From Xanthomarina sp. F2636L (GTDB lineage Bacteria > Bacteroidota > Bacteroidia > Flavobacteriales > Flavobacteriaceae), in contig NZ_JAPMLM010000069.1 of assembly GCF_026410195.1 (NCBI RefSeq), positions 310,001 through 374,000 of the forward strand: DNA of 64,000 nucleotides, read 5' to 3'. This document shows, piece after piece, positions 1 through 64,000 of the stretch. Under the pieces are notes generated by a model. That model was not told where the DNA came from and ran no database searches. It saw only the letters and a list, made by a program, of their open reading frames with translations. Made by a program: the position numbers and the translations under genes. Each line of letters opens with the position of its first letter. The stretch's first letter is position 1.

Positions 1-1
1 A

Positions 2-3000
2 CTAAACTGGTACAATATTGATCCAATTTTCTATGGTAATCGAAGTCCTGATGGTATTACAGACGATGATATTTCAGATTTATACACCAGTCGTGTTTTT
101 ATCGAAGAATTATTTCCTAATCAAGATATTGCTCAAGGACAAACAACCGTTGTTAATACTTTAGATTTAGCTTTTTATCCTACAGAAAGAGGACCTTATA
201 ATTTCCAAACTACCAATGTAGATATTAGTAATAATACTTTATTAGATCCACAAAGAAGTTGGGCTGGAATTACAAGAGCATTAACATCTACAGATTTTGA
301 GCAATCAAACGTAGAGTATATTGAATTCTGGTTACAAGACCCATTTCAAGAAAATACTTCAAACCCTGGTGGAAAACTAGTATTTAACCTTGGAAATATT
401 TCTGAAGATGTTGTTAAAGATGGTAGAAAAATATATGAAAATGGATTGCCACCAGATGGAAATGTTATTGGTGTGTTGCCAACCTCTCCTTCTTGGGAAA
501 CGGTCTATCCTCAAAACCAGTCTTTAATTTATGCTTTCGATACAACAGGAGATCAACGAGCAAATCAAGACGTAGGTTTTGATGGTTATAATGATGCTGA
601 AGAAGCGCTAATATTTTCAGATTATGCATCTTTGCCAGATCCTTCCAATGATAATTACGAATATTTTTTAAGCGCAGAAGGTGATATTTTTGATCGCTAT
701 AAGCGTTATAATGGACTAGAAGGAAACTCTCCTGATGAGTTTTCAGACACCAATAGAGGGTCTACAACTCAACCAGATGTAGAAGATATAAATCGTGATA
801 ACACAATGAATACCATAGATAGTTATTACGAATACGAATTAGATTTAACACCAGGAACTTTAAATATTAATAACCCATTTATTGTTGACATTAAAGAAGA
901 CGAGGTTAGAACATTGCCTAATGGCCAAACCGTAACACCACGTTGGATTCAGTTTAGAATTCCAGTAGAAGATTATACAGGAGCCATTGGAGGTATTTCA
1001 GATCTTAGATCTATTCGTTTTTCACGTATGTATTTAAAAGAGTTTTCTGAAAAAACTGTTTTCCGTTTTGGAACCTTAGATTTGGTTAGAAGCGATTGGA
1101 GAAGATACAACCTAACATTAGATGAAGACGGAGGAGACCCGGCTTTAGATGATACAGAATTTAGCGTTGGAATTATTGGAACTATAGAAAACGATGGTAT
1201 TTATATTTCACCTCCAGGAGTAGATCCAGAAGAGTTTTATAATAATAATACAGTGATTCGTCAGAATGAGCAATCTCTAGTATTAGACGTATGCGATTTA
1301 GAATCTCATGATGCCAGAGCCGTTTATAAAAATATTAATATAGACATGCGTCAGTACAAGCGTTTAAGAATGTTTATGCATGCTCAGGAAGGTGATATTT
1401 CAGGACTACAAGATGAAGATTTAGTTGGTTTTATTAGAATGGGTAACGATTTAACCCAGAACTACTACCAAATAGAAGTGCCATTAAAAGTAAGCGATGG
1501 AACAACCAGAGAGTTATTATGGCCTGAAGAAAACGAAATTAACTTAGCGTTAGAATTACTACAGAATATAAAATCTGAAGGAATAAGTAATGGAACCTTA
1601 GGCAATACAACACCAACATTTTATGATGTTATCGACGATGTATTAAGTGAAAACCCAGTGCCAGAATATTCTCCCTACACTTTAGGACAACAGCGTATCG
1701 CCATTATTGGTAATCCAAATTTTGGGGATATTAGAACCTTAATGGTTGGAGTTAAAAATGCATCTGGAGTAGATAAATGTGGAGAGTTATGGTTTAACGA
1801 ATTACGTTTATCAGACATGGATAACGAAGGAGGTTGGGCAGCTATTTTAACCGTAGATACCAACTTTGCCGATTTTGCTAATGTAAGTGCCACAGGAAGA
1901 AAAAGTACTACAGGGTTTGGATCTATAGAACAAGGGCCTAATCAAAGAAGTCGTGAGGATGTAGAACAATACGATGTAGTAACTAATGTCAATGTTGGAC
2001 AATTATTACCTCCAAAATGGGGAATTCAAATTCCATTTAATTATGGACAGGGTGAAGAGTTAATTACTCCTAAGTACGATCAATATTATAAGGATTTAAC
2101 TCTAGAATCTAGACTTGAAGCAGCAGATACAGACGACGAAAAAGAGGTAATAAGAGAACAGTCAGAAAATTATACCAAACGTAAGAGTATAAACTTTATA
2201 GGGGTTAGAAAAATAAAAACCAACGATTCAAAACCTCGTTTTTACGATGTAGAAAACCTGACCTTTAATTATTCTTACAATAAAATTAAACATAGAGATT
2301 TTGAAATAGAAAATTCAATCGATCAAACCGTAAGAACAGGAGTAAATTATGCCTACAATTTTCAACCTGTTTCTATAGAACCATTTAAAAAGAATGACTC
2401 CTTATTTAATGGAGAGTATTGGAAATTATTAAAAGATTTTAATTTTAATCCCTTACCTTCTATGTTTACTGTTAATACAAATATTAACCGTCAGTTCAAT
2501 CAACAAAAATTTAGAGAAATAGAATTAACAGGGAATAATATTGGTTTAGATGAATTTTATAGAAGAAATTACACCTTCGATTATGAATATTCAATCAATT
2601 ATAATTTAACAAAATCACTTCAACTAAACTTAACGGCTTCTAACCATAATATTGTAAGAAACTATTTTAAAGACAATATTATAAATGGAGAACAAGACCC
2701 TAGTTTAGGTGTTTGGGATGGCTTTTTTGATTTTGGTGATCCAAACAGGCAATTTCAACAGCTAGCTGTAAATTATGATATTCCAATAGATAAAATTCCA
2801 ACCTTTAGCTTTATTGATGCAACTTACTCTTATAGTGGAGATTTCCAATGGCAAAAGGGATCAGATTTATTTGGAGATTTAGAAATAGATGGACAGACTT
2901 ACGATTTAGGAAATACAGTGTCTAACGCAAACAGACATAATATTAATACCACGTTAAATATGAATAAGTTCTATAATTATATAGGACTTAAAAAGAAAAC

Positions 3001-4459
3001 CATTAGAAAGTCGCCAACTCCAGCCTCCAGACCTGGAAGTGGAGCAACGCCTGAAAGTGGCTCAGATGCAAAACCTGCAAAAGCTAAAAATGGCGGACAG
3101 AAATTAGCCAATGTTGGAATAGATATTTTAACAAGTGTTAAAAGAATACAGGTTAATTATTCTGAAACTAATGGAACATATTTACCAGGATATTTAAGGA
3201 CTCCAGGGTTTATTGGAACCATGAAACCTACTGTTGGCTTTACCTTTGGTAGCCAAAGAGATGTAAGACATTTAGCAGCTAAAAATGGATGGTTAACCCT
3301 TTATCAAGATTTTAATGAACAATATTCTGCCGTTAGAACCCAGCAACTCGATTATTCGGTAAATATAGAACCTCTTAACGATTTAAAAATCGATTTAGTT
3401 GCTAATAGAATGTATGCTGAAAACTATACTGAAAACTATAAAATTAACGATTATGGGAATGGTTTAGAATACGAATCTTTAACCCCAAACACCTTTGGTA
3501 ACTATAGTATTTCTACCATATTAATTAGTACAGCTTTTAGTAAAAGTGATGAAACCCAATCTGCAGTTTTTGACGATTTTAGATCCAATAGATTAAAAGT
3601 AGCAAATAGACTGGCCGAAGAACATTATGGAAATTCTAGTTATCCTCTAGATTCAGAAGGATATCCTGTAGGTTTTGGAAAAAACAGCCAATCAGTATTA
3701 TTGCCGTCTTTCTTGTCGGCATATTCAGGAAAAGATGCAGGAGGTATTTCCTTATCTGCTATAAAAGATTTCCCAATTCCAAACTGGGATATTAAATATA
3801 CAGGATTAATGAATTTAAAATGGTTTAGAAAAAACTTTAAAAGGTTCTCATTAATTCATGGATATCGAGCTTCTTACACTATTAATCAATTTAGATCTAA
3901 CTTAGATTATGATCCATTGGATCCAGAAGCATTAAATCAAGGAGGGAACTTTAAAAACGAAACTATCTACAGTAATATTAACTTAACAGAAATGTTTAGT
4001 CCGTTGGTTCGTATCGATATGGAAATGAAAAATTCTGTAAAAATCCTGGCGGAAATTAAAAAAGACCGACTACTTTCTTTAAGTTTTGACAATAATTTAA
4101 TGACTGAGATTCAAGGAAACGAATACATTATTGGCTTAGGTTATAGAATTAAAGACGTTAGGATTAAATCGAAATTAGCAGGACCTACAAAAAGAATTGT
4201 AAGTGATTTAAATTTCAAAGCCGATTTATCATATAGAAGAAACGAAACTATTATTAGATATTTAGACGTAGTAAACAATCAAATAACTTCTGGTCAAACG
4301 GTTTGGTCAGGAAAATTCACGGCAGATTATTCATTTAGTAAAAATCTAACAGGAATTTTCTACTTCGATTATATGTTTTCAGAGTACGCTATTTCAACGG
4401 CTTATCCACAAACAACCATTCGTGGAGGACTTACTTTAAGATATAATTTTGGTAATTAA
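2..4459 (+). CDS. sprA: SprA, type IX secretion outer-membrane translocon, 3' part
   Basis: The frame is open from the first bases of the window, so this is the last ~1485 residues of a protein that in this family is usually about 2400 residues long. SprA (Sov in Porphyromonas) forms the very large outer-membrane beta-barrel pore of the type IX secretion system, needed for gliding and secretion of CTD-bearing proteins. Visible are the LNWYNIDPIFY stretch near the window start, GFDGYNDAEEA, long Asn/Tyr-rich amphipathic strand segments, and the barrel-closing end GGLTLRYNFGN. A Pro/Ser/Gly/Lys-rich insert near 3010-3090 looks like a loop. A TTG at 446 could be read as a start but lies well inside the conserved protein. 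gcvH follows after 62 nt with its own promoter. Confidence 0.93.
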   Translation, partial: LNWYNIDPIFYGNRSPDGITDDDISDLYTSRVFIEELFPNQDIAQGQTTVVNTLDLAFYPTERGPYNFQTTNVDISNNTLLDPQRSWAGITRALTSTDFEQSNVEYIEFWLQDPFQENTSNPGGKLVFNLGNISEDVVKDGRKIYENGLPPDGNVIGVLPTSPSWETVYPQNQSLIYAFDTTGDQRANQDVGFDGYNDAEEALIFSDYASLPDPSNDNYEYFLSAEGDIFDRYKRYNGLEGNSPDEFSDTNRGSTTQPDVEDINRDNTMNTIDSYYEYELDLTPGTLNINNPFIVDIKEDEVRTLPNGQTVTPRWIQFRIPVEDYTGAIGGISDLRSIRFSRMYLKEFSEKTVFRFGTLDLVRSDWRRYNLTLDEDGGDPALDDTEFSVGIIGTIENDGIYISPPGVDPEEFYNNNTVIRQNEQSLVLDVCDLESHDARAVYKNINIDMRQYKRLRMFMHAQEGDISGLQDEDLVGFIRMGNDLTQNYYQIEVPLKVSDGTTRELLWPEENEINLALELLQNIKSEGISNGTLGNTTPTFYDVIDDVLSENPVPEYSPYTLGQQRIAIIGNPNFGDIRTLMVGVKNASGVDKCGELWFNELRLSDMDNEGGWAAILTVDTNFADFANVSATGRKSTTGFGSIEQGPNQRSREDVEQYDVVTNVNVGQLLPPKWGIQIPFNYGQGEELITPKYDQYYKDLTLESRLEAADTDDEKEVIREQSENYTKRKSINFIGVRKIKTNDSKPRFYDVENLTFNYSYNKIKHRDFEIENSIDQTVRTGVNYAYNFQPVSIEPFKKNDSLFNGEYWKLLKDFNFNPLPSMFTVNTNINRQFNQQKFREIELTGNNIGLDEFYRRNYTFDYEYSINYNLTKSLQLNLTASNHNIVRNYFKDNIINGEQDPSLGVWDGFFDFGDPNRQFQQLAVNYDIPIDKIPTFSFIDATYSYSGDFQWQKGSDLFGDLEIDGQTYDLGNTVSNANRHNINTTLNMNKFYNYIGLKKKTIRKSPTPASRPGSGATPESGSDAKPAKAKNGGQKLANVGIDILTSVKRIQVNYSETNGTYLPGYLRTPGFIGTMKPTVGFTFGSQRDVRHLAAKNGWLTLYQDFNEQYSAVRTQQLDYSVNIEPLNDLKIDLVANRMYAENYTENYKINDYGNGLEYESLTPNTFGNYSISTILISTAFSKSDETQSAVFDDFRSNRLKVANRLAEEHYGNSSYPLDSEGYPVGFGKNSQSVLLPSFLSAYSGKDAGGISLSAIKDFPIPNWDIKYTGLMNLKWFRKNFKRFSLIHGYRASYTINQFRSNLDYDPLDPEALNQGGNFKNETIYSNINLTEMFSPLVRIDMEMKNSVKILAEIKKDRLLSLSFDNNLMTEIQGNEYIIGLGYRIKDVRIKSKLAGPTKRIVSDLNFKADLSYRRNETIIRYLDVVNNQITSGQTVWSGKFTADYSFSKNLTGIFYFDYMFSEYAISTAYPQTTIRGGLTLRYNFGN

Positions 4460-4468
4460 TGAAATCTA

Positions 4469-4500
4469 TTTGATATTATAATTTTGAATAAATACATTTG
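4469..4500 (+). promoter_or_regulatory. Bacteroidota sigma-A promoter for gcvH
   Basis: TTTG at 4469-4472, a 20-nt spacer, then TACATTTG at 4493-4500 matches the Bacteroidota consensus (-33 TTTG, -7 TAnnTTTG). It ends 21 nt before the gcvH ATG, giving a short leader. Confidence 0.75.
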
Positions 4501-4521
4501 CGAAAATAAATACAATATAAA

Positions 4522-4902
4522 ATGAATATTCCATCAAATTTAAAGTACACAAAAGACCACGAGTGGATTAAGATAGAAGGAGATGTAGCTACAATTGGTA
4601 TCACAGATTTTGCTCAAAGCGAATTAGGAGATATTGTATATGTAGAAGTTGAAACTGTTGACGAAACTCTAGATGCTGAAGAAATTTTTGGTACAGTAGA
4701 AGCTGTAAAAACGGTTTCAGATTTATTTTTACCTCTTTCTGGAGAAATTATCGAATTTAACGAATCTCTTGAAGACGAACCAGAAAAAGTAAATAGCGAT
4801 CCTTATGGAGAAGGCTGGATGATTAAATTAAAATGTTCAGATATGTCTCAAGTAGATGGTTTAATGTCGGCAGATGCTTACAAAGAATTAATTGGTGCTT
4901 AA
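4522..4902 (+). CDS. gcvH: Glycine cleavage system H protein
   Basis: This 126-residue lipoyl carrier shuttles the aminomethyl group of glycine between the P, T and L proteins of the cytosolic glycine cleavage system. The length is normal for the family. The lipoylation segment [18 protein letters not shown] is intact, with the acceptor lysine at residue 63; the N-terminal KYTKDHEWI and the C-terminal [11 protein letters not shown] are also family hallmarks. The ATG at 4522 sits just after a clear promoter. The P, T and L genes are not in this window. The stop overlaps the start region of the VanZ-like gene, so the two are probably co-transcribed. Confidence 0.97.
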
Positions 4903-5275
4903 AAAAAATGCTTTATTAATTTCGCTATCCTACACCATAGCTTTGCTATTGTTAAGTTTAGTGAAATTAGATTTAGAATCTGTAGAAGATATTGTTCCAT
5001 CATTTAGTGATAAAATATTTCATTTTTTAGCTTATGCCTTGTTTGCATGGCTTTGGTTTAACTCATTCTATTTCAAATTTAATTTAAGTAAAAGCAAGAG
5101 TATTTTAAGGAGTGTTCTCCTTTCAGTAGGTTTTGGTATAATTATTGAAGTATTGCAATTGCTATTAACAACATCCAGAAGTTTCGATATGTTAGACATA
5201 TTAGCAAACACACTAGGTGTTTTATTTGCAGCTATTTTAATAAATAACAAAATTATTATAGACGTTAAAAAATAA
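4895..5275 (+). CDS. VanZ-like family membrane protein
   Basis: A small hydrophobic protein of about 126 residues with four predicted membrane helices (near 5-22, 38-55, 68-88, 98-118), of the VanZ-like family; the pattern [16 protein letters not shown] and the [12 protein letters not shown] stretch are typical. The biochemical role of these short VanZ-like proteins in Bacteroidota is unknown. There is no ATG: the start is GTG at 4895 or TTG at 4892, both overlapping the gcvH stop by a few bases, which suggests translational coupling. gcvH-vanZ-tonB order is common in Flavobacteriaceae as I remember it. Confidence 0.8.
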
Positions 5276-5335
5276 TAATCGTTTGCTTTATTGCCAAATA
5301 AATGGTTATTTTAGCATTCAGGAAAATTAAAAATC

Positions 5336-6055
5336 ATGGAACAAAAGAAAAATCCTAAAGCAAATGTAAGCCGTAATAGCTCACTATTCTTTGCTGTTGG
5401 TTTAGCATTAATGTTATTTGTAACTTATCAGACTATTAATTATAAGACGTATGATAAAGAAGCAATAGACATTGGTCAATTAAATCTTGATGAAGAATTA
5501 GAAGAAGAAATTCCAATTACAGAACAATTGCAAACACCTCCACCACCTCCACCACCTCCTGCTGCTCCTGAAGTGATTGAAGTGGTTGAAGATGAAGAAG
5601 AGGTTGAAGAAACTGTTATCGAATCTACAGAAACAAGTCAAGAAGAAGAGATTGTTGAGGTAGAAGAGGTAGAAGTAGAAGAGGTAGAAGAAGATATTGA
5701 AGTTCCTTTTGCAGTTATTGAAAACGTTCCAGTATTTCCAGGATGCGAAAGTGGGAACAACGAAGCTAAAAAAGCTTGTATGAACGAAAAGCTGCAAAAG
5801 TTTATTCAGAAAAAATTCAACACAGACCTAGCTGGAGATTTAGGATTAAGCGGTATTCAAAAAATTAGCGTGTTCTTTAAAATTGATAAAACTGGTGAAA
5901 TTGTAGATATTAAAGCAAGAGCGCCACATCCAAGATTAGAGCAAGAAGCTATAAGGGTAGTTAGCTTATTACCACAAATGAAACCAGGAAAACAACGTGG
6001 AAAAGCAGTAAGAGTACCTTATTACTTACCGATAAAATTCCAAGTACAAAATTAA
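5336..6055 (+). CDS. TonB family energy transducer
   Basis: This 239-residue protein couples the inner-membrane proton gradient to outer-membrane receptors. It has a cytoplasmic N-terminus, one membrane helix (about residues 16-31), a proline run (68-75), a long Glu/Val-rich periplasmic spacer (about 78-125) and a C-terminal TonB domain (about 130-239) beginning VPVFPGCE and containing the second cysteine (KKACMNEKL) usual in Bacteroidota homologues. The domain ends in the PYYLPIKFQV strand. No exbB/exbD lies beside it. An imperfect promoter (TTTG 5282, TATTTTAG 5307) may lie upstream. A rho-independent terminator follows. The next gene begins with a domain resembling this one's C-terminus. 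Confidence 0.93.
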   Translation: MEQKKNPKANVSRNSSLFFAVGLALMLFVTYQTINYKTYDKEAIDIGQLNLDEELEEEIPITEQLQTPPPPPPPPAAPEVIEVVEDEEEVEETVIESTETSQEEEIVEVEEVEVEEVEEDIEVPFAVIENVPVFPGCESGNNEAKKACMNEKLQKFIQKKFNTDLAGDLGLSGIQKISVFFKIDKTGEIVDIKARAPHPRLEQEAIRVVSLLPQMKPGKQRGKAVRVPYYLPIKFQVQN

Positions 6056-6080
6056 GAATTTAGTGTCTTAAATTATATAA

Positions 6081-6118
6081 AATCCCGTTACAAGAACTGT
6101 AACGGGATTTCTTTTTTT
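6081..6118 (+). terminator. Rho-independent terminator after tonB
   Basis: An 11-bp perfect stem (6081-6091 with 6099-6109), GC-rich in its core CCCGTTAC, a 7-nt loop, and a T-run at 6112-6118. Confidence 0.9.
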
Positions 6119-6171
6119 CATATCATCATTATTAAAAAAATAGTATCTTTCAACGCAAATTAATCTTACAT

Positions 6172-8292
6172 ATGGATATGAAGAAGTTCTTCGTAATTGT
6201 TTTTTTATTCTTTCAAGTACATGTCTATGCTCAAAACGACTTTCTATACGAAAAGCCACCTGTCTTTTCAGAATGCGAATCCGTCGATTTAGAACTCTTA
6301 CAAAAGTGTTTTGATAACCAGATTTTTAATCAGGTCTTTAATAATTTTAAAGTCCCTCAAGAGGTGACAGAAGAAAACTATAAAGGGGATGTAGTCGTGC
6401 TCTTTGAAGTAAGTAAAGAAGGTGATTTCCGAGTTATTTATGTGGATGCTACATATCAAGAATTAAAAGAAGAAGCCAAACGTGTTTTTGGAGAACTTCC
6501 AAAAATAAAACCAGGTACATATAATGGAAAACCAACTTACAAACAATATTCCATAGCCATTAAAATTCCTTTAGTAAATCAAGCAGTTGCTACAAAAGAT
6601 TTATTAAAAGATGAAGATCTGGATATAGATAAAGAATTAACTGAGTTAGAAAATGCTGCCAAAAAAGAATATGATAGTGTAAACATGAAGTTGGTACCTT
6701 TTTCAAATAAAGAATATAAAAGTCAATTAAATATACCTTTCACACATAATAATTATGCCAAGTTCGATAGAAGTGTCAATTTAGTTGGTACTAATAGTCA
6801 TACAGCATCTAAACCTTATATGTACGAGGATGTTTCCGTTTACTACAACTTTCAAGCAGAAATAGACAGTTTAGCAAAAGACACAAAAACCTTTGCTGGA
6901 AGAAAGCTTTGGAATGAAAGATTGGTAAGAGTAGAAGGAAAGGATTATTGGTTTACAATCGACCCAATTTTCGATTTTGAGGTAGGGAAAGATACCGAAG
7001 CAGATTTTTCAAGCACCTATAATAACACTAGAGGGGTTAATATTCAAGGAGGTTTCGGAAAGAAATTTAGTTTTTACACGTCTTTTTTTGAAAGCCAAGG
7101 TCGTTTTGCGCAATATTACAATCAATATGCAGAATCTATTAAAGCTGCAGATGAAGCTGCTATAATTCCAGGGCGTGGAATAGCAAAAGCATTCAAGAAT
7201 AATGGTTACGATTACCCTGTAGCTGAAGCCTACTTGTCTTATACGCCTTTTAATTTTTTGAATGTACAGTTTGGACATGGTAAAAACTTTATTGGAGATG
7301 GTTACCGTTCGCTATTTATAAGTGATGTGGCTACGCCTCATCCATTTTTAAAATTAAACACCACATTTTGGAAAATAAAATATACAAGTACCTGGATGTG
7401 GTTAAGAGATGTAAGGCCAGAATATGAGGTAGATGGAGCTTACTTTCCAAAATATATGGCAACTCATTTTTTAAGTTGGAATGTCTCAAAAAGATTAAAT
7501 ATCGGCCTGTTTGAATCCGTTATTTGGAATAATGCTAACAATAGGGGCTTCGATATAAATTATTTAAACCCTATTATATTTTTTAGAGCCATAGAATTTG
7601 AAACTGGTCAAGGAGCTGGAAACGCACTCATGGGATTGTCTGGGAAATATAAATTAAATGATAATATGAATGTTTATGGGCAATTTATATTAGACGAATT
7701 TTCGTTAAGTGATATAACTGGAGGAGAAAAAAGTTGGAAGAATAAATTTGGCTACCAACTTGGATTTAAGTACTACAACGCTTTTAAAGTGAAGAATTTA
7801 ATGCTTCAAACAGAATATAACAGAGTAAGACCGTATACCTATTCGCATAACACCACTGTATTAAATTATGGTCATAGCAATCAATCTATGGCGCATCTTT
7901 GGGGCTCAAATTTTAGTGAGTTTATTCTTATTGGGCGTTACCATTACAAGCGTTGGTTTGGAAATGCTAAAATGGTTATGGGTACCAGAGGGTTAGATTT
8001 TAATGATGGTACCGATAACTATAGTTATGGAGGAGATATCTATAGAAATTATAACGAAAGACCTTTTGATAATGGCGTTAAAGTTGGTCAAGGAAATAAA
8101 ACCAATACATTCTTTACAAATCTGCAAGTAGGTTATGTAATTAATCCGGCAACCAATCTGAAAATTTTTACAGATGTTACCTTCAGAGATTTTAATCCCG
8201 AAGCCCAAACAATGAATACTCTAGATAGTAATACGCTTTGGTTTAATATAGGAATTAGAACAGACCTATTTAATTGGTATTTTGATTTGTAG
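6172..8292 (+). CDS. RemB-like surface protein with N-terminal TonB-C-like domain
   Basis: A 706-residue exported protein. Residues 1-20 are a signal peptide ending VYAQ. Residues ~27-135 resemble a TonB C-terminal domain (PPVFSECE with a second Cys in LLQKCFDNQ, then KIKPGTYNGK and IAIKIPL). The rest (~180-706) is rich in Tyr/Phe/Asn with alternating strand pattern and reads as an outer-membrane barrel of the Wzi-like group, resembling the protein called gliding motility protein RemB in Flavobacterium. RemB is a mobile cell-surface protein linked to gliding. Barrel length and a final aromatic residue region (WYFDL) fit. ATG 6172 is used; ATG 6178 is equally possible. The gene stands alone after the tonB terminator. 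Confidence 0.68.
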   Translation: MDMKKFFVIVFLFFQVHVYAQNDFLYEKPPVFSECESVDLELLQKCFDNQIFNQVFNNFKVPQEVTEENYKGDVVVLFEVSKEGDFRVIYVDATYQELKEEAKRVFGELPKIKPGTYNGKPTYKQYSIAIKIPLVNQAVATKDLLKDEDLDIDKELTELENAAKKEYDSVNMKLVPFSNKEYKSQLNIPFTHNNYAKFDRSVNLVGTNSHTASKPYMYEDVSVYYNFQAEIDSLAKDTKTFAGRKLWNERLVRVEGKDYWFTIDPIFDFEVGKDTEADFSSTYNNTRGVNIQGGFGKKFSFYTSFFESQGRFAQYYNQYAESIKAADEAAIIPGRGIAKAFKNNGYDYPVAEAYLSYTPFNFLNVQFGHGKNFIGDGYRSLFISDVATPHPFLKLNTTFWKIKYTSTWMWLRDVRPEYEVDGAYFPKYMATHFLSWNVSKRLNIGLFESVIWNNANNRGFDINYLNPIIFFRAIEFETGQGAGNALMGLSGKYKLNDNMNVYGQFILDEFSLSDITGGEKSWKNKFGYQLGFKYYNAFKVKNLMLQTEYNRVRPYTYSHNTTVLNYGHSNQSMAHLWGSNFSEFILIGRYHYKRWFGNAKMVMGTRGLDFNDGTDNYSYGGDIYRNYNERPFDNGVKVGQGNKTNTFFTNLQVGYVINPATNLKIFTDVTFRDFNPEAQTMNTLDSNTLWFNIGIRTDLFNWYFDL

Positions 8293-8316
8293 AATTAACT
8301 TTTCAAAGTATCTTTG
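8286..8316 (+). promoter_or_regulatory. Bacteroidota sigma-A promoter for the heme/oxidase genes
   Basis: TTTG 8286-8289, exactly 19 nt, TATCTTTG 8309-8316: a full match to the -33/-7 consensus. It overlaps the end of the upstream gene and the TTG at 8314, so that TTG cannot be the real start of ctaB. Confidence 0.8.
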
Positions 8317-8355
8317 CAAACGCAATATAAAGCCTCAGGCAAAGCATTTATTACT

Positions 8356-9249
8356 TTGAGTCAAACAGTCACTTCAACGGTTAAACATTCTATTATTTCA
8401 GATTTTAAGGAAATCACTAAAATCCGTTTATCGGTTAGTGTGGTTTTTTCTTCTTTAGCTGGATATCTTTTAGGTGTTGAAACAGTAGATTATACCACGT
8501 TATTGCTTTTAGCCTTTGGAGGTTACTTTATGGTAGGAGCTTCTAATGCATTTAATCAAATTATTGAAAAAGATTTAGATGCTTTAATGGATCGTACCAA
8601 GAATAGGCCTGTTGCAGCTGGTAGAATGAGCGTTACTATAGCTTTTATTATTGCCTCTATTTTTACTGTTTTAGGAATTGCTATTCTATATAGTATCAAT
8701 CCACAAACAGCCATGTTTGGAGCTATTTCCATATTTCTTTATACCTGTGCTTACACACCTTTAAAAACCAAAACGCCGTTATCTGTTTTTGTTGGAGCCA
8801 TTCCTGGAGCTATTCCATTTATGTTGGGTTGGGTTGCTGCTACAAATAATTTTGGAATCGAGCCTGGAACCTTATTTGCCATTCAGTTTTTCTGGCAATT
8901 CCCTCACTTTTGGGCAATAGGATGGTTTTTATATGACGATTATAAAAAAGGAGGTTTCTTTATGTTGCCTACCGGAAAACAAGATAAAGGTACAGCCGTA
9001 CAAACCATTATGTATACAGTTTGGACTATTTTAGTTTCTATAGTTCCAGCTTTTGGTTTTACTGGGAGTTTATACTTAACGCCAATTTCAGCCATAATTG
9101 TATTTTTGTTAGGATTAGGCATGCTGTATTATGCCATTCAATTATATAAAAAAATGACTGTTTTAGCAGCAAAACAACTTATGTTGGCAAGTGTGTCTTA
9201 CATAACATTGTTGCAAATAGTTTACGTAATAGATAAGTTTATTAGATAA
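8356..9249 (+). CDS. ctaB: Protoheme IX farnesyltransferase (heme O synthase)
   Basis: An integral membrane UbiA-family prenyltransferase that adds a farnesyl group to heme B to make heme O for terminal oxidases. About 297 residues from TTG 8356, with some nine hydrophobic segments. The family signature is clear: NAFNQIIEKDLDALMDRTKNRP (the NxxxD/DxxxD diphosphate site) and a second Asp-rich loop YDDYKKGGFFMLP. No ATG is available; the frame is open up to TTG 8314, but that codon lies in the -7 box of a perfect promoter, so TTG 8356 (followed by SQTVTSTVKHS) is preferred. It leads a run of oxidase genes with a 3-nt gap to the next one. Confidence 0.93.
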   Translation: MSQTVTSTVKHSIISDFKEITKIRLSVSVVFSSLAGYLLGVETVDYTTLLLLAFGGYFMVGASNAFNQIIEKDLDALMDRTKNRPVAAGRMSVTIAFIIASIFTVLGIAILYSINPQTAMFGAISIFLYTCAYTPLKTKTPLSVFVGAIPGAIPFMLGWVAATNNFGIEPGTLFAIQFFWQFPHFWAIGWFLYDDYKKGGFFMLPTGKQDKGTAVQTIMYTVWTILVSIVPAFGFTGSLYLTPISAIIVFLLGLGMLYYAIQLYKKMTVLAAKQLMLASVSYITLLQIVYVIDKFIR

Positions 9250-9252
9250 CAC

Positions 9253-9834
9253 ATGGATTTAACCCAAGGTACATTAGAAGAAAAACACGGCAGAGCTAAA
9301 AAAATGATGCTCTGGTTTGGAATTATATCATTAATCATGTCTTTTGCAGGCTGGACTAGTGCTTTTGTTGTAAGTAGCACCAGGCCAGATTGGCTAAGCG
9401 ATTTCCAATTACCAAACGCTTTTATAATAAGCACAGTTGTAATAATAAGTAGTAGTATCACTTTTATTTTAGCAAAAAAAGCCTTAAAAAACAATCAAAG
9501 ACAACAAACAACTTTTTGGTTGTTTACCACTTTAATTCTTGGAATTGTCTTTATTGCCAGTCAGTTTTTAGGATTTCAACAAATCATCGATTTAGGATAT
9601 AATTTTACTGGACCAACTAGTAATATTACCATGTCTTATATTTATTTAATAGCTGTTGTGCATATTTTACATGTTATTGTAGGACTTATTTGTTTGCTTG
9701 TGGTAATTTATAATCATTTTAAACAAAAGTACCAACCTACAAAAATGTTAGGCATGGAGCTAGCTGCAACCTTTTGGCATTTTATTGATATACTATGGAT
9801 ATATCTCTTTTTGTTTTTGTACTTTGTGAAATAA
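9253..9834 (+). CDS. Heme-copper oxidase subunit III, short form
   Basis: A 193-residue protein with five predicted membrane helices, of the cytochrome c/quinol oxidase subunit III family. It has the family's GWTSAFVVSSTRPDW N-terminal part and the conserved end MELAATFWHFIDILWIYLFLFLYFV, in which Trp-His-Phe-x-Asp is the hallmark. It begins 3 nt after ctaB and is surely co-transcribed. A second, longer subunit III gene follows 143 nt later. Which one pairs with which catalytic subunit cannot be told here, because subunits I and II are outside the window. Confidence 0.92.
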   Translation: MDLTQGTLEEKHGRAKKMMLWFGIISLIMSFAGWTSAFVVSSTRPDWLSDFQLPNAFIISTVVIISSSITFILAKKALKNNQRQQTTFWLFTTLILGIVFIASQFLGFQQIIDLGYNFTGPTSNITMSYIYLIAVVHILHVIVGLICLLVVIYNHFKQKYQPTKMLGMELAATFWHFIDILWIYLFLFLYFVK

Positions 9835-9935
9835 ATACCCTTGCTTTTTAGCAACTTGCCAAGTAAACAGTGGCAAACCTTATTTAGAGTGCTTAAATTT
9901 TAGATGAGTAAATTTCGTTAGAAAGATAAATTGAT

Positions 9936-9943
9936 TATTTTTG
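9936..9943 (+). promoter_or_regulatory. Possible -7 element before the second subunit III gene
   Basis: TATTTTTG fits TAnnTTTG 35 nt before the ATG at 9978; upstream at 9913-9916 only TTTC is present (20-nt spacing). It would allow the longer subunit III and subunit IV genes to be expressed apart from ctaB. Confidence 0.4.
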
Positions 9944-9977
9944 TTCAACTTTTTTAAATAAATACTAAACCAAACAT

Positions 9978-10958
9978 ATGAACACGACAGTTGTAGATAC
10001 TGGAACAGACGAAAAAACTTGGGGAGGAGGGAAAAAACCCTTAAATGCAAGTTATGGAAAATTGATGATGTGGTTTTTCATCACTTCCGATGCATTAACC
10101 TTCACAGGGTTTTTAGCATCGTACGGATTTTCTAGATTTAAATTTGCCGAAATTTGGCCTATTGCAGACGATGTGTTTACACACGTTCCTTTTATTCATG
10201 GAAATTATCCAATGATTTTCGTGGCATTCATGACTTTTATTTTAATTATGTCTTCCGTAACTATGGTTTTAGCTGTAGATGCCGGACATAAAATGGATAA
10301 AGCAAAAACCACCATATATATGTTTTTAACTGTTATAGGTGGATTTATATTCTTAAGCTCTCAAGCTTATGAATGGACAACTTTTATAAAAGGAGAGTAT
10401 GGAGCTGTAGGTACTCATGGTGGAAATATTATTCAATTTGTTGATACCGATGGAAATCGCGTAGCTTTAAAGGATTTTGCTATAGGGCAACCCGTAGACC
10501 GTACACAACATTTAAATAAAAATGGACTTTGGTTTAGCAGTGAAAGCAGTTTACCAAGTTATACCATTGATGAGGTTGTAGCAGGTTTTGAAGCTAATCC
10601 AAATTTATTGGTAAAAACAACTTATGTAGATAACGCAACTGGACACAAAACTATTTTGTCTAGAAACGAATCTATAAAAGAATTAAAAACTAAAGGAAAA
10701 AATGTGGTTGAAGGTGCAAACCTCGTTCAAAATGAATATGGTCCACCATTATTTGCAAATTACTTTTTCTTCATTACAGGATTTCACGGTTTTCACGTAT
10801 CTATTGGGGTATTGCTAAACATTATTATTTTCTTTAATGTAATTTTAGGAACTTACGAGCGTAGAGGAAGTTACGAAATGGTTGAGAAAGTAGGGTTGTA
10901 TTGGCACTTTGTGGATTTAGTATGGGTGTTTGTATTTACATTCTTCTACTTAGTATAA
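9978..10958 (+). CDS. Cytochrome c oxidase subunit III, long form with inserted loop
   Basis: A 326-residue subunit III paralogue. The N-terminal part (KLMMWFFITSDALTFTGFLASYG) and the C-terminal helices (FITGFHGFHVSIGVLLN ... VGLYWHFVDLVWVFVFTFFYLV) are typical and include the conserved His and Glu/Tyr-Trp-His-Phe-x-Asp. Between the third and fourth helices (about residues 138-255) lies a hydrophilic insertion of roughly 110 residues with no membrane segment, probably periplasmic. Such long versions are known to me from Flavobacteriia. Subunit IV follows after 23 nt. Confidence 0.92.
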   Translation: MNTTVVDTGTDEKTWGGGKKPLNASYGKLMMWFFITSDALTFTGFLASYGFSRFKFAEIWPIADDVFTHVPFIHGNYPMIFVAFMTFILIMSSVTMVLAVDAGHKMDKAKTTIYMFLTVIGGFIFLSSQAYEWTTFIKGEYGAVGTHGGNIIQFVDTDGNRVALKDFAIGQPVDRTQHLNKNGLWFSSESSLPSYTIDEVVAGFEANPNLLVKTTYVDNATGHKTILSRNESIKELKTKGKNVVEGANLVQNEYGPPLFANYFFFITGFHGFHVSIGVLLNIIIFFNVILGTYERRGSYEMVEKVGLYWHFVDLVWVFVFTFFYLV

Positions 10959-10981
10959 TTTTTAAATAATTTATTTTAGAC

Positions 10982-11362
10982 ATGGCAGACACACATAAAT
11001 TAGAAATATTTAGAGGATTAGTTAAATTTAAATCCAATACCCAAAAAATCTGGGGTGTATTAATCTTTTTATCCATTGTAACAGCAATTGAGGTTATTTT
11101 AGGTATCTATAAACCTGAAATGCTTAATGGACACTTTATAGGAATGAAAATCTTAAACTGGATTTTCATTATCTTAACTATAGTAAAAGCTTATTACATT
11201 ACTTGGGACTTCATGCACATGAGAGATGAAACAGCAAGCTTAAGACGTATGGTTGTTTGGACAGGTGTTTTCTTGATTTGTTACTTAATATTTATTCTTT
11301 TGCAAGAAGGAGGATATGTAGGAAGTGTTTTCACAAACGGCTTCGTTAAAAACGATTTTTAA
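10982..11362 (+). CDS. Cytochrome c oxidase subunit IV family protein
   Basis: A 126-residue membrane protein with three predicted helices (about 22-41, 56-76, 90-108) in the arrangement of the prokaryotic oxidase subunit IV family; TAIEVILGIYKP, the KAYYITWDFMHM motif and the following DETASLRRMV segment are characteristic. It probably stabilises the oxidase and has no cofactor. Start ATG 10982 is well placed after subunit III, and a strong terminator follows the stop, closing this transcription unit. Confidence 0.9.
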   Translation: MADTHKLEIFRGLVKFKSNTQKIWGVLIFLSIVTAIEVILGIYKPEMLNGHFIGMKILNWIFIILTIVKAYYITWDFMHMRDETASLRRMVVWTGVFLICYLIFILLQEGGYVGSVFTNGFVKNDF

Positions 11363-11389
11363 ACACATTATTAAAGTTAAATAGATATT

Positions 11390-11418
11390 AAAAGACGGTT
11401 TATATACCGTCTTTTTTT
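11390..11418 (+). terminator. Rho-independent terminator after oxidase subunit IV
   Basis: Stem AAAGACGGT (11391-11399) with ACCGTCTTT (11406-11414), a 6-nt loop, and the stem's closing T-run to 11418. A TATTTTTG box at 11418-11425 follows immediately and may start the next unit. Confidence 0.88.
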
Positions 11419-11508
11419 ATTTTTGCAAAACAAAACTTAAAGTAAGTTTATAATTTATATTCATCGGTTTTTATCAAGATGAAAATCGATGCTTCACACA
11501 GCTTATAA

Positions 11509-12231
11509 ATGAATAAGAAGCTAATAAAACGTTATGCAACCTTAGGGATATTATTCTTTCTTCCTGTAATCTTCCTATTAATGCTTTTTCCTGCAAAACA
11601 CCATTACAATCCGTTGGATGTGGTTCATGAGAATATAGTCGATTTAGATCATTTTACTTCAGAAGATAATCAGGATATTGTCTTAAAAGATCATATTACC
11701 GTATTAGGGTTTTTAGGAAAAGAGCCTATAAGTAATACCATAGCAGCTTCAAACCTAAAAGAATTAGTGTATGATAAATTTAAAGGCTTTAAGAAATTTC
11801 AAGTAGTATTGTTGTTGCCACACGGAACACAAGAGGATCTCAATTTACTTAAAAAAGAAATTAAATCTTACGAAGATTTAAAATATTGGCATTTTCTATT
11901 TGGAGAAGAAGAAGATATAAAAAATGTGTATCATAGTTTAAAATCCAGATCGCCATTAGGGGCAGATTTATCAACTCATGATGTGTTTATTATTGATAAA
12001 GATTTAAAACAACGTGGACGCCTTGATGATAGATCGGATAAAGAGAAAGAAAAGAAAAAACCAGCATATCCACTTTATGCATATAATTGTATCGAGGTTG
12101 CCGAATTAAAAAATAAAATGAGTGCAGACGATTTACGCGTGTTATTTCAAGAATACAGAGAAAAAAGAAAAGGAAATTTTGATTCTTCTACGAGAAGATC
12201 TAACGATTTAAAACAGACAAATGAGCAATAA
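11509..12231 (+). CDS. Membrane-anchored protein of the Sco cluster, function unknown
   Basis: A 240-residue protein not recognised as a named enzyme. Residues ~11-28 form a single membrane helix (GILFFLPVIFLLMLFPA) and the remainder is likely periplasmic. A strand-helix order around VLGFLGKEP ... FQVVLLLPHG ... DVFIIDKDLKQRGRLDD recalls a thioredoxin-like or Sco-like fold, but the CxxxC copper site is absent; the only cysteine is in YNCIEVAEL. It overlaps the Sco gene by 11 nt, so the two are co-translated and this may be a structural partner of the copper chaperone. The C-terminus is highly charged. Confidence 0.75.
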   Translation: MNKKLIKRYATLGILFFLPVIFLLMLFPAKHHYNPLDVVHENIVDLDHFTSEDNQDIVLKDHITVLGFLGKEPISNTIAASNLKELVYDKFKGFKKFQVVLLLPHGTQEDLNLLKKEIKSYEDLKYWHFLFGEEEDIKNVYHSLKSRSPLGADLSTHDVFIIDKDLKQRGRLDDRSDKEKEKKKPAYPLYAYNCIEVAELKNKMSADDLRVLFQEYREKRKGNFDSSTRRSNDLKQTNEQ

Positions 12232-12964
12232 AACTAATTATTCGTATATAGGCATGGCCTTTATTATCTTGGTGTTTGGAATTATTTTTATACCAAGAAT
12301 TGTAGATCGAATTAAGAATGGAGATATTTCTAGAAGTGATAGAATGAGTCAAGGTCAAGACAATAATTTTGAAGATAACAGTCAAATAGCTTTCTTAGAA
12401 ATAAATGGCGAAGCTAAAAAAGTGCCATCGTTTAGCTTTACAGACCAAAATGGAAATACCATTAGCAATAAAGACTACGAAGGTAAAGTATATGTAGTGG
12501 AGTTTTTCTTTACTACTTGTCCAACTATTTGTCCAAAAATGAATAAAAACTTAGTAGACATTCAAAATGCTTTTAAAGGGAATAAAGACTTTGGAATAGC
12601 TTCTTTTTCCATAAATCCTGAGCATGATACCATGGAGGTTTTAAAAGATTATGCCTCTCAATACGGTATTACAAATCCAAATTGGCATTTAATGACAGGT
12701 GAAAAAGCAGATATTTATGAATTGGCAAATAAAGGCTTTAATTTATATACAGCTGAAGCCGAAGAGGTGGAAGGCGGTTTTGAGCACTCTGGAAATTTTG
12801 CATTAATTGATAAAAATGGATTTATACGTTCAAGAATATTAAATGGGAATCCGTTAATATATTATAATGGAATTATATCTGAAGCTGAAAAAGTAGATGA
12901 GGACGGACAAGAAGAGCAAATTAGTATGTTAAAAGAAGACATCAAAAAATTACTTAATGAATAA
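12221..12964 (+). CDS. SCO1/SenC-family copper chaperone
   Basis: A 247-residue membrane-anchored thioredoxin-fold protein that delivers copper to the CuA site of cytochrome c oxidase. One N-terminal helix (about 9-24) is followed by the periplasmic domain. The copper ligands are present: Cys100 and Cys104 in TTCPTICPKM and His189 in FEHSGNF. It overlaps the gene before it by 11 nt and the DUF420 gene after it by 8 nt, forming a tight accessory operon for oxidase assembly separated from the structural subunits by a terminator. Confidence 0.95.
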   Translation: MSNKTNYSYIGMAFIILVFGIIFIPRIVDRIKNGDISRSDRMSQGQDNNFEDNSQIAFLEINGEAKKVPSFSFTDQNGNTISNKDYEGKVYVVEFFFTTCPTICPKMNKNLVDIQNAFKGNKDFGIASFSINPEHDTMEVLKDYASQYGITNPNWHLMTGEKADIYELANKGFNLYTAEAEEVEGGFEHSGNFALIDKNGFIRSRILNGNPLIYYNGIISEAEKVDEDGQEEQISMLKEDIKKLLNE

Positions 12965-13502
12965 TCATTCTCCACAAGACATAAAAAAATATAATAAGTG
13001 GATTATTGTTTTATCTATTGTAATCCCATTGATTATTGCTGCGTTGTTTGGGGTTAATTTACGTGATTTAGGTTTTAACGTTGAACCATTAACTTTTTTG
13101 CCTCCAATTTATGCCACCATAAATGGCTTAACAGCTGTTATTCTTATTATAGCATTTTTTGCTATTAAGAATAAGAATATTGTTCTTCATGAAAACTTAA
13201 TGACAACCGCTGTTGGATGTTCTGCTATATTTTTAATCCTATATGTAGCGTATCATATGACAAGTGATTCTACAAAATTTGGAGGAGAAGGAGCCATCAA
13301 GTATGTTTATTTTTTTATTTTAATATCACATATTATTTTGTCTATAGTTGTTATCCCTTTTGTCTTAATAACCTATGTAAGAGCCATTACCGAAAATTTT
13401 AAACAACATAAAAAAATTGCAAGAATCACATTTCCTTTATGGTTATATGTTGCCATTTCAGGAGTTATTGTCTATCTTATGATTTCCCCTTATTACGCTT
13501 AA
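12957..13502 (+). CDS. DUF420 family membrane protein
   Basis: A 181-residue protein with five hydrophobic segments, matching the DUF420 pattern: LPPIYATINGLTAVILI, then ENLMTTAVGCSAIFLILYVAYH, HIILSIVVIPFVL and HKKIARITFPLWLYVAISGVIVYLM. DUF420 members are widespread next to Sco and oxidase genes and are thought to take part in oxidase biogenesis (CtaM-like in Gram-positives), without a fully defined reaction. Histidines in helices could bind metal or heme. It overlaps the Sco gene by 8 nt. Confidence 0.85.
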   Translation: MNNHSPQDIKKYNKWIIVLSIVIPLIIAALFGVNLRDLGFNVEPLTFLPPIYATINGLTAVILIIAFFAIKNKNIVLHENLMTTAVGCSAIFLILYVAYHMTSDSTKFGGEGAIKYVYFFILISHIILSIVVIPFVLITYVRAITENFKQHKKIARITFPLWLYVAISGVIVYLMISPYYA

Positions 13503-13511
13503 TATTAAAAT

Positions 13512-13739
13512 ATGAAACGCAAAATTATTTTTTCACTTTTTTCTTTTCTCTTTTTTGTACAAGTAAATGCACAATGCGCCATGTGTCGCGCTGTTTTAGA
13601 AAATCAGGAAGGCCAGGAAATTGCTAAAGGTATTAACGACGGAATTGTTTATTTAATGGCTGTGCCATATATACTTGTAGGTGGCTTAGGCTTTTTAATT
13701 TATAAAAAGTTTAACAAGTCTAAGAAATCGACACTTTAA
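13512..13739 (+). CDS. Small exported membrane protein with CxxC, function unknown
   Basis: A 75-residue protein: a signal peptide (1-20, ending VNAQ), then CAMC (Cys21 to Cys24), a short soluble stretch and one membrane helix (about 45-65) with a basic tail. The CxxC would sit right after signal cleavage on the outer face of the membrane. Gene order (9 nt after DUF420, in the Sco operon) suggests a role in copper or thiol handling for oxidase assembly; that is inference. I know similar small proteins next to DUF420 in Flavobacteriia, without assigned function. Confidence 0.78.
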   Translation: MKRKIIFSLFSFLFFVQVNAQCAMCRAVLENQEGQEIAKGINDGIVYLMAVPYILVGGLGFLIYKKFNKSKKSTL

Positions 13740-13747
13740 ATTATATT

Positions 13748-13755
13748 TACTTTTG
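13748..13755 (+). promoter_or_regulatory. Possible -7 element before the ABC exporter operon
   Basis: TACTTTTG fits TAnnTTTG 66 nt before the ATG at 13822. No good TTTG is seen at the -33 distance, so support is weak. Confidence 0.35.
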
Positions 13756-13821
13756 TTGTAACAAATTGGCTTTTACTTAGTCTTACTTATATAAAGCTAA
13801 TTCAACCAACAACTAATAAAT

Positions 13822-14523
13822 ATGTTAAACATAAAAAAACTTCACAAATCCTATCCAATAGGAGATTCAAGTTTGCATGTATTAAAAGGAATCGATCTTT
13901 CTGTTGATAGTGGAGAGATGGTTGCTATTATGGGGTCTTCTGGATCCGGGAAATCCACCTTATTAAATATTATTGGTATGTTGGACGAAGCAGACGAAGG
14001 CGAATACATTCTCGATGGTGTTCCCATTAAAAATCTTACCGAAAAGAAAGCCGCTATTTATAGAAATAAGTTTCTAGGTTTTATTTTTCAGTCTTTTAAC
14101 TTAATAAATTATAAAAATGCCTTAGATAACGTGGCTTTACCTTTATATTATCAAGGGATGAAAAGACAGGAAAGACAAGAATTAGCACTGTTTCACTTAG
14201 GAAAGGTAGGGTTAGAGCCATGGGCACATCATTTGCCTAACGAATTATCTGGAGGTCAAAAGCAACGTGTTGCAATAGCTAGAGCTTTGGCAGCAAACCC
14301 TAAATTACTTTTAGCCGATGAGCCTACAGGAGCACTAGATACCAAGACTTCTTATGAGATCATGGAATTTATTCAACAGTTAAATGATGAAGGAAAAACC
14401 ATTTTAATTGTAACGCACGAAGAGGACATTGCTCAAATGTGTAAACGCATTGTACGCTTAAAAGATGGATTGATTATGGAAGATGAAAAAGTAGAACAAG
14501 TTAGAGCTTCACAATATGTTTGA
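13822..14523 (+). CDS. ABC transporter ATP-binding protein (MacB/LolD type)
   Basis: A 233-residue cytoplasmic ATPase. Walker A GSSGSGKST at 38-46, Q-loop glutamine at 90 (FIFQSFNL), signature LSGGQ at 142-146, Walker B LLLADEPTG ending at 170, and the switch histidine in VTHE. Sequence and neighbours place it with MacB/LolD-type ATPases that drive mechanotransmission rather than direct transport across the inner membrane. It overlaps the first permease by 8 nt. Confidence 0.95.
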   Translation: MLNIKKLHKSYPIGDSSLHVLKGIDLSVDSGEMVAIMGSSGSGKSTLLNIIGMLDEADEGEYILDGVPIKNLTEKKAAIYRNKFLGFIFQSFNLINYKNALDNVALPLYYQGMKRQERQELALFHLGKVGLEPWAHHLPNELSGGQKQRVAIARALAANPKLLLADEPTGALDTKTSYEIMEFIQQLNDEGKTILIVTHEEDIAQMCKRIVRLKDGLIMEDEKVEQVRASQYV

Positions 14524-15745
14524 TAGAGATCTTTGGAGAGAAATATTTCAAAGTATAAATATGAACAGAACCAGAAGTGTCCTGTCTGGTTTTACTGTGG
14601 CATTCGCTATTTTGTTGTTTACCATACTTTTTGGGATTGCAAATGGGTTAAATAACACCTTTGCTGAAGCATTTGCAGACGATGCAAATAACTCCATTTT
14701 CATTCAATCAGGAACAACAACTAAAGCTAATAAAGGCTATCAGGCTGGAAGACAAATTCAATTTAAAAATAAAGATTACGACTATATTAAAGAAGAATAT
14801 GGAGATGATGTTCAGTTTATAACTTCTAGAATTTATTTAAATGTTAATGCGTCTTTTAGAAATGAAAAAAACTCTTATTCGGTAAGAGCCGTTCATCCAG
14901 ATCATCAATTTCTAGAAAACACAAAAATTAAAGAAGGCAGATACATCAATCAATTAGATTTAGATAATAAATCCAAAGTGGTGGTGATTGGACGTTTGGT
15001 TGAAGAAGACTTGTTTTTAAAAACAACAGCTTTAGGAAAATATTTGAGTCTTAATGGCCTACAATATAAAATTGTCGGCATTTTCACAGACGATGGTGGT
15101 GACAATGAAGAGCGCTTAATATATATGCCAGTTAGTACTGCACAACGTGTGTATGGTAATAACGATTATGTAGATCAAATCAATCTAACCTACAACCCTA
15201 ACATGAATTACAATAAAGCTATTGCTTTTAGTAACACACTTACCAAAGATTTAAAAGACCGTTTTGATGTTGCAAGTAGCGACCAAAGAGCTATTCGAGT
15301 TAGAAATTTAGCTAATGAATCGAAAACAGTGAACCAAATGACCTTTGGACTAGGCGTAATTATTATTGTTATTGGGTTTGGAACTCTTATAGCAGGGATT
15401 GTTGGTGTTAGTAACATCATGATTTTTATAGTTAAAGAACGCACCAAAGAAATTGGAATTAGAAAAGCTTTAGGAGCTTCGCCAAAATCAATTATTTCTA
15501 TCATTTTAATGGAATCTGTTTTAATTACCGCTATAGCAGGTTATGTAGGATTGTTAATAGGCATGGGAGTTTTAGAATTTGTTGGACCAAGTTTAGAGAA
15601 ATATTTTATAAAAGATCCAAGCGTAAGTATAACGTTAGTCATTGGCGCAACCATTACACTAATTATTGCTGGTGGAATTGCAGGATATTTACCAGCTAAA
15701 AAAGCATCGAAGATTAAACCAATTGTAGCCTTAAGAGACGATTAA
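14516..15745 (+). CDS. ABC transporter permease, MacB/FtsX type (first of two)
   Basis: A 409-residue permease with one helix near the N-terminus (about 20-45), a large periplasmic MacB-type domain, and three helices at the C-terminal FtsX domain, including NIMIFIVKERTKEIGIRKALGAS, a motif shared by all MacB-like permeases. In canonical MacB the ATPase and permease are fused; here they are separate and two different permeases follow, suggesting a heterodimer. The stop is 1 nt before the next gene. Confidence 0.93.
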   Translation: MFDRDLWREIFQSINMNRTRSVLSGFTVAFAILLFTILFGIANGLNNTFAEAFADDANNSIFIQSGTTTKANKGYQAGRQIQFKNKDYDYIKEEYGDDVQFITSRIYLNVNASFRNEKNSYSVRAVHPDHQFLENTKIKEGRYINQLDLDNKSKVVVIGRLVEEDLFLKTTALGKYLSLNGLQYKIVGIFTDDGGDNEERLIYMPVSTAQRVYGNNDYVDQINLTYNPNMNYNKAIAFSNTLTKDLKDRFDVASSDQRAIRVRNLANESKTVNQMTFGLGVIIIVIGFGTLIAGIVGVSNIMIFIVKERTKEIGIRKALGASPKSIISIILMESVLITAIAGYVGLLIGMGVLEFVGPSLEKYFIKDPSVSITLVIGATITLIIAGGIAGYLPAKKASKIKPIVALRDD

Positions 15746-15746
15746 T

Positions 15747-16991
15747 ATGATAAAATTTTTATTCGAAAGAGATACATGGCAAGAAGTATGGGATAGTCTT
15801 AGTAAAAACAAACTAAGATCTATGCTTACTATGGTTGGTGTTTGGTGGGGAATTTTACTGCTAATTGGCCTACTAGGTTCTGCAAGAGGATTAGAAAATT
15901 CCTTCAATAGACTTTTTGGAAGTTTTGCAACTAATAGTGTTTTTGTTTGGGGGCAGAATACAAGTAAACCTTTTAAAGGTTTTCAAGAAGGAAAACGGGT
16001 GCAATTAAAACTTTCTGATGCAAAAATAGTAGAAGAAAATGTGGAAGGTATCGAGTTTGTTGTACCAAGAAATCAAAACCAAGGCCTTGTAGTAAGAAAT
16101 TTTTTATCGGGAACCTTCTCTATTAATGGAGATTTCCCCTTGTTGGATAAAGTACAAAAAAAGAAGTTGATTCACGGGCGTTTTATCAATCAAAACGACA
16201 TAGATAATAATAAAAAAGTTGCAGTTATTTCTGAAGATATTTATAAACAATTGTTTGAAAAGGATGAAGAAATGATTGGGCAATTAGTTCAAATTAACAG
16301 CATGAACTTTACGGTTATAGGTATGTTTGAAAACGGAAATGTCAACATGGGACCTACGAGTGATATTCATATACCATTTACTACGTTTCAACAAATTTAT
16401 AATCAAGGAAATCAAATAGGTTGGATGATGATAACTGGAAAACCTGAATATGATATCAGTCAAATTGAAGCAGATTCCAAACTGATTCTTAAAAACCTAA
16501 ATCATGTGCATCCAGAAGATAATCGGGCATTTGGAAGTTTTAATCTCGGAAAAGAATTTGCTAAAATCACAGGGTTTTTAATTGGGATGCAGTTTTTAAC
16601 CTGGTTTGTTGGTATTGCAACTCTAATTGCTGGTGTATTTGCTATTGGAAATATACTATTAATAACGGTAAAAGAACGAACCAAAGAAATTGGTGTTCGT
16701 CGAGCCTTGGGTGCCACGCCATTTGAAATTAAGAGACAAATTGTTGTAGAAGCTGTTTTTATTACACTTTTAGCTGGTTTTTTTGGAATCATAACTGGTG
16801 GATGGATCCTTATAGGAATAGATTCAGCCTTTGGACAAGGAGATGAAGCTGTTATTGTTAATGCATCCGTTTCCATAACGGTTGTATTTGTTGCCCTAAT
16901 AATATTAGTAATCCTAGGAACATTAATTGGACTGATTCCAGCTTTTAAAGCCACTAGTATTAAGCCAATAGACGCACTAAGAGAAGAATAA
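15747..16991 (+). CDS. ABC transporter permease, MacB/FtsX type (second of two)
   Basis: A 414-residue paralogue of the preceding permease: N-terminal helix within SKNKLRSMLTMVGVWWGILLLIGLLG, periplasmic MacB-type domain, then ILLITVKERTKEIGVRRALGATP and two final helices ending IPAFKATSIKPIDALREE. Together with the ATPase, the adaptor and the outer-membrane protein that follow it should make a tripartite efflux or secretion system. The substrate cannot be inferred. Confidence 0.93.
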   Translation: MIKFLFERDTWQEVWDSLSKNKLRSMLTMVGVWWGILLLIGLLGSARGLENSFNRLFGSFATNSVFVWGQNTSKPFKGFQEGKRVQLKLSDAKIVEENVEGIEFVVPRNQNQGLVVRNFLSGTFSINGDFPLLDKVQKKKLIHGRFINQNDIDNNKKVAVISEDIYKQLFEKDEEMIGQLVQINSMNFTVIGMFENGNVNMGPTSDIHIPFTTFQQIYNQGNQIGWMMITGKPEYDISQIEADSKLILKNLNHVHPEDNRAFGSFNLGKEFAKITGFLIGMQFLTWFVGIATLIAGVFAIGNILLITVKERTKEIGVRRALGATPFEIKRQIVVEAVFITLLAGFFGIITGGWILIGIDSAFGQGDEAVIVNASVSITVVFVALIILVILGTLIGLIPAFKATSIKPIDALREE

Positions 16992-17042
16992 AAATAATTT
17001 ACAAGCTATTAAAACCAATCAAAGAATAATAATAAAAATCAC

Positions 17043-18158
17043 ATGAATAAAACAGTAAAAATCATTTTAGGAATTATATTACTAATACTTTTTGTATGGG
17101 TAATTAAATACTTTAAAGACTCAAATTCTAAAGCTATAGAAGATTTTAAAGTAGAAGAGCCTTTCTTCACATCCATTAACACCAAAGTTGTGGCTACAGG
17201 AAAGTTGAATCCAGAAGAAGAAATTGAGTTGAAACCTCAAATTGCTGGAATTATTGATAAAATCTTAGTTGAAGAAGGTGACATCGTTAAAAAAGGCGAT
17301 TTAATTGCTAAAATTCGTGTAGTACCAAACGAGCAAAATTTAGCGAGTGCCAATAGTAGAATTCGTACAGGAAGATTAGCCTTAGATAATGCACAAATTC
17401 TTTACGATAGAAACAAAGGACTTTTTGAAAAAGGAGTGATTTCAAAACAAGATTTCGAAAACAGTGAATTATCTTACAATCAAGCTAAAGAATCGCTAAT
17501 TCAAGCACAGAACGATTTTCAAATTATAAGACAAGGATCGCTTTCTGGAGGAGGTTCTGCAAACACAAATATTGTAGCTCAAATTGCAGGAACTGTTTTA
17601 GAAATCCCTGTTCGAGAAGGAGATCAAGTTATTGAATCCAATAGTTTTAATGCAGGAACAACAGTAGCTACCATTGCAGATATGAGCAAAATGATCTTTG
17701 AAGGAAAAGTAGATGAAGCTGAAGTTGGAAAAATTGAAGAAGGTAGAGATATTAAAGTGATTCTTGGAGCGTTAAACGAACAAGAATTTCCAGCAAAATT
17801 AACTTTTGTTGCTCCTAAAGGACAAGAAGAAAGTGGAGCCGTCCAATTTACTATTAAAGCAGATGTTACCGTTACGCCTTCAACAAAAATTAGAGCTGGT
17901 TATAGTGCCAATGCTGAAATTGACATGGAAAGTAAAGACAGTGTTTTAGTTATTAAAGAAGCCTTGCTTCAATTTAACAGAATTACCGAAAAACCTTTTG
18001 TAGAGATCCTTAAAGGAGATAATACTTTCGAAGAAAAATATGTGGAATTAGGTATTTCAGATGGTATTAACGTTGAAATAGTTGAAGGTGTTAAAGAAGG
18101 AGATAAAATTAAAGTTTGGAATAAAGCCTCCAAAGATAATAACGACGATGATGAATAA
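17043..18158 (+). CDS. Periplasmic adaptor (MacA/HlyD-like)
   Basis: A 371-residue membrane fusion protein. N-terminal anchor helix (about 5-23), then VVATGKLNPEEEIELKPQIAGIIDKILVEEGDIVKKGDLIAKI, the lipoyl-like half-motif, a coiled-coil hairpin (about 95-160), the second lipoyl half (AGTVLEIPVREGDQVI), a beta-barrel and a C-terminal membrane-proximal domain. It links the MacB-like permeases to the TolC-like channel. The C-terminus ends in Asp/Asn-rich residues that overlap the start of the next gene by 8 nt. Confidence 0.94.
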   Translation: MNKTVKIILGIILLILFVWVIKYFKDSNSKAIEDFKVEEPFFTSINTKVVATGKLNPEEEIELKPQIAGIIDKILVEEGDIVKKGDLIAKIRVVPNEQNLASANSRIRTGRLALDNAQILYDRNKGLFEKGVISKQDFENSELSYNQAKESLIQAQNDFQIIRQGSLSGGGSANTNIVAQIAGTVLEIPVREGDQVIESNSFNAGTTVATIADMSKMIFEGKVDEAEVGKIEEGRDIKVILGALNEQEFPAKLTFVAPKGQEESGAVQFTIKADVTVTPSTKIRAGYSANAEIDMESKDSVLVIKEALLQFNRITEKPFVEILKGDNTFEEKYVELGISDGINVEIVEGVKEGDKIKVWNKASKDNNDDDE

Positions 18159-19479
18159 AAACATAATTACAACAGCCATACTATCGGTTTTTATAAGTAT
18201 ATCTGCCTTTTCGCAAGAAAAAAAATGGACGCTTGAGGAATGTGTAAATTATGCTTTAGAAAATAATATTACGGTTAAAAAAGGAAATAATACCATCCTT
18301 TCTAACGAGTATGATATAAAAGAAACGAAAGGAAATTTTTTGCCAACTGTTAGCGCAAATGCAAGTCAAAATTTAGGAATAGGAAATCAAGAACTTTTTG
18401 ATGGACAGTTTGTTGATAGAACAAGCCATAGTACTAACCTTGGTATAAGTGCCAGACAGACTGTTTTTAATGGGTTTAGGAACACCAACTTACATAAGCA
18501 AGCTCAAATTAATTATGAGTTGAACCAAATGGAGTTGGAGCGTATTAAAGACGATATTTCACTAAACGTGGTTAATGGGTATTTGAATGTTTTATTCAAC
18601 AAGGAAAATCTTGAAACAGCCCAAGCCCAACTAAGCTTTTCTCAAGCACAGTTAGAGCGTGTAACTAAATTAGTAGACGCAGGAGTACAACCAAGAGCAA
18701 ATATTTATGATGCAGTAGCAACCTCTAGTAGAGATGAGCAAAATTTAACTATAGCTGAAAATAATTTTGATTTATCCTTACTGTCTTTAGCACAATTGCT
18801 ACAGTTGCCATTTGAAGGTTTTCAAGTTGATTTTGAAGAAGTAGCTGACCCTTCTTCTGCTTTGTTGTATAAAGATGTAACTCCAATTTTAGAATATGCA
18901 TATCAAAACAGACCAGAAGTTAAAGTAGCAGAAAAGAACATAGAAAACTCTCAAATTAGTACTGAAATTGCTAAAAGTGGATTTTTGCCAGATGTGTCTT
19001 TAGGTTATAGTTTTGGATCAAATGTATTCTACTCAAATATTGCTAAAGATGAAGCAACTTTTTTTAATCAATTAAACGATCAAAAAGCTCATAGTTTTAA
19101 TTTGAATATTGCTATCCCAATATTTTCAGGTTATGACAATAAGACTAATGTTGCTAAAACTAAAATTCAACAAGAAAATAGTATTTTAGATTTAGAACAA
19201 ACTAAATTAAATTTAGAAAGTAACATTCAACGTGCATTTACAGATGCCAAAGCTGCTTATAAAACCTTTGAAGCTTCAAAAAAATCATTGGAAGCACAGC
19301 TATTAGCATTTCAAAATGCCCAAGAACGTTTTAATATGGGAGCCTTAAATACGTTCGATTTAGAACAAACAAGAATACAGTTAATAAATGCACAATCGGG
19401 TCTTACCAATGCGAAATACGACTTTGTATTTAAAACTAAAGTATTAGATTTCTACTTGGGTAAATCTTTAATAGATTAA
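18151..19479 (+). CDS. TolC-family outer-membrane efflux protein
   Basis: About 442 residues from ATG 18151 (ATG 18148 is adjacent). A signal peptide ends at ISAFSQ, followed by WTLEECVNYALENNITVKK, the typical TolC start. Two internal repeats of long coiled-coil helices (about 150-215 and 360-440) and Gln/Asn-rich content fit the trimeric channel tunnel. The longer possible start at 18082 lies inside the adaptor gene and would precede the signal peptide, so it is not used. It completes the ATPase-permease-permease-adaptor-channel operon; tsaB follows after only 5 nt. Confidence 0.94.
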   Translation: MNKNIITTAILSVFISISAFSQEKKWTLEECVNYALENNITVKKGNNTILSNEYDIKETKGNFLPTVSANASQNLGIGNQELFDGQFVDRTSHSTNLGISARQTVFNGFRNTNLHKQAQINYELNQMELERIKDDISLNVVNGYLNVLFNKENLETAQAQLSFSQAQLERVTKLVDAGVQPRANIYDAVATSSRDEQNLTIAENNFDLSLLSLAQLLQLPFEGFQVDFEEVADPSSALLYKDVTPILEYAYQNRPEVKVAEKNIENSQISTEIAKSGFLPDVSLGYSFGSNVFYSNIAKDEATFFNQLNDQKAHSFNLNIAIPIFSGYDNKTNVAKTKIQQENSILDLEQTKLNLESNIQRAFTDAKAAYKTFEASKKSLEAQLLAFQNAQERFNMGALNTFDLEQTRIQLINAQSGLTNAKYDFVFKTKVLDFYLGKSLID

Positions 19480-19484
19480 GTATA

Positions 19485-20159
19485 GTGAGCATTATATTAA
19501 ATATAGAAACATCAACAACCAATTGCTCAGTCTCTCTTTCTAAAAAAGGAGAGACTTTTGCACTTTTAGAAGATAATAGTAAAGACTATTCTCATGCAGA
19601 ACGTTTGCATGTGTATATAGAAAAACTTTTGGCCGAAAATAATTTAACACCAAACCAATTAGATGCTATAGCAGTAAGTAAAGGCCCTGGGTCTTATACA
19701 GGATTAAGAATAGGCGTTTCGGCAGCAAAAGGGCTTTGTTTTGCTTTAAACAAACCTCTTATATCTGTCTCTACTTTAGCAGCTTTAGCACATCAGGTTG
19801 ATATTAAAGAAGGAATTATAATTCCTATGTTAGATGCCAGAAGAATGGAAGTGTATTCGGCAGTTTTTGATGAAACATATAATGAAGTTCGATTAGTAGA
19901 AGCTCAAATTCTAGAAGCAGATTCTTTTGCTAATTATTTAGAAGAAGGTCCTGTTTATTTTATTGGAAATGGCGTTGAAAAATCTAAAACAATCATACAG
20001 CATCCAAATGCTCATTTTATTGATAGTAAACTACCATCAGCAAATGAGATGAGTGCCATAGCTTATTCTAAATACAAAAATAATAACTTCGAAGATGTGG
20101 CTTATTTTGAACCTTATTATTTGAAAGATTTTATAGCCTTAAAGCCAAAAAAAAGATAA
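19485..20159 (+). CDS. tsaB: tRNA threonylcarbamoyladenosine biosynthesis protein TsaB
   Basis: A 224-residue ASKHA-fold protein, the non-catalytic partner of TsaD in making t6A37 of ANN-decoding tRNAs. The start IILNIETSTTNCSVSLS and the segment AVSKGPGSYTGLRIGVSAAKGLCFAL are diagnostic. GTG is the start codon. It is read as the last gene of the export operon, though functionally unrelated, which is a common housekeeping hitchhiking arrangement. Confidence 0.95.
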   Translation: MSIILNIETSTTNCSVSLSKKGETFALLEDNSKDYSHAERLHVYIEKLLAENNLTPNQLDAIAVSKGPGSYTGLRIGVSAAKGLCFALNKPLISVSTLAALAHQVDIKEGIIIPMLDARRMEVYSAVFDETYNEVRLVEAQILEADSFANYLEEGPVYFIGNGVEKSKTIIQHPNAHFIDSKLPSANEMSAIAYSKYKNNNFEDVAYFEPYYLKDFIALKPKKR

Positions 20160-20163
20160 TAAA

Positions 20164-20197
20164 AAAACCTGTCTGGTTTTAAATACAGACAGGTTTG
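20164..20197 (-). terminator. Terminator between convergent tsaB and mscS
   Basis: An 11-bp stem (20165-20175 with 20186-20196, core CCTGTCTG). The A-run at 20161-20167 gives a U-run on the minus strand, so it best serves mscS, but it may act both ways. A second palindrome of 9-bp arms at 20221-20240 lies between it and the mscS stop. Confidence 0.8.
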
Positions 20198-20245
20198 TAA
20201 TTAATTTATTAAGCTTAAAGTTCTCTTTTTTAAAAGAGAAAATTT

Positions 20246-21058
20246 TTAGCCTTGCTTTTGTATTTCAACTTGGTGTGGATAAGGTATGTCTATACCGGCA
20301 GCATCAAGAGCTTCCTTAGTGCGTTCTATAGTATCAAAGTTTACATCCCAATAATCCTCTTTCTTTACCCAAACTCGAGTAAAGAAGTTGATAGAACTAT
20401 CTCCTAACTCCGAAACATTTATTGCTGGTGCCGGATCTTTTAAAATAGCGGGATTAGATTCAATAACACTCATTATAACTTCTTTAGTTTTTTTGATATC
20501 TGAGTCGTATCCTACTCCAAAATTAAAGTTTACACGCCTTGTGTCTTCCGTGCTATAATTAGTTATATTACCATTAGAAAGACTTCCATTAGGAATTATC
20601 ACTTCTTTATTGTCTGGAGTTGTTAACTTTGTAGTAAAAATTTCGATTTCTTTTACTGTACCAGATTCACCTTGAGCTTCAATGAAGTCTCCAATTTTTA
20701 TTGGTTTAAAAATCATAATTAATACACCTCCTGCAAAATTAGCTAAAGAACCTTGGAGTGCCATTCCAACAGCTAAACCAGCAGCAGCTAGAATAGCAGC
20801 AAAAGAAGTTGTTTCAATTCCTACTTGAGATAATATACTTAAAACTAAAAGAATTTTTAGAACCCATCCTAAAAGATTTAACAAGAATTTTTGAAGGCTT
20901 TCTTCTAGATCCCTTTTGTTCATAATCGCTTTTGAAGCGTTTAATAACTTTTTAATAATCCAAGAACCTATAATCCATATCAGAACAGCTCCCAAAAGTT
21001 TTAAGCCATATACTGTTATAAGTTCAATTCCTCGTTCAGTCCATTTTTCTAAGTCCAT
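20246..21058 (-). CDS. Small-conductance mechanosensitive channel (MscS family)
   Basis: A 270-residue MscS-family channel that opens under membrane tension to release solutes on osmotic downshock. Three helices (about 17-38, 60-82, 85-108), the third being the Gly/Ala-rich pore helix AAAGLAVGMALQGSLANFAGG, then the beta domain GDFIEAQGESGTVKEIEIFTTKLTT with PNGSLSNGNITNYS, which is the MscS signature. Size is close to E. coli MscS (286). A CAAAGTTA box (minus-strand -7 TAACTTTG) at 21081-21088 could be its promoter. Confidence 0.95.
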   Translation of the reverse strand: MDLEKWTERGIELITVYGLKLLGAVLIWIIGSWIIKKLLNASKAIMNKRDLEESLQKFLLNLLGWVLKILLVLSILSQVGIETTSFAAILAAAGLAVGMALQGSLANFAGGVLIMIFKPIKIGDFIEAQGESGTVKEIEIFTTKLTTPDNKEVIIPNGSLSNGNITNYSTEDTRRVNFNFGVGYDSDIKKTKEVIMSVIESNPAILKDPAPAINVSELGDSSINFFTRVWVKKEDYWDVNFDTIERTKEALDAAGIDIPYPHQVEIQKQG

Positions 21059-21145
21059 ATTTATATTTTAAGTTAGATTGCAAAGTTAAAAAAAATACTT
21101 TGAAATCTGATTTTCAATAGCAAACAGATGCATTCTAAGTCAAAT

Positions 21146-21499
21146 TTAGATAATAATGGATATAATTGCTGAAATAGCAGGAATTGATTGAAAATAAAAT
21201 AGGCTTATTTTTTTTGTTGAAATGGCTCCGAAAATCCCTGCAATTGTAATGCAAATTAAAAAGAATAAAAGGGTTTTAAGATCGTTGTTAACTAGTGTGA
21301 AAATTAGTCCAGCTGCTAAAAACCCGTTATACAACCCTTGATTAGCTGCTAAAACCTTTGTGTCTTCAGCATATGTTTTAGATTTTAATCCAAACGTTTT
21401 TATCCCTTTTGGCTTTGTCCATAAGAACATTTCTAAAATCAAAAAGTAGAGATGTTCTATGGCGACTAAGCAAATTAAAAAAATGGATATAAGGCTCAT
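21146..21499 (-). CDS. DUF1304 family membrane protein
   Basis: A 117-residue protein with four hydrophobic helices. The beginning LICLVAIEHLYFLILEMFLWTKPKGIKTFGL and the following LAANQGLYNGFLAAGL are the DUF1304 hallmarks. Function unknown; members are common single-gene inner-membrane proteins. It starts 1 nt after the stop of the thioredoxin-like gene upstream on the same strand, so the two are co-transcribed. Confidence 0.88.
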   Translation of the reverse strand: MSLISIFLICLVAIEHLYFLILEMFLWTKPKGIKTFGLKSKTYAEDTKVLAANQGLYNGFLAAGLIFTLVNNDLKTLLFFLICITIAGIFGAISTKKISLFYFQSIPAISAIISIII

Positions 21500-21500
21500 A

Positions 21501-23606
21501 TTATTTGCTTTTTAATTGTTCTATTGCTTTTTTACTGTCTTTAACAGGAAGTTTGCAAGCATGATTTACACAAACATAAATAAGAGTTTCATTTTCTAAA
21601 AATCTATTTTTCAATAAAGGTAAATTACTTTCCTCTGTACTACCTGCAAGTATTTTATTTGGTAAATAGACTTGGTTTAATTCTTCAATTTTATTTTTTG
21701 CTTCTGTTCCACTAACAGCAACTTCGTAAAAAGGGTGTGTATAATTCATCATTAAATCTAAATAATTAGAATAATTAGAACCGTATTCTTGTATTTCGGG
21801 TTTTATATTATTCAACATCTTGGTAGCTGTTTCATAATAGTATGAATTGTCAAAATATCTAGATAGTTTAAATAGATTTTTTGACATAATTGAGTTGCTT
21901 GCAGGAATTACATTATCTCGATACTCAATAGTTCTTGAGACTAATAAAGGGTCTTCATTGGAGGTGAAATAAAACATGCTATTGGTTTCTTCATAAAAAT
22001 AATCAAAAACATAATTAGTTAAGTCTCTTGCAGTAAGTAACCATTTATCGTTCAAAGTGTTTTCGTAAAGAACAATGTAGGCTTCGATAGTTGCAGCATA
22101 ATCTTCTAGATATCCATTAATGGTGCTTTTATTATTTTTATAATTATGGTTTAAACCTCCATCTTCACGTAATTGATTGTTTAATATGAACTGAGCATTT
22201 TTTTCGGCAGATTTTAAAAATGACTTTTCTCCAAATACACGATAGGCATCCACATAGCCTTTTATCATTAAGGCATTCCAAGAGGTTAAGGTTTTGTCGT
22301 CTAATCTTGGTCTGGACCTTTTTTCACGAGTTCTTATAAGAAGATCTTTCCATTTTCTTTTCTTTTCATTTAAAATCTCAATGCTAATGTTATGTGTATT
22401 AATAATTTGTTCGTCTGTCTCTTTTCTAATTAAAACATAGTGATTGTTTTCCCAAAAGCCATAATCGCTAATGTTGTAATAATCTGAAAATACCTTAAAA
22501 TCTGAAGCTAGTAAGGATTGAAGTTCTTCTTTGTTCCAAACATAAAAAGCGCCTTCTTCTAAATGACCTTCAGGGGTATTGCTATCTGCATCAAGGGAAG
22601 AATAAAAAGCCCCATTTTCAGCAGTTAATTCACGTTCTACAAATTTTAAAGTTTCATAAACCACATCTTTATAAAGCTTGTTTTTAGTAATTAAGTAGGC
22701 ATCTGAATATAAACTTACCAATTGCGCATTGTCATAAAGCATTTTTTCAAAATGAGGGATATGCCAATTCACATCTGTCGAATACCTAGAAAAGCCACCT
22801 CCAACTTGATCGTAAAGACCACCGTATGCCATTTGGGTGAGCGTTAGATTTACAAATTTTAGTATTTCTGGATGTTTGTTTTGATAGCCATAACGCAATA
22901 AAAAATGATAGTTATTAGGCATCATAAATTTTGGAGCACGTTTTAAACCTCCAAACTGATGATCGAAATATTGAGACCAGTTTTTTACAGTATTATTAAT
23001 AAACTCAGTAGAAAACTCTGCTTCATCTTTATTTAAAGTAACCACATCCATAGCTTTAATGCCTTGTTCTAGTTTATCGGCATATTCGTAAAGCTTTTCA
23101 GGGTTTTTTCTGTATAAATCGGAGATTTGTTCTAAAGCACTCAGCCATTGCTCTTTTCTAAAGTAAGTACCTCCCCAAACTGGCCTGCCATCTGGAAGTG
23201 CCACCACATTCATGGGCCACCCACCATTTCCCGTCATAAGTTGTACGGCATTCATATATACTTGGTCAATGTCTGGACGTTCTTCTCTATCAACTTTAAT
23301 ATTTACAAATTTTGAGTTCATTAACTCGGCCACTATAGTATCTTCAAAACTCTCATGTTCCATAACATGGCACCAATGGCAAGCTGCATATCCCACACTA
23401 ATTAATAATAATTTATTTTCTTTTTTTGCTTGTGCAAGAGCAGTTTCATTCCATGGGTTCCAATCTACGGGATTATATGCATGTTGTAGTAAATATGGGC
23501 TGGTTTCGTTAATTAAATTGTTTGTATATGCTTGATTCATGGGTTTTTTCTTTTGTCCTTGGCAACTTATTAAAATGCAGAATATTAACAACTGAACATA
23601 TTTCAT
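21501..23606 (-). CDS. DUF255 thioredoxin-domain lipoprotein (YyaL/spermatogenesis-associated 20 family)
   Basis: A 701-residue protein. Residues 1-15 are a lipoprotein signal with lipobox ILIS-Cys15. Next comes the DUF255 thioredoxin-like domain starting [14 protein letters not shown], with redox pair Cys76-His-Trp-Cys79 ([12 protein letters not shown]), then a long alpha/alpha-toroid region resembling N-acylglucosamine epimerases ([25 protein letters not shown]). The family is wide but the reaction is unknown. A lipoprotein version implies a periplasmic or surface location, unlike the cytosolic family average. Two C-terminal cysteines ([15 protein letters not shown]) match a typical terminal motif. 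Confidence 0.9.
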
Positions 23607-23632
23607 ATATCAAAGTTAAGGATTTAAAGACA

Positions 23633-23662
23633 CAAAAAAAGCGTTCTCTGGAGAACGCTTTT
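23633..23662 (-). terminator. Rho-independent terminator after the dodecin gene
   Basis: Stem AGCGTTCTC/GAGAACGCT around a 2-nt apex (23640-23657), flanked by A-run (23634-23640) and T-run (to 23664); symmetrical, so it can work in either direction. It lies between dodecin and the DUF255 gene. Confidence 0.88.
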
Positions 23663-23684
23663 TTTTAAGATATATGAAGTAAGA

Positions 23685-23885
23685 TTATTTTACTTCGAAA
23701 GTGAGTTTTACATTCACTCTAAATTCTGTTACATTATCACCATTTACAATGGCGCTTTGTTCATTAATATATACAGATTTAATATTCTTTACAGTTTTTG
23801 AAGCTTCTTTTACTGCTTTTTTAGTAGCATCTTCCCAACTTTCTTTAGAATTAGATAAAACTTCGATAACTTTTAATACTGCCAT
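23685..23885 (-). CDS. Dodecin family flavin-binding protein
   Basis: A 66-residue protein matching dodecins, which form dodecameric flavin-storage shells. The pattern MAVLKVIEVLSNSKESWEDATKKAV with SWEDA and the later NVTEFRVNVKLTFEVK are typical. The usual Trp involved in flavin stacking is present in SWEDA. Stands alone, with its own terminator. Confidence 0.92.
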   Translation of the reverse strand: MAVLKVIEVLSNSKESWEDATKKAVKEASKTVKNIKSVYINEQSAIVNGDNVTEFRVNVKLTFEVK

Positions 23886-23937
23886 AATTTTAATTTTTTT
23901 AAGTGAAACTTTAATGAGTCTTAAAGTTAATAAAAAA

Positions 23938-24840
23938 TTATCCGTTTATAGCAACTACACTGTTAACTTTCCCTTGTAGCATTTCTTTTAAAATATTTTC
24001 AATTCCGCTTTTTAAAGTGTATGTGGACGATGGGCACCCACTACAAGCACCTTGTAAAACAACTTCTACAACTTTAGTTTCGGGATTGTATGAAGTAAAT
24101 TGAATGTTTCCACCATCGCTTGCAACTGCTGGTTTTACGTATTCTTCAAGAATATTTATAATTTGTTTAGAGATGTCATCCAAATCCTTAGAACTCTCAT
24201 CTAATTGCTCTGTAGTTTTTTTTGATGTTTTTGAAGCATTAGCAACTATTATCTCTTTGCCTTGCTCAATATAACTTCTAATAAATTCGCGTAACTCCAT
24301 GGTAATATCGTTCCAATCGGCCATATCATATTTAGTTATGGAAACGAAATTATCGTCAAGAAAGACGTTTTTTACAAATGGGAAATGAAATAATTCGGAG
24401 GCTAATGGAGACATTTTTGCTTCGTCTATTGAAGTAAACTCAAAAGAAGTTGCTACTAATTTTTTATTAGCAACAAACTTCATGGCTGTTGGATTTGGTG
24501 TTACTTCAGCATAAACAGTAATTGGAACTTTTTTTGTAGCAGCTGTTTCTTCTACAATAACACCACCTTCATTTAAGTAGGTTCCTATTTGTTCAGCAAC
24601 TTCTTCCTGTACATCTTTCCATTCTACAATGTTATATCTTTCAATAGCTATAAAATTACCAGAGATATATACTTTTTTTACAAAAGGCAAATAGAATAGT
24701 TGTTGTGCTAAAGGTGAGTTTTTTGCCTCGTCTATATTGTTGAATTCGAAGCTTTTATGTTGGGTGATAAACTGATTTATTTCGAATTTTATAATGCTAT
24801 TATTGGTAGTTTCTTTAATTGAAACCTCAAAAGTATTCAT
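23938..24840 (-). CDS. Nfu-type iron-sulfur scaffold protein with two Nfu N-domains
   Basis: A 300-residue protein with two N-terminal Nfu-like domains (about 1-95 and 105-200; both contain the strand-loop pattern with SPLAQQLFYLPFVKKVYISGNFIAI versus SPLASELFHFPFVKNVFLDDNFVSI) and a C-terminal NifU-like domain (about 220-300) with Cys266 and Cys269 in GACSGCPSS, the Fe-S binding pair. It likely transfers [4Fe-4S] clusters to apoproteins. The doubled N-domain is usual for Bacteroidota as I remember it. A minus-strand -7-like box (CAAAAATA) is at 24858-24865. Confidence 0.92.
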   Translation of the reverse strand: MNTFEVSIKETTNNSIIKFEINQFITQHKSFEFNNIDEAKNSPLAQQLFYLPFVKKVYISGNFIAIERYNIVEWKDVQEEVAEQIGTYLNEGGVIVEETAATKKVPITVYAEVTPNPTAMKFVANKKLVATSFEFTSIDEAKMSPLASELFHFPFVKNVFLDDNFVSITKYDMADWNDITMELREFIRSYIEQGKEIIVANASKTSKKTTEQLDESSKDLDDISKQIINILEEYVKPAVASDGGNIQFTSYNPETKVVEVVLQGACSGCPSSTYTLKSGIENILKEMLQGKVNSVVAING

Positions 24841-24993
24841 AAGATTAAAATTTTTGACAAAAATACTAAAAGATAACTTCAGATATCCATATATTTGACT
24901 TTTTCGCTTTAAGTCGCGTATATTTTTATCTTAAATTCTCCAAATATTGTAAACCTTTATCTTTATTGTGAGACTGATAAAAAGTAATTTTTA

Positions 24994-25001
24994 TATATTT
25001 G
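24994..25001 (+). promoter_or_regulatory. Possible -7 element for the PorP/SprF-like gene
   Basis: TATATTTG fits the -7 consensus 90 nt before the ATG. No -33 TTTG at the right distance. The rest of the 251-nt divergent region 24841-25091 shows no other clear signal. Confidence 0.4.
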
Positions 25002-25091
25002 GTTTCTGTTTATAATTTTTTTGTTAGAATTTAGTTTTATTAATAGCAACTTAAAACAATCAATTAAACAGAGTCCCTGAAAACTAAAATT

Positions 25092-26102
25092 ATGATATTG
25101 AAAAGGTTTTATATGTTAGCTTTTGTGTTTTTAATAATGCAAGTGGCTAAATCTCAAGAGGGTATGCCTGTATACTCAGATTATTTAACCGATAATTACT
25201 ACTTAATACACCCTTCGATGGCTGGTGCAGCCAATTGTGCTAAAGTTAGAGTAACTGGTCGCCAACAATGGTTTGGAGATGAAGACGCACCTAGTCTTTT
25301 AACCATGAGTATTAATGGTAGAATAGGAGAGTCTAATTCTGGAATTGGAGCTATTCTTTATTCTGATAAAAATGGGTATCATTCGCAAACTGGGGTTTAT
25401 TTAACCTATGCGCATCATATTATGTTTTCTAGAAGTGAAGTAGATTTAAACATGCTTTCTTTTGGTTTAAGTGTTGGTGCTTTACAATATAAATTGGACG
25501 AAACTGCATTTCAAAATGAGCCTTTCGATCCTATTATTGCAGGTATTGATCAAAGCGCTACTAATTTTAATATAGATTTCGGATTTTCATATTTCCTATA
25601 TAATTTTTATGCACATGCTACGGTTAAGAATATGCTTAGAAATGAAGGAGTAAATTCTAATGAAAACGGACTTTTTGCTTACGATAATCCAAGACAATTT
25701 ATTTTAAGTGCAGGAAACGTTTTTCAAAAATATGGCAGCGAATGGAGTTTTGAGCCTTCTTTAATGTTTATGTATAAAGACGGAACAAAAGAGTCTTCAA
25801 TAGATGTAAATGCAAAAGCTTATAAAGACTTTGAGTTTGGTAAACTTTGGGGAGGACTTTCTTATAGAAGAAGTTTGGATGGAGCTGAATATCAAGATGG
25901 AACTGAAATTGCAAGTCAGAAATTACAATATATCACACCTATTTTAGGAATAGATTACGAACAATTTATGTTTGCTTATACGTATTCATATCAGGCAAAC
26001 TCAGTAGTTTATAATAATGGTGGTTTTCATCAAATAACATTAGGATATAAATTTGGTTGTAAAAAAGAACGTTACCACTGTAATTGTCCTGCAGTTAACT
26101 AA
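25092..26102 (+). CDS. PorP/SprF-family type IX secretion membrane protein
   Basis: A 336-residue outer-membrane barrel. Signal peptide about 1-21 (ending VAKSQ), then EGMPVYSDYLTDNYYLIHPSMAGAANCAKVRVTGRQQWFG, which is the PorP/SprF family start; the end is NGGFHQITLGYKFGCK followed by a short Cys-containing tail. In Flavobacterium, SprF partners with the giant adhesin SprB for surface attachment, and paralogues usually sit beside their partner gene. No large partner adhesin is next to this one, so its client is unknown. A terminator follows. Confidence 0.93.
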   Translation: MILKRFYMLAFVFLIMQVAKSQEGMPVYSDYLTDNYYLIHPSMAGAANCAKVRVTGRQQWFGDEDAPSLLTMSINGRIGESNSGIGAILYSDKNGYHSQTGVYLTYAHHIMFSRSEVDLNMLSFGLSVGALQYKLDETAFQNEPFDPIIAGIDQSATNFNIDFGFSYFLYNFYAHATVKNMLRNEGVNSNENGLFAYDNPRQFILSAGNVFQKYGSEWSFEPSLMFMYKDGTKESSIDVNAKAYKDFEFGKLWGGLSYRRSLDGAEYQDGTEIASQKLQYITPILGIDYEQFMFAYTYSYQANSVVYNNGGFHQITLGYKFGCKKERYHCNCPAVN

Positions 26103-26109
26103 AACATAT

Positions 26110-26137
26110 AGCCTTGAATTTTTCAAGGCTTTTTTTT
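26110..26137 (+). terminator. Rho-independent terminator after the PorP/SprF-like gene
   Basis: A 9-bp stem AGCCTTGAA (26110-26118) with TTCAAGGCT (26122-26130) and a T-run 26131-26137. Confidence 0.9.
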
Positions 26138-26220
26138 AATAATATCTTCTTGAAATTTCAGAAATATATAAAGACCACTTTTTTATCTTGTAATATCTTA
26201 ATATGTAACACTAAATAGTT

Positions 26221-26739
26221 ATGCCAATAGTAAAATCTGTAAACGGAAATAAACCTCAAATTCCAAATTCTTGCTATATAGCAGAGAATGCTACTATAGT
26301 TGGTAATGTAACCATGGGAGAGGAATGTAGTGTGTGGTTTAATGCTGTTATTAGAGGAGATGTTCACTATATTAAATTAGGAAATAAAGTAAACGTACAG
26401 GATGGAGCAGTGATTCATGCTACATACCAGAAGCACCCTTCAAATATTGGAAACAATGTATCTATTGGTCATAATGCTATTGTACATGGGTGTACATTGC
26501 ATGATAATGTGTTAATTGGCATGGGAAGTATTGTCATGGACAATTGTGTAATAGAAAGTAATAGTATTATTGCTGCAGGAGCAGTTGTTACTCAGAACAC
26601 TAGAGTTGAAGCAGGAAGTATATATGCAGGAGTTCCAGCCAAAAAAGTGAAGGATGTAAGTCCTGAATTGCTGTCAGGAGAAATACATAGAATTGCCGAA
26701 AACTATGTGAAGTATTCCAGTTGGTTTAAAGAAGATTAA
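26221..26739 (+). CDS. Gamma carbonic anhydrase family protein
   Basis: A 172-residue left-handed beta-helix protein of hexapeptide repeats ([LIV]-G-x-x-x-x). Three metal-ligand histidines occur at the positions expected for gamma carbonic anhydrases: His66 (VIHATYQ), His84 (SIGHNAI) and His89 (IVHGC), with the 5-residue step between the last two. The family (YrdA/PaaY/CaiE) is usually a trimer; activity of many members is weak or untested. It is convergent with murI, with a gap of only 6 nt and no visible terminator. Confidence 0.93.
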   Translation: MPIVKSVNGNKPQIPNSCYIAENATIVGNVTMGEECSVWFNAVIRGDVHYIKLGNKVNVQDGAVIHATYQKHPSNIGNNVSIGHNAIVHGCTLHDNVLIGMGSIVMDNCVIESNSIIAAGAVVTQNTRVEAGSIYAGVPAKKVKDVSPELLSGEIHRIAENYVKYSSWFKED

Positions 26740-26745
26740 CCATAT

Positions 26746-27525
26746 TTAAAAATCTAAATAATCTATTTGATATGTTTCTTCTAAAAGTGAAGATAATACA
26801 TAGGTTTCTCTGTTAGAATAAAACATTAATTCAGGCTTGTTGTGAGAAGTATTTAAAAGTAAATGTTGTTCTAAAACAGCTTTGGTTTGTAAAGCAACCG
26901 CTTTTCCTGAATCGATAATTTTAATATGCTCTGGCAATAATTCTAGAAGTTGAGGAATAAGATAGGGATAGTGAGTGCAACCTAAAACAAGATAATCTAT
27001 GTTAGCTTCTATCATAGGTTTTAAATAGATTTTTAAAAGTGCTTTTATTTCTTCCGAGTTTAACTTGCCACTTTCGATGAGCTGCACAAGGCCTTCTCCA
27101 ACCTGTTCTACAACTTTTATTTTATTAGCAAACAAATCTGTAGCCCTATGGAATAACTCGCTGGAAAGTGTTCCTTTTGTGGCCAAAATTCCAATAACAT
27201 TGGTTTTAGTTTGTAAAGCAGCCGGTTTAATAGCTGGCTCAATCCCTATAATTGGAATATTATAAGTTTCTCTTAAAACTTTAATTGCATTTGTTGTAGC
27301 CGTATTACAAGCAACAACTATAAGCTTACAGTTTTTACTTATAAGAAAATCGATATTTTTTTTACTAAGAGATACTATTTCTTCCTTGGTTTTTTCACCA
27401 TAAGGAGCATTTTTACTATCAGCAAGATATATGGTGTTTTCAAGAGGTAACAACAGGTTGAGCTCCTTCCAAATAGAAGTGCCGCCAACACCAGAATCGA
27501 ATATGCCAATAGGTTGTTTGCTCAT
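26746..27525 (-). CDS. murI: Glutamate racemase
   Basis: A 259-residue cofactor-independent racemase that makes D-glutamate for peptidoglycan. Asp10-Ser11 in IGIFDSGVGG, the first catalytic cysteine in VVACNTATTNA and the second in LVLGCTHYPYL are all present. A longer reading to 27549 would start inside the terminator hairpin of the gene upstream and add a hydrophobic stub, so ATG 27525 is chosen. It lies last in the minus-strand envelope cluster, but behind a terminator. Confidence 0.96.
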   Translation of the reverse strand: MSKQPIGIFDSGVGGTSIWKELNLLLPLENTIYLADSKNAPYGEKTKEEIVSLSKKNIDFLISKNCKLIVVACNTATTNAIKVLRETYNIPIIGIEPAIKPAALQTKTNVIGILATKGTLSSELFHRATDLFANKIKVVEQVGEGLVQLIESGKLNSEEIKALLKIYLKPMIEANIDYLVLGCTHYPYLIPQLLELLPEHIKIIDSGKAVALQTKAVLEQHLLLNTSHNKPELMFYSNRETYVLSSLLEETYQIDYLDF

Positions 27526-27537
27526 AAAATCAAAAAT

Positions 27538-27567
27538 AAAAAAAGCCACTTGATTTAAGTGGCTTTT
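27538..27567 (-). terminator. Rho-independent terminator between ompH and murI
   Basis: Stem AAGCCACTT with AAGTGGCTT (27542-27565 region) and a run of U on the minus-strand transcript (A-run at 27536-27543 on plus). Confidence 0.85.
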
Positions 27568-27589
27568 AATATTACTTTTTAAAAATAAA

Positions 27590-28099
27590 TTAGATTCCTA
27601 ATTCTTTTTTAACATCGTCAACTAAGTTTTTACCGTCAGCCATAATTACACCTCCACCTTGAGTAGAATCTAAAACGTAATCAAAACCTTGAGCTCTAGC
27701 AACTTTTAAAATGGCAGCTTTAGCTTTTTCAGTAATTGGTTTTAATAAATCAATTTCTTTTTTCTGCATTTCTTGTTGAGCTTGCCCTTGATATTGTTGA
27801 ATATTTTGTTGCATAGTCTGCACTTCAACTAAACGTTTTTGATTTTCTTCGTCAGTTTTAGTTGCAGCTTCAGCCTCGTATTGTTTCATTTTATTTTGAT
27901 ATTCTGTAACCATAGATTGAATATCGGCTTCGTAAGTTTTACCTAACTTATCCATTTCAGCTTGAGCTGTATTCATTTCAGGCATCGCTTTTATTAAGTC
28001 CTGTGTGTTAATATGGGCTACTTTGCTTTGGGCTTGAGTAAAAGTTGTTGCTCCAATAAATAAAGCTGCTGCAAATAAAAAGGTTTTAAAATGTTTCAT
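27590..28099 (-). CDS. OmpH/Skp family periplasmic chaperone (short)
   Basis: A 169-residue exported coiled-coil chaperone for unfolded outer-membrane proteins. Signal peptide about 1-23 (ending FTQAQ), then SKVAHINTQDLIKAMPEM, the usual OmpH opening, a Gln/Lys/Glu-rich helical arm (about 45-120) and the C-terminal strand segment FDYVLDSTQGGGVIMADG. Length is normal for Skp. It lies 41 nt downstream of a larger paralogue. Confidence 0.94.
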   Translation of the reverse strand: MKHFKTFLFAAALFIGATTFTQAQSKVAHINTQDLIKAMPEMNTAQAEMDKLGKTYEADIQSMVTEYQNKMKQYEAEAATKTDEENQKRLVEVQTMQQNIQQYQGQAQQEMQKKEIDLLKPITEKAKAAILKVARAQGFDYVLDSTQGGGVIMADGKNLVDDVKKELGI

Positions 28100-28140
28100 T
28101 TTTTAATAGTATTAATAGGTGTTATAAATTTAATTGTTAT

Positions 28141-29154
28141 TTAGTCTTCAGGCTCTGTGCCATCAGTATTTTTGTTTTCTTCTGCTTGTCTTTCTCTTTC
28201 TTCTTTTGCTTGTTGTCTTTCTTCAAGAATTTTTTGTCTTCTAGCATTTAATTCTTGTTGTCTTGCTTCTCTATCTCTTAATTTTTGTTGTCTGCGTTCT
28301 TCTAGAATTTCTTCTCTGGTTTTTTGCTCTACTGGTTCGCCATCTTCAGTTACAACGTCTCCATCTTCGGTTGTGGTTGTATCTTGATTTTGTGTGTTTC
28401 TAGCATTTAGTTTTTCTTCTCTAATTCTAGCTCTTTCAGCAACGATACTGTCTCTACGCTTTTGTGCTTCCAGTTGTTTTTGTTCGCGTTCGTTTAATAT
28501 TTCTTCTCTGCGTTCTTCGGCAGCTTTTTCTCTAGCTTCTTGTTCTTCGTCTATTTCAGGAAGATTCTCTTCGGCATCTGCAGCTTTTCTTTCCTGTCTA
28601 GTTTGTGCTTGTGTACGCTTAGATGTTCTAGAAATACTTCGTATAACTTCGTCGCTAAAATCGAATCTTTCTGCTGAATACAACATTACCACATCGGCAG
28701 ATTTATCGAATACAAAATCGTATTTTCTTTTTTCAGCCATATCTTGAACGGCTGCAAAAATTTGATCTTGAATAGGCTGAATTAATTGTCTTTTTTGAAT
28801 CATTAAATCGCCATTAGGACCAAAACGTTTTTGTTGATAGTCAAGAATTTCTTTTTCTTCAAACGTAATATCTTCTTCACGCTCTTCGATTAACTCTTTG
28901 GTTAAAAGCGCTTTTTCGTTGCTTAAATCTTTACGTTTCTGTTCAATTCCGCTTAATTGAGTTTCAATTTCGGTTTTCCATTTTTGAACTTTATTATCTA
29001 ATTGTGCCGTGGCTTCTTGATACTCAGGAACATTTTGTAAAATATATTCTGTATCTATATAGCCAATTCTTATACCACGTTGCGCATGAGCAGATATACT
29101 AACTGTAGAAACTATTATCAGTAAAAAAAGAACTTTTAATTTCATCTGTGTCAT
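28141..29154 (-). CDS. OmpH/Skp family chaperone with long charged C-terminal tail
   Basis: A 337-residue relative of the previous gene. Signal peptide ends SAHAQ; the OmpH domain (about 25-185) begins IRIGYIDTEYILQNVPEY and ends with the FVFDKSADVVMLYSAERFDFSD segment. Residues ~190-337 form an additional Arg/Glu/Gln-rich tail (repeats of EERR, REAR, ARRQKILEERQQAKEER) predicted to be a long charged helix, ending in an acidic tip. The usual family length is about 170. ATG 29145 is an alternative start 9 nt inside. Tandem ompH genes after bamA are typical for Bacteroidota. Confidence 0.92.
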   Translation of the reverse strand: MTQMKLKVLFLLIIVSTVSISAHAQRGIRIGYIDTEYILQNVPEYQEATAQLDNKVQKWKTEIETQLSGIEQKRKDLSNEKALLTKELIEEREEDITFEEKEILDYQQKRFGPNGDLMIQKRQLIQPIQDQIFAAVQDMAEKRKYDFVFDKSADVVMLYSAERFDFSDEVIRSISRTSKRTQAQTRQERKAADAEENLPEIDEEQEAREKAAEERREEILNEREQKQLEAQKRRDSIVAERARIREEKLNARNTQNQDTTTTEDGDVVTEDGEPVEQKTREEILEERRQQKLRDREARQQELNARRQKILEERQQAKEERERQAEENKNTDGTEPED

Positions 29155-29317
29155 ATTTTATAATTTATGGGTCTATAAATTCTAAAAACGACAGTTAATT
29201 ATTTATGTTGTCTGTCTATTTTTGAATTAGTATTTTCAAAATTAACGAAATTTAACTTTAAAAATTTTAATTCTCAATTTAAATAATCAAATTGTTAATA
29301 GAAAATATCGTGCCAAA

Positions 29318-31948
29318 TTAGAATTGTTGTCCAATAATAAAGTGAGTTTCCCATCCATTTGGACTGGTTTGACCAGGTACAGGATCGAAACCATAACCAA
29401 AATCAATACCTAATAAACCAAATGCAGGCATGAATACACGTAGTCCAACTCCAGCAGATCGTTTAAGATCGTATGGGTTGTAATCTTTAAATGCATTATA
29501 TGAAATTCCACCTTCCATAAAACCTAAAGCAAATATTTTTGCCTGCTGTTTTAATGTTATTGGATATCTTAATTCTAAAGAGAACTTATTATATATAGTT
29601 CCACCATCGTTTGTTGGAAAGCCATTATCATCAACCGGTTGAATGGATTGATTTGGATATCCACGAAGCCCAATGGTTTCTCTTCCATCTAAACTATAAG
29701 ATCCAAGACCATCACCTCCTAAAAAGAAACGCTCGAAAGGAATGTCTCCTCTATCTTGATTGTAGGCACCTAAGAAACCAAATTCAGCACTAGGTTTTAA
29801 AACTAGTTTTTTAACTATTTCTGCATACCATTCTGCCTTGAATTTAATTTTATAAAATTCTAACCATTTAAAACGTTCTTGATCAATTTCTGCAATCCCA
29901 TTGTTGGCAGCAATTCGATCGTCGTCAGAATAAGTAGGATCATTAACAATTTCACTTAAATCTTCTCTTTCGTGCTTTAAGGCGTTATAATCTACATTAT
30001 TAAACAAAGAATACGGTAGGGTTAGCTTAGCACTTACACTAAAGTTTGAACCTCCAATAGGGAAAACCGGGTCGTTATAAGTACTGTTTCTGCTTAATCC
30101 AATGGTGTATGCTAAGTTATTTGAATACCCATCTCCAAACGTAAATAATCCTGTATTATAGTTCTTTAAGTTATAATGTTGGTAGCTTACTGCTTGAGAC
30201 AAGGTGAAGAAGTTATCTGGGGCAGTTAAACGTTTCGCTAAACCAACAGAAACTCCTGTTATATTAAAACGCTTGTCTTTATCTGCTTTTCCTGTTTGTG
30301 AATCATATAAAAATTGTTTTGTATGAGACACAGAGGTTGAAAACTGCACAGGTTTTTTACCACCTAACCAAGGCTCTGTAAACGAGAAGCTATAGGTTTG
30401 ATAAAACTGACTGGCTTGTAAACGCAAAGATAATTTCTGTCCGTCTCCTCTTGGTACAGGTTTATAAGATTCAAAGTTTAAAAGATTTCTTAATGAGAAG
30501 TTGTTAAATGATAAACCAAGTGTACCAATAAAACCACCACCACCATAACCACCTTGTAATTCTATCTGGCTTGATCCTGTTTCAACCACTACGTATTCTA
30601 AATCGATTGTCCCCTCGTTAGGGTTTGGGTTATTAAAGTTGGTTGCTATTTGAGCAGCATCGAAAAATCCTAACTGACTTAGCTCTCTAATAGTTCTAAT
30701 AACATTCGATTTGTTGTATAACTGACCAGGTCTTGTATGCAACTCTCTGTATATTACATGGTCGTTAGTAACATCGTTTCCTACTACAGTAACATCTGTA
30801 AAGTGAACTGCTTTTCCTTCAGAAATTCTAATTTCTAAATCGATTACATTTCCTTCAGCACCTATTTCTACCGCATTAATAGTTGAAAATAAATATCCGT
30901 TATTTTGATATAGGTTTGTAATATCTACAGCATCTGGATTTTCTGTATCCGCAATTCTTTTTTCAAGTAAAACACCATTATATGTTTCTCCTGGATTGAT
31001 TCTTAAGATTCTTCTTAATACATCGTCTGGATAAACCGAGTTCCCAATAAAATCTATTTTACCAAAAGTGTATAATTCACCTTCTTCCAGTTCTATATAA
31101 ACTGCCACGTGTTTTTTGTCTAATACAACCAAGCTGTCCGAAAGGATTCGTGCATCTCTATAACCGTTTTCTTTATATTTATCTACAACACTGTTAAGAT
31201 CCGTTTTAAAATCTGCTTCGATAAATTTTGAACGCTTAAGAATGTGGGTAATATTTTTCTGCTTGGTGTTCTTCATCGCTTTTTTAAGCTTTGAGTCTGG
31301 TAATACCGTATTTCCAGAAAAATGAATCTCTTTTACTTTTACCTTTTTACCTTTGTCTATATTAATAACCATGTTCATAACACTTTTAGAGGTTTGAATG
31401 GTGTCTTCAACCTCAATAGTATTAATATTTACTTTGGTATTATAAAAACCGTCTTTTTTGTACTTATTAACCAAATAGTTTTTGGTAGTTGTAAGTAGGT
31501 TTTCAGTTACTTTAACGCCTTTATTTAGGGAGTTTTCTGTTATTAGCTTTTCTTTTTTAGATTTTTTAATACCATTAATTTTAACTTCGTTAAGTTCTGG
31601 TAAATCTTCTAATCTAATTTCTAGAAAAACCTCGTTACCTTCAACTCTATTGATGTAGATTTCAATATTATTGAACAAATTAGAATTCCATAGTTTTTTT
31701 ATGGCATTACTAATCTTATCACCAGGGATAATAACTTCTTCTCCAGATCTTAATCCTGAATACGTAATAATAGTTTGTTCGCTGAAACTTGTTTCACCAA
31801 CTACTACAATGCCACCAATTATATATTTTTGGCCATTTTGTGGGTTTGATTCTTGGGCTTGCAAGCTTTGAGTATTTGCAAAAACTAGCAATGTAAAAAT
31901 GAATAGTAAGTATGTTTTCAATAGTACTTTATTAGTTAATTTGTTCAC
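29318..31948 (-). CDS. bamA: Outer membrane protein assembly factor BamA
   Basis: A large Omp85 protein that inserts barrels in the outer membrane. A signal peptide (FIFTLLVFANTQSLQAQ) is followed by five POTRA domains (about residues 45-450; repeats such as EIHFSGNTVLPDSKLKKAM and KIDFIGNSVYPDDVLRRIL) and a 16-strand barrel with the lid-loop signature GLRGYPNQSIQP related to VRGF/Y. It ends in GWETHFIIGQQF, with a terminal Phe as expected. There is no ATG: GTG 31948 (overlapping the uppS stop) or TTG 31921 (just after it) are the two candidates; the GTG is given here. Longer readings enter uppS. Confidence 0.94.
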   Translation of the reverse strand: MNKLTNKVLLKTYLLFIFTLLVFANTQSLQAQESNPQNGQKYIIGGIVVVGETSFSEQTIITYSGLRSGEEVIIPGDKISNAIKKLWNSNLFNNIEIYINRVEGNEVFLEIRLEDLPELNEVKINGIKKSKKEKLITENSLNKGVKVTENLLTTTKNYLVNKYKKDGFYNTKVNINTIEVEDTIQTSKSVMNMVINIDKGKKVKVKEIHFSGNTVLPDSKLKKAMKNTKQKNITHILKRSKFIEADFKTDLNSVVDKYKENGYRDARILSDSLVVLDKKHVAVYIELEEGELYTFGKIDFIGNSVYPDDVLRRILRINPGETYNGVLLEKRIADTENPDAVDITNLYQNNGYLFSTINAVEIGAEGNVIDLEIRISEGKAVHFTDVTVVGNDVTNDHVIYRELHTRPGQLYNKSNVIRTIRELSQLGFFDAAQIATNFNNPNPNEGTIDLEYVVVETGSSQIELQGGYGGGGFIGTLGLSFNNFSLRNLLNFESYKPVPRGDGQKLSLRLQASQFYQTYSFSFTEPWLGGKKPVQFSTSVSHTKQFLYDSQTGKADKDKRFNITGVSVGLAKRLTAPDNFFTLSQAVSYQHYNLKNYNTGLFTFGDGYSNNLAYTIGLSRNSTYNDPVFPIGGSNFSVSAKLTLPYSLFNNVDYNALKHEREDLSEIVNDPTYSDDDRIAANNGIAEIDQERFKWLEFYKIKFKAEWYAEIVKKLVLKPSAEFGFLGAYNQDRGDIPFERFFLGGDGLGSYSLDGRETIGLRGYPNQSIQPVDDNGFPTNDGGTIYNKFSLELRYPITLKQQAKIFALGFMEGGISYNAFKDYNPYDLKRSAGVGLRVFMPAFGLLGIDFGYGFDPVPGQTSPNGWETHFIIGQQF

Positions 31949-32672
31949 TTGTTTTCCCAAATCTTCGTTCTCTTTTTTGATATTCAATAATGGCTTCATA
32001 TAAATGTTGCTTCGTAAAGTCTGGCCAAAGTACATTTGTAAAATATAATTCTGCATAGGCAATTTGCCATAAAAGGAAATTGCTGATACGCTGTTCGCCA
32101 CTTGTTCTAATAAGCAAATCTACGTCGTGTAAATTTTGCGTGTAAAGATGCTCATTAATAACCGATTCATCAATATTTTCGGGCGAAATTATATTATTTT
32201 TAACTTTAATGCTTATTTTTTTTACTGTATTTATTAATTCTTCTCTTGAACCATAACTTAAGGCAAGAGTTAAAATCATTCGTTTATTATCTTTTGTTTT
32301 TTCAATTACTTCTTGAAGTTCTTTATGTGCTTTCTTAGGAAGTTCCTCTAAATTGCCAATAGCCAAAAGTTTGATGTCGTTATCTTGAAGGGTTTTAATT
32401 TCCTTCTTTAATGAAGCCACTAGCAGGTTCATAAGCGTTTTTACTTCAAGCTTTGGTCTGTTCCAATTCTCAGTAGAAAACGCATAGAGTGTTAGGTTTT
32501 CTATACCAAGTTCGGCAGATCCTTCAACTACTTGCCTTACAGATTTGGTGCCATTTTCATGTCCAAAAGCACGTAGCATGCCTTTTTGTTTTGCCCAACG
32601 TCCATTTCCATCCATAATTATGGCCAGATGTTTGGGTAATTTACTCGTATTTATTTGTGATTTTAATTCCAT
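31932..32672 (-). CDS. uppS: Isoprenyl (undecaprenyl) diphosphate synthase
   Basis: A 246-residue cis-prenyltransferase producing undecaprenyl diphosphate, the lipid carrier for peptidoglycan and polysaccharides. HLAIIMDGNGRWAKQKG contains the catalytic Asp21; LTLYAFSTENWNRP and DLLIRTSGEQRISNFLLWQIAYAELYF are further signatures. ATG 32672 shares one base with the stop of the porG-like gene (TAATG), while the 3' end overlaps bamA. Longer starts would run into the upstream gene. Confidence 0.97.
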   Translation of the reverse strand: MELKSQINTSKLPKHLAIIMDGNGRWAKQKGMLRAFGHENGTKSVRQVVEGSAELGIENLTLYAFSTENWNRPKLEVKTLMNLLVASLKKEIKTLQDNDIKLLAIGNLEELPKKAHKELQEVIEKTKDNKRMILTLALSYGSREELINTVKKISIKVKNNIISPENIDESVINEHLYTQNLHDVDLLIRTSGEQRISNFLLWQIAYAELYFTNVLWPDFTKQHLYEAIIEYQKRERRFGKTSEQIN

Positions 32673-33361
32673 TAAAAAACGCAGTAGCAAGGTTTTCTAC
32701 CAAAGGTATAAGTTAGTGTAACTCCAGTAAACATGTACCAGTCGTTATTGTTTTTGTTTCCAAAGGCATTTGGAGCATCATTATCGTAATCCGGAGCGCT
32801 TCCATCGATCTCGTCACTAAAAGTATATCTGGCTCCAATTTCTGCACCAATAACAAAATTGTCCATAAATCGGTATTTGAAACCTAAAACCATAGGAATA
32901 CCATAAGCAATACTCGTTGTGTTTTCAGAAACCAGGACTCCTTTTTTTGTAAAGTAAAAATTATCATGATAAGCTGCCGTAATTCCACTATATAAATAGG
33001 GGGTTGCTTTATTTGTGCCTTGGTGTAGGTCGAAATCTAAGAACGTAAATTCTATTCCTAACGATGCTTCAACAATATGATTATTTATTTGATACCCTCT
33101 TTCTTGTCTTCTTGGGTCATCCGATTTTAAATCGTTCATTTCTAATTCAGAATATATTAGAGAAAGTCTAAATGAATGTCTTGGACTTCTATTCCATTTA
33201 TAGATACCACCAATAGCAAGTTGGTTTGGTGCAATATAATCTGTTGCTCCAACATCGCCAATAAAATTGCTACCCCCAAGAAATACACCAAGTTCATGGG
33301 TTTGCGAGTAGCTTAATTGAATAGTTAGTATGAAAAAAAATATTGTGGTTAAATACCTCAT
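32672..33361 (-). CDS. PorG-like outer-membrane protein (DUF6089)
   Basis: A 229-residue protein with signal peptide (1-20, ending LSYSQ) and an eight-strand-like outer-membrane barrel pattern (HELGVFLGGSNFIGDVG at the start, WYMFTGVTLTYTFGRKPCYC at the end). It belongs, as I recognise it, to DUF6089, the family of Porphyromonas PorG, an outer-membrane component of the type IX secretion system. The gene order porG-uppS-bamA-ompH-ompH is the same as in Porphyromonas, which supports the call. A T9SS gene is thus embedded in the barrel-assembly operon. Confidence 0.8.
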   Translation of the reverse strand: MRYLTTIFFFILTIQLSYSQTHELGVFLGGSNFIGDVGATDYIAPNQLAIGGIYKWNRSPRHSFRLSLIYSELEMNDLKSDDPRRQERGYQINNHIVEASLGIEFTFLDFDLHQGTNKATPYLYSGITAAYHDNFYFTKKGVLVSENTTSIAYGIPMVLGFKYRFMDNFVIGAEIGARYTFSDEIDGSAPDYDNDAPNAFGNKNNNDWYMFTGVTLTYTFGRKPCYCVF

Positions 33362-33461
33362 AAATGTTCAAAAGTTTGCAAATATAATAAATAAGATTAG
33401 CCTATAGCAATTTGAATCAAATTGTTATAGGATTAAAACAGTTTTTCTTACAAATTATTGT

Positions 33462-34346
33462 TTAATTGCGTCTGTCTTCACCCCAAAGTAATTTTTTACG
33501 AAGTGTATCTAAGAAACTTTCGTTTAATAATTCTATCATTTTTATTTTAAAAGGTGCTTTTTTTATTGTTACAATGGTTTCGTTGCTTAAGGTCGCAATT
33601 CTGGAATCTAAAGAAATTAAAAAGTTGTCTTCTCTTCCATTAACTTTTAATTTTATTTCGGTAGAATCTGTAATAATTAAAGGTCTAGCACTTAAATTAT
33701 GTGGTGCAATTGGAGTAATAACAAAACTATTGGTGTCTGGGGTAATTACAGGGCCTCCACAACTTAGGGAATATCCAGTAGAGCCAGTTGGGGTTGCTAC
33801 TATTAAACCATCGCTCCAATAAGATGTTAAGTATTCGTCATTTAACCTGGTTTCTACTGTTATCATAGAAGTGGTGTTTTTTCTACTAATAGCTATTTCA
33901 TTTAAAGCGAAATCTAAATCATTAAATTCTGAATATGTTGGCGAGGTTTTAATAGAAAGTAAACTGCGCTCAGAAATTTTATAGTTTCCGGATAATATAT
34001 CGTCTATGGCACTTATTATATTTTCGTTTTGAATGGTTGCTAAAAAACCTAGCCTTCCTGTATTTATACCAACAATTGGAATGTCTAAATCTTTAACCAA
34101 AGTGGTGGTTCTAAGCATGGTGCCATCTCCACCAATACTAATTAATAAATCGAAACTTTTATCTAAAGATTGAAAGGTTTTAAATTTATCGTAATTCTTG
34201 TTATTTGTTAGATTGTGATTAATTATGTCGAAAAAGTTCTCTTCTACATATACATTTGTATTCTTTTCGTAAAGATAGTCCAGAAGAATTTCTACAGCTT
34301 CCTCAGCATTTTTATGATAGAATTGACCAAAAATTGCAATTTTCAT
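33462..34346 (-). CDS. nadK: NAD kinase
   Basis: A 294-residue ATP-NAD kinase that makes NADP. The GGDGT motif is at residues 72-76 (ISIGGDGTMLRT), and the second conserved region TPTGSTGYSLSCGGPV is intact, followed by TPIAPHNLSARPLII. The length is standard. It starts 1 nt after the CBS-domain gene stop and is 100 nt upstream of the porG-like gene. Confidence 0.97.
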   Translation of the reverse strand: MKIAIFGQFYHKNAEEAVEILLDYLYEKNTNVYVEENFFDIINHNLTNNKNYDKFKTFQSLDKSFDLLISIGGDGTMLRTTTLVKDLDIPIVGINTGRLGFLATIQNENIISAIDDILSGNYKISERSLLSIKTSPTYSEFNDLDFALNEIAISRKNTTSMITVETRLNDEYLTSYWSDGLIVATPTGSTGYSLSCGGPVITPDTNSFVITPIAPHNLSARPLIITDSTEIKLKVNGREDNFLISLDSRIATLSNETIVTIKKAPFKIKMIELLNESFLDTLRKKLLWGEDRRN

Positions 34347-34347
34347 A

Positions 34348-35007
34348 TTAAATGTTTAAATATTTATTTAAATAATCTGAACGTTCTTTTAAGTTCTCTA
34401 GATAACTGTCTTCTTCATGTCCAGAAACAACAACATAGCTGTAACGTCTAAAAGTTTGCATGATGTCATTCAACCCAGTATTGCCAATTTTAAGAGTAAT
34501 TTGTACCAAATCGTTTTCCATTTTCGAAATAAATGCGCCCAATAGTTTACCATCGTTAGATTCTACAATCTGACTAAGTTCACTAAAAGAATAATCGTTA
34601 ATGCTTTTTTCTACAATTAAAATGCTTCCACCTTCAGCAAAAAATGGGGTTTCATTAAACAAGCTAATCACATCGTTTAATTCATAATAGCCTAAATAAT
34701 TATTTTTGTCGTTTAAAACGGGCATAATGTTAGAAGAGTTTTGAGCAAAAGCTTCAAGAACATCTAGCCACACGGTTTGATGTCTCACAAAAAAACCTTC
34801 AATGGCGTGACTGTAATCAGAAATAGACTTCTGACTATTAAAACAATGCGCATCTGTTTCAGACATGCAGCCTAAATACACACCCTCTTTATTTTTTATA
34901 GGAATATGGGAGTAGGTAAGCTGATTAAACAAAAGTTGCATATCACTAATTTTATCATCTTTATCAAGTGGTTTGATATCGTTTATTATGTATTCTGAAA
35001 GATTCAT
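34348..35007 (-). CDS. CBS-domain protein with C-terminal ACT-like part
   Basis: A 219-residue cytosolic protein. Two CBS motifs span about 8-120 (TYSHIPIKNKEGVYLGCMS and IMPVLNDKNNYLGYYELNDVI), followed by a ~70-residue region (ILIVEKSINDYSFSELSQIVESNDGKLLG) resembling an ACT fold. CBS pairs bind adenosyl ligands; AcuB-like proteins have a similar layout. The tight coupling to nadK (1-nt gap) hints at nucleotide sensing, but that is inference. Confidence 0.85.
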   Translation of the reverse strand: MNLSEYIINDIKPLDKDDKISDMQLLFNQLTYSHIPIKNKEGVYLGCMSETDAHCFNSQKSISDYSHAIEGFFVRHQTVWLDVLEAFAQNSSNIMPVLNDKNNYLGYYELNDVISLFNETPFFAEGGSILIVEKSINDYSFSELSQIVESNDGKLLGAFISKMENDLVQITLKIGNTGLNDIMQTFRRYSYVVVSGHEEDSYLENLKERSDYLNKYLNI

Positions 35008-35069
35008 TGTTTCAATTAAAGTTCCTGCAAATTAATTAAAAATTACTACAATAACCTTGATTGACTTTG

Positions 35070-35077
35070 TATTTTTG
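35070..35077 (+). promoter_or_regulatory. Likely -7 element for pdxJ
   Basis: TATTTTTG fits TAnnTTTG 20 nt before the pdxJ ATG; the -33 position shows no TTTG, so only the -7 half is convincing. An upstream in-frame TTG at 35061 lies before this box and is not used. Confidence 0.5.
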
Positions 35078-35096
35078 TAGTATTAAAATAGAGGTC

Positions 35097-35810
35097 ATGA
35101 CAAAATTAAGTGTTAACATAAATAAGATTGCTACTTTAAGGAATTCTAGAGGTGGCAATACTCCAAACGTGGTTCAGTTTGCTAAAGATGTACAAGCTTT
35201 TGGTGCAGAAGGAGTCACCATTCATCCAAGACCAGACGAAAGACATATTAGGTATCAAGATGCTTACGATTTGAAATCGGAAGTTTTCACAGAATATAAT
35301 ATTGAAGGAAATCCAGTTGATAAATTTTTAAAAATGGTTTTAGAATTAAAACCAACTCAAGTAACTTTAGTTCCAGATGCTGAAGATGCTATAACAAGCA
35401 ATGCAGGCTGGGATACTATAAAACATAAAGATTTTTTAATAGATGTTATTAAGGAGTTTAAAGATCATGGTATTAGAACTTCCATTTTTGTCGATCCAGA
35501 TTTAAAACAAATAGAAGGAGCCAAAGCTACCGGAACAGATAGAATAGAACTTTACACAGAAGCTTTTGCACATGAATATGGTTTAGGAAATAAATCAGCA
35601 ATCAAACCTTATACAGCTTGTGCTGAACTAGCCAATTCTTTAGGTTTAGGCGTCAATGCAGGACACGATTTGTCTTTAGATAATATTAAGTTTTTTAAAG
35701 AACATGTTCCAGGATTGTTAGAGGTGTCTATTGGACATGCGCTTATTTCAGAAAGTTTATATTTAGGCGTAGAGAATGTGATACAAATGTATTTGCAGAG
35801 ACTAAAATAG
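35097..35810 (+). CDS. pdxJ: Pyridoxine 5'-phosphate synthase
   Basis: A 237-residue TIM-barrel enzyme that condenses 3-amino-2-oxopropyl phosphate with deoxyxylulose 5-phosphate to form pyridoxine 5'-phosphate. TKLSVNINKIATLRNSRGG, VTIHPRPDERHIR and the late VNAGHDLSLDN are the family signatures. ATG 35097 follows an AGAGGT purine stretch and a -7 box. The DXP-dependent vitamin B6 route is therefore present. Divergent from the CBS-nadK cluster. Confidence 0.97.
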   Translation: MTKLSVNINKIATLRNSRGGNTPNVVQFAKDVQAFGAEGVTIHPRPDERHIRYQDAYDLKSEVFTEYNIEGNPVDKFLKMVLELKPTQVTLVPDAEDAITSNAGWDTIKHKDFLIDVIKEFKDHGIRTSIFVDPDLKQIEGAKATGTDRIELYTEAFAHEYGLGNKSAIKPYTACAELANSLGLGVNAGHDLSLDNIKFFKEHVPGLLEVSIGHALISESLYLGVENVIQMYLQRLK

Positions 35811-35886
35811 CTTTTAGTAATAAGTTACACTAATAAGTAAATAATTAAAGGTGAAGAGCAGTCGAAGCCTCAAAAAATTTAAACCA

Positions 35887-36654
35887 ATGGAACAATTATA
35901 TTCAAACATACTAGGCGAAGGCAAACCATTTGTAATCCTTCATGGTTTTTTAGGCATGAGTGATAATTGGAAAACACTTGGTGCCAAGTTTAGTGAACAA
36001 AACTATGAGGTTCATTTATTAGATCAGCGAAACCATGGAAGAAGCTTTCATAGCAATGATTTTAATTACGATTTATTAGTTGAAGATTTAAAGAGCTATT
36101 GCGAAACTCATCAATTAAAAGACATTATACTACTTGGTCATTCCATGGGAGGAAAAGTAGCCATGCTTTTTGCAGCAACATATCCAGAGCTTGTTTCTAA
36201 ATTGTTGATTGCAGATATTTCACCAAGATATTATCCAGTTCATCATGAGTTGATATTAAAAGGCTTAAGTAGTCTCAATTTTAAAAACATGGAAAGTAGA
36301 GGAGATGCAGACGATCAATTAGCTAAATATATTTCAGATTTTGGTATTCGTCAGTTTTTATTAAAAAACTTGTATTGGAATGATGCTAAAGAACTAGCTT
36401 TAAGAATCAATTTAAAGGCATTAAAAGAAAATATAGAGGAAATAGGAGAAGCTTTGCCAATACATGCGCAATACATGGGAGAAACACTTTTTTTACGTGG
36501 CGACAGATCAGAATATATTGGGTTGCAAGACGAGTCTCTTATAAAAAGTCATTTTCCAAACTCTCAAATTGTAACCATTCCAAAATCCGGTCATTGGCTA
36601 CATGCCGAAAACCCAAAAGCCTTCTTTAATGAAGTTTTAAAATTTCTAGGATAG
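35887..36654 (+). CDS. Alpha/beta hydrolase (YbfF-like)
   Basis: A 255-residue alpha/beta hydrolase. FVILHGFLGMSDNWK supplies the oxyanion hole, the nucleophile elbow GHSMGG places Ser86, and the catalytic His is in SGHWLHAENP near the C-terminus, with the general layout of YbfF-type esterases. Substrate unknown. An earlier possible start at 35851 adds a basic stub without conservation, so ATG 35887 is preferred. It lies 76 nt after pdxJ in the same direction. Confidence 0.88.
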   Translation: MEQLYSNILGEGKPFVILHGFLGMSDNWKTLGAKFSEQNYEVHLLDQRNHGRSFHSNDFNYDLLVEDLKSYCETHQLKDIILLGHSMGGKVAMLFAATYPELVSKLLIADISPRYYPVHHELILKGLSSLNFKNMESRGDADDQLAKYISDFGIRQFLLKNLYWNDAKELALRINLKALKENIEEIGEALPIHAQYMGETLFLRGDRSEYIGLQDESLIKSHFPNSQIVTIPKSGHWLHAENPKAFFNEVLKFLG

Positions 36655-36698
36655 TTATAGCAAGTTTCCTATCTTTCAATCTAACTAAATTAATATTT

Positions 36699-37046
36699 AT
36701 GAATTTAATTATCCGTATATTATTAACTGCAGTGGCAGTTGTTTTACTGGCTTATATCCTGCCAGGGGTTGAGGTTTCCGGCTTTGGAGCTGCAATAATT
36801 GTAGCTATTGTATTAGGTTTACTTAATATTTTTATCAAGCCTATTTTAGTTATTCTAACTTTGCCAATAACCGTAATCACTTTAGGTTTATTTCTACTCG
36901 TTATTAATGCCTTAATTATTTTAATGGCAAACAGTTTTATAGATGGTTTTACAGTCAGTGGGTTTTGGATAGCCTTGTTGTTTAGCTTGTTATTGTCATT
37001 GCTTCAATCTATCTTATTTTCTGTATTGAAAGAAGATGTAAACTAG
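36699..37046 (+). CDS. Phage-holin-4-like family membrane protein
   Basis: A 115-residue membrane protein with four helices. The opening LLTAVAVVLLAYILPGVEVSGFGAAIIVAIVLGLLNIFIKPIL and the later ALIILMANSFIDGFTVSGFW match the Phage_holin_4_2 (YvlD-like) family. Despite the name these are chromosomal proteins with no lysis role shown. There are no phage genes nearby. Confidence 0.88.
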   Translation: MNLIIRILLTAVAVVLLAYILPGVEVSGFGAAIIVAIVLGLLNIFIKPILVILTLPITVITLGLFLLVINALIILMANSFIDGFTVSGFWIALLFSLLLSLLQSILFSVLKEDVN

Positions 37047-37070
37047 GCTGAAATACAATACGTTAAAAAC

Positions 37071-37101
37071 TTTGTTGGGTTGCAAAAAATATGTATTTTT
37101 G
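37071..37101 (+). promoter_or_regulatory. Bacteroidota sigma-A promoter for tig
   Basis: TTTG 37071-37074, 19-nt spacer, TATTTTTG 37094-37101: a perfect -33/-7 pair. It ends 27 nt before ATG 37128 and overlaps the in-frame TTG at 37080, ruling that codon out as the start. Confidence 0.82.
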
Positions 37102-37127
37102 CAACCCAATTTTTATGTCATAATATA

Positions 37128-38456
37128 ATGAATATTACAAGAGAAAACATTGATGCATTAAATGCTGTAGTAAAAGTAGATATCGCTAAAGATGATTATA
37201 GCGCTAAAGTTGAAAAAATCTTAACAGATTACAGAAAAACAGCTAACATTCCTGGTTTTAGAAAAGGTCACGTACCAATGGGAATGGTTAAAAAGCAATA
37301 CGGGAAAGCTGTATTGGTTGATGAAGTAAATAAATTATTACAAGAAGCTTTAAATAAGTATCTAACTGAAGAAAAATTAGATGTTCTTGGACATCCAATT
37401 CCAAAACCTCAAGACGATTTAGATTGGGATTCAGAAAAATTATCTTTTGAATTCGAACTTGGTTTAGCACCTGAATTTAACGTAGAATTAAAAAGTAAGA
37501 AAGCTATAACAAGTTATACTATTGTTGCTGGTGACGAGATGATCGACGATCAGATTAAAAATATCCAAAAGCAATATGGTAAATTAAAATCGCAAACAGA
37601 AGTAACTAAAGATAGCGAAGTTACAGGTACTTATAATAATGAAGAAAAAGGTATTGAAAATACAGTAACTTTAACTTTAGATAAATTTAAAGGAAAAGCT
37701 ACTGAAAAGAAATTTATTGGAGCTAAGGTTGGAGATGTTATTACTCTAAAAACAAAAGGCCTTTATAGCGATGATCATGAATTAATGCATGCTTTAAAAT
37801 TAGAACATGATGATGTTCACGGATTAGATATTGAAGTAACATTTACTGTAACTGAAATTAACGAACGTGAATTAGCAGATTTAGACCAAGAGTTATTCGA
37901 TAAATTATTTGGGAAAGATGCTGTAAAATCTGTTACAGAATTGAAAGATAAAATTAAAGAAGACGCTGAAAAGCAATTCAAACAACAAGCAGATCAGAAA
38001 TTATTAAACGATGTTACTGAGCATCTTGTAGATAGTACTAAATTCGATTTACCAGCAGAATTCCTTACAAAATGGATGCAAACTGCAGGAGAAAATCAAT
38101 TAAGTGACGATGAAGCTAAAGACGAATACGAAAAATCTGAAAAAAGCTTACGTTACCAATTAATAGAAGGGAAATTAATTACTGAGAATGACATTCAGGT
38201 AACAATGGATGATATTAAAGATCATGCAAAAAACATGATTAAAGCTCAAATGGCTCAATTTGGTCAAATGAATCCTTCAGATAAAGAATTAGAAGATATA
38301 GCAGCACGTGTTTTATCTAATCAAGATGAAGCTCGTAGAATTTCAGAACAAATTATCAGTCAGAAATTATTAACGCTTTATAAAGAGAAAGCAAACCTTA
38401 AAACCAAAGAACTTACTTACGAAGCATTTGTAAAAGAAGTTTATGGAGATAAGTAA
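37128..38456 (+). CDS. tig: Trigger factor
   Basis: A 442-residue ribosome-associated chaperone. The N-terminal domain binds the ribosome; the signature helix-turn is visible as IPGFRKGHVPMGMVKKQYG (about 42-60). A shortened, degenerate peptidyl-prolyl isomerase part (about 145-240) and the helical C-terminal chaperone arms follow. Its place right upstream of clpP and clpX is the standard tig-clpP-clpX order. Confidence 0.95.
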   Translation: MNITRENIDALNAVVKVDIAKDDYSAKVEKILTDYRKTANIPGFRKGHVPMGMVKKQYGKAVLVDEVNKLLQEALNKYLTEEKLDVLGHPIPKPQDDLDWDSEKLSFEFELGLAPEFNVELKSKKAITSYTIVAGDEMIDDQIKNIQKQYGKLKSQTEVTKDSEVTGTYNNEEKGIENTVTLTLDKFKGKATEKKFIGAKVGDVITLKTKGLYSDDHELMHALKLEHDDVHGLDIEVTFTVTEINERELADLDQELFDKLFGKDAVKSVTELKDKIKEDAEKQFKQQADQKLLNDVTEHLVDSTKFDLPAEFLTKWMQTAGENQLSDDEAKDEYEKSEKSLRYQLIEGKLITENDIQVTMDDIKDHAKNMIKAQMAQFGQMNPSDKELEDIAARVLSNQDEARRISEQIISQKLLTLYKEKANLKTKELTYEAFVKEVYGDK

Positions 38457-38525
38457 TTATTAAATAAATATCCTGAGACACTGTTTAAGGATTAATATTT
38501 ATTTAACTAAATTATCCTTATATTT

Positions 38526-38557
38526 AGGCGTTAAAATTGTAATTTTAACGCCTTTTT
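38526..38557 (+). terminator. Terminator between tig and clpP
   Basis: A 12-bp stem GGCGTTAAAATT (38527-38538) with AATTTTAACGCC (38541-38552) and a T-run to 38557. It separates tig from clpP although their order is conserved. Confidence 0.85.
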
Positions 38558-38586
38558 AATTCAATTTAATTATACAAAGACAATTT

Positions 38587-39261
38587 ATGGATTTCGGAAA
38601 AGAATTTGAAAAATTCGCTATAAAAGACCAAGGAATAAGCAGTACATACTACAATAAGATTATTAGCAGCATGTATCCTACAAACTTAACGCCAAACATT
38701 ATTGAAGAGCGCCAAATGAATATTGCTATCTTCGATGTGTTTTCACGTTTAATGATGGATCGAATCATTTTTTTAGGTACAGGTATTAACGACCAAGTAG
38801 CTAATATCATTCAAGCTCAATTATTGTTTTTAGAAAGCACAGATTCTTCTAAAGACATTCAAATATACATTAACTCTCCAGGAGGTTCTGTATATGCAGG
38901 CCTAGGTATTTACGATACCATGCAGTTTATTAAACCAGATGTAGCAACTATTTGTACGGGGATGGCAGCTTCTATGGGAGCTGTATTATTATGTGCTGGA
39001 GAAAAAGGAAAACGTAGTGGTTTAACACACTCACGTGTCATGATTCACCAACCTTTAGGTGGTGCGCAAGGACAAGCAAGTGATATAGAAATTACTGCTA
39101 GAGAAATCTTAATCTTAAAAGAAGAGCTTTATAAAATTATTAGTAAGCATTCCGGACAAGATTACGACAAAGTATATAAAGATAGCGATAGAGATTATTG
39201 GATGAAAGCCGATAAAGCTAAAGAATACGGAATGATTGATGAAATTTTAGTACGTAGCTAA
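38587..39261 (+). CDS. clpP: ATP-dependent Clp protease proteolytic subunit
   Basis: A 224-residue serine peptidase that forms the double heptameric barrel of ClpXP. The catalytic Ser129 is in GMAASMGA, His154 in [10 protein letters not shown], and the catalytic Asp comes soon after in the [14 protein letters not shown] region. The N-terminal extension of about 25 residues before the conserved core may be a propeptide. clpX follows after 73 nt. Confidence 0.97.
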
Positions 39262-39334
39262 AATGTAATTAGAAAAACAATTTCTTTTCATACGATTTGG
39301 AATGTGGAATTTTTAACTAGGAATTTATTGAGTA

Positions 39335-40567
39335 ATGGCAAAGGAAGATTTAGAATGTTCGTTTTGTGGTAGAAAAAAGCCAGAAACAAATTTATTAATA
39401 GCAGGATTGGATGCGCATATTTGCGACAAATGTATTGAGCAAGCTCATGGCATTGTTTTAGAAGAATCTAAACAAAGCGATAAAAGCGAGCTTTCTGCTG
39501 AACTTATGTTGCGTAAACCACAGCAGATAAAAACGTTTTTAGACGAATATATTATTGGTCAGGACACGACAAAAAAAGTGATGTCTGTGGCTGTATACAA
39601 CCACTACAAAAGGCTTTTGCAACCACCAAGTGATGACGATATTGAAATACAAAAATCAAATATCATTATGGTTGGGCAAACTGGAACTGGTAAAACCTTG
39701 ATGGCAAAAACCATAGCTAAAATGCTTAATGTACCTTTAGCCATTGTAGATGCAACGGTTTTAACCGAAGCCGGATATGTAGGTGAAGATGTTGAAAGTA
39801 TTTTAACACGTTTGTTACAAGCAGCAGATTACAATTTAGATAAAGCCGAAAAAGGCATTGTGTTTATTGATGAAATAGATAAAATTGCTCGTAAAAGCGA
39901 TAATCCTTCTATAACCAGAGATGTTTCTGGGGAAGGTGTACAACAAGCCTTATTGAAACTATTAGAAGGAACCGTTGTAAACGTACCGCCAAAAGGAGGA
40001 CGTAAACATCCAGACCAGAAATTTATAGAAGTTAATACAGAAAATATTTTATTTATTGCAGGTGGAGCTTTCGATGGTATTGAAAAAGTTATTTCCAAGC
40101 GTTTAAATATGCAAGCCGTTGGTTATAGTGCGTCCATGTCTGATGAGCGTGTAGACCAAAGTAATTTACTACAATACATTATTCCAAAAGATTTAAAAGA
40201 TTTTGGTTTGATACCAGAAATTATTGGTCGTCTTCCAGTGTTAACATACATGGATCCATTAGATGCCAAAACTTTAAGAGCCATTTTAACAGAACCTAAA
40301 AACGCCATTATTAAACAATACAAGAAATTGTTTGCCATGGACGAAATAGATTTTTCTATTACAGATGGTGCTTTAGATTTTATTGTTGAAAAAGCCATTG
40401 AATACAAACTTGGTGCACGTGGATTACGTTCCTTATGCGAAGAAATCTTAACAGATGCCATGTTTGAGTTACCAAGTACCGAAGAAAAGGAAATTAGAGT
40501 AACCAAAGCTTATGCTGAGGAAAAATTATCTAAAACAACTATTAAGAAACTGAAAGCGGTTTCTTAA
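39335..40567 (+). CDS. clpX: ATP-dependent Clp protease ATP-binding subunit ClpX
   Basis: A 410-residue AAA+ unfoldase. The N-terminal zinc site uses Cys8, Cys11, Cys30 and Cys33 ([14 protein letters not shown]). Walker A GQTGTGKT is at 114-121, Walker B is [12 protein letters not shown], and the pore and sensor regions ([16 protein letters not shown]) are present. It feeds substrates to ClpP. A terminator follows the stop. Confidence 0.97.
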
Positions 40568-40592
40568 ACTCGAATAATATTACCAATAAAGA

Positions 40593-40627
40593 ACCATTTG
40601 TAGATTCGTTTACAAATGGTTTTTTTA
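40593..40627 (+). terminator. Rho-independent terminator after clpX
   Basis: Stem ACCATTTGTA (40593-40602) with TACAAATGGT (40611-40620), 8-nt loop, T-run 40621-40626. Confidence 0.9.
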
Positions 40628-40660
40628 TTTTAAATAGACGGCAAAAGAACAATTAATCTG

Positions 40661-40740
40661 TCATTCAGAGCCAAGCGAAGAATCTTTTTATTAAGGTTAT
40701 ATATTAAAATTAATAGTATTCTTGACTACGTTCAGAATGA
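40661..40740. repeat. REP-like inverted repeat pair
   Basis: The 26-nt left arm (40661-40686, starting TCATTCAGAGCCAAG) and the reverse complement of 40715-40740 (starting TCATTCTGAACGTAG) agree at about 18 of 26 positions, with an AT-rich 28-nt spacer. This is part of the 396-nt gene-free stretch 40568-40963. The sequence type (CATTCnGAnC...GAAGAAT) resembles dispersed intergenic repeats seen in many Bacteroidota genomes; other copies are not in this window. Confidence 0.55.
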
Positions 40741-40782
40741 TAATTTTCAGATGTTTTTTCTGTTTTTATAAAAAAATTCACA

Positions 40783-40816
40783 CCAAACTATACTTATTTT
40801 AAGTTTGGCGTTTTTT
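40783..40816 (+). terminator. Terminator-like hairpin in the clpX downstream region
   Basis: Stem CCAAACT (40783-40789) with AGTTTGG (40802-40808), 12-nt AT-rich loop, then T-run 40811-40816. No gene directly upstream; it may end an unannotated transcript or be a remnant. 40817-40963 shows nothing else firm. Confidence 0.5.
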
Positions 40817-40963
40817 CTAGTATTTTTTTAAAAAGTATGGGAAAACCGTAACAATAACCATGTGTTTCATCGAAAAGTAGGAAAAATACGTAGTAACACG
40901 TATATATTTTATTGATTTTTTAATTAGGTTTATTGAATTAATAACAATAAACAACATTAATTT

Positions 40964-41455
40964 ATGAGAAAAAGTATTCTTAAACATCGAAACATCGAAA
41001 CATCGAAACATCGAAACATCGAAACATCGAAACATCGAAACATCGAAACATCGTCTAGATTAAGCTTAATATCAATTTGCTTGATTTTATTCGTTTTTAC
41101 AATCTTTAACTGCAAACAAGACGACATTCAAGATGTTGATTATAATTCTTTACAAAAACAGAAAGAAAGTATAAATCATTTTACTATTGAAGATTTACCT
41201 GATATTGAACATGCCTTAAATTCTATAGGTTCTAATAGAACAGGAAGGCTTATGACAACCACATTCGGAGATTTAGATTTGACAGACATTCTACATAATC
41301 AGATTGGAGGAGATATTGTTGTAAATGGTTCTACAAATATTTTGCAAGATGTAATTCAAGCTTTAACTAATGGGGATTTAAAATATTTAAATAATCAAGA
41401 TCCCATAGAATGTAAGGCCACGTTCAATTCTCAACTAATACCTACTAATTTGTAA
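40964..41455 (+). CDS. Putative surface lipoprotein with octanucleotide repeats in its 5' end, candidate phase-variable
   Basis: A 163-residue protein of unknown function. After MRKSILKH, residues ~7-30 are encoded by nine copies of an 8-nt repeat and read as RNIETSKH repeated. Then comes a lipoprotein signal: basic start, hydrophobic ISICLILFVFTIF and the cysteine of FNCKQDD. The residues after the Cys (KQDD) resemble the lipoprotein export signal that sends lipoproteins to the cell surface in Flavobacteriaceae. The mature part is not recognised. Loss or gain of one repeat would shift the frame into a stop within a few codons of the array (TAG at 41055-41057 or TAA at 41061-41063). The 163-residue length and no later good ATG support the 40964 start. 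Confidence 0.6.
   Translation: MRKSILKHRNIETSKHRNIETSKHRNIETSSRLSLISICLILFVFTIFNCKQDDIQDVDYNSLQKQKESINHFTIEDLPDIEHALNSIGSNRTGRLMTTTFGDLDLTDILHNQIGGDIVVNGSTNILQDVIQALTNGDLKYLNNQDPIECKATFNSQLIPTNL
40982..41053 (+). repeat. Tandem octanucleotide repeat, nine perfect copies
   Basis: The unit AAACATCG is repeated exactly nine times without error (72 nt). Because 8 is not a multiple of 3, the unit is read in all three frames with a 24-nt cycle; no stop occurs inside the array in any frame. It lies 18 nt after the ATG of the lipoprotein gene. Confidence 0.97.
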
Positions 41456-41467
41456 TAATAAAAAAAA

Positions 41468-41824
41468 ATGAAAACTCCCCTGTTATTACTTAGTTTCACA
41501 TTACTAATATTTTCATGTTTTCCGAGAAAAGAACCCGGAATATCAATTTCAAATAATTGTGATGTTGACTACGATAGTATAAAAGTCTTTACATCGATTG
41601 AAAAACCAACATTATTTTATAATATAAAAGCTAATAGCAGAGTTAAAGGTAAAATATTATTTGATAATAATAAAAAAGGAGATGGATGTTATAAAATACT
41701 GGTTTATAAAGAAGAAATCTTAAAATTCAATGATTGTTTCGGTTACTATACTAATGGTGCGTCTTTGAATTATGGATTTGAAATTAGTATTGAATCTGAC
41801 ACATTAATTGTAAAATCTAAGTAA
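41468..41824 (+). CDS. Small lipoprotein, function unknown
   Basis: A 118-residue protein with lipoprotein signal (LLLLSFTLLIFSC; Cys at about 17). The mature part has four further cysteines (NNCDVDYDSI, GDGCYKIL, NDCFGYY) and a strand-rich look; no family recognised. It begins 12 nt after the putative phase-variable lipoprotein and may be expressed with it. AT-rich, Lys/Asn-rich composition like its neighbours in this accessory stretch. Confidence 0.65.
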   Translation: MKTPLLLLSFTLLIFSCFPRKEPGISISNNCDVDYDSIKVFTSIEKPTLFYNIKANSRVKGKILFDNNKKGDGCYKILVYKEEILKFNDCFGYYTNGASLNYGFEISIESDTLIVKSK

Positions 41825-41870
41825 ATACTCTTAAAAAGTCATTTTCTATACATTTAAATACAAATTTAAT

Positions 41871-41960
41871 ATGGATTACTTTGGTGGAAAGGATTTTGAT
41901 TCTTACAGAGCAACTTATGGAAAATTGAAGTTGTATATAGATTATATTAGAATAAATTGA
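41871..41960 (+). other. Very short reading frame (29 codons), possible gene remnant
   Basis: ATG 41871 to TGA 41960 reads MDYFGGKDFDSYRATYGKL and onward with no signal or known motif. It lies in the 139-nt gap between the small lipoprotein and the first tandem paralogue. It may be the tail of a decayed gene or chance. Confidence 0.2.
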
Positions 41961-41963
41961 ATC

Positions 41964-42539
41964 ATGAAAAATGCATTTTTAATTTTAACTTTTTTAAGCT
42001 TGTTAAATGTTCAAGCTCAAGAGTTAGATATTCATAAAATTGAACTAACAGATATAGTTTTAATAAGCACTATTTCGGAATATATTAAAGAAACTAAGCA
42101 AAATTTTTCTGAGTTTAATAATATAGGCTACATTAAAGTTTCTATTAAATCGGTTAATAAACCGAATTTAGGAAATGAACTTAAAAGAGTTTATAAAATT
42201 GAAGATGTTGGTATCGAAATTCTAGATAAGAACGAAGATTGGTGGTATCCTAATTACTATACTTATATTGATAATAAATTGATTATTATTTACAATAAAA
42301 CAATAGATGATGTACTTAATATTAAGTTTTCAAATAAAAGTAAAAGAAAATTTAGAAAAATTTTAGAGGAATACTTGCCACCAAAAAAGAAATTCAAGTT
42401 TATAGATTTTGAAGGTGATGGCAAAACTATTACCGAAATATATAGGCATCCAACATATCTTGGTTCAGAATCTTATGGGATAATTTTAGAAATATATTGG
42501 AAAACTCATCAAATTAGAAAGGCAACACATTATGATTAA
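41964..42539 (+). CDS. Exported protein of unknown function, tandem paralogue A
   Basis: A 191-residue protein with a signal peptide (1-18, LTFLSLLNVQAQ). The mature part (ELDIHKIELTDIVLISTISEYIKETK onward) has no recognised domain; there is one WWYPNYYTYIDNKLIIIYN segment shared with its paralogue. The next gene is a diverged relative. The first ~110 nt of coding sequence are nearly identical to the neighbour while the rest is only loosely similar. No terminator is seen between them. Confidence 0.7.
   Translation: MKNAFLILTFLSLLNVQAQELDIHKIELTDIVLISTISEYIKETKQNFSEFNNIGYIKVSIKSVNKPNLGNELKRVYKIEDVGIEILDKNEDWWYPNYYTYIDNKLIIIYNKTIDDVLNIKFSNKSKRKFRKILEEYLPPKKKFKFIDFEGDGKTITEIYRHPTYLGSESYGIILEIYWKTHQIRKATHYD
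41983..42094 (+). repeat. 112-bp direct repeat, copy 1
   Basis: Matches 42582-42693 at about 110 of 112 positions (differences near 41989 and 42054), offset 599 nt. It encodes the signal peptide and first part of the mature protein of paralogue A. Confidence 0.93.
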
Positions 42540-42559
42540 TTTAAACATTGTTTAAAGTT

Positions 42560-43126
42560 GTGAGGGATTATAAGTTATTAGTTTTAATTTTTTTAAGCTT
42601 GTTAAATGTTCAAGCTCAAGAGTTAGATATTCATAAAATTGAACTAACAGATACAGTTTTAATAAGCACTATTTCGGAATATATTAAAGAAACAAAAACT
42701 TTCGATTCTCTTTTTAATCATGTAGGATATGTAAAAGTGGATATAAGAGGATTGAATAATTATAATAAAGAAAATGAAATATTTAGAATTTATTATATTA
42801 CTGATTCCTCATATCCTTTAGAGAAAAATGATCAAGATAAAAGTTATCCAGATTATTACACTCATATAGATAAAAAATTAGTCTTAATTTATAATGAATT
42901 AAATAGAGAATTGTTTCAGTATACTTTTTCTTGTAAGAGTAAGAAGAAATTAAGAAAATTAACAGAACCTTTTTTAAGCCCTAAAATTACACCTAAAGAT
43001 TTACCTAAAAACAAAAAAGAAAGAGATTTTATTAAAGATTTTAGAGAGCAATACGTGAGGTTTAGACATACTGAATTGATTATTGTTGAAGGCGAAAAGC
43101 CAATAGTTATTAAAAATGTTCATTAA
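42560..43126 (+). CDS. Exported protein of unknown function, tandem paralogue B
   Basis: About 188 residues from GTG 42560, giving MRDYKLLVLIFLSLLNVQAQ, a good signal peptide. There is no ATG in frame; TTG 42548 is the other candidate. Copy A begins with ATG in the equivalent place, so the start region here has changed, which may lower expression. The mature half starts like A and later diverges (DYYTHIDKKLVLIYN is the best shared later block). The C-terminus (RHTELIIVEGEKPIVIKNVH) is unlike that of A. Confidence 0.62.
   Translation: MRDYKLLVLIFLSLLNVQAQELDIHKIELTDTVLISTISEYIKETKTFDSLFNHVGYVKVDIRGLNNYNKENEIFRIYYITDSSYPLEKNDQDKSYPDYYTHIDKKLVLIYNELNRELFQYTFSCKSKKKLRKLTEPFLSPKITPKDLPKNKKERDFIKDFREQYVRFRHTELIIVEGEKPIVIKNVH
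42582..42693 (+). repeat. 112-bp direct repeat, copy 2
   Basis: Second copy of the block at 41983-42094, including silent positions; similarity falls off sharply at both ends. Confidence 0.93.
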
Positions 43127-43147
43127 GATTGAGATATAGTATAAAAA

Positions 43148-43174
43148 AGACCACTCAAATCGAGTGGTTTTTTA
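43148..43174. terminator. Bidirectional terminator between paralogue B and the carotenoid genes
   Basis: Stem CCACTC (43151-43156) with GAGTGG (43162-43167), flanked by A-run upstream and T-run 43168-43173. Convergent genes use it from both sides. Confidence 0.8.
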
Positions 43175-43852
43175 TGCCTTCAATTTAAAATAATTATAGA
43201 ATTCAATATTCATAAAAATCAATAGCAAGCCATAAACCGAATCTTCAATTGGAATGTTGCTTAATCTAATGCCTAAGTTTTCAGCATTGTTATACCACAC
43301 AATGGGTTCCACCAAAAAACTTCCAGTTAACACGCCATTACTTAAAAAAAAGAAAGGCATGACAAAAAGATAGCTAAGATAATGCAGGGATAAATCTACC
43401 TTTTTATATACTAGGAATATCAAATACAAACTAGTAGCAAAAAAAGTAACTGCTGTATATAATTTATTATAATTTATTATCGCTACAATTAAAAATATAG
43501 TAATAAGAATATAGGATATAATGGCTTGCGATTTCTGTAAAATATTCGTTTTAAAAAAATATTGAAATGCAAAATAACTAAACACGCAAGCATAGGGAAT
43601 ACAAATAAAAAACAAGACTTCTTCTAGAGGTAAATTGTGGATATTAATACCAGTTAAATAGGTATCGTTAAAACCCCAAACCCCAATTCCAGTAAAGATA
43701 GAGTCCCAAATCACAAATAATAAAGTCACAATAAGATTGGCTTTAAAAAATGGTTTCCAATCCTTGTAGAAAGCATGCTTTGGGTAGAAACTAGCTATAA
43801 ACGGTATGGAAATACAAGCTAGATTAACCAATAAATAGGTATAAGATTCCAT
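43172..43852 (-). CDS. Lycopene cyclase, CrtYcd-type integral membrane enzyme
   Basis: A 226-residue protein of seven predicted membrane helices in two homologous halves, as in the fused form of the heterodimeric CrtYc/CrtYd cyclases. The signature INIHNLPLEEVLFFICIPYACVF (first half) and the related SNIPIEDSVYGLLLIFMNIEFYN (second half) are visible. It should convert lycopene to beta-carotene. Last gene of the minus-strand crt cluster, 3 nt behind the hydroxylase. Confidence 0.9.
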   Translation of the reverse strand: MESYTYLLVNLACISIPFIASFYPKHAFYKDWKPFFKANLIVTLLFVIWDSIFTGIGVWGFNDTYLTGINIHNLPLEEVLFFICIPYACVFSYFAFQYFFKTNILQKSQAIISYILITIFLIVAIINYNKLYTAVTFFATSLYLIFLVYKKVDLSLHYLSYLFVMPFFFLSNGVLTGSFLVEPIVWYNNAENLGIRLSNIPIEDSVYGLLLIFMNIEFYNYFKLKA

Positions 43853-43855
43853 GAA

Positions 43856-44311
43856 TTATTTATATTGATCATGATATTTACTTGGAACAAACAGCATTCC
43901 AAAACATTCTCCTTTTTCTTTGCCAAGGTGTTTGTGGTGTACTTTGTGTGCTTTGCGTAACCCTAAAAGAAATTTGTTTTTAGTGTTTTTAAACCATTTA
44001 AAACGTTGGTGTATCAATACATCATGAATTAAAAAATAGGTAAGACCATAGAAAAAAATACCCAAACCAATAAAAAACATAAAGTTTAATTCTGGAACAA
44101 CTCCAAAATAGAATAACAAAATACTTGGTATAGCAAAAATGATAAAAAAAGCATCATTTTTTTCAAATACGTGTGGGTATTTTGGCTGATGATGGTCTTC
44201 GTGTAAAACCCATAAAAATCCATGCATCACATATTTATGCGTGAGCCAAGTTACCAGTTCCATTACAGAAAAAGTACCAAGGGTTATTAAAATATATAAT
44301 AAAACAGTCAT
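43856..44311 (-). CDS. crtZ: Beta-carotene hydroxylase (CrtZ-type, fatty acid hydroxylase superfamily)
   Basis: A 151-residue membrane di-iron enzyme. The histidine clusters HKYVMHGFLWVLHEDHH and HDVLIHQRF, and HKVHHKHLG near the end, provide the metal ligands. With the cyclase it would yield zeaxanthin, the yellow pigment usual in marine Flavobacteriaceae. The helices run about 1-20, 50-72 and 74-95. Confidence 0.92.
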   Translation of the reverse strand: MTVLLYILITLGTFSVMELVTWLTHKYVMHGFLWVLHEDHHQPKYPHVFEKNDAFFIIFAIPSILLFYFGVVPELNFMFFIGLGIFFYGLTYFLIHDVLIHQRFKWFKNTKNKFLLGLRKAHKVHHKHLGKEKGECFGMLFVPSKYHDQYK

Positions 44312-44334
44312 AATGAAAGATACTAATTTATAGA

Positions 44335-45171
44335 TTAAAAAAAGTTGAGTTTATATCTGATATACGATTTAGTAAGTATGAAAACCTTTAGTCCATTTGA
44401 AATTCTAATTCTGCCATTCATGATTTTCTCAGAATCTGCTTTTTTAAGTTTTTTGAGTAATTTCAAATAATATCTATATGCAATGTACACACCTAATTTA
44501 CTTTCTAAAGGCAGTTGAATGATTCCTTTATAAGCAACTTCTAAATCTTTGTCAATATCTGCAATAATCTCTTTTTTATTGCGATTATTTAAGCCATTAT
44601 GAGATAGGTTAGGAAAATATGAACGACCAAGTTGCTCTACATCGTCTTTAAAATCTCTTAAAAAATTTATTTTCTGAAAGGCAGAGCCTAAATGTTTTGC
44701 AGCCTCTTTTAATTCGTTAAATTTATCTTCGTCATTATTTACAAACACACGTAAACACATTAGGCCTACCACATCTGCAGAACCATAGATGTAGTTTTCA
44801 TAAGCCTCTTTGGTTGTATAATCTGTCACGTATAAATCGGCTTCCATACGTTTTAAAAAATCATTAGCATAGTTATGTAGGTCGTATCTATGAACTACTT
44901 CTTGAAATGCATTGATAATGGGGTTTAAACTTATTTTTCGATCTAAAGATTTCTCATAATCGTCCACAAAATCGTGAAACAAATCTTGCTGATTATAACC
45001 TTCAAAAGAGTCTACAATTTCATCTGCATAACGTACAAAACCATAAATAGCATAAATATGAGGTCTTACTGAAGGTGCAAAAAGTTTAATGCCTAAAGAA
45101 AATGATGTGCTATAGGTATTGGTAACAATTTTGCTACACTTGAGGCTTGAGGAGTCAAATAGCTGTTTCAT
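44335..45171 (-). CDS. crtB: Phytoene synthase
   Basis: A 278-residue trans-prenyl head-to-head synthase joining two GGPP molecules. The first Asp-rich motif is in RYADEIVDSFEG and the second in LRDFKDDVEQLGRSYFP; TYSTSFSLGIKLFAP at the start is also typical. It begins 1 nt after the crtI stop, so the two are coupled. Confidence 0.94.
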   Translation of the reverse strand: MKQLFDSSSLKCSKIVTNTYSTSFSLGIKLFAPSVRPHIYAIYGFVRYADEIVDSFEGYNQQDLFHDFVDDYEKSLDRKISLNPIINAFQEVVHRYDLHNYANDFLKRMEADLYVTDYTTKEAYENYIYGSADVVGLMCLRVFVNNDEDKFNELKEAAKHLGSAFQKINFLRDFKDDVEQLGRSYFPNLSHNGLNNRNKKEIIADIDKDLEVAYKGIIQLPLESKLGVYIAYRYYLKLLKKLKKADSEKIMNGRIRISNGLKVFILTKSYIRYKLNFF

Positions 45172-45172
45172 T

Positions 45173-46636
45173 TTAATGATATTTTTTAATTAAATCGCTT
45201 ACAATTTTTCCTGATATCAATGAAGGTGGAACTCCTGGTCCTGGGACGGTTAGCTGCCCACAGAAATATAGATTATCCACTTTTTTACTTTTTAGTTTTG
45301 GTCTTAATACATGGGTTTGCATAAGTGTATTCGCTAAACCGTAAGCATTGCCTTTATAAGAATGATAATCATCTTTAAAATTGTTCACACAATAGGATTC
45401 TTTAAAGAGAATATGGTTTTTAATTTTCTCACCAGTTATGGTCTCAACTCTTTCAATTAGTTGATTAAAATAGTGTTCTCTAATTTCAGGAGTGTCTTCA
45501 ACATCTGGTGCAATAGGAATGAGAAAAATACCTGCTTCCTTTCCTTCTGGCGCTGTTGAAGCGTCTGTAATACTGGGAAAGCTTGCATAAAACAAAGGCT
45601 TCTCTGCCCATTCTATAGTGTCGTAAATAGTTTTAGCATGAGCTTCAAAATCGGTATCAAAAAACAAGGTATGATGAGATACGTTTTCAAGTTTCTTGTC
45701 GAAGCCTACATAAAATAATAGGGCAGAAGGAGCAAAAGTCTTTTTGTTCCAATAAGTTTCAGAATATTGTCTTAATTCTTTTGGTAATAAGGTTTCTGTA
45801 TGATGATAATCGGCACCACTCAATAAAATATCGCAAGGAAAATAACTAGTTTTTGTTGTAACCCCTTTTACTATTTTATTTTTAATTTCTATATTTTCAA
45901 CTTCACTATCAGTAACTATTTTTACACCCAAACTTTGTGAAAGTGTGGTCATGGCTTTAACAACTTCATACATGCCACCTTCGGGATGCCAAGTGCCAAG
46001 TTTGAAATCGGCATAATTCATAAAATTATAAAAAGAAGGCGTGTTGCTTGGCTTAGCACCAAGAAACAATACCGGGAATTCGAGTATTTTTTGAAGCTGC
46101 TTGTTTTTTACATATCCAGAAACTTGGTTCTTGATGGTTATTACAAATTCACTTAGTTTTAAAAAGGTTTTATGATTGATAATTTCAAAAACATGTTCTC
46201 CTGGTTTATAAACCAAATCTTTTATAGCGATGTTGTAATTGCTATGAGCTTTATTTATAAACTTTTGTAGCTTTTTACCACTTCCTTTTTCAATGGTTTC
46301 AAAAGTTTGTTTGATGTCTTCAAAATTATCAGTGATACTTACTGAATCGTTTTTGCCAAAATAAATTTGATAAGCAGGGTTGAGTTTGTTTAAAGTGTAA
46401 TGAGAGGAAACTGATGTTTTGAAGTCGCTAAAAAAACGTTCAAAAACATCTGGCATCCAATAGAATGTTGGGCCAATATCGAAGGTGAAACCATCTTTTT
46501 TTAGCTGTCTAGCACGACCTCCAACAGTTTTGTTTTTCTCTAAAACTGTCACATCAAATCCCATGTTTGCTAAATAGCAAGACGCAGAAAGCGATGAAAA
46601 CCCAGAACCTATAATGACAACCTTATTTCTTTTCAT
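45173..46636 (-). CDS. crtI: Phytoene desaturase
   Basis: A 487-residue FAD-dependent desaturase that converts phytoene to lycopene. The dinucleotide fold VVIIGSGFSSLSASCYLANMGFDVTVLEKN is at 5-35 (GxGxxx with an Ala/Ser variant), followed by GGRARQLKKDGFTFDIGPT. The C-terminal signature NLYFCGQLTVPGPGVPPSLISGKIV is intact. A weak hairpin lies in the 104-nt gap to the fasciclin gene upstream. Confidence 0.94.
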   Translation of the reverse strand: MKRNKVVIIGSGFSSLSASCYLANMGFDVTVLEKNKTVGGRARQLKKDGFTFDIGPTFYWMPDVFERFFSDFKTSVSSHYTLNKLNPAYQIYFGKNDSVSITDNFEDIKQTFETIEKGSGKKLQKFINKAHSNYNIAIKDLVYKPGEHVFEIINHKTFLKLSEFVITIKNQVSGYVKNKQLQKILEFPVLFLGAKPSNTPSFYNFMNYADFKLGTWHPEGGMYEVVKAMTTLSQSLGVKIVTDSEVENIEIKNKIVKGVTTKTSYFPCDILLSGADYHHTETLLPKELRQYSETYWNKKTFAPSALLFYVGFDKKLENVSHHTLFFDTDFEAHAKTIYDTIEWAEKPLFYASFPSITDASTAPEGKEAGIFLIPIAPDVEDTPEIREHYFNQLIERVETITGEKIKNHILFKESYCVNNFKDDYHSYKGNAYGLANTLMQTHVLRPKLKSKKVDNLYFCGQLTVPGPGVPPSLISGKIVSDLIKKYH

Positions 46637-46740
46637 TTTTCACTTTTAATAAAGTAAACCGACAACCAGAAGAGTTATCGGCTTACTACTAACTAACTAA
46701 AATCTATTCTTTTTCAAAAAATTTATAAAACTTACAGTTT

Positions 46741-48165
46741 TTATAAATTAGGAATCATCACTTTGTTGATAACATGTATCACGCCATTACCAGCTTGAAC
46801 ATCTACGGCTATAATACCTACATCTGTTGCTCCTGACCCATCAGTAATATTAGCAATATTATCTCCAGTTCCAGGAAGTGTAATAGTTACATTATCTCCT
46901 TCTAAAGTTGGAGCAGTTGTATTGCCAGGATTGTTTAAATCTCCAGAGGCTACATTTGTACCAGCAATTACGTGGTGTAGTAAAACTTGGGTTAAAACAG
47001 CTTCTGCAGGAACAGACCCTAATGCATCAAAAGCATCATTGGTTGGAGCGAATACAGTAAAATCTGGATTAATGCCATCTGCGTTTCCTCCTTCAGTTCT
47101 TGATAGGATTGCAGCGAAGTCAGTTGCTGGTGTTAAGTCTGTTAAGGCAGCCACTAAAGTTGAAAAATTAGGATCTGCAGTTGCAAAAGTTACTACAGTT
47201 GGAATTCCTATAACAGCATCTACCGCATGAATAATTCCGTTGGTCCCTACAACATCAGCTTGAGCAACTGTTGAAACACCATTAAACATTACTCCATTAC
47301 TTGTATTAAAGTATAAACTCATGGCATTTCCACCAGCACCAGTAGCACCAGTATTAGTATAACCTGAACCAGCATCTGTTAAAAAGCTAGAAGTTACTGC
47401 AGAACCAATTATAACATGGTTTAATAATATTTGAGAAAGTACTGCTGTATCAACATCTCCAAGTGGCGTTCCATCCAAAAATGTAGTAAAAGCATTATTG
47501 TCTGGTGCCAAAACTGTAAATGGACCTTCTCCTTGAAGAACACTTACTAGGCTTCCATCGGCAGCTCCTAAAGCAGCTACTAAATTAGAAAAAGATGAAT
47601 TTGCTAAAGCGTGATCTACTACATCTGGTAAACCTAATACATTATCAACAATGTGAATGGTTCCATTAGATGCATTAACATCTGCTGTTGTAACTGTAGC
47701 TATATTATTAAACATTACACCATTTGAAGTATCAAAATAGATGCTAATGTTTTGTCCTCCAGCTCCAGTAGCACTACCTGAGGTATAGCCAGAGCCCATT
47801 GATAATAAGTCACTTGCTTTTACATCTGCCATAATCACATGATTAAGTAGAATTTGTGATAAGACATTTGTTGGAACTTGTTCTAAAGAACTAAATCCGT
47901 TGTCTGCAAGAAAAGCAGAAAAAGCAGCATTAGTTGGTGCAAGAACTGTAAATGGTCCATTACCACTTAATACAGTTACTAAATCTCCATCTGCTCTAGA
48001 TAAGGCAGCTACTAAAGAACTTAATTCTGGTGTTTCTAAAGCGATCTCAACAATGTTTTGTTCTTGAGGCTCAGGCTGTGGAGTTGGATTGTCGTCATCA
48101 TTACTACAAGATGTTATAAATAATGAGAGACTAAAAAATACGAGGTAAAAGATTTTTGTTTTCAT
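46741..48165 (-). CDS. Lipoprotein with three fasciclin (FAS1) domains
   Basis: A 474-residue lipoprotein: signal peptide with lipobox ITSC (Cys about 19), then SNDDDNPTPQPEPQ, an acidic stretch like a surface lipoprotein export signal, then three FAS1 repeats (about 45-180, 185-325, 330-474). Each shows the FAS1 H1/H2 blocks, e.g. GPFTVLAPTNAAFSAFL and TVFAPTNDAFDAL, and IHVVDNVLG, IHAVDAVIG, IHVINKVMI. FAS1 domains mediate adhesion, and some bind carotenoids or other hydrophobic ligands. It lies first in line before crtI, with a clear promoter. An earlier in-frame ATG at 48198 lies in the promoter and is not used. Confidence 0.92.
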   Translation of the reverse strand: MKTKIFYLVFFSLSLFITSCSNDDDNPTPQPEPQEQNIVEIALETPELSSLVAALSRADGDLVTVLSGNGPFTVLAPTNAAFSAFLADNGFSSLEQVPTNVLSQILLNHVIMADVKASDLLSMGSGYTSGSATGAGGQNISIYFDTSNGVMFNNIATVTTADVNASNGTIHIVDNVLGLPDVVDHALANSSFSNLVAALGAADGSLVSVLQGEGPFTVLAPDNNAFTTFLDGTPLGDVDTAVLSQILLNHVIIGSAVTSSFLTDAGSGYTNTGATGAGGNAMSLYFNTSNGVMFNGVSTVAQADVVGTNGIIHAVDAVIGIPTVVTFATADPNFSTLVAALTDLTPATDFAAILSRTEGGNADGINPDFTVFAPTNDAFDALGSVPAEAVLTQVLLHHVIAGTNVASGDLNNPGNTTAPTLEGDNVTITLPGTGDNIANITDGSGATDVGIIAVDVQAGNGVIHVINKVMIPNL

Positions 48166-48195
48166 TTTGTCTATGTTTTTTTGTTTTAACTTGGA

Positions 48196-48226
48196 CAAAT
48201 ATAGATATTAATATTTTATTGTCAAA
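48196..48226 (-). promoter_or_regulatory. Bacteroidota sigma-A promoter for the fasciclin/crt genes
   Basis: On the minus strand TTTG (plus 48223-48226), 19-nt spacer, TATATTTG (plus 48196-48203): a perfect match. It lies 31 nt before the ATG at 48165, in the divergent region shared with the MerR gene. GACAA-type sequences recur around it at 48194-48198, 48219-48223 (inverted) and 48246-48250. Confidence 0.8.
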
Positions 48227-48288
48227 GAAAAATTAAAAAAAATTAGACAAAAATATTTATTTCTATCGTTTAAAGTAATTTTTTTGTT

Positions 48289-48296
48289 TAGCTTTG
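48289..48296 (+). promoter_or_regulatory. -7 element for the MerR/B12 regulator gene
   Basis: TAGCTTTG fits TAnnTTTG 19 nt before ATG 48315. The -33 site is poor. The in-frame TTG at 48294 lies inside this box and is therefore not a likely start. Confidence 0.5.
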
Positions 48297-48314
48297 CTTA
48301 ATAAAATATTAGAC

Positions 48315-49187
48315 ATGAGTACATATTCAATGGCACAAATAGTTGCGCTAACTGGTGTTAAAGCCCACACTTTACGCAAGTGGGAAACTAGATATAGCTT
48401 TTTAGAACCTGAAAGAACAGATACAAATATTAGGTACTACACAGACTCTCAATTAAAAAAATTAATGAACATTGGAATTCTTACTAGAAAAGGGTATAGA
48501 ATTTCTAAGATTGATAAAATGTCTGAAAAAGATATTCATGACCTGATTACTAATAGTATATCGGATAATTCTCAGGAGGACGAAATAAGTGCCTTAATAA
48601 TAGCCACTCTTGAAATGGACGAAGTTGTTTTTAACAGGATTCTTAATTCCTATATAAAAGAGAAAGGTTTATTGGTTGCAACCATTCAATTAATTTATCC
48701 GTTTTTAAATCAAGTCGGGGTGCTTTGGGGAATTAATAAAGTTATGCCTGCACAGGAACATTTTATTTCTAATTTAATAAAGAAGAAAATGTTTTCTGCT
48801 ATTGATGCTTTGCCTTACCCTGAAAAAAATTCTCCAGTAATTTTAATGTTTTTAACAGAAAATGAACACCATGAAATAGGTTTATTGTTAGCATATTATA
48901 TGGCAAGAGATATGGGATGGAAAGTATATTATTTAGGACAAAATGTGCCAACAGAAAACATCAAACAAGTTATTGAGGTTGTAAACCCAAAAAGGATGCT
49001 ATCCATGTTTATAACACCTTCAACGGAGCCAATTACTGTAAAACTTGATGCTATTTTAAAACAAACAGAGGTGCCGCTATTAGTTTCTGGTAATCCAGAG
49101 GTTATTGAAGATATTATGGATGATAAACGTATTATTTATATATCTCATCCGGAGGATTTGGTTGAAAATCTAAAGAATAGAACTTAA
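48315..49187 (+). CDS. MerR-family regulator with cobalamin-binding domain (CarH-like)
   Basis: A 290-residue regulator. The N-terminal MerR DNA-binding domain (about 4-72) has AQIVALTGVKAHTLRKWETRY. Then a helical bundle and a Rossmann-like cobalamin-binding domain. The motif W-x9-EH is present (Trp138 to Glu148-His149, in LWGINKVMPAQEH), and E-x-H-x-x-G at Glu184, His186, Gly189 (NEHHEIGL), the lower axial ligand motif. In Thermus and Myxococcus such proteins use adenosylcobalamin as a light sensor to repress carotenoid genes. Here it is divergent from the fasciclin-crt cluster, the same layout. Light response in this organism is inference. Confidence 0.9.
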   Translation: MSTYSMAQIVALTGVKAHTLRKWETRYSFLEPERTDTNIRYYTDSQLKKLMNIGILTRKGYRISKIDKMSEKDIHDLITNSISDNSQEDEISALIIATLEMDEVVFNRILNSYIKEKGLLVATIQLIYPFLNQVGVLWGINKVMPAQEHFISNLIKKKMFSAIDALPYPEKNSPVILMFLTENEHHEIGLLLAYYMARDMGWKVYYLGQNVPTENIKQVIEVVNPKRMLSMFITPSTEPITVKLDAILKQTEVPLLVSGNPEVIEDIMDDKRIIYISHPEDLVENLKNRT

Positions 49188-49208
49188 AAGAAAATCAGAA
49201 TAATAATA

Positions 49209-49238
49209 AAAAACCACTCAAAAACGAGTGGTTTTTTA
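49209..49238. terminator. Terminator after the MerR/B12 regulator
   Basis: Stem AACCACTC with GAGTGGTT (49212-49231 region), short A-rich loop, T-run to about 49236. Nearly identical stem to the terminator at 43148. Confidence 0.87.
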
Positions 49239-49239
49239 T

Positions 49240-49507
49240 TTAGGGTATATGGATGTTAATTAATAATTTGACACTATATTTTTGAAATTCACCTAAATTC
49301 TAAAGGAATTTCTGTTGGAAAACGACACCTAATTGGTATTTACTTAGTTAATATAAATACCAGATAAATGATATCGTTAAAATTAATAGCACGGTAAAAC
49401 TAGTATTTTAAGTGTAAGAAAAAAATGACTCCCACTATTTTTAGACAAAGGACAAAAAATACTCGTTATAAATATTTTTTTTACTTTTTTTTCCGATTAA
49501 AGACGGG
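49240..49507. other. AT-rich intergenic region between convergent genes
   Basis: This stretch holds no reading frame with coding features. An A/T-rich segment with scattered direct TATTT/AAATA words is seen, and no clear hairpin or promoter. It lies at the 3' ends of both the MerR gene and the GH3-like gene. Confidence 0.5.
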
Positions 49508-51022
49508 TTATTTATTTAAATCTAACAGCGCATCTAGATAGTCTCTAGAATTAGAAAGTCTCGGCACTTTGTGCTGTCCTCCAAGCTTGTTGTTCTGCTT
49601 TAACCAATCGTAAAACAATTGTTCTCTAGCCATATGTATGGTTGGTTTGTTTAGGGTCATGTTGTTGTAACGTTTGGCTTCATAATCTGAATTTAAAGCT
49701 TTTAAAGCATTGTCAAGCAGCTCTTTAAAGTAATTTATATCTGTTGGAGGTGTTTTAAATTCTATCAACCATTCATGTGCACCTTTTTCTTTTCCTTCCA
49801 TAAAAATAGGAGCAGCTGTATAATCTACAATTTCTGCTTTGGTTTTTTTACAGACTTTTTTAAGAGCATCTTCAGCATTTTCTATAATTAATTCTTCGCC
49901 AAAGGCATTGATGTGATGTTTGGTTCTTCCTGAGACTTTAATTCTATATGGGTTTATGGAAGTAAATCTCACCGTATCTCCAATCATATAGCGCCAAAGC
50001 CCAGCATTAGTGGTAATGATAACAGCGTAATTTTTATCTGTTTCTACTTGGCTTAATGGAATGACTTTTTCATTTTTGGTACCATAAGTGTCCATGGGAA
50101 TGAATTCGTAAAAGATTCCATAATCTAACATGAGAAGCAATTCGCTGGAATTATTCTGGTCTTGAATGGCGAAAAAGCCTTCAGATGCATTATAAATTTC
50201 ATAATACCGGAAATCCTTTTTAGGTAAAATATTTTTGTACTGCTCTTTATAAGGTAGAAAACTCACGCCACCATGAAAATACACTTCAAGGTTTGGCCAA
50301 ATATCAAATAGATTGTTTTTACCAGTGGTTTCTAAAACGTTATTTAGTAATACTAACATCCAAGAAGGTACTCCAGCCAAGCTTGTTACGTTTTCTTGAA
50401 TGGTCTCGTCCACGATTGCTTGCATTTTTTCCTCCCAATTGCTCATTAATGAGACTTTACTGCTAGGAGTACTGCTAAACTCTGCCCAAAAAGGCATGTT
50501 GTCAATTAATATTGCCGAAAGATCGCCAAAGGTAGTTCCGTTTTCTTTGTAAAGTTCTTTACTGCCTCCAAGACGTAAACTTTTCCCAGTAAATAATTGA
50601 GAGTTTTCATTATTATTTAGGTACATGCAGAGTAAATCTTTACTTGCAGCATAATGGCAATCTTCAAGCGAGTCTTCACTTACCGGAATAAATTTACTTT
50701 TCGCATTTGTGGTTCCACTAGATTTTGCAAACCATTTAATAGGTTGTGGCCAGAAAATATTGTTTTCTCCTCGACGTGAACGTTCAATATTATGTTGGTA
50801 TTCTTCGTAGGTTGAAACAGGAACACGTTCGGAAAAAGTTTTGTAATCAGATATGGATTCAAAACCATAAAGCCTGCCAATTTCTGTGTCTTTTGCTTTA
50901 TTAATTAGTTGTAGAAGCAATTCCTGTTGTACTTCGTTAGGATATTTTAAAAATAAGTCTATTTGATGAAACCGTTTTTTTAAAAACCAGGAAGCAATAG
51001 AATTTACTATAGGAATTGGCAT
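49508..51022 (-). CDS. GH3 auxin-responsive-promoter-type acyl-adenylate family enzyme
   Basis: A 504-residue member of the GH3 branch of the ANL adenylating superfamily. Recognisable are WFAKSSGTTNAKSKFIPVS (the P-loop-like SSGTT), the second ATP region YEIYNASEGFFAIQD, and YAVIITTNAGLWRYMIGDTVRF. Plant GH3 enzymes join acyl acids such as auxin to amino acids; the bacterial substrate is unknown. An earlier start at 51076 would overlap the divergent gene's start and precede the conserved MPIPIVNSIASW, so ATG 51022 is used. Confidence 0.9.
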   Translation of the reverse strand: MPIPIVNSIASWFLKKRFHQIDLFLKYPNEVQQELLLQLINKAKDTEIGRLYGFESISDYKTFSERVPVSTYEEYQHNIERSRRGENNIFWPQPIKWFAKSSGTTNAKSKFIPVSEDSLEDCHYAASKDLLCMYLNNNENSQLFTGKSLRLGGSKELYKENGTTFGDLSAILIDNMPFWAEFSSTPSSKVSLMSNWEEKMQAIVDETIQENVTSLAGVPSWMLVLLNNVLETTGKNNLFDIWPNLEVYFHGGVSFLPYKEQYKNILPKKDFRYYEIYNASEGFFAIQDQNNSSELLLMLDYGIFYEFIPMDTYGTKNEKVIPLSQVETDKNYAVIITTNAGLWRYMIGDTVRFTSINPYRIKVSGRTKHHINAFGEELIIENAEDALKKVCKKTKAEIVDYTAAPIFMEGKEKGAHEWLIEFKTPPTDINYFKELLDNALKALNSDYEAKRYNNMTLNKPTIHMAREQLFYDWLKQNNKLGGQHKVPRLSNSRDYLDALLDLNK

Positions 51023-51064
51023 ATTTGCATTATATTTAAAAAAATAAAAATAAGACTTTTTTTC

Positions 51065-51859
51065 ATGACATACCAAGGTGTTTTAACAAAAATGACAACT
51101 GAATTTTTCGAACCTATTCAATATTATTTAGTGTTTGAAATGGATTTCATCCATATGAATCAGTTGTTGGAAAAGACCATAGCTATCCAATTTGTAAAAT
51201 ACCAATGTTTAAATTGCGGTTTGGATAAACCAATTTATAGACAGGGCTTTTGTAAAAGTTGTTTTTTTGATATTCCTCAGGCTGCTGATTGGATTATTAA
51301 ACCAGAATTAAGTACAGCTCATTTAGATAAAGAGGATAGAGATTTAGATTATGAAAAAAAAGTACAATTGCAGCCACATATTGTCTATTTGGCTAATTCC
51401 AGTAATGTGAAAGTTGGGGTTACAAGAAAAAGCCAAGTGCCAACACGTTGGATTGATCAAGGAGCCCATGAAGCTATAGAGATTGTGGAAGTGCCAAATA
51501 GATACTTAGCCGGAATTACTGAAATAGCTTTAAAAGATTATGTAGCAGATAAAACCAATTGGCGAACTATGCTAAAAAATGAGATTGCAGATGAAGATTT
51601 AGTAGTTTGGAGAGAGAGACTAAAACAATATATTCCAGACGAAGCTAAAGATTATTATATTGCTTCAAATTCGGAAACAAATATTCAATTTCCTGTGTTG
51701 CATTATCCAAAAAAGCCCAAAAGTTTAAATTTAGGGAAAACACCAAATTATACAGGCAAATTGGTTGGGATTAAAGGTCAATACTTAATTTTTGAAGACG
51801 AAACGGTTTTTAACGTTCGAAGTAATGAGGGTTATGTAGTGACTATTTCTCTTATCTGA
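51065..51859 (+). CDS. DUF2797 family protein with zinc-ribbon
   Basis: A 264-residue cytosolic protein of DUF2797. Four cysteines form a knuckle pair: Cys48 and Cys51 (CLNC), Cys63 and Cys66 (CKSC). HIVYLANSSNVKVGVTRKSQVPTRWIDQGAHEAIEI resembles a GIY-YIG-like fold in which V-Y-L and K-V-G-V-T replace the catalytic strands. No activity is known. Divergent from the GH3-like gene with 42 nt between the starts. Confidence 0.86.
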   Translation: MTYQGVLTKMTTEFFEPIQYYLVFEMDFIHMNQLLEKTIAIQFVKYQCLNCGLDKPIYRQGFCKSCFFDIPQAADWIIKPELSTAHLDKEDRDLDYEKKVQLQPHIVYLANSSNVKVGVTRKSQVPTRWIDQGAHEAIEIVEVPNRYLAGITEIALKDYVADKTNWRTMLKNEIADEDLVVWRERLKQYIPDEAKDYYIASNSETNIQFPVLHYPKKPKSLNLGKTPNYTGKLVGIKGQYLIFEDETVFNVRSNEGYVVTISLI

Positions 51860-51861
51860 GA

Positions 51862-52308
51862 TTAGTCTTTTTTAAGACGCATTTCCAGATATTTATTGGT
51901 AAAGCCAAGATTTTCGTAGAGTTTAATAGCAGGATTGTTGGGTTCTACATGAAGAGCAATGTCTCCTTCAGCTAAAGAGATAGCTTCTTGAATGAGTTTT
52001 TTGCCAATACCTTTTCCCCTGGCATTTTTATGTACAGCTATATAAACTAAAATATTTTCTGGAATAAAATCTGTCATTCCCGTTTTATTAATAATAGTAA
52101 TGCCTTGAACTAAACCTTGTTCTTTTAAAACCAAAACAAAACCTCCAAAAGAAGAAACAGTATTTTTTACAGCATAATCAAGGCATTTAGAGATAGCTTC
52201 TTTAGTGTCGCTAAATTCTTGTAAATGCGTGTGTAAAAAACTTATAATGTTTTGTTTCTCTTCTTCTGAAGGTTTCGATTTATAAGTATATACTTTAAAC
52301 GAAAGCAT
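51862..52308 (-). CDS. GNAT family N-acetyltransferase
   Basis: A 148-residue acetyltransferase. The acetyl-CoA loop is VHKNARGKGIGKKLIQEAI (the R/Q-x-x-G-x-G/A motif), followed by LHVEPNNPAIKLYENLGF, the typical GNAT C-terminal block. Substrate unknown. It begins 6 nt after the rpsU stop and lies convergent with the DUF2797 gene. Confidence 0.9.
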   Translation of the reverse strand: MLSFKVYTYKSKPSEEEKQNIISFLHTHLQEFSDTKEAISKCLDYAVKNTVSSFGGFVLVLKEQGLVQGITIINKTGMTDFIPENILVYIAVHKNARGKGIGKKLIQEAISLAEGDIALHVEPNNPAIKLYENLGFTNKYLEMRLKKD

Positions 52309-52314
52309 ATATAT

Positions 52315-52509
52315 TTATATATCTTCCTGGTCTCTTAAACTTTGTATATAGGAAGCTTTTTGTAATTGTCTTCTCTTTTTCACTGAGGGTTTTGTAAAGA
52401 ATTGATTTTCTCTAATATTCTGCATAATCTTCACATTACGATGTTTCTTTTTGTAACGTTTTAATGCGCGATCAATTTTTTCTCCTTCTTTTATTTCAAT
52501 TTTTATCAT
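52315..52509 (-). CDS. rpsU: 30S ribosomal protein S21
   Basis: A 64-residue basic ribosomal protein (bS21) that contacts the 3' end of 16S rRNA. ERGERIDRALKRYKKK-type core reads here as GEKIDRALKRYKKKHRNV, followed by REN-x-FFTKPSVKKRR. The upstream leader (52510-52550) is A/C-rich with no purine-rich Shine-Dalgarno sequence. It lies between a GNAT gene and the primary sigma factor gene in one direction. Confidence 0.97.
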   Translation of the reverse strand: MIKIEIKEGEKIDRALKRYKKKHRNVKIMQNIRENQFFTKPSVKKRRQLQKASYIQSLRDQEDI

Positions 52510-52551
52510 CTGATGTTTTTAGTAGGGTTAAAGTTAAATGTTTATTTATGG

Positions 52552-53415
52552 TTATCCTAAATAAGTTCTTAGAATTTTATTTTTTGAAGTATGACGAAGT
52601 CTTCGAATTCCTTTTTCTTTGATTTGTCTAACACGTTCTCTAGTCAATCCAAAGGTCTCACCTATTTCTTCTAAGCTCATAGGTTGTTCGTTATTAATTC
52701 CGTAATAAAGTCTTACCACATCTGCTTCTCTTTGAGATAAGGTATTTAAAGCACGATTTACTTCTAGATTTAACGAATCGTTCATAAGTTCTCTATCTGG
52801 GTTTGGTGATTCACCAGATTTCACAACATCATATAAACTAGAATCTTCACCTTCTTTTAATGGCGCGTCCATCGATAAATGACGACCAGAATTTTTTAAA
52901 GATTGCTTTACATCGCTTACAGTCATTTCTAATTCTTTAGCTATTTCTTCTGGACTAGGTGGGCGTTGATGTGCTTGTTCTAAATACGAATATGCTTTAT
53001 TGATTTTATTAATAGAACCAATTTTGTTTAAAGGCAAACGTACAATTCTAGATTGTTCTGCTAAAGCCTGTAAGATGGCTTGTCTAATCCACCAAACAGC
53101 ATACGAAATAAATTTAAATCCTCTAGTTTCATCAAAACGTTTGGCAGCTTTTACTAAACCGGCATTTCCTTCATTAATTAAATCTGGTAATGTCAATCCT
53201 TGATTTTGATACTGTTTTGCAACAGATACAACAAACCTTAAGTTGGAAGTGGTTAATTTATCTAAAGCAAGTTGGTCTCCTTCTCGAATACGCTGCGCTA
53301 ATTCTACTTCTTCATCTGCTGTAATTAAAGGAAGTTTACTAATGTCTTGCAAATACTTGTCTAATGATTTAGACTCTCTATTTGTAACTTGCTTGGTAAT
53401 TTTTAATTGCCTCAT
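52552..53415 (-). CDS. rpoD: RNA polymerase primary sigma factor (RpoD/SigA)
   Basis: A 287-residue sigma-70 lacking region 1.1, the usual form in Bacteroidota. Region 1.2 begins [20 protein letters not shown]; region 2 includes [33 protein letters not shown] and the -10 recognition [19 protein letters not shown]; region 4 has [15 protein letters not shown] and [26 protein letters not shown]. It would read the TTTG/TAnnTTTG promoters found in this window. The leader region 53416-53559 shows no clear promoter. Confidence 0.97.
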
Positions 53416-53559
53416 TCAGATTATTTTATATGGTGTTAATCTATCAATCTAACTTTTTTACTGACAAATCCAAATAATAAGTGGTTTCTTTTTGCAAAAA
53501 CTTTCTTAAGTACTTGTAAATCAGTAAATTTTAACAAACAATTGTGATTCATCATACCA

Positions 53560-56253
53560 TTAATTTATAGAATCTGTCTGTTTGGTTTGATTGGTTTTTG
53601 GATAATTAAAAAGATCTTTAATCGATTTAGGTTTTGTGTTATTAGCTGAGTCTTTAGGCTCTGTGTTTCCACCTTTTATAATATCGTCCAACACATTTTT
53701 TATTGGATTGGAGTTGGGTTTGTTTGTGTCTACAGAATCTTTTGGATTGCTTGGGGTTTGATTGTTATTTATGCCACCAAGTAAATCTAGTATTTGGTCT
53801 TTGCCTTTATTAATTAATTTCTGTTTTTCAATTTCAATTAGTTGTTTTGTTAAATTGGCTACCCCACTTGTTAAATCTGTTTTAACGTTTGGATTGTTAA
53901 AAGTTCCAGTAATATTAGCTGTAACTGGTATCGAAATATTATTTACCGCTTGATCGTCTATTTTCCCTATCAATCTATTAATGTCGCTACCCAGGTATTT
54001 TGCTGGAACTTGAAAAGTAGCGTTATAATTCATGTTATTAGTAAAACTATGTGAACCCTTGATGTTTATTTTAATGTCTTTATATTGAAGATCGAAAGGG
54101 GTAATGTTTACCATGCCATTTTCAAAAGTTAAGTTGGTTTTCAAGTCTTTTAAATCTAATTTGCTGAAGTCTACAAAACTTAATGCGCCATTTAATGCGT
54201 TTACAAGAGCTTCATTTTTAGGCTTGATTTCTGTAGTTTGAACTTCGGCAAACGCAGTACCATTTATGCTATTTAAATCTGGTGTAAAATTTCCATCTAA
54301 ATTTCCAGAAAGCGCAATGTTACTATTTAGTTTGCCTTGAAGCGCACTAGCAATTGGAGCTAGGCTTTGAAGCAGTTCTAAACCGTTAAAAGATTTTGAA
54401 ATATCAAATTGACTCATATCCAAATTCATAACAAATGTTGGCGTTTTTAAAGCTGTATCCACATAACCATCTACCAAGAGCTTTCCTTCAAAAACATTAG
54501 AACTCATGTTTCTTAAAACAGCTTTTTCGTCTTTTATGTATAGATTTCCTTTCACGTCTTTAAGGGTTAAATTGTCGTAATAAACTGTTTTGGCATCTGC
54601 ATTAATTTTACAATCTAAGAAGGCTGGAATTTTAAAAGCTTCAGAAGAATTGACTGTTTTGTTTTCTGAATTTTCAGTAGCATCCTCCATCATAAAATCG
54701 CTTAAATAAAAGGCATCGGAATTCACATTAAAATCTCCTTCAAGTTTTTTATCGCTAAAAATAAACCCAAGTAAATTATTAATGGTTCCATTGGCTTTTA
54801 TGTCGCTTTTTCCTGTAGATGCATTAAAAGTGATTAGTTTTATTGTTCCAGGATTAAAGGCTATGGCAGCTTCTGAAATTTCAATAGGATTTACTAAGTC
54901 TTCAGAAGTATATTTAAAGTTTTTTAAGTTTAGATTTCCATCGTTCTTAATACGTTGATAAGCATTTTTTTCAATGGCATCCATATCAAAATTGGTATTT
55001 AGCTTAGCAACTAAAATTCCGGTTAAGTCGTTTTCTAAATCAATAGGATAGGCCTGACTTAGATTGGCTAAATTTAAAATGCCATCTACATGTGCATTTA
55101 CTGTTATGTTTTTTGTAAGATTTCTAATTACGGCCGAAGATTTAAAGACATCTTGATCAATTTTAAAATTCAAAGTTTGTAAATCCATATACGTATCGTC
55201 CATAAGTCTAGTCATGTTTTTAACCGAAGCATTGATTGAGATATTATCAATTCCTTTTGGTAAGTCAGGATATTTAAACGACGCATTGTTAGAAACCATA
55301 TTGATGTCTAATGTTGGAATGGTTTCTTCGGTTAATGTACCTTTAATGATTCCTTTAATTTTAAAATTTCCAGAAGTTTCTACTTTGTCAAGATCTTTAG
55401 AATAGGTTTTAGGTATAACTGCTAAAAAATCTTTAAAGTCAGAACCTGGGTTTTCGAACGTAACATCAATTTCCTGACCTTCTTCAAGCATTTGCACAAA
55501 GCCTTGAAACTCGATTGGTAATTGATTGATATAGGCTTTATTCTCTTTAAAGGTGTATTTATCGTTAGTTAAATCCAAACCAATTAAAGCGTTCAGTTTA
55601 ATGTCGTTATTGCTTAAATATTCTGTACTGTCAATCTTTAAACTTACTCTAGCGCTTGTTTTTGTGTCTAATTCAGAAACATCACCAGAAAAAGTTCCTT
55701 TTCCTGAATGATTTAATTCCGTAATATAAAAAGTGGTATTAGAGCCTTCATCTAAAAAGGTTAACGCACTATTATCTATGGAGTAATCTTTAATGTCTAA
55801 GGTAAATCCTTTAGAGCTGTTTTCAGGAGTGTCTGGTTTTTCGTCTTTTTCTTTTGCTATATCGTAATTGGTTTCTCCTCTTTTATTTGTTTTAAGACTA
55901 ATGAGTGCTTCTTTCAAGTTTATTTCATTAATCACAATAGGATCTTCGTCTGCCTTTTTAAACAATTCTTTTATAGACATATTTAAAGATATAGACTTTG
56001 CTGTAGCTAAGGTTTCATCTTTAAAAGGCTCGAAATTTGTAATTACTAAATCGTTAACATCTACTTGTGCCTGAGGAAAGCTTCTAATAAAGCTTAAGCT
56101 AACATCGTTAAATTCCACATGAGCATTTAAATTTTCGTTGATGGTTCGTTTTACAATCTCTTTTATTTTAGATTGAAATACAAAAGGAACGGCTAGTAAT
56201 AGTAAGACTAGAACTAACAAAGTGATTCCAGTAATTTTTAAAATTTTTTTCAT
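53560..56253 (-). CDS. AsmA-like envelope protein
   Basis: An 897-residue protein with an N-terminal membrane helix (about 5-25) and a long periplasmic part of repeated beta-groove segments, as in AsmA-family proteins, thought to move lipids or affect outer-membrane assembly. The opening VQSKIKEIVKRTINENLNAHVEFNDVSLSFIRSFPQAQVDVNDL is typical, as is the C-terminal AsmA_2-like region with FDLQYKDIKINIKGSHSF. The last ~100 residues are a low-complexity Asn/Lys/Pro-rich tail. An earlier start at 56316 lacks conservation, so ATG 56253 is used. Confidence 0.85.
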   Translation of the reverse strand: MKKILKITGITLLVLVLLLLAVPFVFQSKIKEIVKRTINENLNAHVEFNDVSLSFIRSFPQAQVDVNDLVITNFEPFKDETLATAKSISLNMSIKELFKKADEDPIVINEINLKEALISLKTNKRGETNYDIAKEKDEKPDTPENSSKGFTLDIKDYSIDNSALTFLDEGSNTTFYITELNHSGKGTFSGDVSELDTKTSARVSLKIDSTEYLSNNDIKLNALIGLDLTNDKYTFKENKAYINQLPIEFQGFVQMLEEGQEIDVTFENPGSDFKDFLAVIPKTYSKDLDKVETSGNFKIKGIIKGTLTEETIPTLDINMVSNNASFKYPDLPKGIDNISINASVKNMTRLMDDTYMDLQTLNFKIDQDVFKSSAVIRNLTKNITVNAHVDGILNLANLSQAYPIDLENDLTGILVAKLNTNFDMDAIEKNAYQRIKNDGNLNLKNFKYTSEDLVNPIEISEAAIAFNPGTIKLITFNASTGKSDIKANGTINNLLGFIFSDKKLEGDFNVNSDAFYLSDFMMEDATENSENKTVNSSEAFKIPAFLDCKINADAKTVYYDNLTLKDVKGNLYIKDEKAVLRNMSSNVFEGKLLVDGYVDTALKTPTFVMNLDMSQFDISKSFNGLELLQSLAPIASALQGKLNSNIALSGNLDGNFTPDLNSINGTAFAEVQTTEIKPKNEALVNALNGALSFVDFSKLDLKDLKTNLTFENGMVNITPFDLQYKDIKINIKGSHSFTNNMNYNATFQVPAKYLGSDINRLIGKIDDQAVNNISIPVTANITGTFNNPNVKTDLTSGVANLTKQLIEIEKQKLINKGKDQILDLLGGINNNQTPSNPKDSVDTNKPNSNPIKNVLDDIIKGGNTEPKDSANNTKPKSIKDLFNYPKTNQTKQTDSIN

Positions 56254-56598
56254 GTGATGTGATAAGTTTGTGTAAGTATATACGTATAAAATAGTATCAA
56301 AGTTGCCAAAAAGCAAAAGTTTAATAAAACTTTAATACTATAGGGAGTCCGTCTCTTTTTTTAATGTAAACGCTTTTGTTAAGTATTATAGCCTATAAAA
56401 CGTAAAGATATATGAGAATTCTTAAAATGAAAATCTGTCATTAGCTTGCTACGAAAGATATTTCGAAAAATAAGGTAGATAAATAGTGATTGGGTCGTTG
56501 TGTAGTAAGTTTATCTTTTAAATTCATTTAAAATTGTGGATAAATAGGCCTGACAAATATAAGGTATTAAAATTTCTTTTAGTTAATTTGTTTTTTCA
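56254..56598. other. Divergent intergenic region, AsmA-like / folK-dNK
   Basis: A 345-nt gene-free stretch, AT-rich. On the minus strand a -7-like box (plus CAAATATA at 56554-56561) is present without a matching -33, leaving a long leader if used. No good plus-strand promoter for the folK fusion was seen, and no hairpins of note. Confidence 0.45.
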
Positions 56599-57726
56599 AT
56601 GGATACACGGCAAAAAATTTACATATCTCTAGGTAGTAATAAAGGCGACAGATTAAAAAATCTGCAAGACGCCATTAATCTTATTTTTAAAAAAATTGGA
56701 AAAATAAACATCATTTCTAAAGTTTATAATACACCTGCTATTGGTTTTGAAGGCGACGATTTTTTTAATTGCTGTCTTATTTTAGAAACAGAAATACCTT
56801 CAGAAAAAGTTATGCAAGAGTTACTTGCCATTGAAACATTTTTAGGAAGAATAAGAGATGAGAGTAAAGGCTATCAATCCCGGATTATAGATTTAGATAT
56901 CTTGTTTGTAGACGAAGAAATAATTGATAGCCTGCAACTTCAGGTGCCACATCCTGAGCTTCATAAAAGAAAATTTGTTTTAAAACCTTTATTGGAAATT
57001 GCACCTAAAATATCACATCCAAAACTTCATAAATCTATAGCTGTTTTATTGGAGGAGTGTGAAGATGCGAGTGATATTGAGCCTGTTAATATCTGGTTAA
57101 AAAATCCAAGTAAACAATTTCAGTTTTCAAATTTTAATTATATAGCCATTGAAGGTAATATAGGTGCAGGAAAAACCAGTTTGGCAACTATGATTTCCAA
57201 AGATTTTAATGCGAAATTAATTTTAGAGCGCTTTGCTGAAAATCCGTTTCTTCCAAAATTTTACGAAGACGCCAAGCGTTATGCTTTCACACTCGAAATG
57301 TCTTTTTTGGCAGATAGATATCAGCAAATTAGTGACGATTTATCCCAGCTAGATTTATTTAAAGATTTTATTATTAGCGATTACGATATTTATAAATCCT
57401 TAATTTTCTCGAAAATAACCTTGCCTGAAGACGAGTTTAAACTTTATAGAAAACTCTTCTATTTAATGTATAAAGACATTGCAAAACCAGAATTGTATGT
57501 GTATTTGTATCAAAATACAGAGCGTTTACAAGAAAACATTAGAAAAAGAGGTCGTGATTACGAACAGAATATTGCCAACGAGTATCTAGATAAAATAAAC
57601 ACAGGCTATTTGGAATTTTTAAAAAATCAATCTGAGTTAAATGTGAAAATAATTGATATTTCTGAAAAAGATTTTGTTGAAAACCGAGAAGATTATCTTT
57701 GGGTTTTAGGAGAAATTTCTAAGTAA
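56599..57726 (+). CDS. FolK-deoxynucleoside kinase fusion
   Basis: A 375-residue bifunctional protein. Residues ~1-160 are HPPK (FolK), which pyrophosphorylates 6-hydroxymethyl-dihydropterin in folate synthesis: ISLGSNKGDRLKNLQDA, then GRIRDESKGYQSRIIDLDILFVDE and PHPELHKRKFVLKPLLEI. Residues ~170-375 are a deoxynucleoside kinase: Walker A EGNIGAGKTS (about 184-193), ERFAENPFLPKFYED, and the RxR-containing lid RKRGRDYEQNI. The kinase salvages deoxynucleosides. The two functions are separate steps of nucleotide-related metabolism; the fusion is, as I remember it, common in Flavobacteriia. Confidence 0.92.
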   Translation: MDTRQKIYISLGSNKGDRLKNLQDAINLIFKKIGKINIISKVYNTPAIGFEGDDFFNCCLILETEIPSEKVMQELLAIETFLGRIRDESKGYQSRIIDLDILFVDEEIIDSLQLQVPHPELHKRKFVLKPLLEIAPKISHPKLHKSIAVLLEECEDASDIEPVNIWLKNPSKQFQFSNFNYIAIEGNIGAGKTSLATMISKDFNAKLILERFAENPFLPKFYEDAKRYAFTLEMSFLADRYQQISDDLSQLDLFKDFIISDYDIYKSLIFSKITLPEDEFKLYRKLFYLMYKDIAKPELYVYLYQNTERLQENIRKRGRDYEQNIANEYLDKINTGYLEFLKNQSELNVKIIDISEKDFVENREDYLWVLGEISK

Positions 57727-57765
57727 AAACTACTCTATTGTTAATTAGGTGTTTAGTTGATGAAA

Positions 57766-58305
57766 TTAGTTTTTTATAGTAGATAGTTTAGAATATAAAT
57801 CCCAAATTACAACCCCGCAACTCACCGAGATATTTAAAGAATGTTTGGTGCCAAATTGAGGGATTTCAAGCACCACATCGCTATTGCTAACAATATTTTG
57901 GGCCACGCCTTTTACTTCATTTCCAAAAATCAAGGCATATGTTGTTCCTTTTTTAGGGGTAAAGTCGTTTAACATCGTGGCATTTTCAGCTTGTTCAACG
58001 GAGACTATCTTTATGTTGTCTTTTTTTAGTTTTTCAACTAAGTCTATGGTGTTTTCAACATATTCCCAAGATACAGTTTCGGTACTCCCCAAAGCAGTTT
58101 TATGTATGTCTTTATGTGGAGGTGTTGCAGTTATACCACAGAGATAAATTTTTTCAATTAAAAAAGCATCACTCGTTCTAAAAACCGAGCCAATATTATT
58201 TAAACTTCGTATGTTATCCAATACAATAATTAAAGGTGTTTTTTTAACGTCTTTAAAATCTTCAATACTTAATCTGTCTAATTCGCTATTTTTTAGTTTG
58301 CGCAT
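57766..58305 (-). CDS. SPOUT-family (TrmH/SpoU) RNA methyltransferase
   Basis: A 179-residue RNA 2'-O-methyltransferase with the knotted SPOUT fold. Motif 1 is in NIGSVFRTSDAF (Arg of the N-x-x-x-x-x-R type), motif 2 YALIFGNEVKGV, motif 3 EIPQFGTKHSLNISVSCGVVIWDL. The specific tRNA or rRNA target is not clear. It lies between folK-dNK (convergent) and mutS (divergent). Confidence 0.92.
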   Translation of the reverse strand: MRKLKNSELDRLSIEDFKDVKKTPLIIVLDNIRSLNNIGSVFRTSDAFLIEKIYLCGITATPPHKDIHKTALGSTETVSWEYVENTIDLVEKLKKDNIKIVSVEQAENATMLNDFTPKKGTTYALIFGNEVKGVAQNIVSNSDVVLEIPQFGTKHSLNISVSCGVVIWDLYSKLSTIKN

Positions 58306-58466
58306 ATTAAAAATTATGAATAATTGTAAATAACTTATATAACTTTGGTTTTACAAAACATGAAATTATGGTTACTTTAGCAGCCCTAGATATTACACAA
58401 AAGTAACACATATAAATCATTTAACCATTGAAGGGTTTCCGTCTTCACGGGAATGAAAAAGACAAG

Positions 58467-61100
58467 ATGACGAAAAAGACAAAAAAAGTAACGCCTTTAA
58501 TGAAACAATACAATGCCATTAAGGTGAAATATCCAGATGCTTTGCTATTGTTTCGTGTAGGAGATTTTTATGAAACTTTTGGAGAGGATGCCATAAAAAC
58601 AGCTGGTATTTTAGGAATTATATTAACAAAAAGAGGAGCAGGAAGCGAGAGTGAAACCGAATTGGCAGGATTTCCACATCACTCTTTAAATACCTATTTA
58701 CCTAAATTAGTAAAAGCTGGAGAACGCGTGGCTATTTGCGATCAGTTAGAAGATCCTAAGCAAACTAAAACTATAGTAAAACGTGGCGTAACCGAATTAG
58801 TAACTCCCGGAGTAGCTTTTAATGATGAGGTTCTAAAATCGAAGTCTAATAACTTTTTATGTTCGGTTTATTTTGGTTCTTCTTCAAGCCCAACGTCCAA
58901 TTCTAAAATAGGAATTTCATTTTTAGATATCACTACCGGAGAGTTTTTAACTTCTCAAGGGAATGAAGAATATATAGATAAACTTCTTCAGAATTTTAAA
59001 CCTAGTGAAGTCCTTGTTTCTAAGAAAAATCGAAATTATTTTAAGACGGTTTTTGGAGACGATTTTCACACCTTTCACCTGGAAGATTGGGTATATCAGA
59101 TTGATTATTGCAATGAAACTTTAATCAAACATTTCAACACAAATACTCTAAAGGGTTTTGGAATAGAAGATTTAAACGAAGGTATTATTGCTTCGGGTTC
59201 TATTCTTTATTATCTGGGTGAAACCCAACACAACAAATTACAGCATATTACAGCTATTGGTAGAATTGCTGAAGACGACTACGTGTGGATGGATAAATTT
59301 ACCATTAGAAATCTGGAACTGTATTATTCTACCAATAATAATGCAGTTACACTTTTAAATGTTATTGATAAAACCATTTCTCCTATGGGTGGTCGACTGC
59401 TTAAACGTTGGTTGGCTTTGCCTTTAAAAGATGTGAAGCAAATTAAGCAACGTCATGAAGTAGTAGATTATTTATCTAAAAACACGCAACAGCTTCAAAA
59501 AATTCAAAATCACATTAAGAATATTGGAGATATTGAACGTTTAATATCTAAAGTGGCAACGGCCAAAGTGCATCCCAGAGAGGTTATTCAACTTAAAAAC
59601 TCTTTAGAAGCCATTGTGCCAATTAAAGCGTTGGCCTCTAGTAGCGACAACGATTCTCTAAAAGTAATTGGAGACACGCTTCAAAGTTGTCAGGTACTTC
59701 GAGAGAAAATAAAGGAAACTTTAAATGAAGACGCGCCAGTAAACGTTTTGAAAGGATTTACTATTGCAGAAGGTTTTTCTTCTGAATTAGATGAGCTCCG
59801 TGGTTTATCGCACTCAGGAAAAACCTATTTGGATAATATGTTGAAGCGAGAAAGCGAACGTACAGGGATTACCTCTTTAAAAATAGGTTCTAATAATGTG
59901 TATGGTTATTATATTGAAGTTAGAAATACGCATAAAGACAAAGTTCCAGAAGAATGGATTAGAAAACAAACTTTAGTCAATGCCGAACGTTATATTACTG
60001 AAGAACTGAAAGAATACGAAGCCAAAATTCTTGGCGCAGAAGAACGTATTTTAGTTATCGAGCAACAATTATTTTCAGAATTAATTGTTTGGATGATGCA
60101 ATATATCAAGCCAGTTCAACAAAATGCTAATTTAATTGGGCAATTGGATTGCTTATGCGGTTTTGCACAATTAGCAAACGATAATAATTATGTGTATCCA
60201 ATAATTGATAATTCTACCGATTTAGACATAAAAGACGGAAGACATCCAGTTATAGAAAAACAACTACCGCCAAGTGAAGCTTATATTGCTAACGATGTTT
60301 TTTTAAATAGAGAAACGCAACAAATCATCATGATTACTGGGCCAAATATGTCTGGTAAGTCCGCCATACTAAGGCAAACAGCCTTAATTGTACTCTTAGC
60401 TCAAACAGGAAGTTTTGTACCTGCAAAAGAAGCTAGAATAGGTGTGGTCGATAAAATATTTACCAGAGTAGGGGCAAGCGATAATATTTCTATGGGAGAA
60501 TCTACTTTTATGGTAGAAATGAATGAAACAGCTTCCATTCTAAATAATCTATCCGAAAGAAGTTTGGTTCTACTAGATGAAATAGGACGAGGAACAAGCA
60601 CTTATGATGGAATTTCGATAGCGTGGGCTATAAGCGAATATTTACACGAACATCCGGCAAAAGCAAAAACGTTATTTGCTACACATTATCATGAGTTAAA
60701 TGAAATGACCGAAACCTTCGAGCGCATTAAAAACTATAATGTTTCGGTAAAAGAATTAAAAGATAATGTTCTTTTCTTAAGAAAATTAGTTCCAGGAGGT
60801 TCAGCTCATAGTTTTGGAATTCATGTGGCTAAAATGGCTGGTATGCCACAGCAAGTCTTACATCGTGCTAATAAAATATTAGAAAAACTTGAACAATCTC
60901 ATTCAAGCGAAGAGTTAACCGAAAAAGTAAAAACTCTAGATAATGAGATGCAGTTAAGTTTTTTTAATTTAGACGATCCCTTGTTGGAGAATATTAAAGA
61001 TGAGATTTTACACATTGATATTGATACACTTACGCCTGTGGAAGCGCTTATGAAATTGAACGAAATTAAACGTATGTTGATTAAGAAGAAGATGGCTTAA
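58467..61100 (+). CDS. mutS: DNA mismatch repair protein MutS
   Basis: An 877-residue mismatch-recognition ATPase. The N-terminal mismatch-binding motif is [21 protein letters not shown] (Phe-x-Glu). The connector, lever and clamp follow, then the ATPase with Walker A GPNMSGKS, Walker B region [17 protein letters not shown] and the helix-turn-helix end. A longer reading to 58428 adds a short non-conserved stretch, so ATG 58467 is used. It is complete and in its normal length range. Confidence 0.97.
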
Positions 61101-61130
61101 AAATAAATTGTATTATTTTTCAAAAAAGGC

Positions 61131-61160
61131 TTTGCAATTCACATAAATATTTTAAATTTG
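61131..61160 (+). promoter_or_regulatory. Bacteroidota sigma-A promoter for the tRNA pair
   Basis: TTTG 61131-61134, 18-nt spacer, TAAATTTG 61153-61160. It lies 37 nt before the tRNA-Gly start. Confidence 0.75.
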
Positions 61161-61197
61161 CAACCGCAATCGAGAGATTGTACGTTCATTAATAACT

Positions 61198-61269
61198 GCG
61201 AAAGTAGCTCAGGGGTAGAGCATCACCTTGCCAAGGTGGAGGTCGCGGGTTCAAATCCCGTCTTTCGCT
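61198..61269 (+). tRNA. tRNA-Gly (GCC)
   Basis: A 72-nt cloverleaf. Acceptor GCGAAAG pairs with CTTTCGC; D-arm AGCTC..GAGC; anticodon loop CTTGCCAAG read as GCC; T-arm CGGGTTCAAATCCCG. CCA is not encoded. It is 25 nt before tRNA-Leu and co-transcribed from the same promoter. Confidence 0.97.
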
Positions 61270-61294
61270 CTATACGCTGATAAAAATATACCAA

Positions 61295-61378
61295 GCTGAA
61301 GTGGTGGAATTGGTAGACACGTTGGACTTAAAATCCAATGTCCATTAGGACGTACGGGTTCAAGTCCCGTCTTCAGTA
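61295..61378 (+). tRNA. tRNA-Leu (TAA)
   Basis: An 84-nt class II tRNA with a long variable arm (TGTCCATTAGGACGT). Acceptor GCTGAAG pairs with CTTCAGT (one G-U); anticodon loop CTTAAAA gives TAA; T-arm ACGGGTTCAAGTCCCGT. CCA is not encoded. Confidence 0.97.
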
Positions 61379-61383
61379 CAGAT

Positions 61384-61414
61384 GAAAAGCCGAAACGAAA
61401 GTTTCGGCTTTTTT
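61384..61414 (+). terminator. Terminator of the tRNA operon
   Basis: Stem AAGCCGAAAC (61387-61396) with GTTTCGGCTT (61401-61410), tetraloop GAAA, T-run to 61414. Confidence 0.9.
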
Positions 61415-61419
61415 GTTTT

Positions 61420-61456
61420 AAAAATTTGCGGAAAGCTCGCTTTCTAGCAAATTTTT
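61420..61456. repeat. Long perfect hairpin downstream of the tRNA pair
   Basis: Outer arms AAAAATTTGC and GCAAATTTTT, then inner arms GAAAGC and GCTTTC around a 2-nt centre, giving an almost uninterrupted stem across 37 nt. It starts the 369-nt non-coding stretch 61379-61747. Confidence 0.75.
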
Positions 61457-61462
61457 AAAATA

Positions 61463-61690
61463 AAAAAGCGATTCATTTTTATGAATCGGCTTTTCTCAAG
61501 ATGTTGATAAAGGACTCGGCGCAGCCAAGTCCTTTATATCGACAACCTATTTTATTTCAATGAATTTTTAAAACAAAAAAGCAACCCAATCTTTTGGATT
61601 CGCTTTTCTCAAAATGTTGATACGGGACTCGGCTTAGCGAAGTCCATTTTACATGATATTTCTTTTTTCTTACAGGCAAATTTTAAAAAC
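61463..61690. repeat. Two imperfect direct repeats of ~110 nt, each hairpin-bearing
   Basis: Unit 1 (about 61462-61566) and unit 2 (about 61572-61688) both read: A-run, a hairpin ending in GCTTTTCTCAA, ATGTTGATA, then an inverted repeat GGACTCGGC...AGTCC, and an A/T tail with AATTTTTAAAAC-type words. In unit 1 the arms CGATTCAT/ATGAATCG are perfect; in unit 2 they are degraded. The whole lies between the tRNA pair and a minus-strand gene, with no reading frame of note. Confidence 0.7.
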
Positions 61691-61733
61691 AAAAATGCTT
61701 TATCGAACAGATAAAGCATTTTTGTTTTAGATC
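61688..61733. terminator. Bidirectional terminator next to the ChaN-like gene
   Basis: Long stem AAAAATGCTTTATC with GATAAAGCATTTTT around loop GAACA, flanked by A and T runs. It would end the minus-strand ChaN-like gene (stop at 61748). Confidence 0.88.
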
Positions 61734-61747
61734 TTATATTATAATAA

Positions 61748-62635
61748 TTAACCTCTAGTCTGCGTCATATTATCCGAAACAACAATAATATAATCAGCAA
61801 TTTCAGCTTTATCTTCTTTGTTCATTTCTTCCCATTCAGATTGCATAACTGTAGTAATCGATTTGATATTTAAACCAGGTTGAATTTTATTAATCCACCA
61901 AATAATACCTTGGTTGTAATTAGAGTGATAAGAACCTCCAAAATGAAAAAGTAAATCTCCTTCATTAAAATTCTTAAGAGAAAAGTGTGCCATGGTGGCA
62001 TCCTTCGAGGCCTGAGCTATTTGAATATTCAGCATGTTTGGAGGTATATGTCCACCCATGTGGTCGGCCATTTCTGCATATGCCTTTACGGTTGGGTCGA
62101 AATAAGTTTCTAAATCGGGACCAATCATAGCAAGGGCTTCTGGACTTAATTCTTTTAAAACACCCATGCCTTTTTTACTTAACATGGAAGCGTATCTTCT
62201 TGGAATATTGGTAGCAATAAATCGTAGTTTGTTATCTTTTGCAAATTCTACTAAAGGTTTATAATCTGTTTTATAATTACCCCATAATTGGGTGATTTCT
62301 GGAAGCATTTTATCTTCAGCATAAAAATCGTTGAGGTATTCGTTTAAAACTAGTTGGTTGCCATTTTCAAACATTTCAGCTCCAAAAAATAGTTTATCAC
62401 CTTTAATTTCGAAGAAACTTTTACTCATTTCCAATTGGAGCCAATGCGAAATTGGGTTGTTGTGGTATTCCCCAAAAAAAACCATGTCGCTTTTAGCTAA
62501 ATCGCTAATCATTTTTTCATAATTAGCCGATTTTCCATTGTTTTTAAATAACTGGTAAGCTGGTTTGTGTTTTTGAGCAATTGATGTACTTAGAAAAACT
62601 AAGGTAAAAAATCCTGTTAGTAGTATTTGTTTCAT
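61748..62635 (-). CDS. ChaN-like iron/heme-binding family protein
   Basis: A 295-residue exported protein with a signal peptide (1-20, ending SIAQ). It begins as ChaN proteins do: SDMVFFGEYHNNPISHWLQLEM (with the His/Tyr residues that bind heme), later the GAEMFENGNQLVLNEYL and LRFIATNIPRRYASM segments. Family members bind heme and are thought to help its uptake. It is unlike the lipoprotein forms in that no lipobox Cys follows the signal. The NYN gene upstream on the same strand ends 6 nt before it. Confidence 0.88.
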   Translation of the reverse strand: MKQILLTGFFTLVFLSTSIAQKHKPAYQLFKNNGKSANYEKMISDLAKSDMVFFGEYHNNPISHWLQLEMSKSFFEIKGDKLFFGAEMFENGNQLVLNEYLNDFYAEDKMLPEITQLWGNYKTDYKPLVEFAKDNKLRFIATNIPRRYASMLSKKGMGVLKELSPEALAMIGPDLETYFDPTVKAYAEMADHMGGHIPPNMLNIQIAQASKDATMAHFSLKNFNEGDLLFHFGGSYHSNYNQGIIWWINKIQPGLNIKSITTVMQSEWEEMNKEDKAEIADYIIVVSDNMTQTRG

Positions 62636-62641
62636 GTAGGT

Positions 62642-63409
62642 TTATTGTTTTTTTGACTTCTTTTTTGACTTTTCAATGTTCTTTACATAAATTAATTTAT
62701 GCTTGCTTTTAGGGGTTTCCCTTTGTTCTATTTCAAAGCTATCAGTAGATTTAATTAAAGGTGTTAATTTTTCAAAACCATAGTTCCTAGAATCAAAATT
62801 AGGTTGTTTTTTCTGTAATAAACTTCCAACGTCTCCAAGAAACGCCCAGCCTTCTTCATCAGATAAATCATCAATTGTTGTAGAGATTAATTTAATAACT
62901 TGAGGTGTAATTTTATCGATGCTGTCTTTATTTTTATCCTTGCTGCTAGTTTCGTCTTTCTTTTCAGATTGAGTCCTTAATATTTCAACATAAATAAATT
63001 TATCGCAGGCTACAATAAACGGAGTTGGTGTCTTTTTTTCTCCAATTCCAATTACTTGCATTCCAGCTTCTCTTAATCTAGTTGCTAATCTTGTAAAATC
63101 ACTATCGCTAGAAACCAAACAAAAACCATTCACTTTATTAGAGTAGAGAATATCCATGGCGTCAATAATCATGGCAGAATCTGTAGCATTTTTTCCTGTA
63201 GTGTAGGCGTATTGTTGGATGGGTGTAATAGCATTTTGCAGTAAAAGATCTTTCCATTTAGACAGGTGAGGTTTGGTCCAGTCTCCATAAATCCTTTTAA
63301 TGGTAGGATTGCCATATTTTGCAATTTCTTCCATCATTTCTTTTACGTGAGCCGATGGAATATTGTCTCCATCTATAAGTACTGCTAAATTCAAATTCAT
63401 GTTGTTCAT
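62642..63409 (-). CDS. NYN-domain ribonuclease-like protein with OST-HTH/LOTUS domain
   Basis: A 255-residue cytosolic protein. The N-terminal NYN (LabA/DUF88) domain (about 6-150) has the acidic residues of a PIN-like nuclease: Asp13 and Asp15 (LIDGDN), Asp77 (NATDSAM), Asp102 and Asp104 (SSDSDF). A linker rich in Lys/Asp follows, then a helix-turn-helix of the OST-HTH/LOTUS type (about 170-240). LOTUS domains bind RNA, so an RNA-directed nuclease is likely; no target is known. ATG 63400 is an alternative start. Confidence 0.88.
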   Translation of the reverse strand: MNNMNLNLAVLIDGDNIPSAHVKEMMEEIAKYGNPTIKRIYGDWTKPHLSKWKDLLLQNAITPIQQYAYTTGKNATDSAMIIDAMDILYSNKVNGFCLVSSDSDFTRLATRLREAGMQVIGIGEKKTPTPFIVACDKFIYVEILRTQSEKKDETSSKDKNKDSIDKITPQVIKLISTTIDDLSDEEGWAFLGDVGSLLQKKQPNFDSRNYGFEKLTPLIKSTDSFEIEQRETPKSKHKLIYVKNIEKSKKKSKKQ

Positions 63410-63490
63410 TGTATTTTTTCAAGATTTTTACAAGATATTGAATTATCAAGACGAATTAAGAAACTTTTAAAATAAAATGTAACGTATGGT

Positions 63491-64000
63491 TTAGAAGTTT
63501 GCTTTTTCTTTCTTTTTGTTGTCACCTATTTCATAGGTCTTTAAAGCTTCAATAGTTGTTTTATAACCAAGATCAAAAATATGGTTTAAATTCTTTTTGT
63601 CGAATGTTCCAAACTTATCTAATCCTTTTGGACAAACAATTAAATCACATTTTATAAACTTCATATAATCTTCCCTTACAGACTTTAGTTTGAATGCTCT
63701 TTCAGCTACATGATGAGAATGTTTTAATTCCTTTATGTTTATGGTTTCAAAACCATTGACATAAACACCAATAATTTTATCGCACTTTTTCCTTAAAAGT
63801 TCTACTGGAAAATTATTTAAAACCCCACCATCTACGTAATAAGAATCTTTGATTTTTACAGGAGAAAAAACACCGGGGAATGCGGCTGAAGCTAGGATGG
63901 GGTTTATTAGCTCTCCTTCTTTAAAAACAGCTAAATCTCCATTTAAAATATTTGTTGCCGTTATATGAAGCTCCTTTTTTAGAGCACTAAAATTATCTTC
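63491..64000 (-). CDS. Patatin-like phospholipase, C-terminal part
   Basis: The minus-strand frame is open from the window end down to a TAA at 63491, giving the last ~169 residues. Translation shows ASAAFPGVFSPVKIKDSYYVDGGVLNNFPVE, with Asp of the DGG motif, the second member of the Ser-Asp dyad of patatins; the nucleophile Ser in G-x-S-x-G lies beyond the window. The C-terminus ends in a Lys-rich tail. Family members hydrolyse acyl lipids. It lies upstream of the NYN gene in the same direction. Confidence 0.9.
   Translation of the reverse strand, partial: EDNFSALKKELHITATNILNGDLAVFKEGELINPILASAAFPGVFSPVKIKDSYYVDGGVLNNFPVELLRKKCDKIIGVYVNGFETINIKELKHSHHVAERAFKLKSVREDYMKFIKCDLIVCPKGLDKFGTFDKKNLNHIFDLGYKTTIEALKTYEIGDNKKKEKANF

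Follow-up and report, generated by a model that had tools for sequence, protein, structure and literature searches.

Most of what is known about phase variation by repeats comes from Proteobacteria and mycoplasmas. In the SSR contingency loci of Haemophilus, Neisseria, Helicobacter, and Campylobacter, a perfect non-triplet repeat lies early in a surface-protein gene, and changes in unit number alter the reading frame. The locus described here shares this arrangement; it differs in lying in a member of the Flavobacteriaceae, in belonging to genes with exchangeable toxin-like tails, and in being known from sequences alone. The genus Ornithobacterium belongs to the same order as the Flavobacteriaceae. 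As described in part of the source considered here, the FSD surface genes of Ornithobacterium hominis are likewise putatively phase variable, but their products are adhesin-like, not toxin-like (PMC13183296). PhasomeIt scores units of 5 to 9 nt with three or more copies as phase variable (PMC5953494). A 2025 review of phase variation contains, in the sections considered, no match for "Flavobacteri-", and its Bacteroides parts concern invertible DNA and phase shifts (PMC11868660). In searches of the open-access literature on repeat phase variation in Flavobacteriaceae and Bacteroidota and on phase-variable toxins, we recognized nothing as the family described below.

On the side of the gene products, the closest described systems are the polymorphic toxin systems, which according to the relevant part of Zhang et al. 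2012 (PMC3482391) combine a conserved N-part bearing a trafficking signal with variable C-terminal domains and small genes behind; lipobox-bearing polymorphic effectors are known from Amoebophilus (PMC3482391, same part). Our family matches these systems in layout (N-part, exchangeable tails, small genes). It differs from them in having no recognized toxin domain above the cut-off, but a putative repeat switch at its start; neither phase variation nor slippage is mentioned in that part of the article. SitA proteins of Myxococcus are lipoprotein toxins with N-terminal escort domains, polymorphic C termini, and an operon immunity gene; they spread by outer membrane exchange and carry nucleases (PMC8546572, in part). 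Likened by description alone, SitA and our family have a similar layout of lipoprotein and polymorphic C terminus, and in that portion of the source phase variation appears only in a reference title on another subject.

We consider slipped-strand phase variation of surface-displayed, toxin-like lipoproteins to be the best reading of these loci, with a probability of about 0.75.

Results

The array in the window

The window, i.e., the whole 64-kb (64,000-nucleotide) stretch of Xanthomarina sp. F2636L DNA that was analyzed, contains the features collected in Table 1. An earlier note on this DNA had described nine perfect copies of an octanucleotide 18 nt past an ATG as a candidate phase switch, and the window sequence bears this out: nine perfect AAACATCG units follow the ATG at 40964 at that distance, in frame, and are stop-free in all three frames, as had been claimed. 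In silico, the ORFs with 8 and 10 units reach only 28 and 35 aa, in agreement with its view that the other two frames are OFF. Of the two off-frame stops that it named, the TAA indeed lies at 41061-41063, and the TAG is found one base further on, at 41056-41058 instead of 41055-41057. As in SSR contingency loci, the unit is not divisible by three, and the array is perfect and lies within a coding region. It is the sole array of its class (unit of 4 to 12 nt, length of at least 20 nt, at least 3.4 copies) within the window, and 60 dinucleotide shuffles of the window yielded none. No second AAACATCG pair was found in the 3.37-Mb genome, where the two-unit pattern matched inside the array only and the reversed control gave 0 matches.

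Table 1. Positions of the features discussed, counted from the first letter of the window
Feature	Position	Strand	Basis or remark
Family-wide upstream element	40836..40902	+	Alignment of 12 loci, five Xanthomarina places
Element block TATGG-N5-CCGTA	40836-40850	+
Element block TTTCATCGAAAA	40865-40876	+
Element block TACGTAGTAACACGTA	40887-40902	+
TAGGTTTA, candidate -7 promoter box	40925..40932	+	AGGTTTA at constant spacing in aligned loci
ORF carrying the array, 163 aa	40964..41455	+	Nine units put it in frame with the lipobox
(AAACATCG)9 tandem array	40982..41053	+	Proposed slippage switch
Hydrophobic core, lipobox Cys (41111-41113), and KQDD	41054..41125	+	Translation
N-terminal part common to X. 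gelatinilytica and X. spongicola orthologs	41126..41295	+	Similarity stops at 41295
DUF6973-type C-terminal domain remnant, last 56 residues	41285..41452	+	Similarity to end of G001 protein
Small lipoprotein-like gene, 118 aa	41468..41824	+	Translation; would occupy the immunity-gene place
Secreted 191-aa protein, immunity-like by position	41964..42539	+	By eye like L034:6512-7111 of X. spongicola
192-aa paralog of the 41964..42539 gene	42548..43126	+	By eye like L033:6448-7026 of X. gelatinilytica

In the window protein, KQDD comes directly after the lipobox Cys, residue 50. The product is a lipoprotein by sequence, as the earlier note had it; the export signal that it saw there is less exact, since CKQDD has K and Q swapped relative to the Capnocytophaga surface lipoprotein export signal, C-X-K-(D/E)2-X (PMC5080379, in the part considered). 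Family relatives begin with a lipobox, many with CQKDD-like residues, and those with CQKDD (L040) or CQKED (L043) fit that signal in a comparison made by motif.

By sequence comparison, the window gene is a truncated chimera, apparently produced by an in-frame internal deletion that fused the N-part to the end of a DUF6973 tail. Intact relatives have about 500 to 600 codons from the lipobox Cys. The deletion junction lies near 41285-41295: the DNA match to X. gelatinilytica AK20 (G003) stops at 41295, and that to another Xanthomarina genome (G001) begins at 41295. Of the final 56 residues, 34 (61%) are the same as at the end of the G001 protein, the tail of which matches Pfam DUF6973 (E 2.2e-21). 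Pfam gave no match for the DUF6973-type piece of the window, and Pfam and NCBIfam gave none above the cut-off for the window ORF and three neighbors. With nine units the window copy stands in the ON frame, but it has lost the greater part of its body and tail, and all that it retains of a possible toxin domain is the 56-residue tail end. Since the copy is internally deleted, what its switch controls may by now be a disarmed product.

The product of 41468-41824 showed no similarity to that of the small gene that follows the DUF6973 gene in G001. Elsewhere in the window, positions 46741-48198 on the minus strand encode a large repeat-domain lipoprotein with an SCSNDDD signal that is fasciclin-like by eye. 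This gene adjoins carotenoid-type genes (44335-46636); these genes also lie beside the locus in the sister species.

In keeping with the proposal of a switch in the earlier note, copy number differs between related genomes. The X. gelatinilytica ortholog has a AAACATCG array with eight units, which puts ATG and lipobox out of frame, so that the two copies have opposite frame states (nine units in frame, eight out of frame); despite its OFF frame, the ortholog retains 497 open codons from the lipobox Cys. The flanks of the two arrays are 88% identical (116/131 and 213/242 aligned bases), and both arrays are perfect. At this flank divergence, the probability of 64 unchanged array bases is about 3e-4 if rates are equal across sites, and perfect arrays amid such flanks point to unit turnover. 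The ortholog in X. spongicola DSM 22637 (G002) has one degenerate unit and a nonsense TAA six codons past the Cys.

Arrays across the family

Eight Xanthomarina genomes were sampled, one per species, and five of them (G000 to G003 and G007) carry family genes. These loci occupy five chromosomal places: behind clpX, in an interval between EnvC-like peptidase and thioesterase genes, beside rpoN, beside a CBS-domain gene, and near aat (neighbor names were read from translations). In 10 of the 13 loci, the start and the lipobox are separated by an array of at least 3.4 units of 7 or 8 nt; these arrays are (AAACATCG)9 and 8; (AAAATTC)4.0 and 4.9; (AAAAATC)5.1, 4.1, and 3.4; (AAATTCC)4.4; (CAGCCAAA)4.4; and (CAGTCCAA)4.3. 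Of the remaining three, one carries an 8-nt unit repeated 2.25 times, another is free of arrays, and that of G001 has lost its start and most of the upstream element.

A family profile search identified relatives in 54 of 395 Flavobacteriaceae genomes, from 39 of 203 genera. Outside Xanthomarina, a tract was present at 6 of about 46 starts (one of these, A14, was not used) and about 40 had no array; the list consists of 54 lipobox candidates minus 8 internal cysteines removed by inspection, and the two starts of G320 are not in it. Arrays at the same point, from four other genera, are (CAACACG)8.9 in G333, which is in frame, (ACAAA)6.8 in G154, poly-C10 in G413, and (AAAC)8.75 and (AAAAACC)4.3 in G431.

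In 465,359 bases, with overlaps included in the sum, there are 15 distinct arrays of at least 3.4 units, and 14 of them are located in family genes, between the start and the lipobox; these bases were chosen for family loci, and the figure is hence not a genome-wide rate. The fifteenth, (AGTT)11, precedes the start of a family gene by about 175 nt. The 14 arrays have units of 4, 5, 7, or 8 nt, and none is divisible by three, though units of 6, 9, and 12 nt were also scanned. Because the units are unrelated, the switch apparently has several origins. By this comparison, the putative switch is recurrent across a larger toxin-like family, beyond the single window lipoprotein.

A second change in unit number was seen in G320, which has two adjoining paralogs with different tails at the EnvC-like/thioesterase place. 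From ATG to Cys, their sole difference is two ACAAA units (4.4 versus 2.4 units); the 321 nt past the Cys are identical, and the first 600 nt contain 3 differing sites. Neither paralog is in frame; open codons number 486 in one and 602 in the other. G320 came from a protein search, the DNA search for the G154 genus having returned one partial match (G455, without an array). For the genus of G333, the one other genome matched just 215 nt of the query and provided no unit number for comparison.

Several start regions have further repeats. At L044 (G003 C4:5000-13500), on the minus strand, a 21-nt near-palindrome, CCTGCCTGTCCGGCAGGCAGG, stands behind an (AAAAATC) array and resembles an inserted repeat element. 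At L098 (G431 C4), the (AGTT)11 array at positions 1148-1191 sits directly behind a 137-aa gene, and the nearby family start has (AAAC)8.75, so that two tetranucleotide arrays stand side by side. The A14 tract of L129 (G305), 116 nt before a family lipobox, and a 22-nt tandem duplication within the signal peptide of L105 (G352) may each mark an unstable start.

The loci also have an upstream element in common. In the alignment it consists of TACGG-N5-CCGTA (TATGG in the window), TTTCATCGAAAA, and a TACGTA repeat, followed by an AGGTTTA box (AGATTTA at one locus) that lies 90 or 91 nt from where the element starts, at all 12 aligned loci. The Bacteroidota -7 consensus is TAnnTTTG. Across the window copy (40836-40932) and the 11 other loci, we observed two inverted repeats with the AGGTTTA box at a constant distance. 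A search of 119 genomes for the pattern of the first two blocks gave 9 places, spread over 4 genomes and each upstream of a family gene; the reversed control gave 0 matches. G320 has a related element (TCATCGAAAA, TACGTAGAACTACGTA, and TAGGTTTG). From its appearance, the element may serve as the site of a single, dedicated regulator.

Tails and small genes

The family combines a conserved N-part, with its trafficking signal, and exchangeable tails. At the clpX place, the window has the DUF6973 remnant, G003 an M15-like tail, and G002 yet another tail. The tails at the EnvC-like place are HExxH-type in G000, DUF6973 in G001, and M15-like in G007. The two M15-like tails are 57% identical and are on different N-parts. 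The names M15-like and HExxH-type are motif readings with subthreshold Pfam matches only (Peptidase_M15_3, E 0.074; SprT-like, E 0.077). For ten relatives no toxin family scored above the cut-off, and PADLOC on five relatives gave one weak match (E 0.01). Sequence searches of the PDB gave no match for an HExxH-type tail and weak matches only for the M15-like tail (amidase, E 0.096; sonic hedgehog, E 0.45). An AlphaFold model of the X. gelatinilytica tail, computed without an alignment, had a pLDDT of 31 and was discarded.

Small secreted or lipoprotein genes lie behind family genes, and one of them encodes DUF6705 (E 3.4e-39), a domain without an assigned function. For the family as a whole we infer toxicity and immunity. 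By eye, no difference was seen between the 235-aa small genes of G002 (L046:4928-5635) and G007 (L043:7170-7877), where the neighboring family genes are about 30% different; recent transfer of an immunity-like gene is possible.

The payload of a real switch might nevertheless be something other than a weapon, such as surface enzymes or adhesins that vary in phase, for example, in feeding or host contact. The outcome for the ten relatives is consistent with this, as is DUF6973, which has no known function and whose name was not found in the open-access papers examined; by motif and subthreshold Pfam match, the M15-like and HExxH-like tails could be digestive peptidases. Different tails on one N-part, in sister species and in tandem paralogs, each with a small gene of its own, are however the layout of polymorphic toxins, as set out in the part of PMC3482391 considered here, and we regard a nonweapon payload as unlikely.

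Frame states and translation start

Frame was scored for 15 arrays (at least 3.4 units, or poly-C10). Two are in frame, those of the window and G333, and 13 are out of frame (two in G003, two in G000, four in G007, one in G002, and one each in G154, G431 [AAAC], G413, and G320 [4.4 units]); random frames would predict 5 of 15 in frame, with the reservation that orthologs are not independent. Unscored were L111, whose array is followed by a stop in the lipobox frame, the A14 tract of L129, and the duplication of L105. Two short arrays were unscored as well: L042, which starts with GTG and is in frame with its 2.25 units, and L145 of G320, which is out of frame with 2.4. Counting these two, 3 of 17 are in frame.

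Such a preponderance of out-of-frame arrays could be expected from decay, that is, if dying genes had grown slippage-prone repeats without selection and the frame states were functionless. Lesions are indeed common beside the arrays: in addition to the window deletion, the nonsense codon of X. spongicola, and the loss of element and start in G001, early stops leave 95 open codons behind the array in L041 and 75 in L045. These two loci are, however, the exceptions among the 13 out-of-frame arrays, of which 11 precede at least 486 open codons from the Cys, and dN/dS is 0.23 to 0.55 for five pairs among four out-of-frame genes (the window N-part was left out because its alignment crossed the deletion junction). 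Long open frames and these ratios suggest that the genes are not off for good. Conservation of the upstream element and the avoidance of multiples of three in unit length also argue against decay, which we consider improbable.

The remaining question concerns the start of translation. Start codons behind the array in the lipobox frame lie 3 to 10 codons before the Cys across 12 measured loci, each with a full or a short array, L098 has one at 11 codons, and L093 has none; this is too close to the Cys for a signal peptide, which places the start at or before the array. An ATG farther upstream in X. gelatinilytica (L033:4264) shares the lipobox frame and opens a 578-aa reading frame, but it sits within the upstream element, before the AGGTTTA box, and its window counterpart is closed by a stop; we therefore do not take it as the start, and a different start there keeps only a slight probability. 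It is thus very improbable that the array, whose stop-free repeat would allow this in every frame, varies only the length of the signal peptide or leader, with a start elsewhere or ribosomal frameshifting giving steady low output in any state.

Discussion

Phase variation of these lipoproteins by slipped-strand mispairing would proceed as follows. Through replication slippage, the stretch from start codon to lipobox would gain or lose 8-nt units. Where the frame fits, the signal peptide would be completed and the lipoprotein made; where it does not, translation would end within four codons past the array. The family would constitute a predicted polymorphic toxin system on the cell surface, each locus flipping independently. 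As steps of this scheme we infer that the repeats slip in living cells, that the lipoproteins reach the surface and are toxic, that the small genes confer immunity, and that switching brings some benefit.

The switch itself appears well supported by comparison. For the phase-variable surface lipoprotein postulated in the earlier note, the case for switching has become stronger (an ortholog with 8 instead of 9 units, recurrent non-triplet arrays, and long open frames), and the picture of the window gene has changed, as this copy would be a deleted derivative of a toxin-like gene.

An array switch of this type accounts for the misplacing of the starts of such genes by gene callers. Phase-variable weapons also raise the question of how OFF siblings stay immune to ON siblings. 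Tentatively, and with somewhat more doubt than confidence, we propose that Flavobacteriaceae may hold a deck of surface lipoprotein toxins that share one dedicated promoter type and have a slippage switch each. Every cell of a clone would then display a random subset of the weapons, with immunity kept in all cells, amounting to a bet-hedged, combinatorial form of warfare. That weapon-like genes bear non-triplet arrays of unrelated units at one and the same point suggests that selection acts on which cells carry the weapon.
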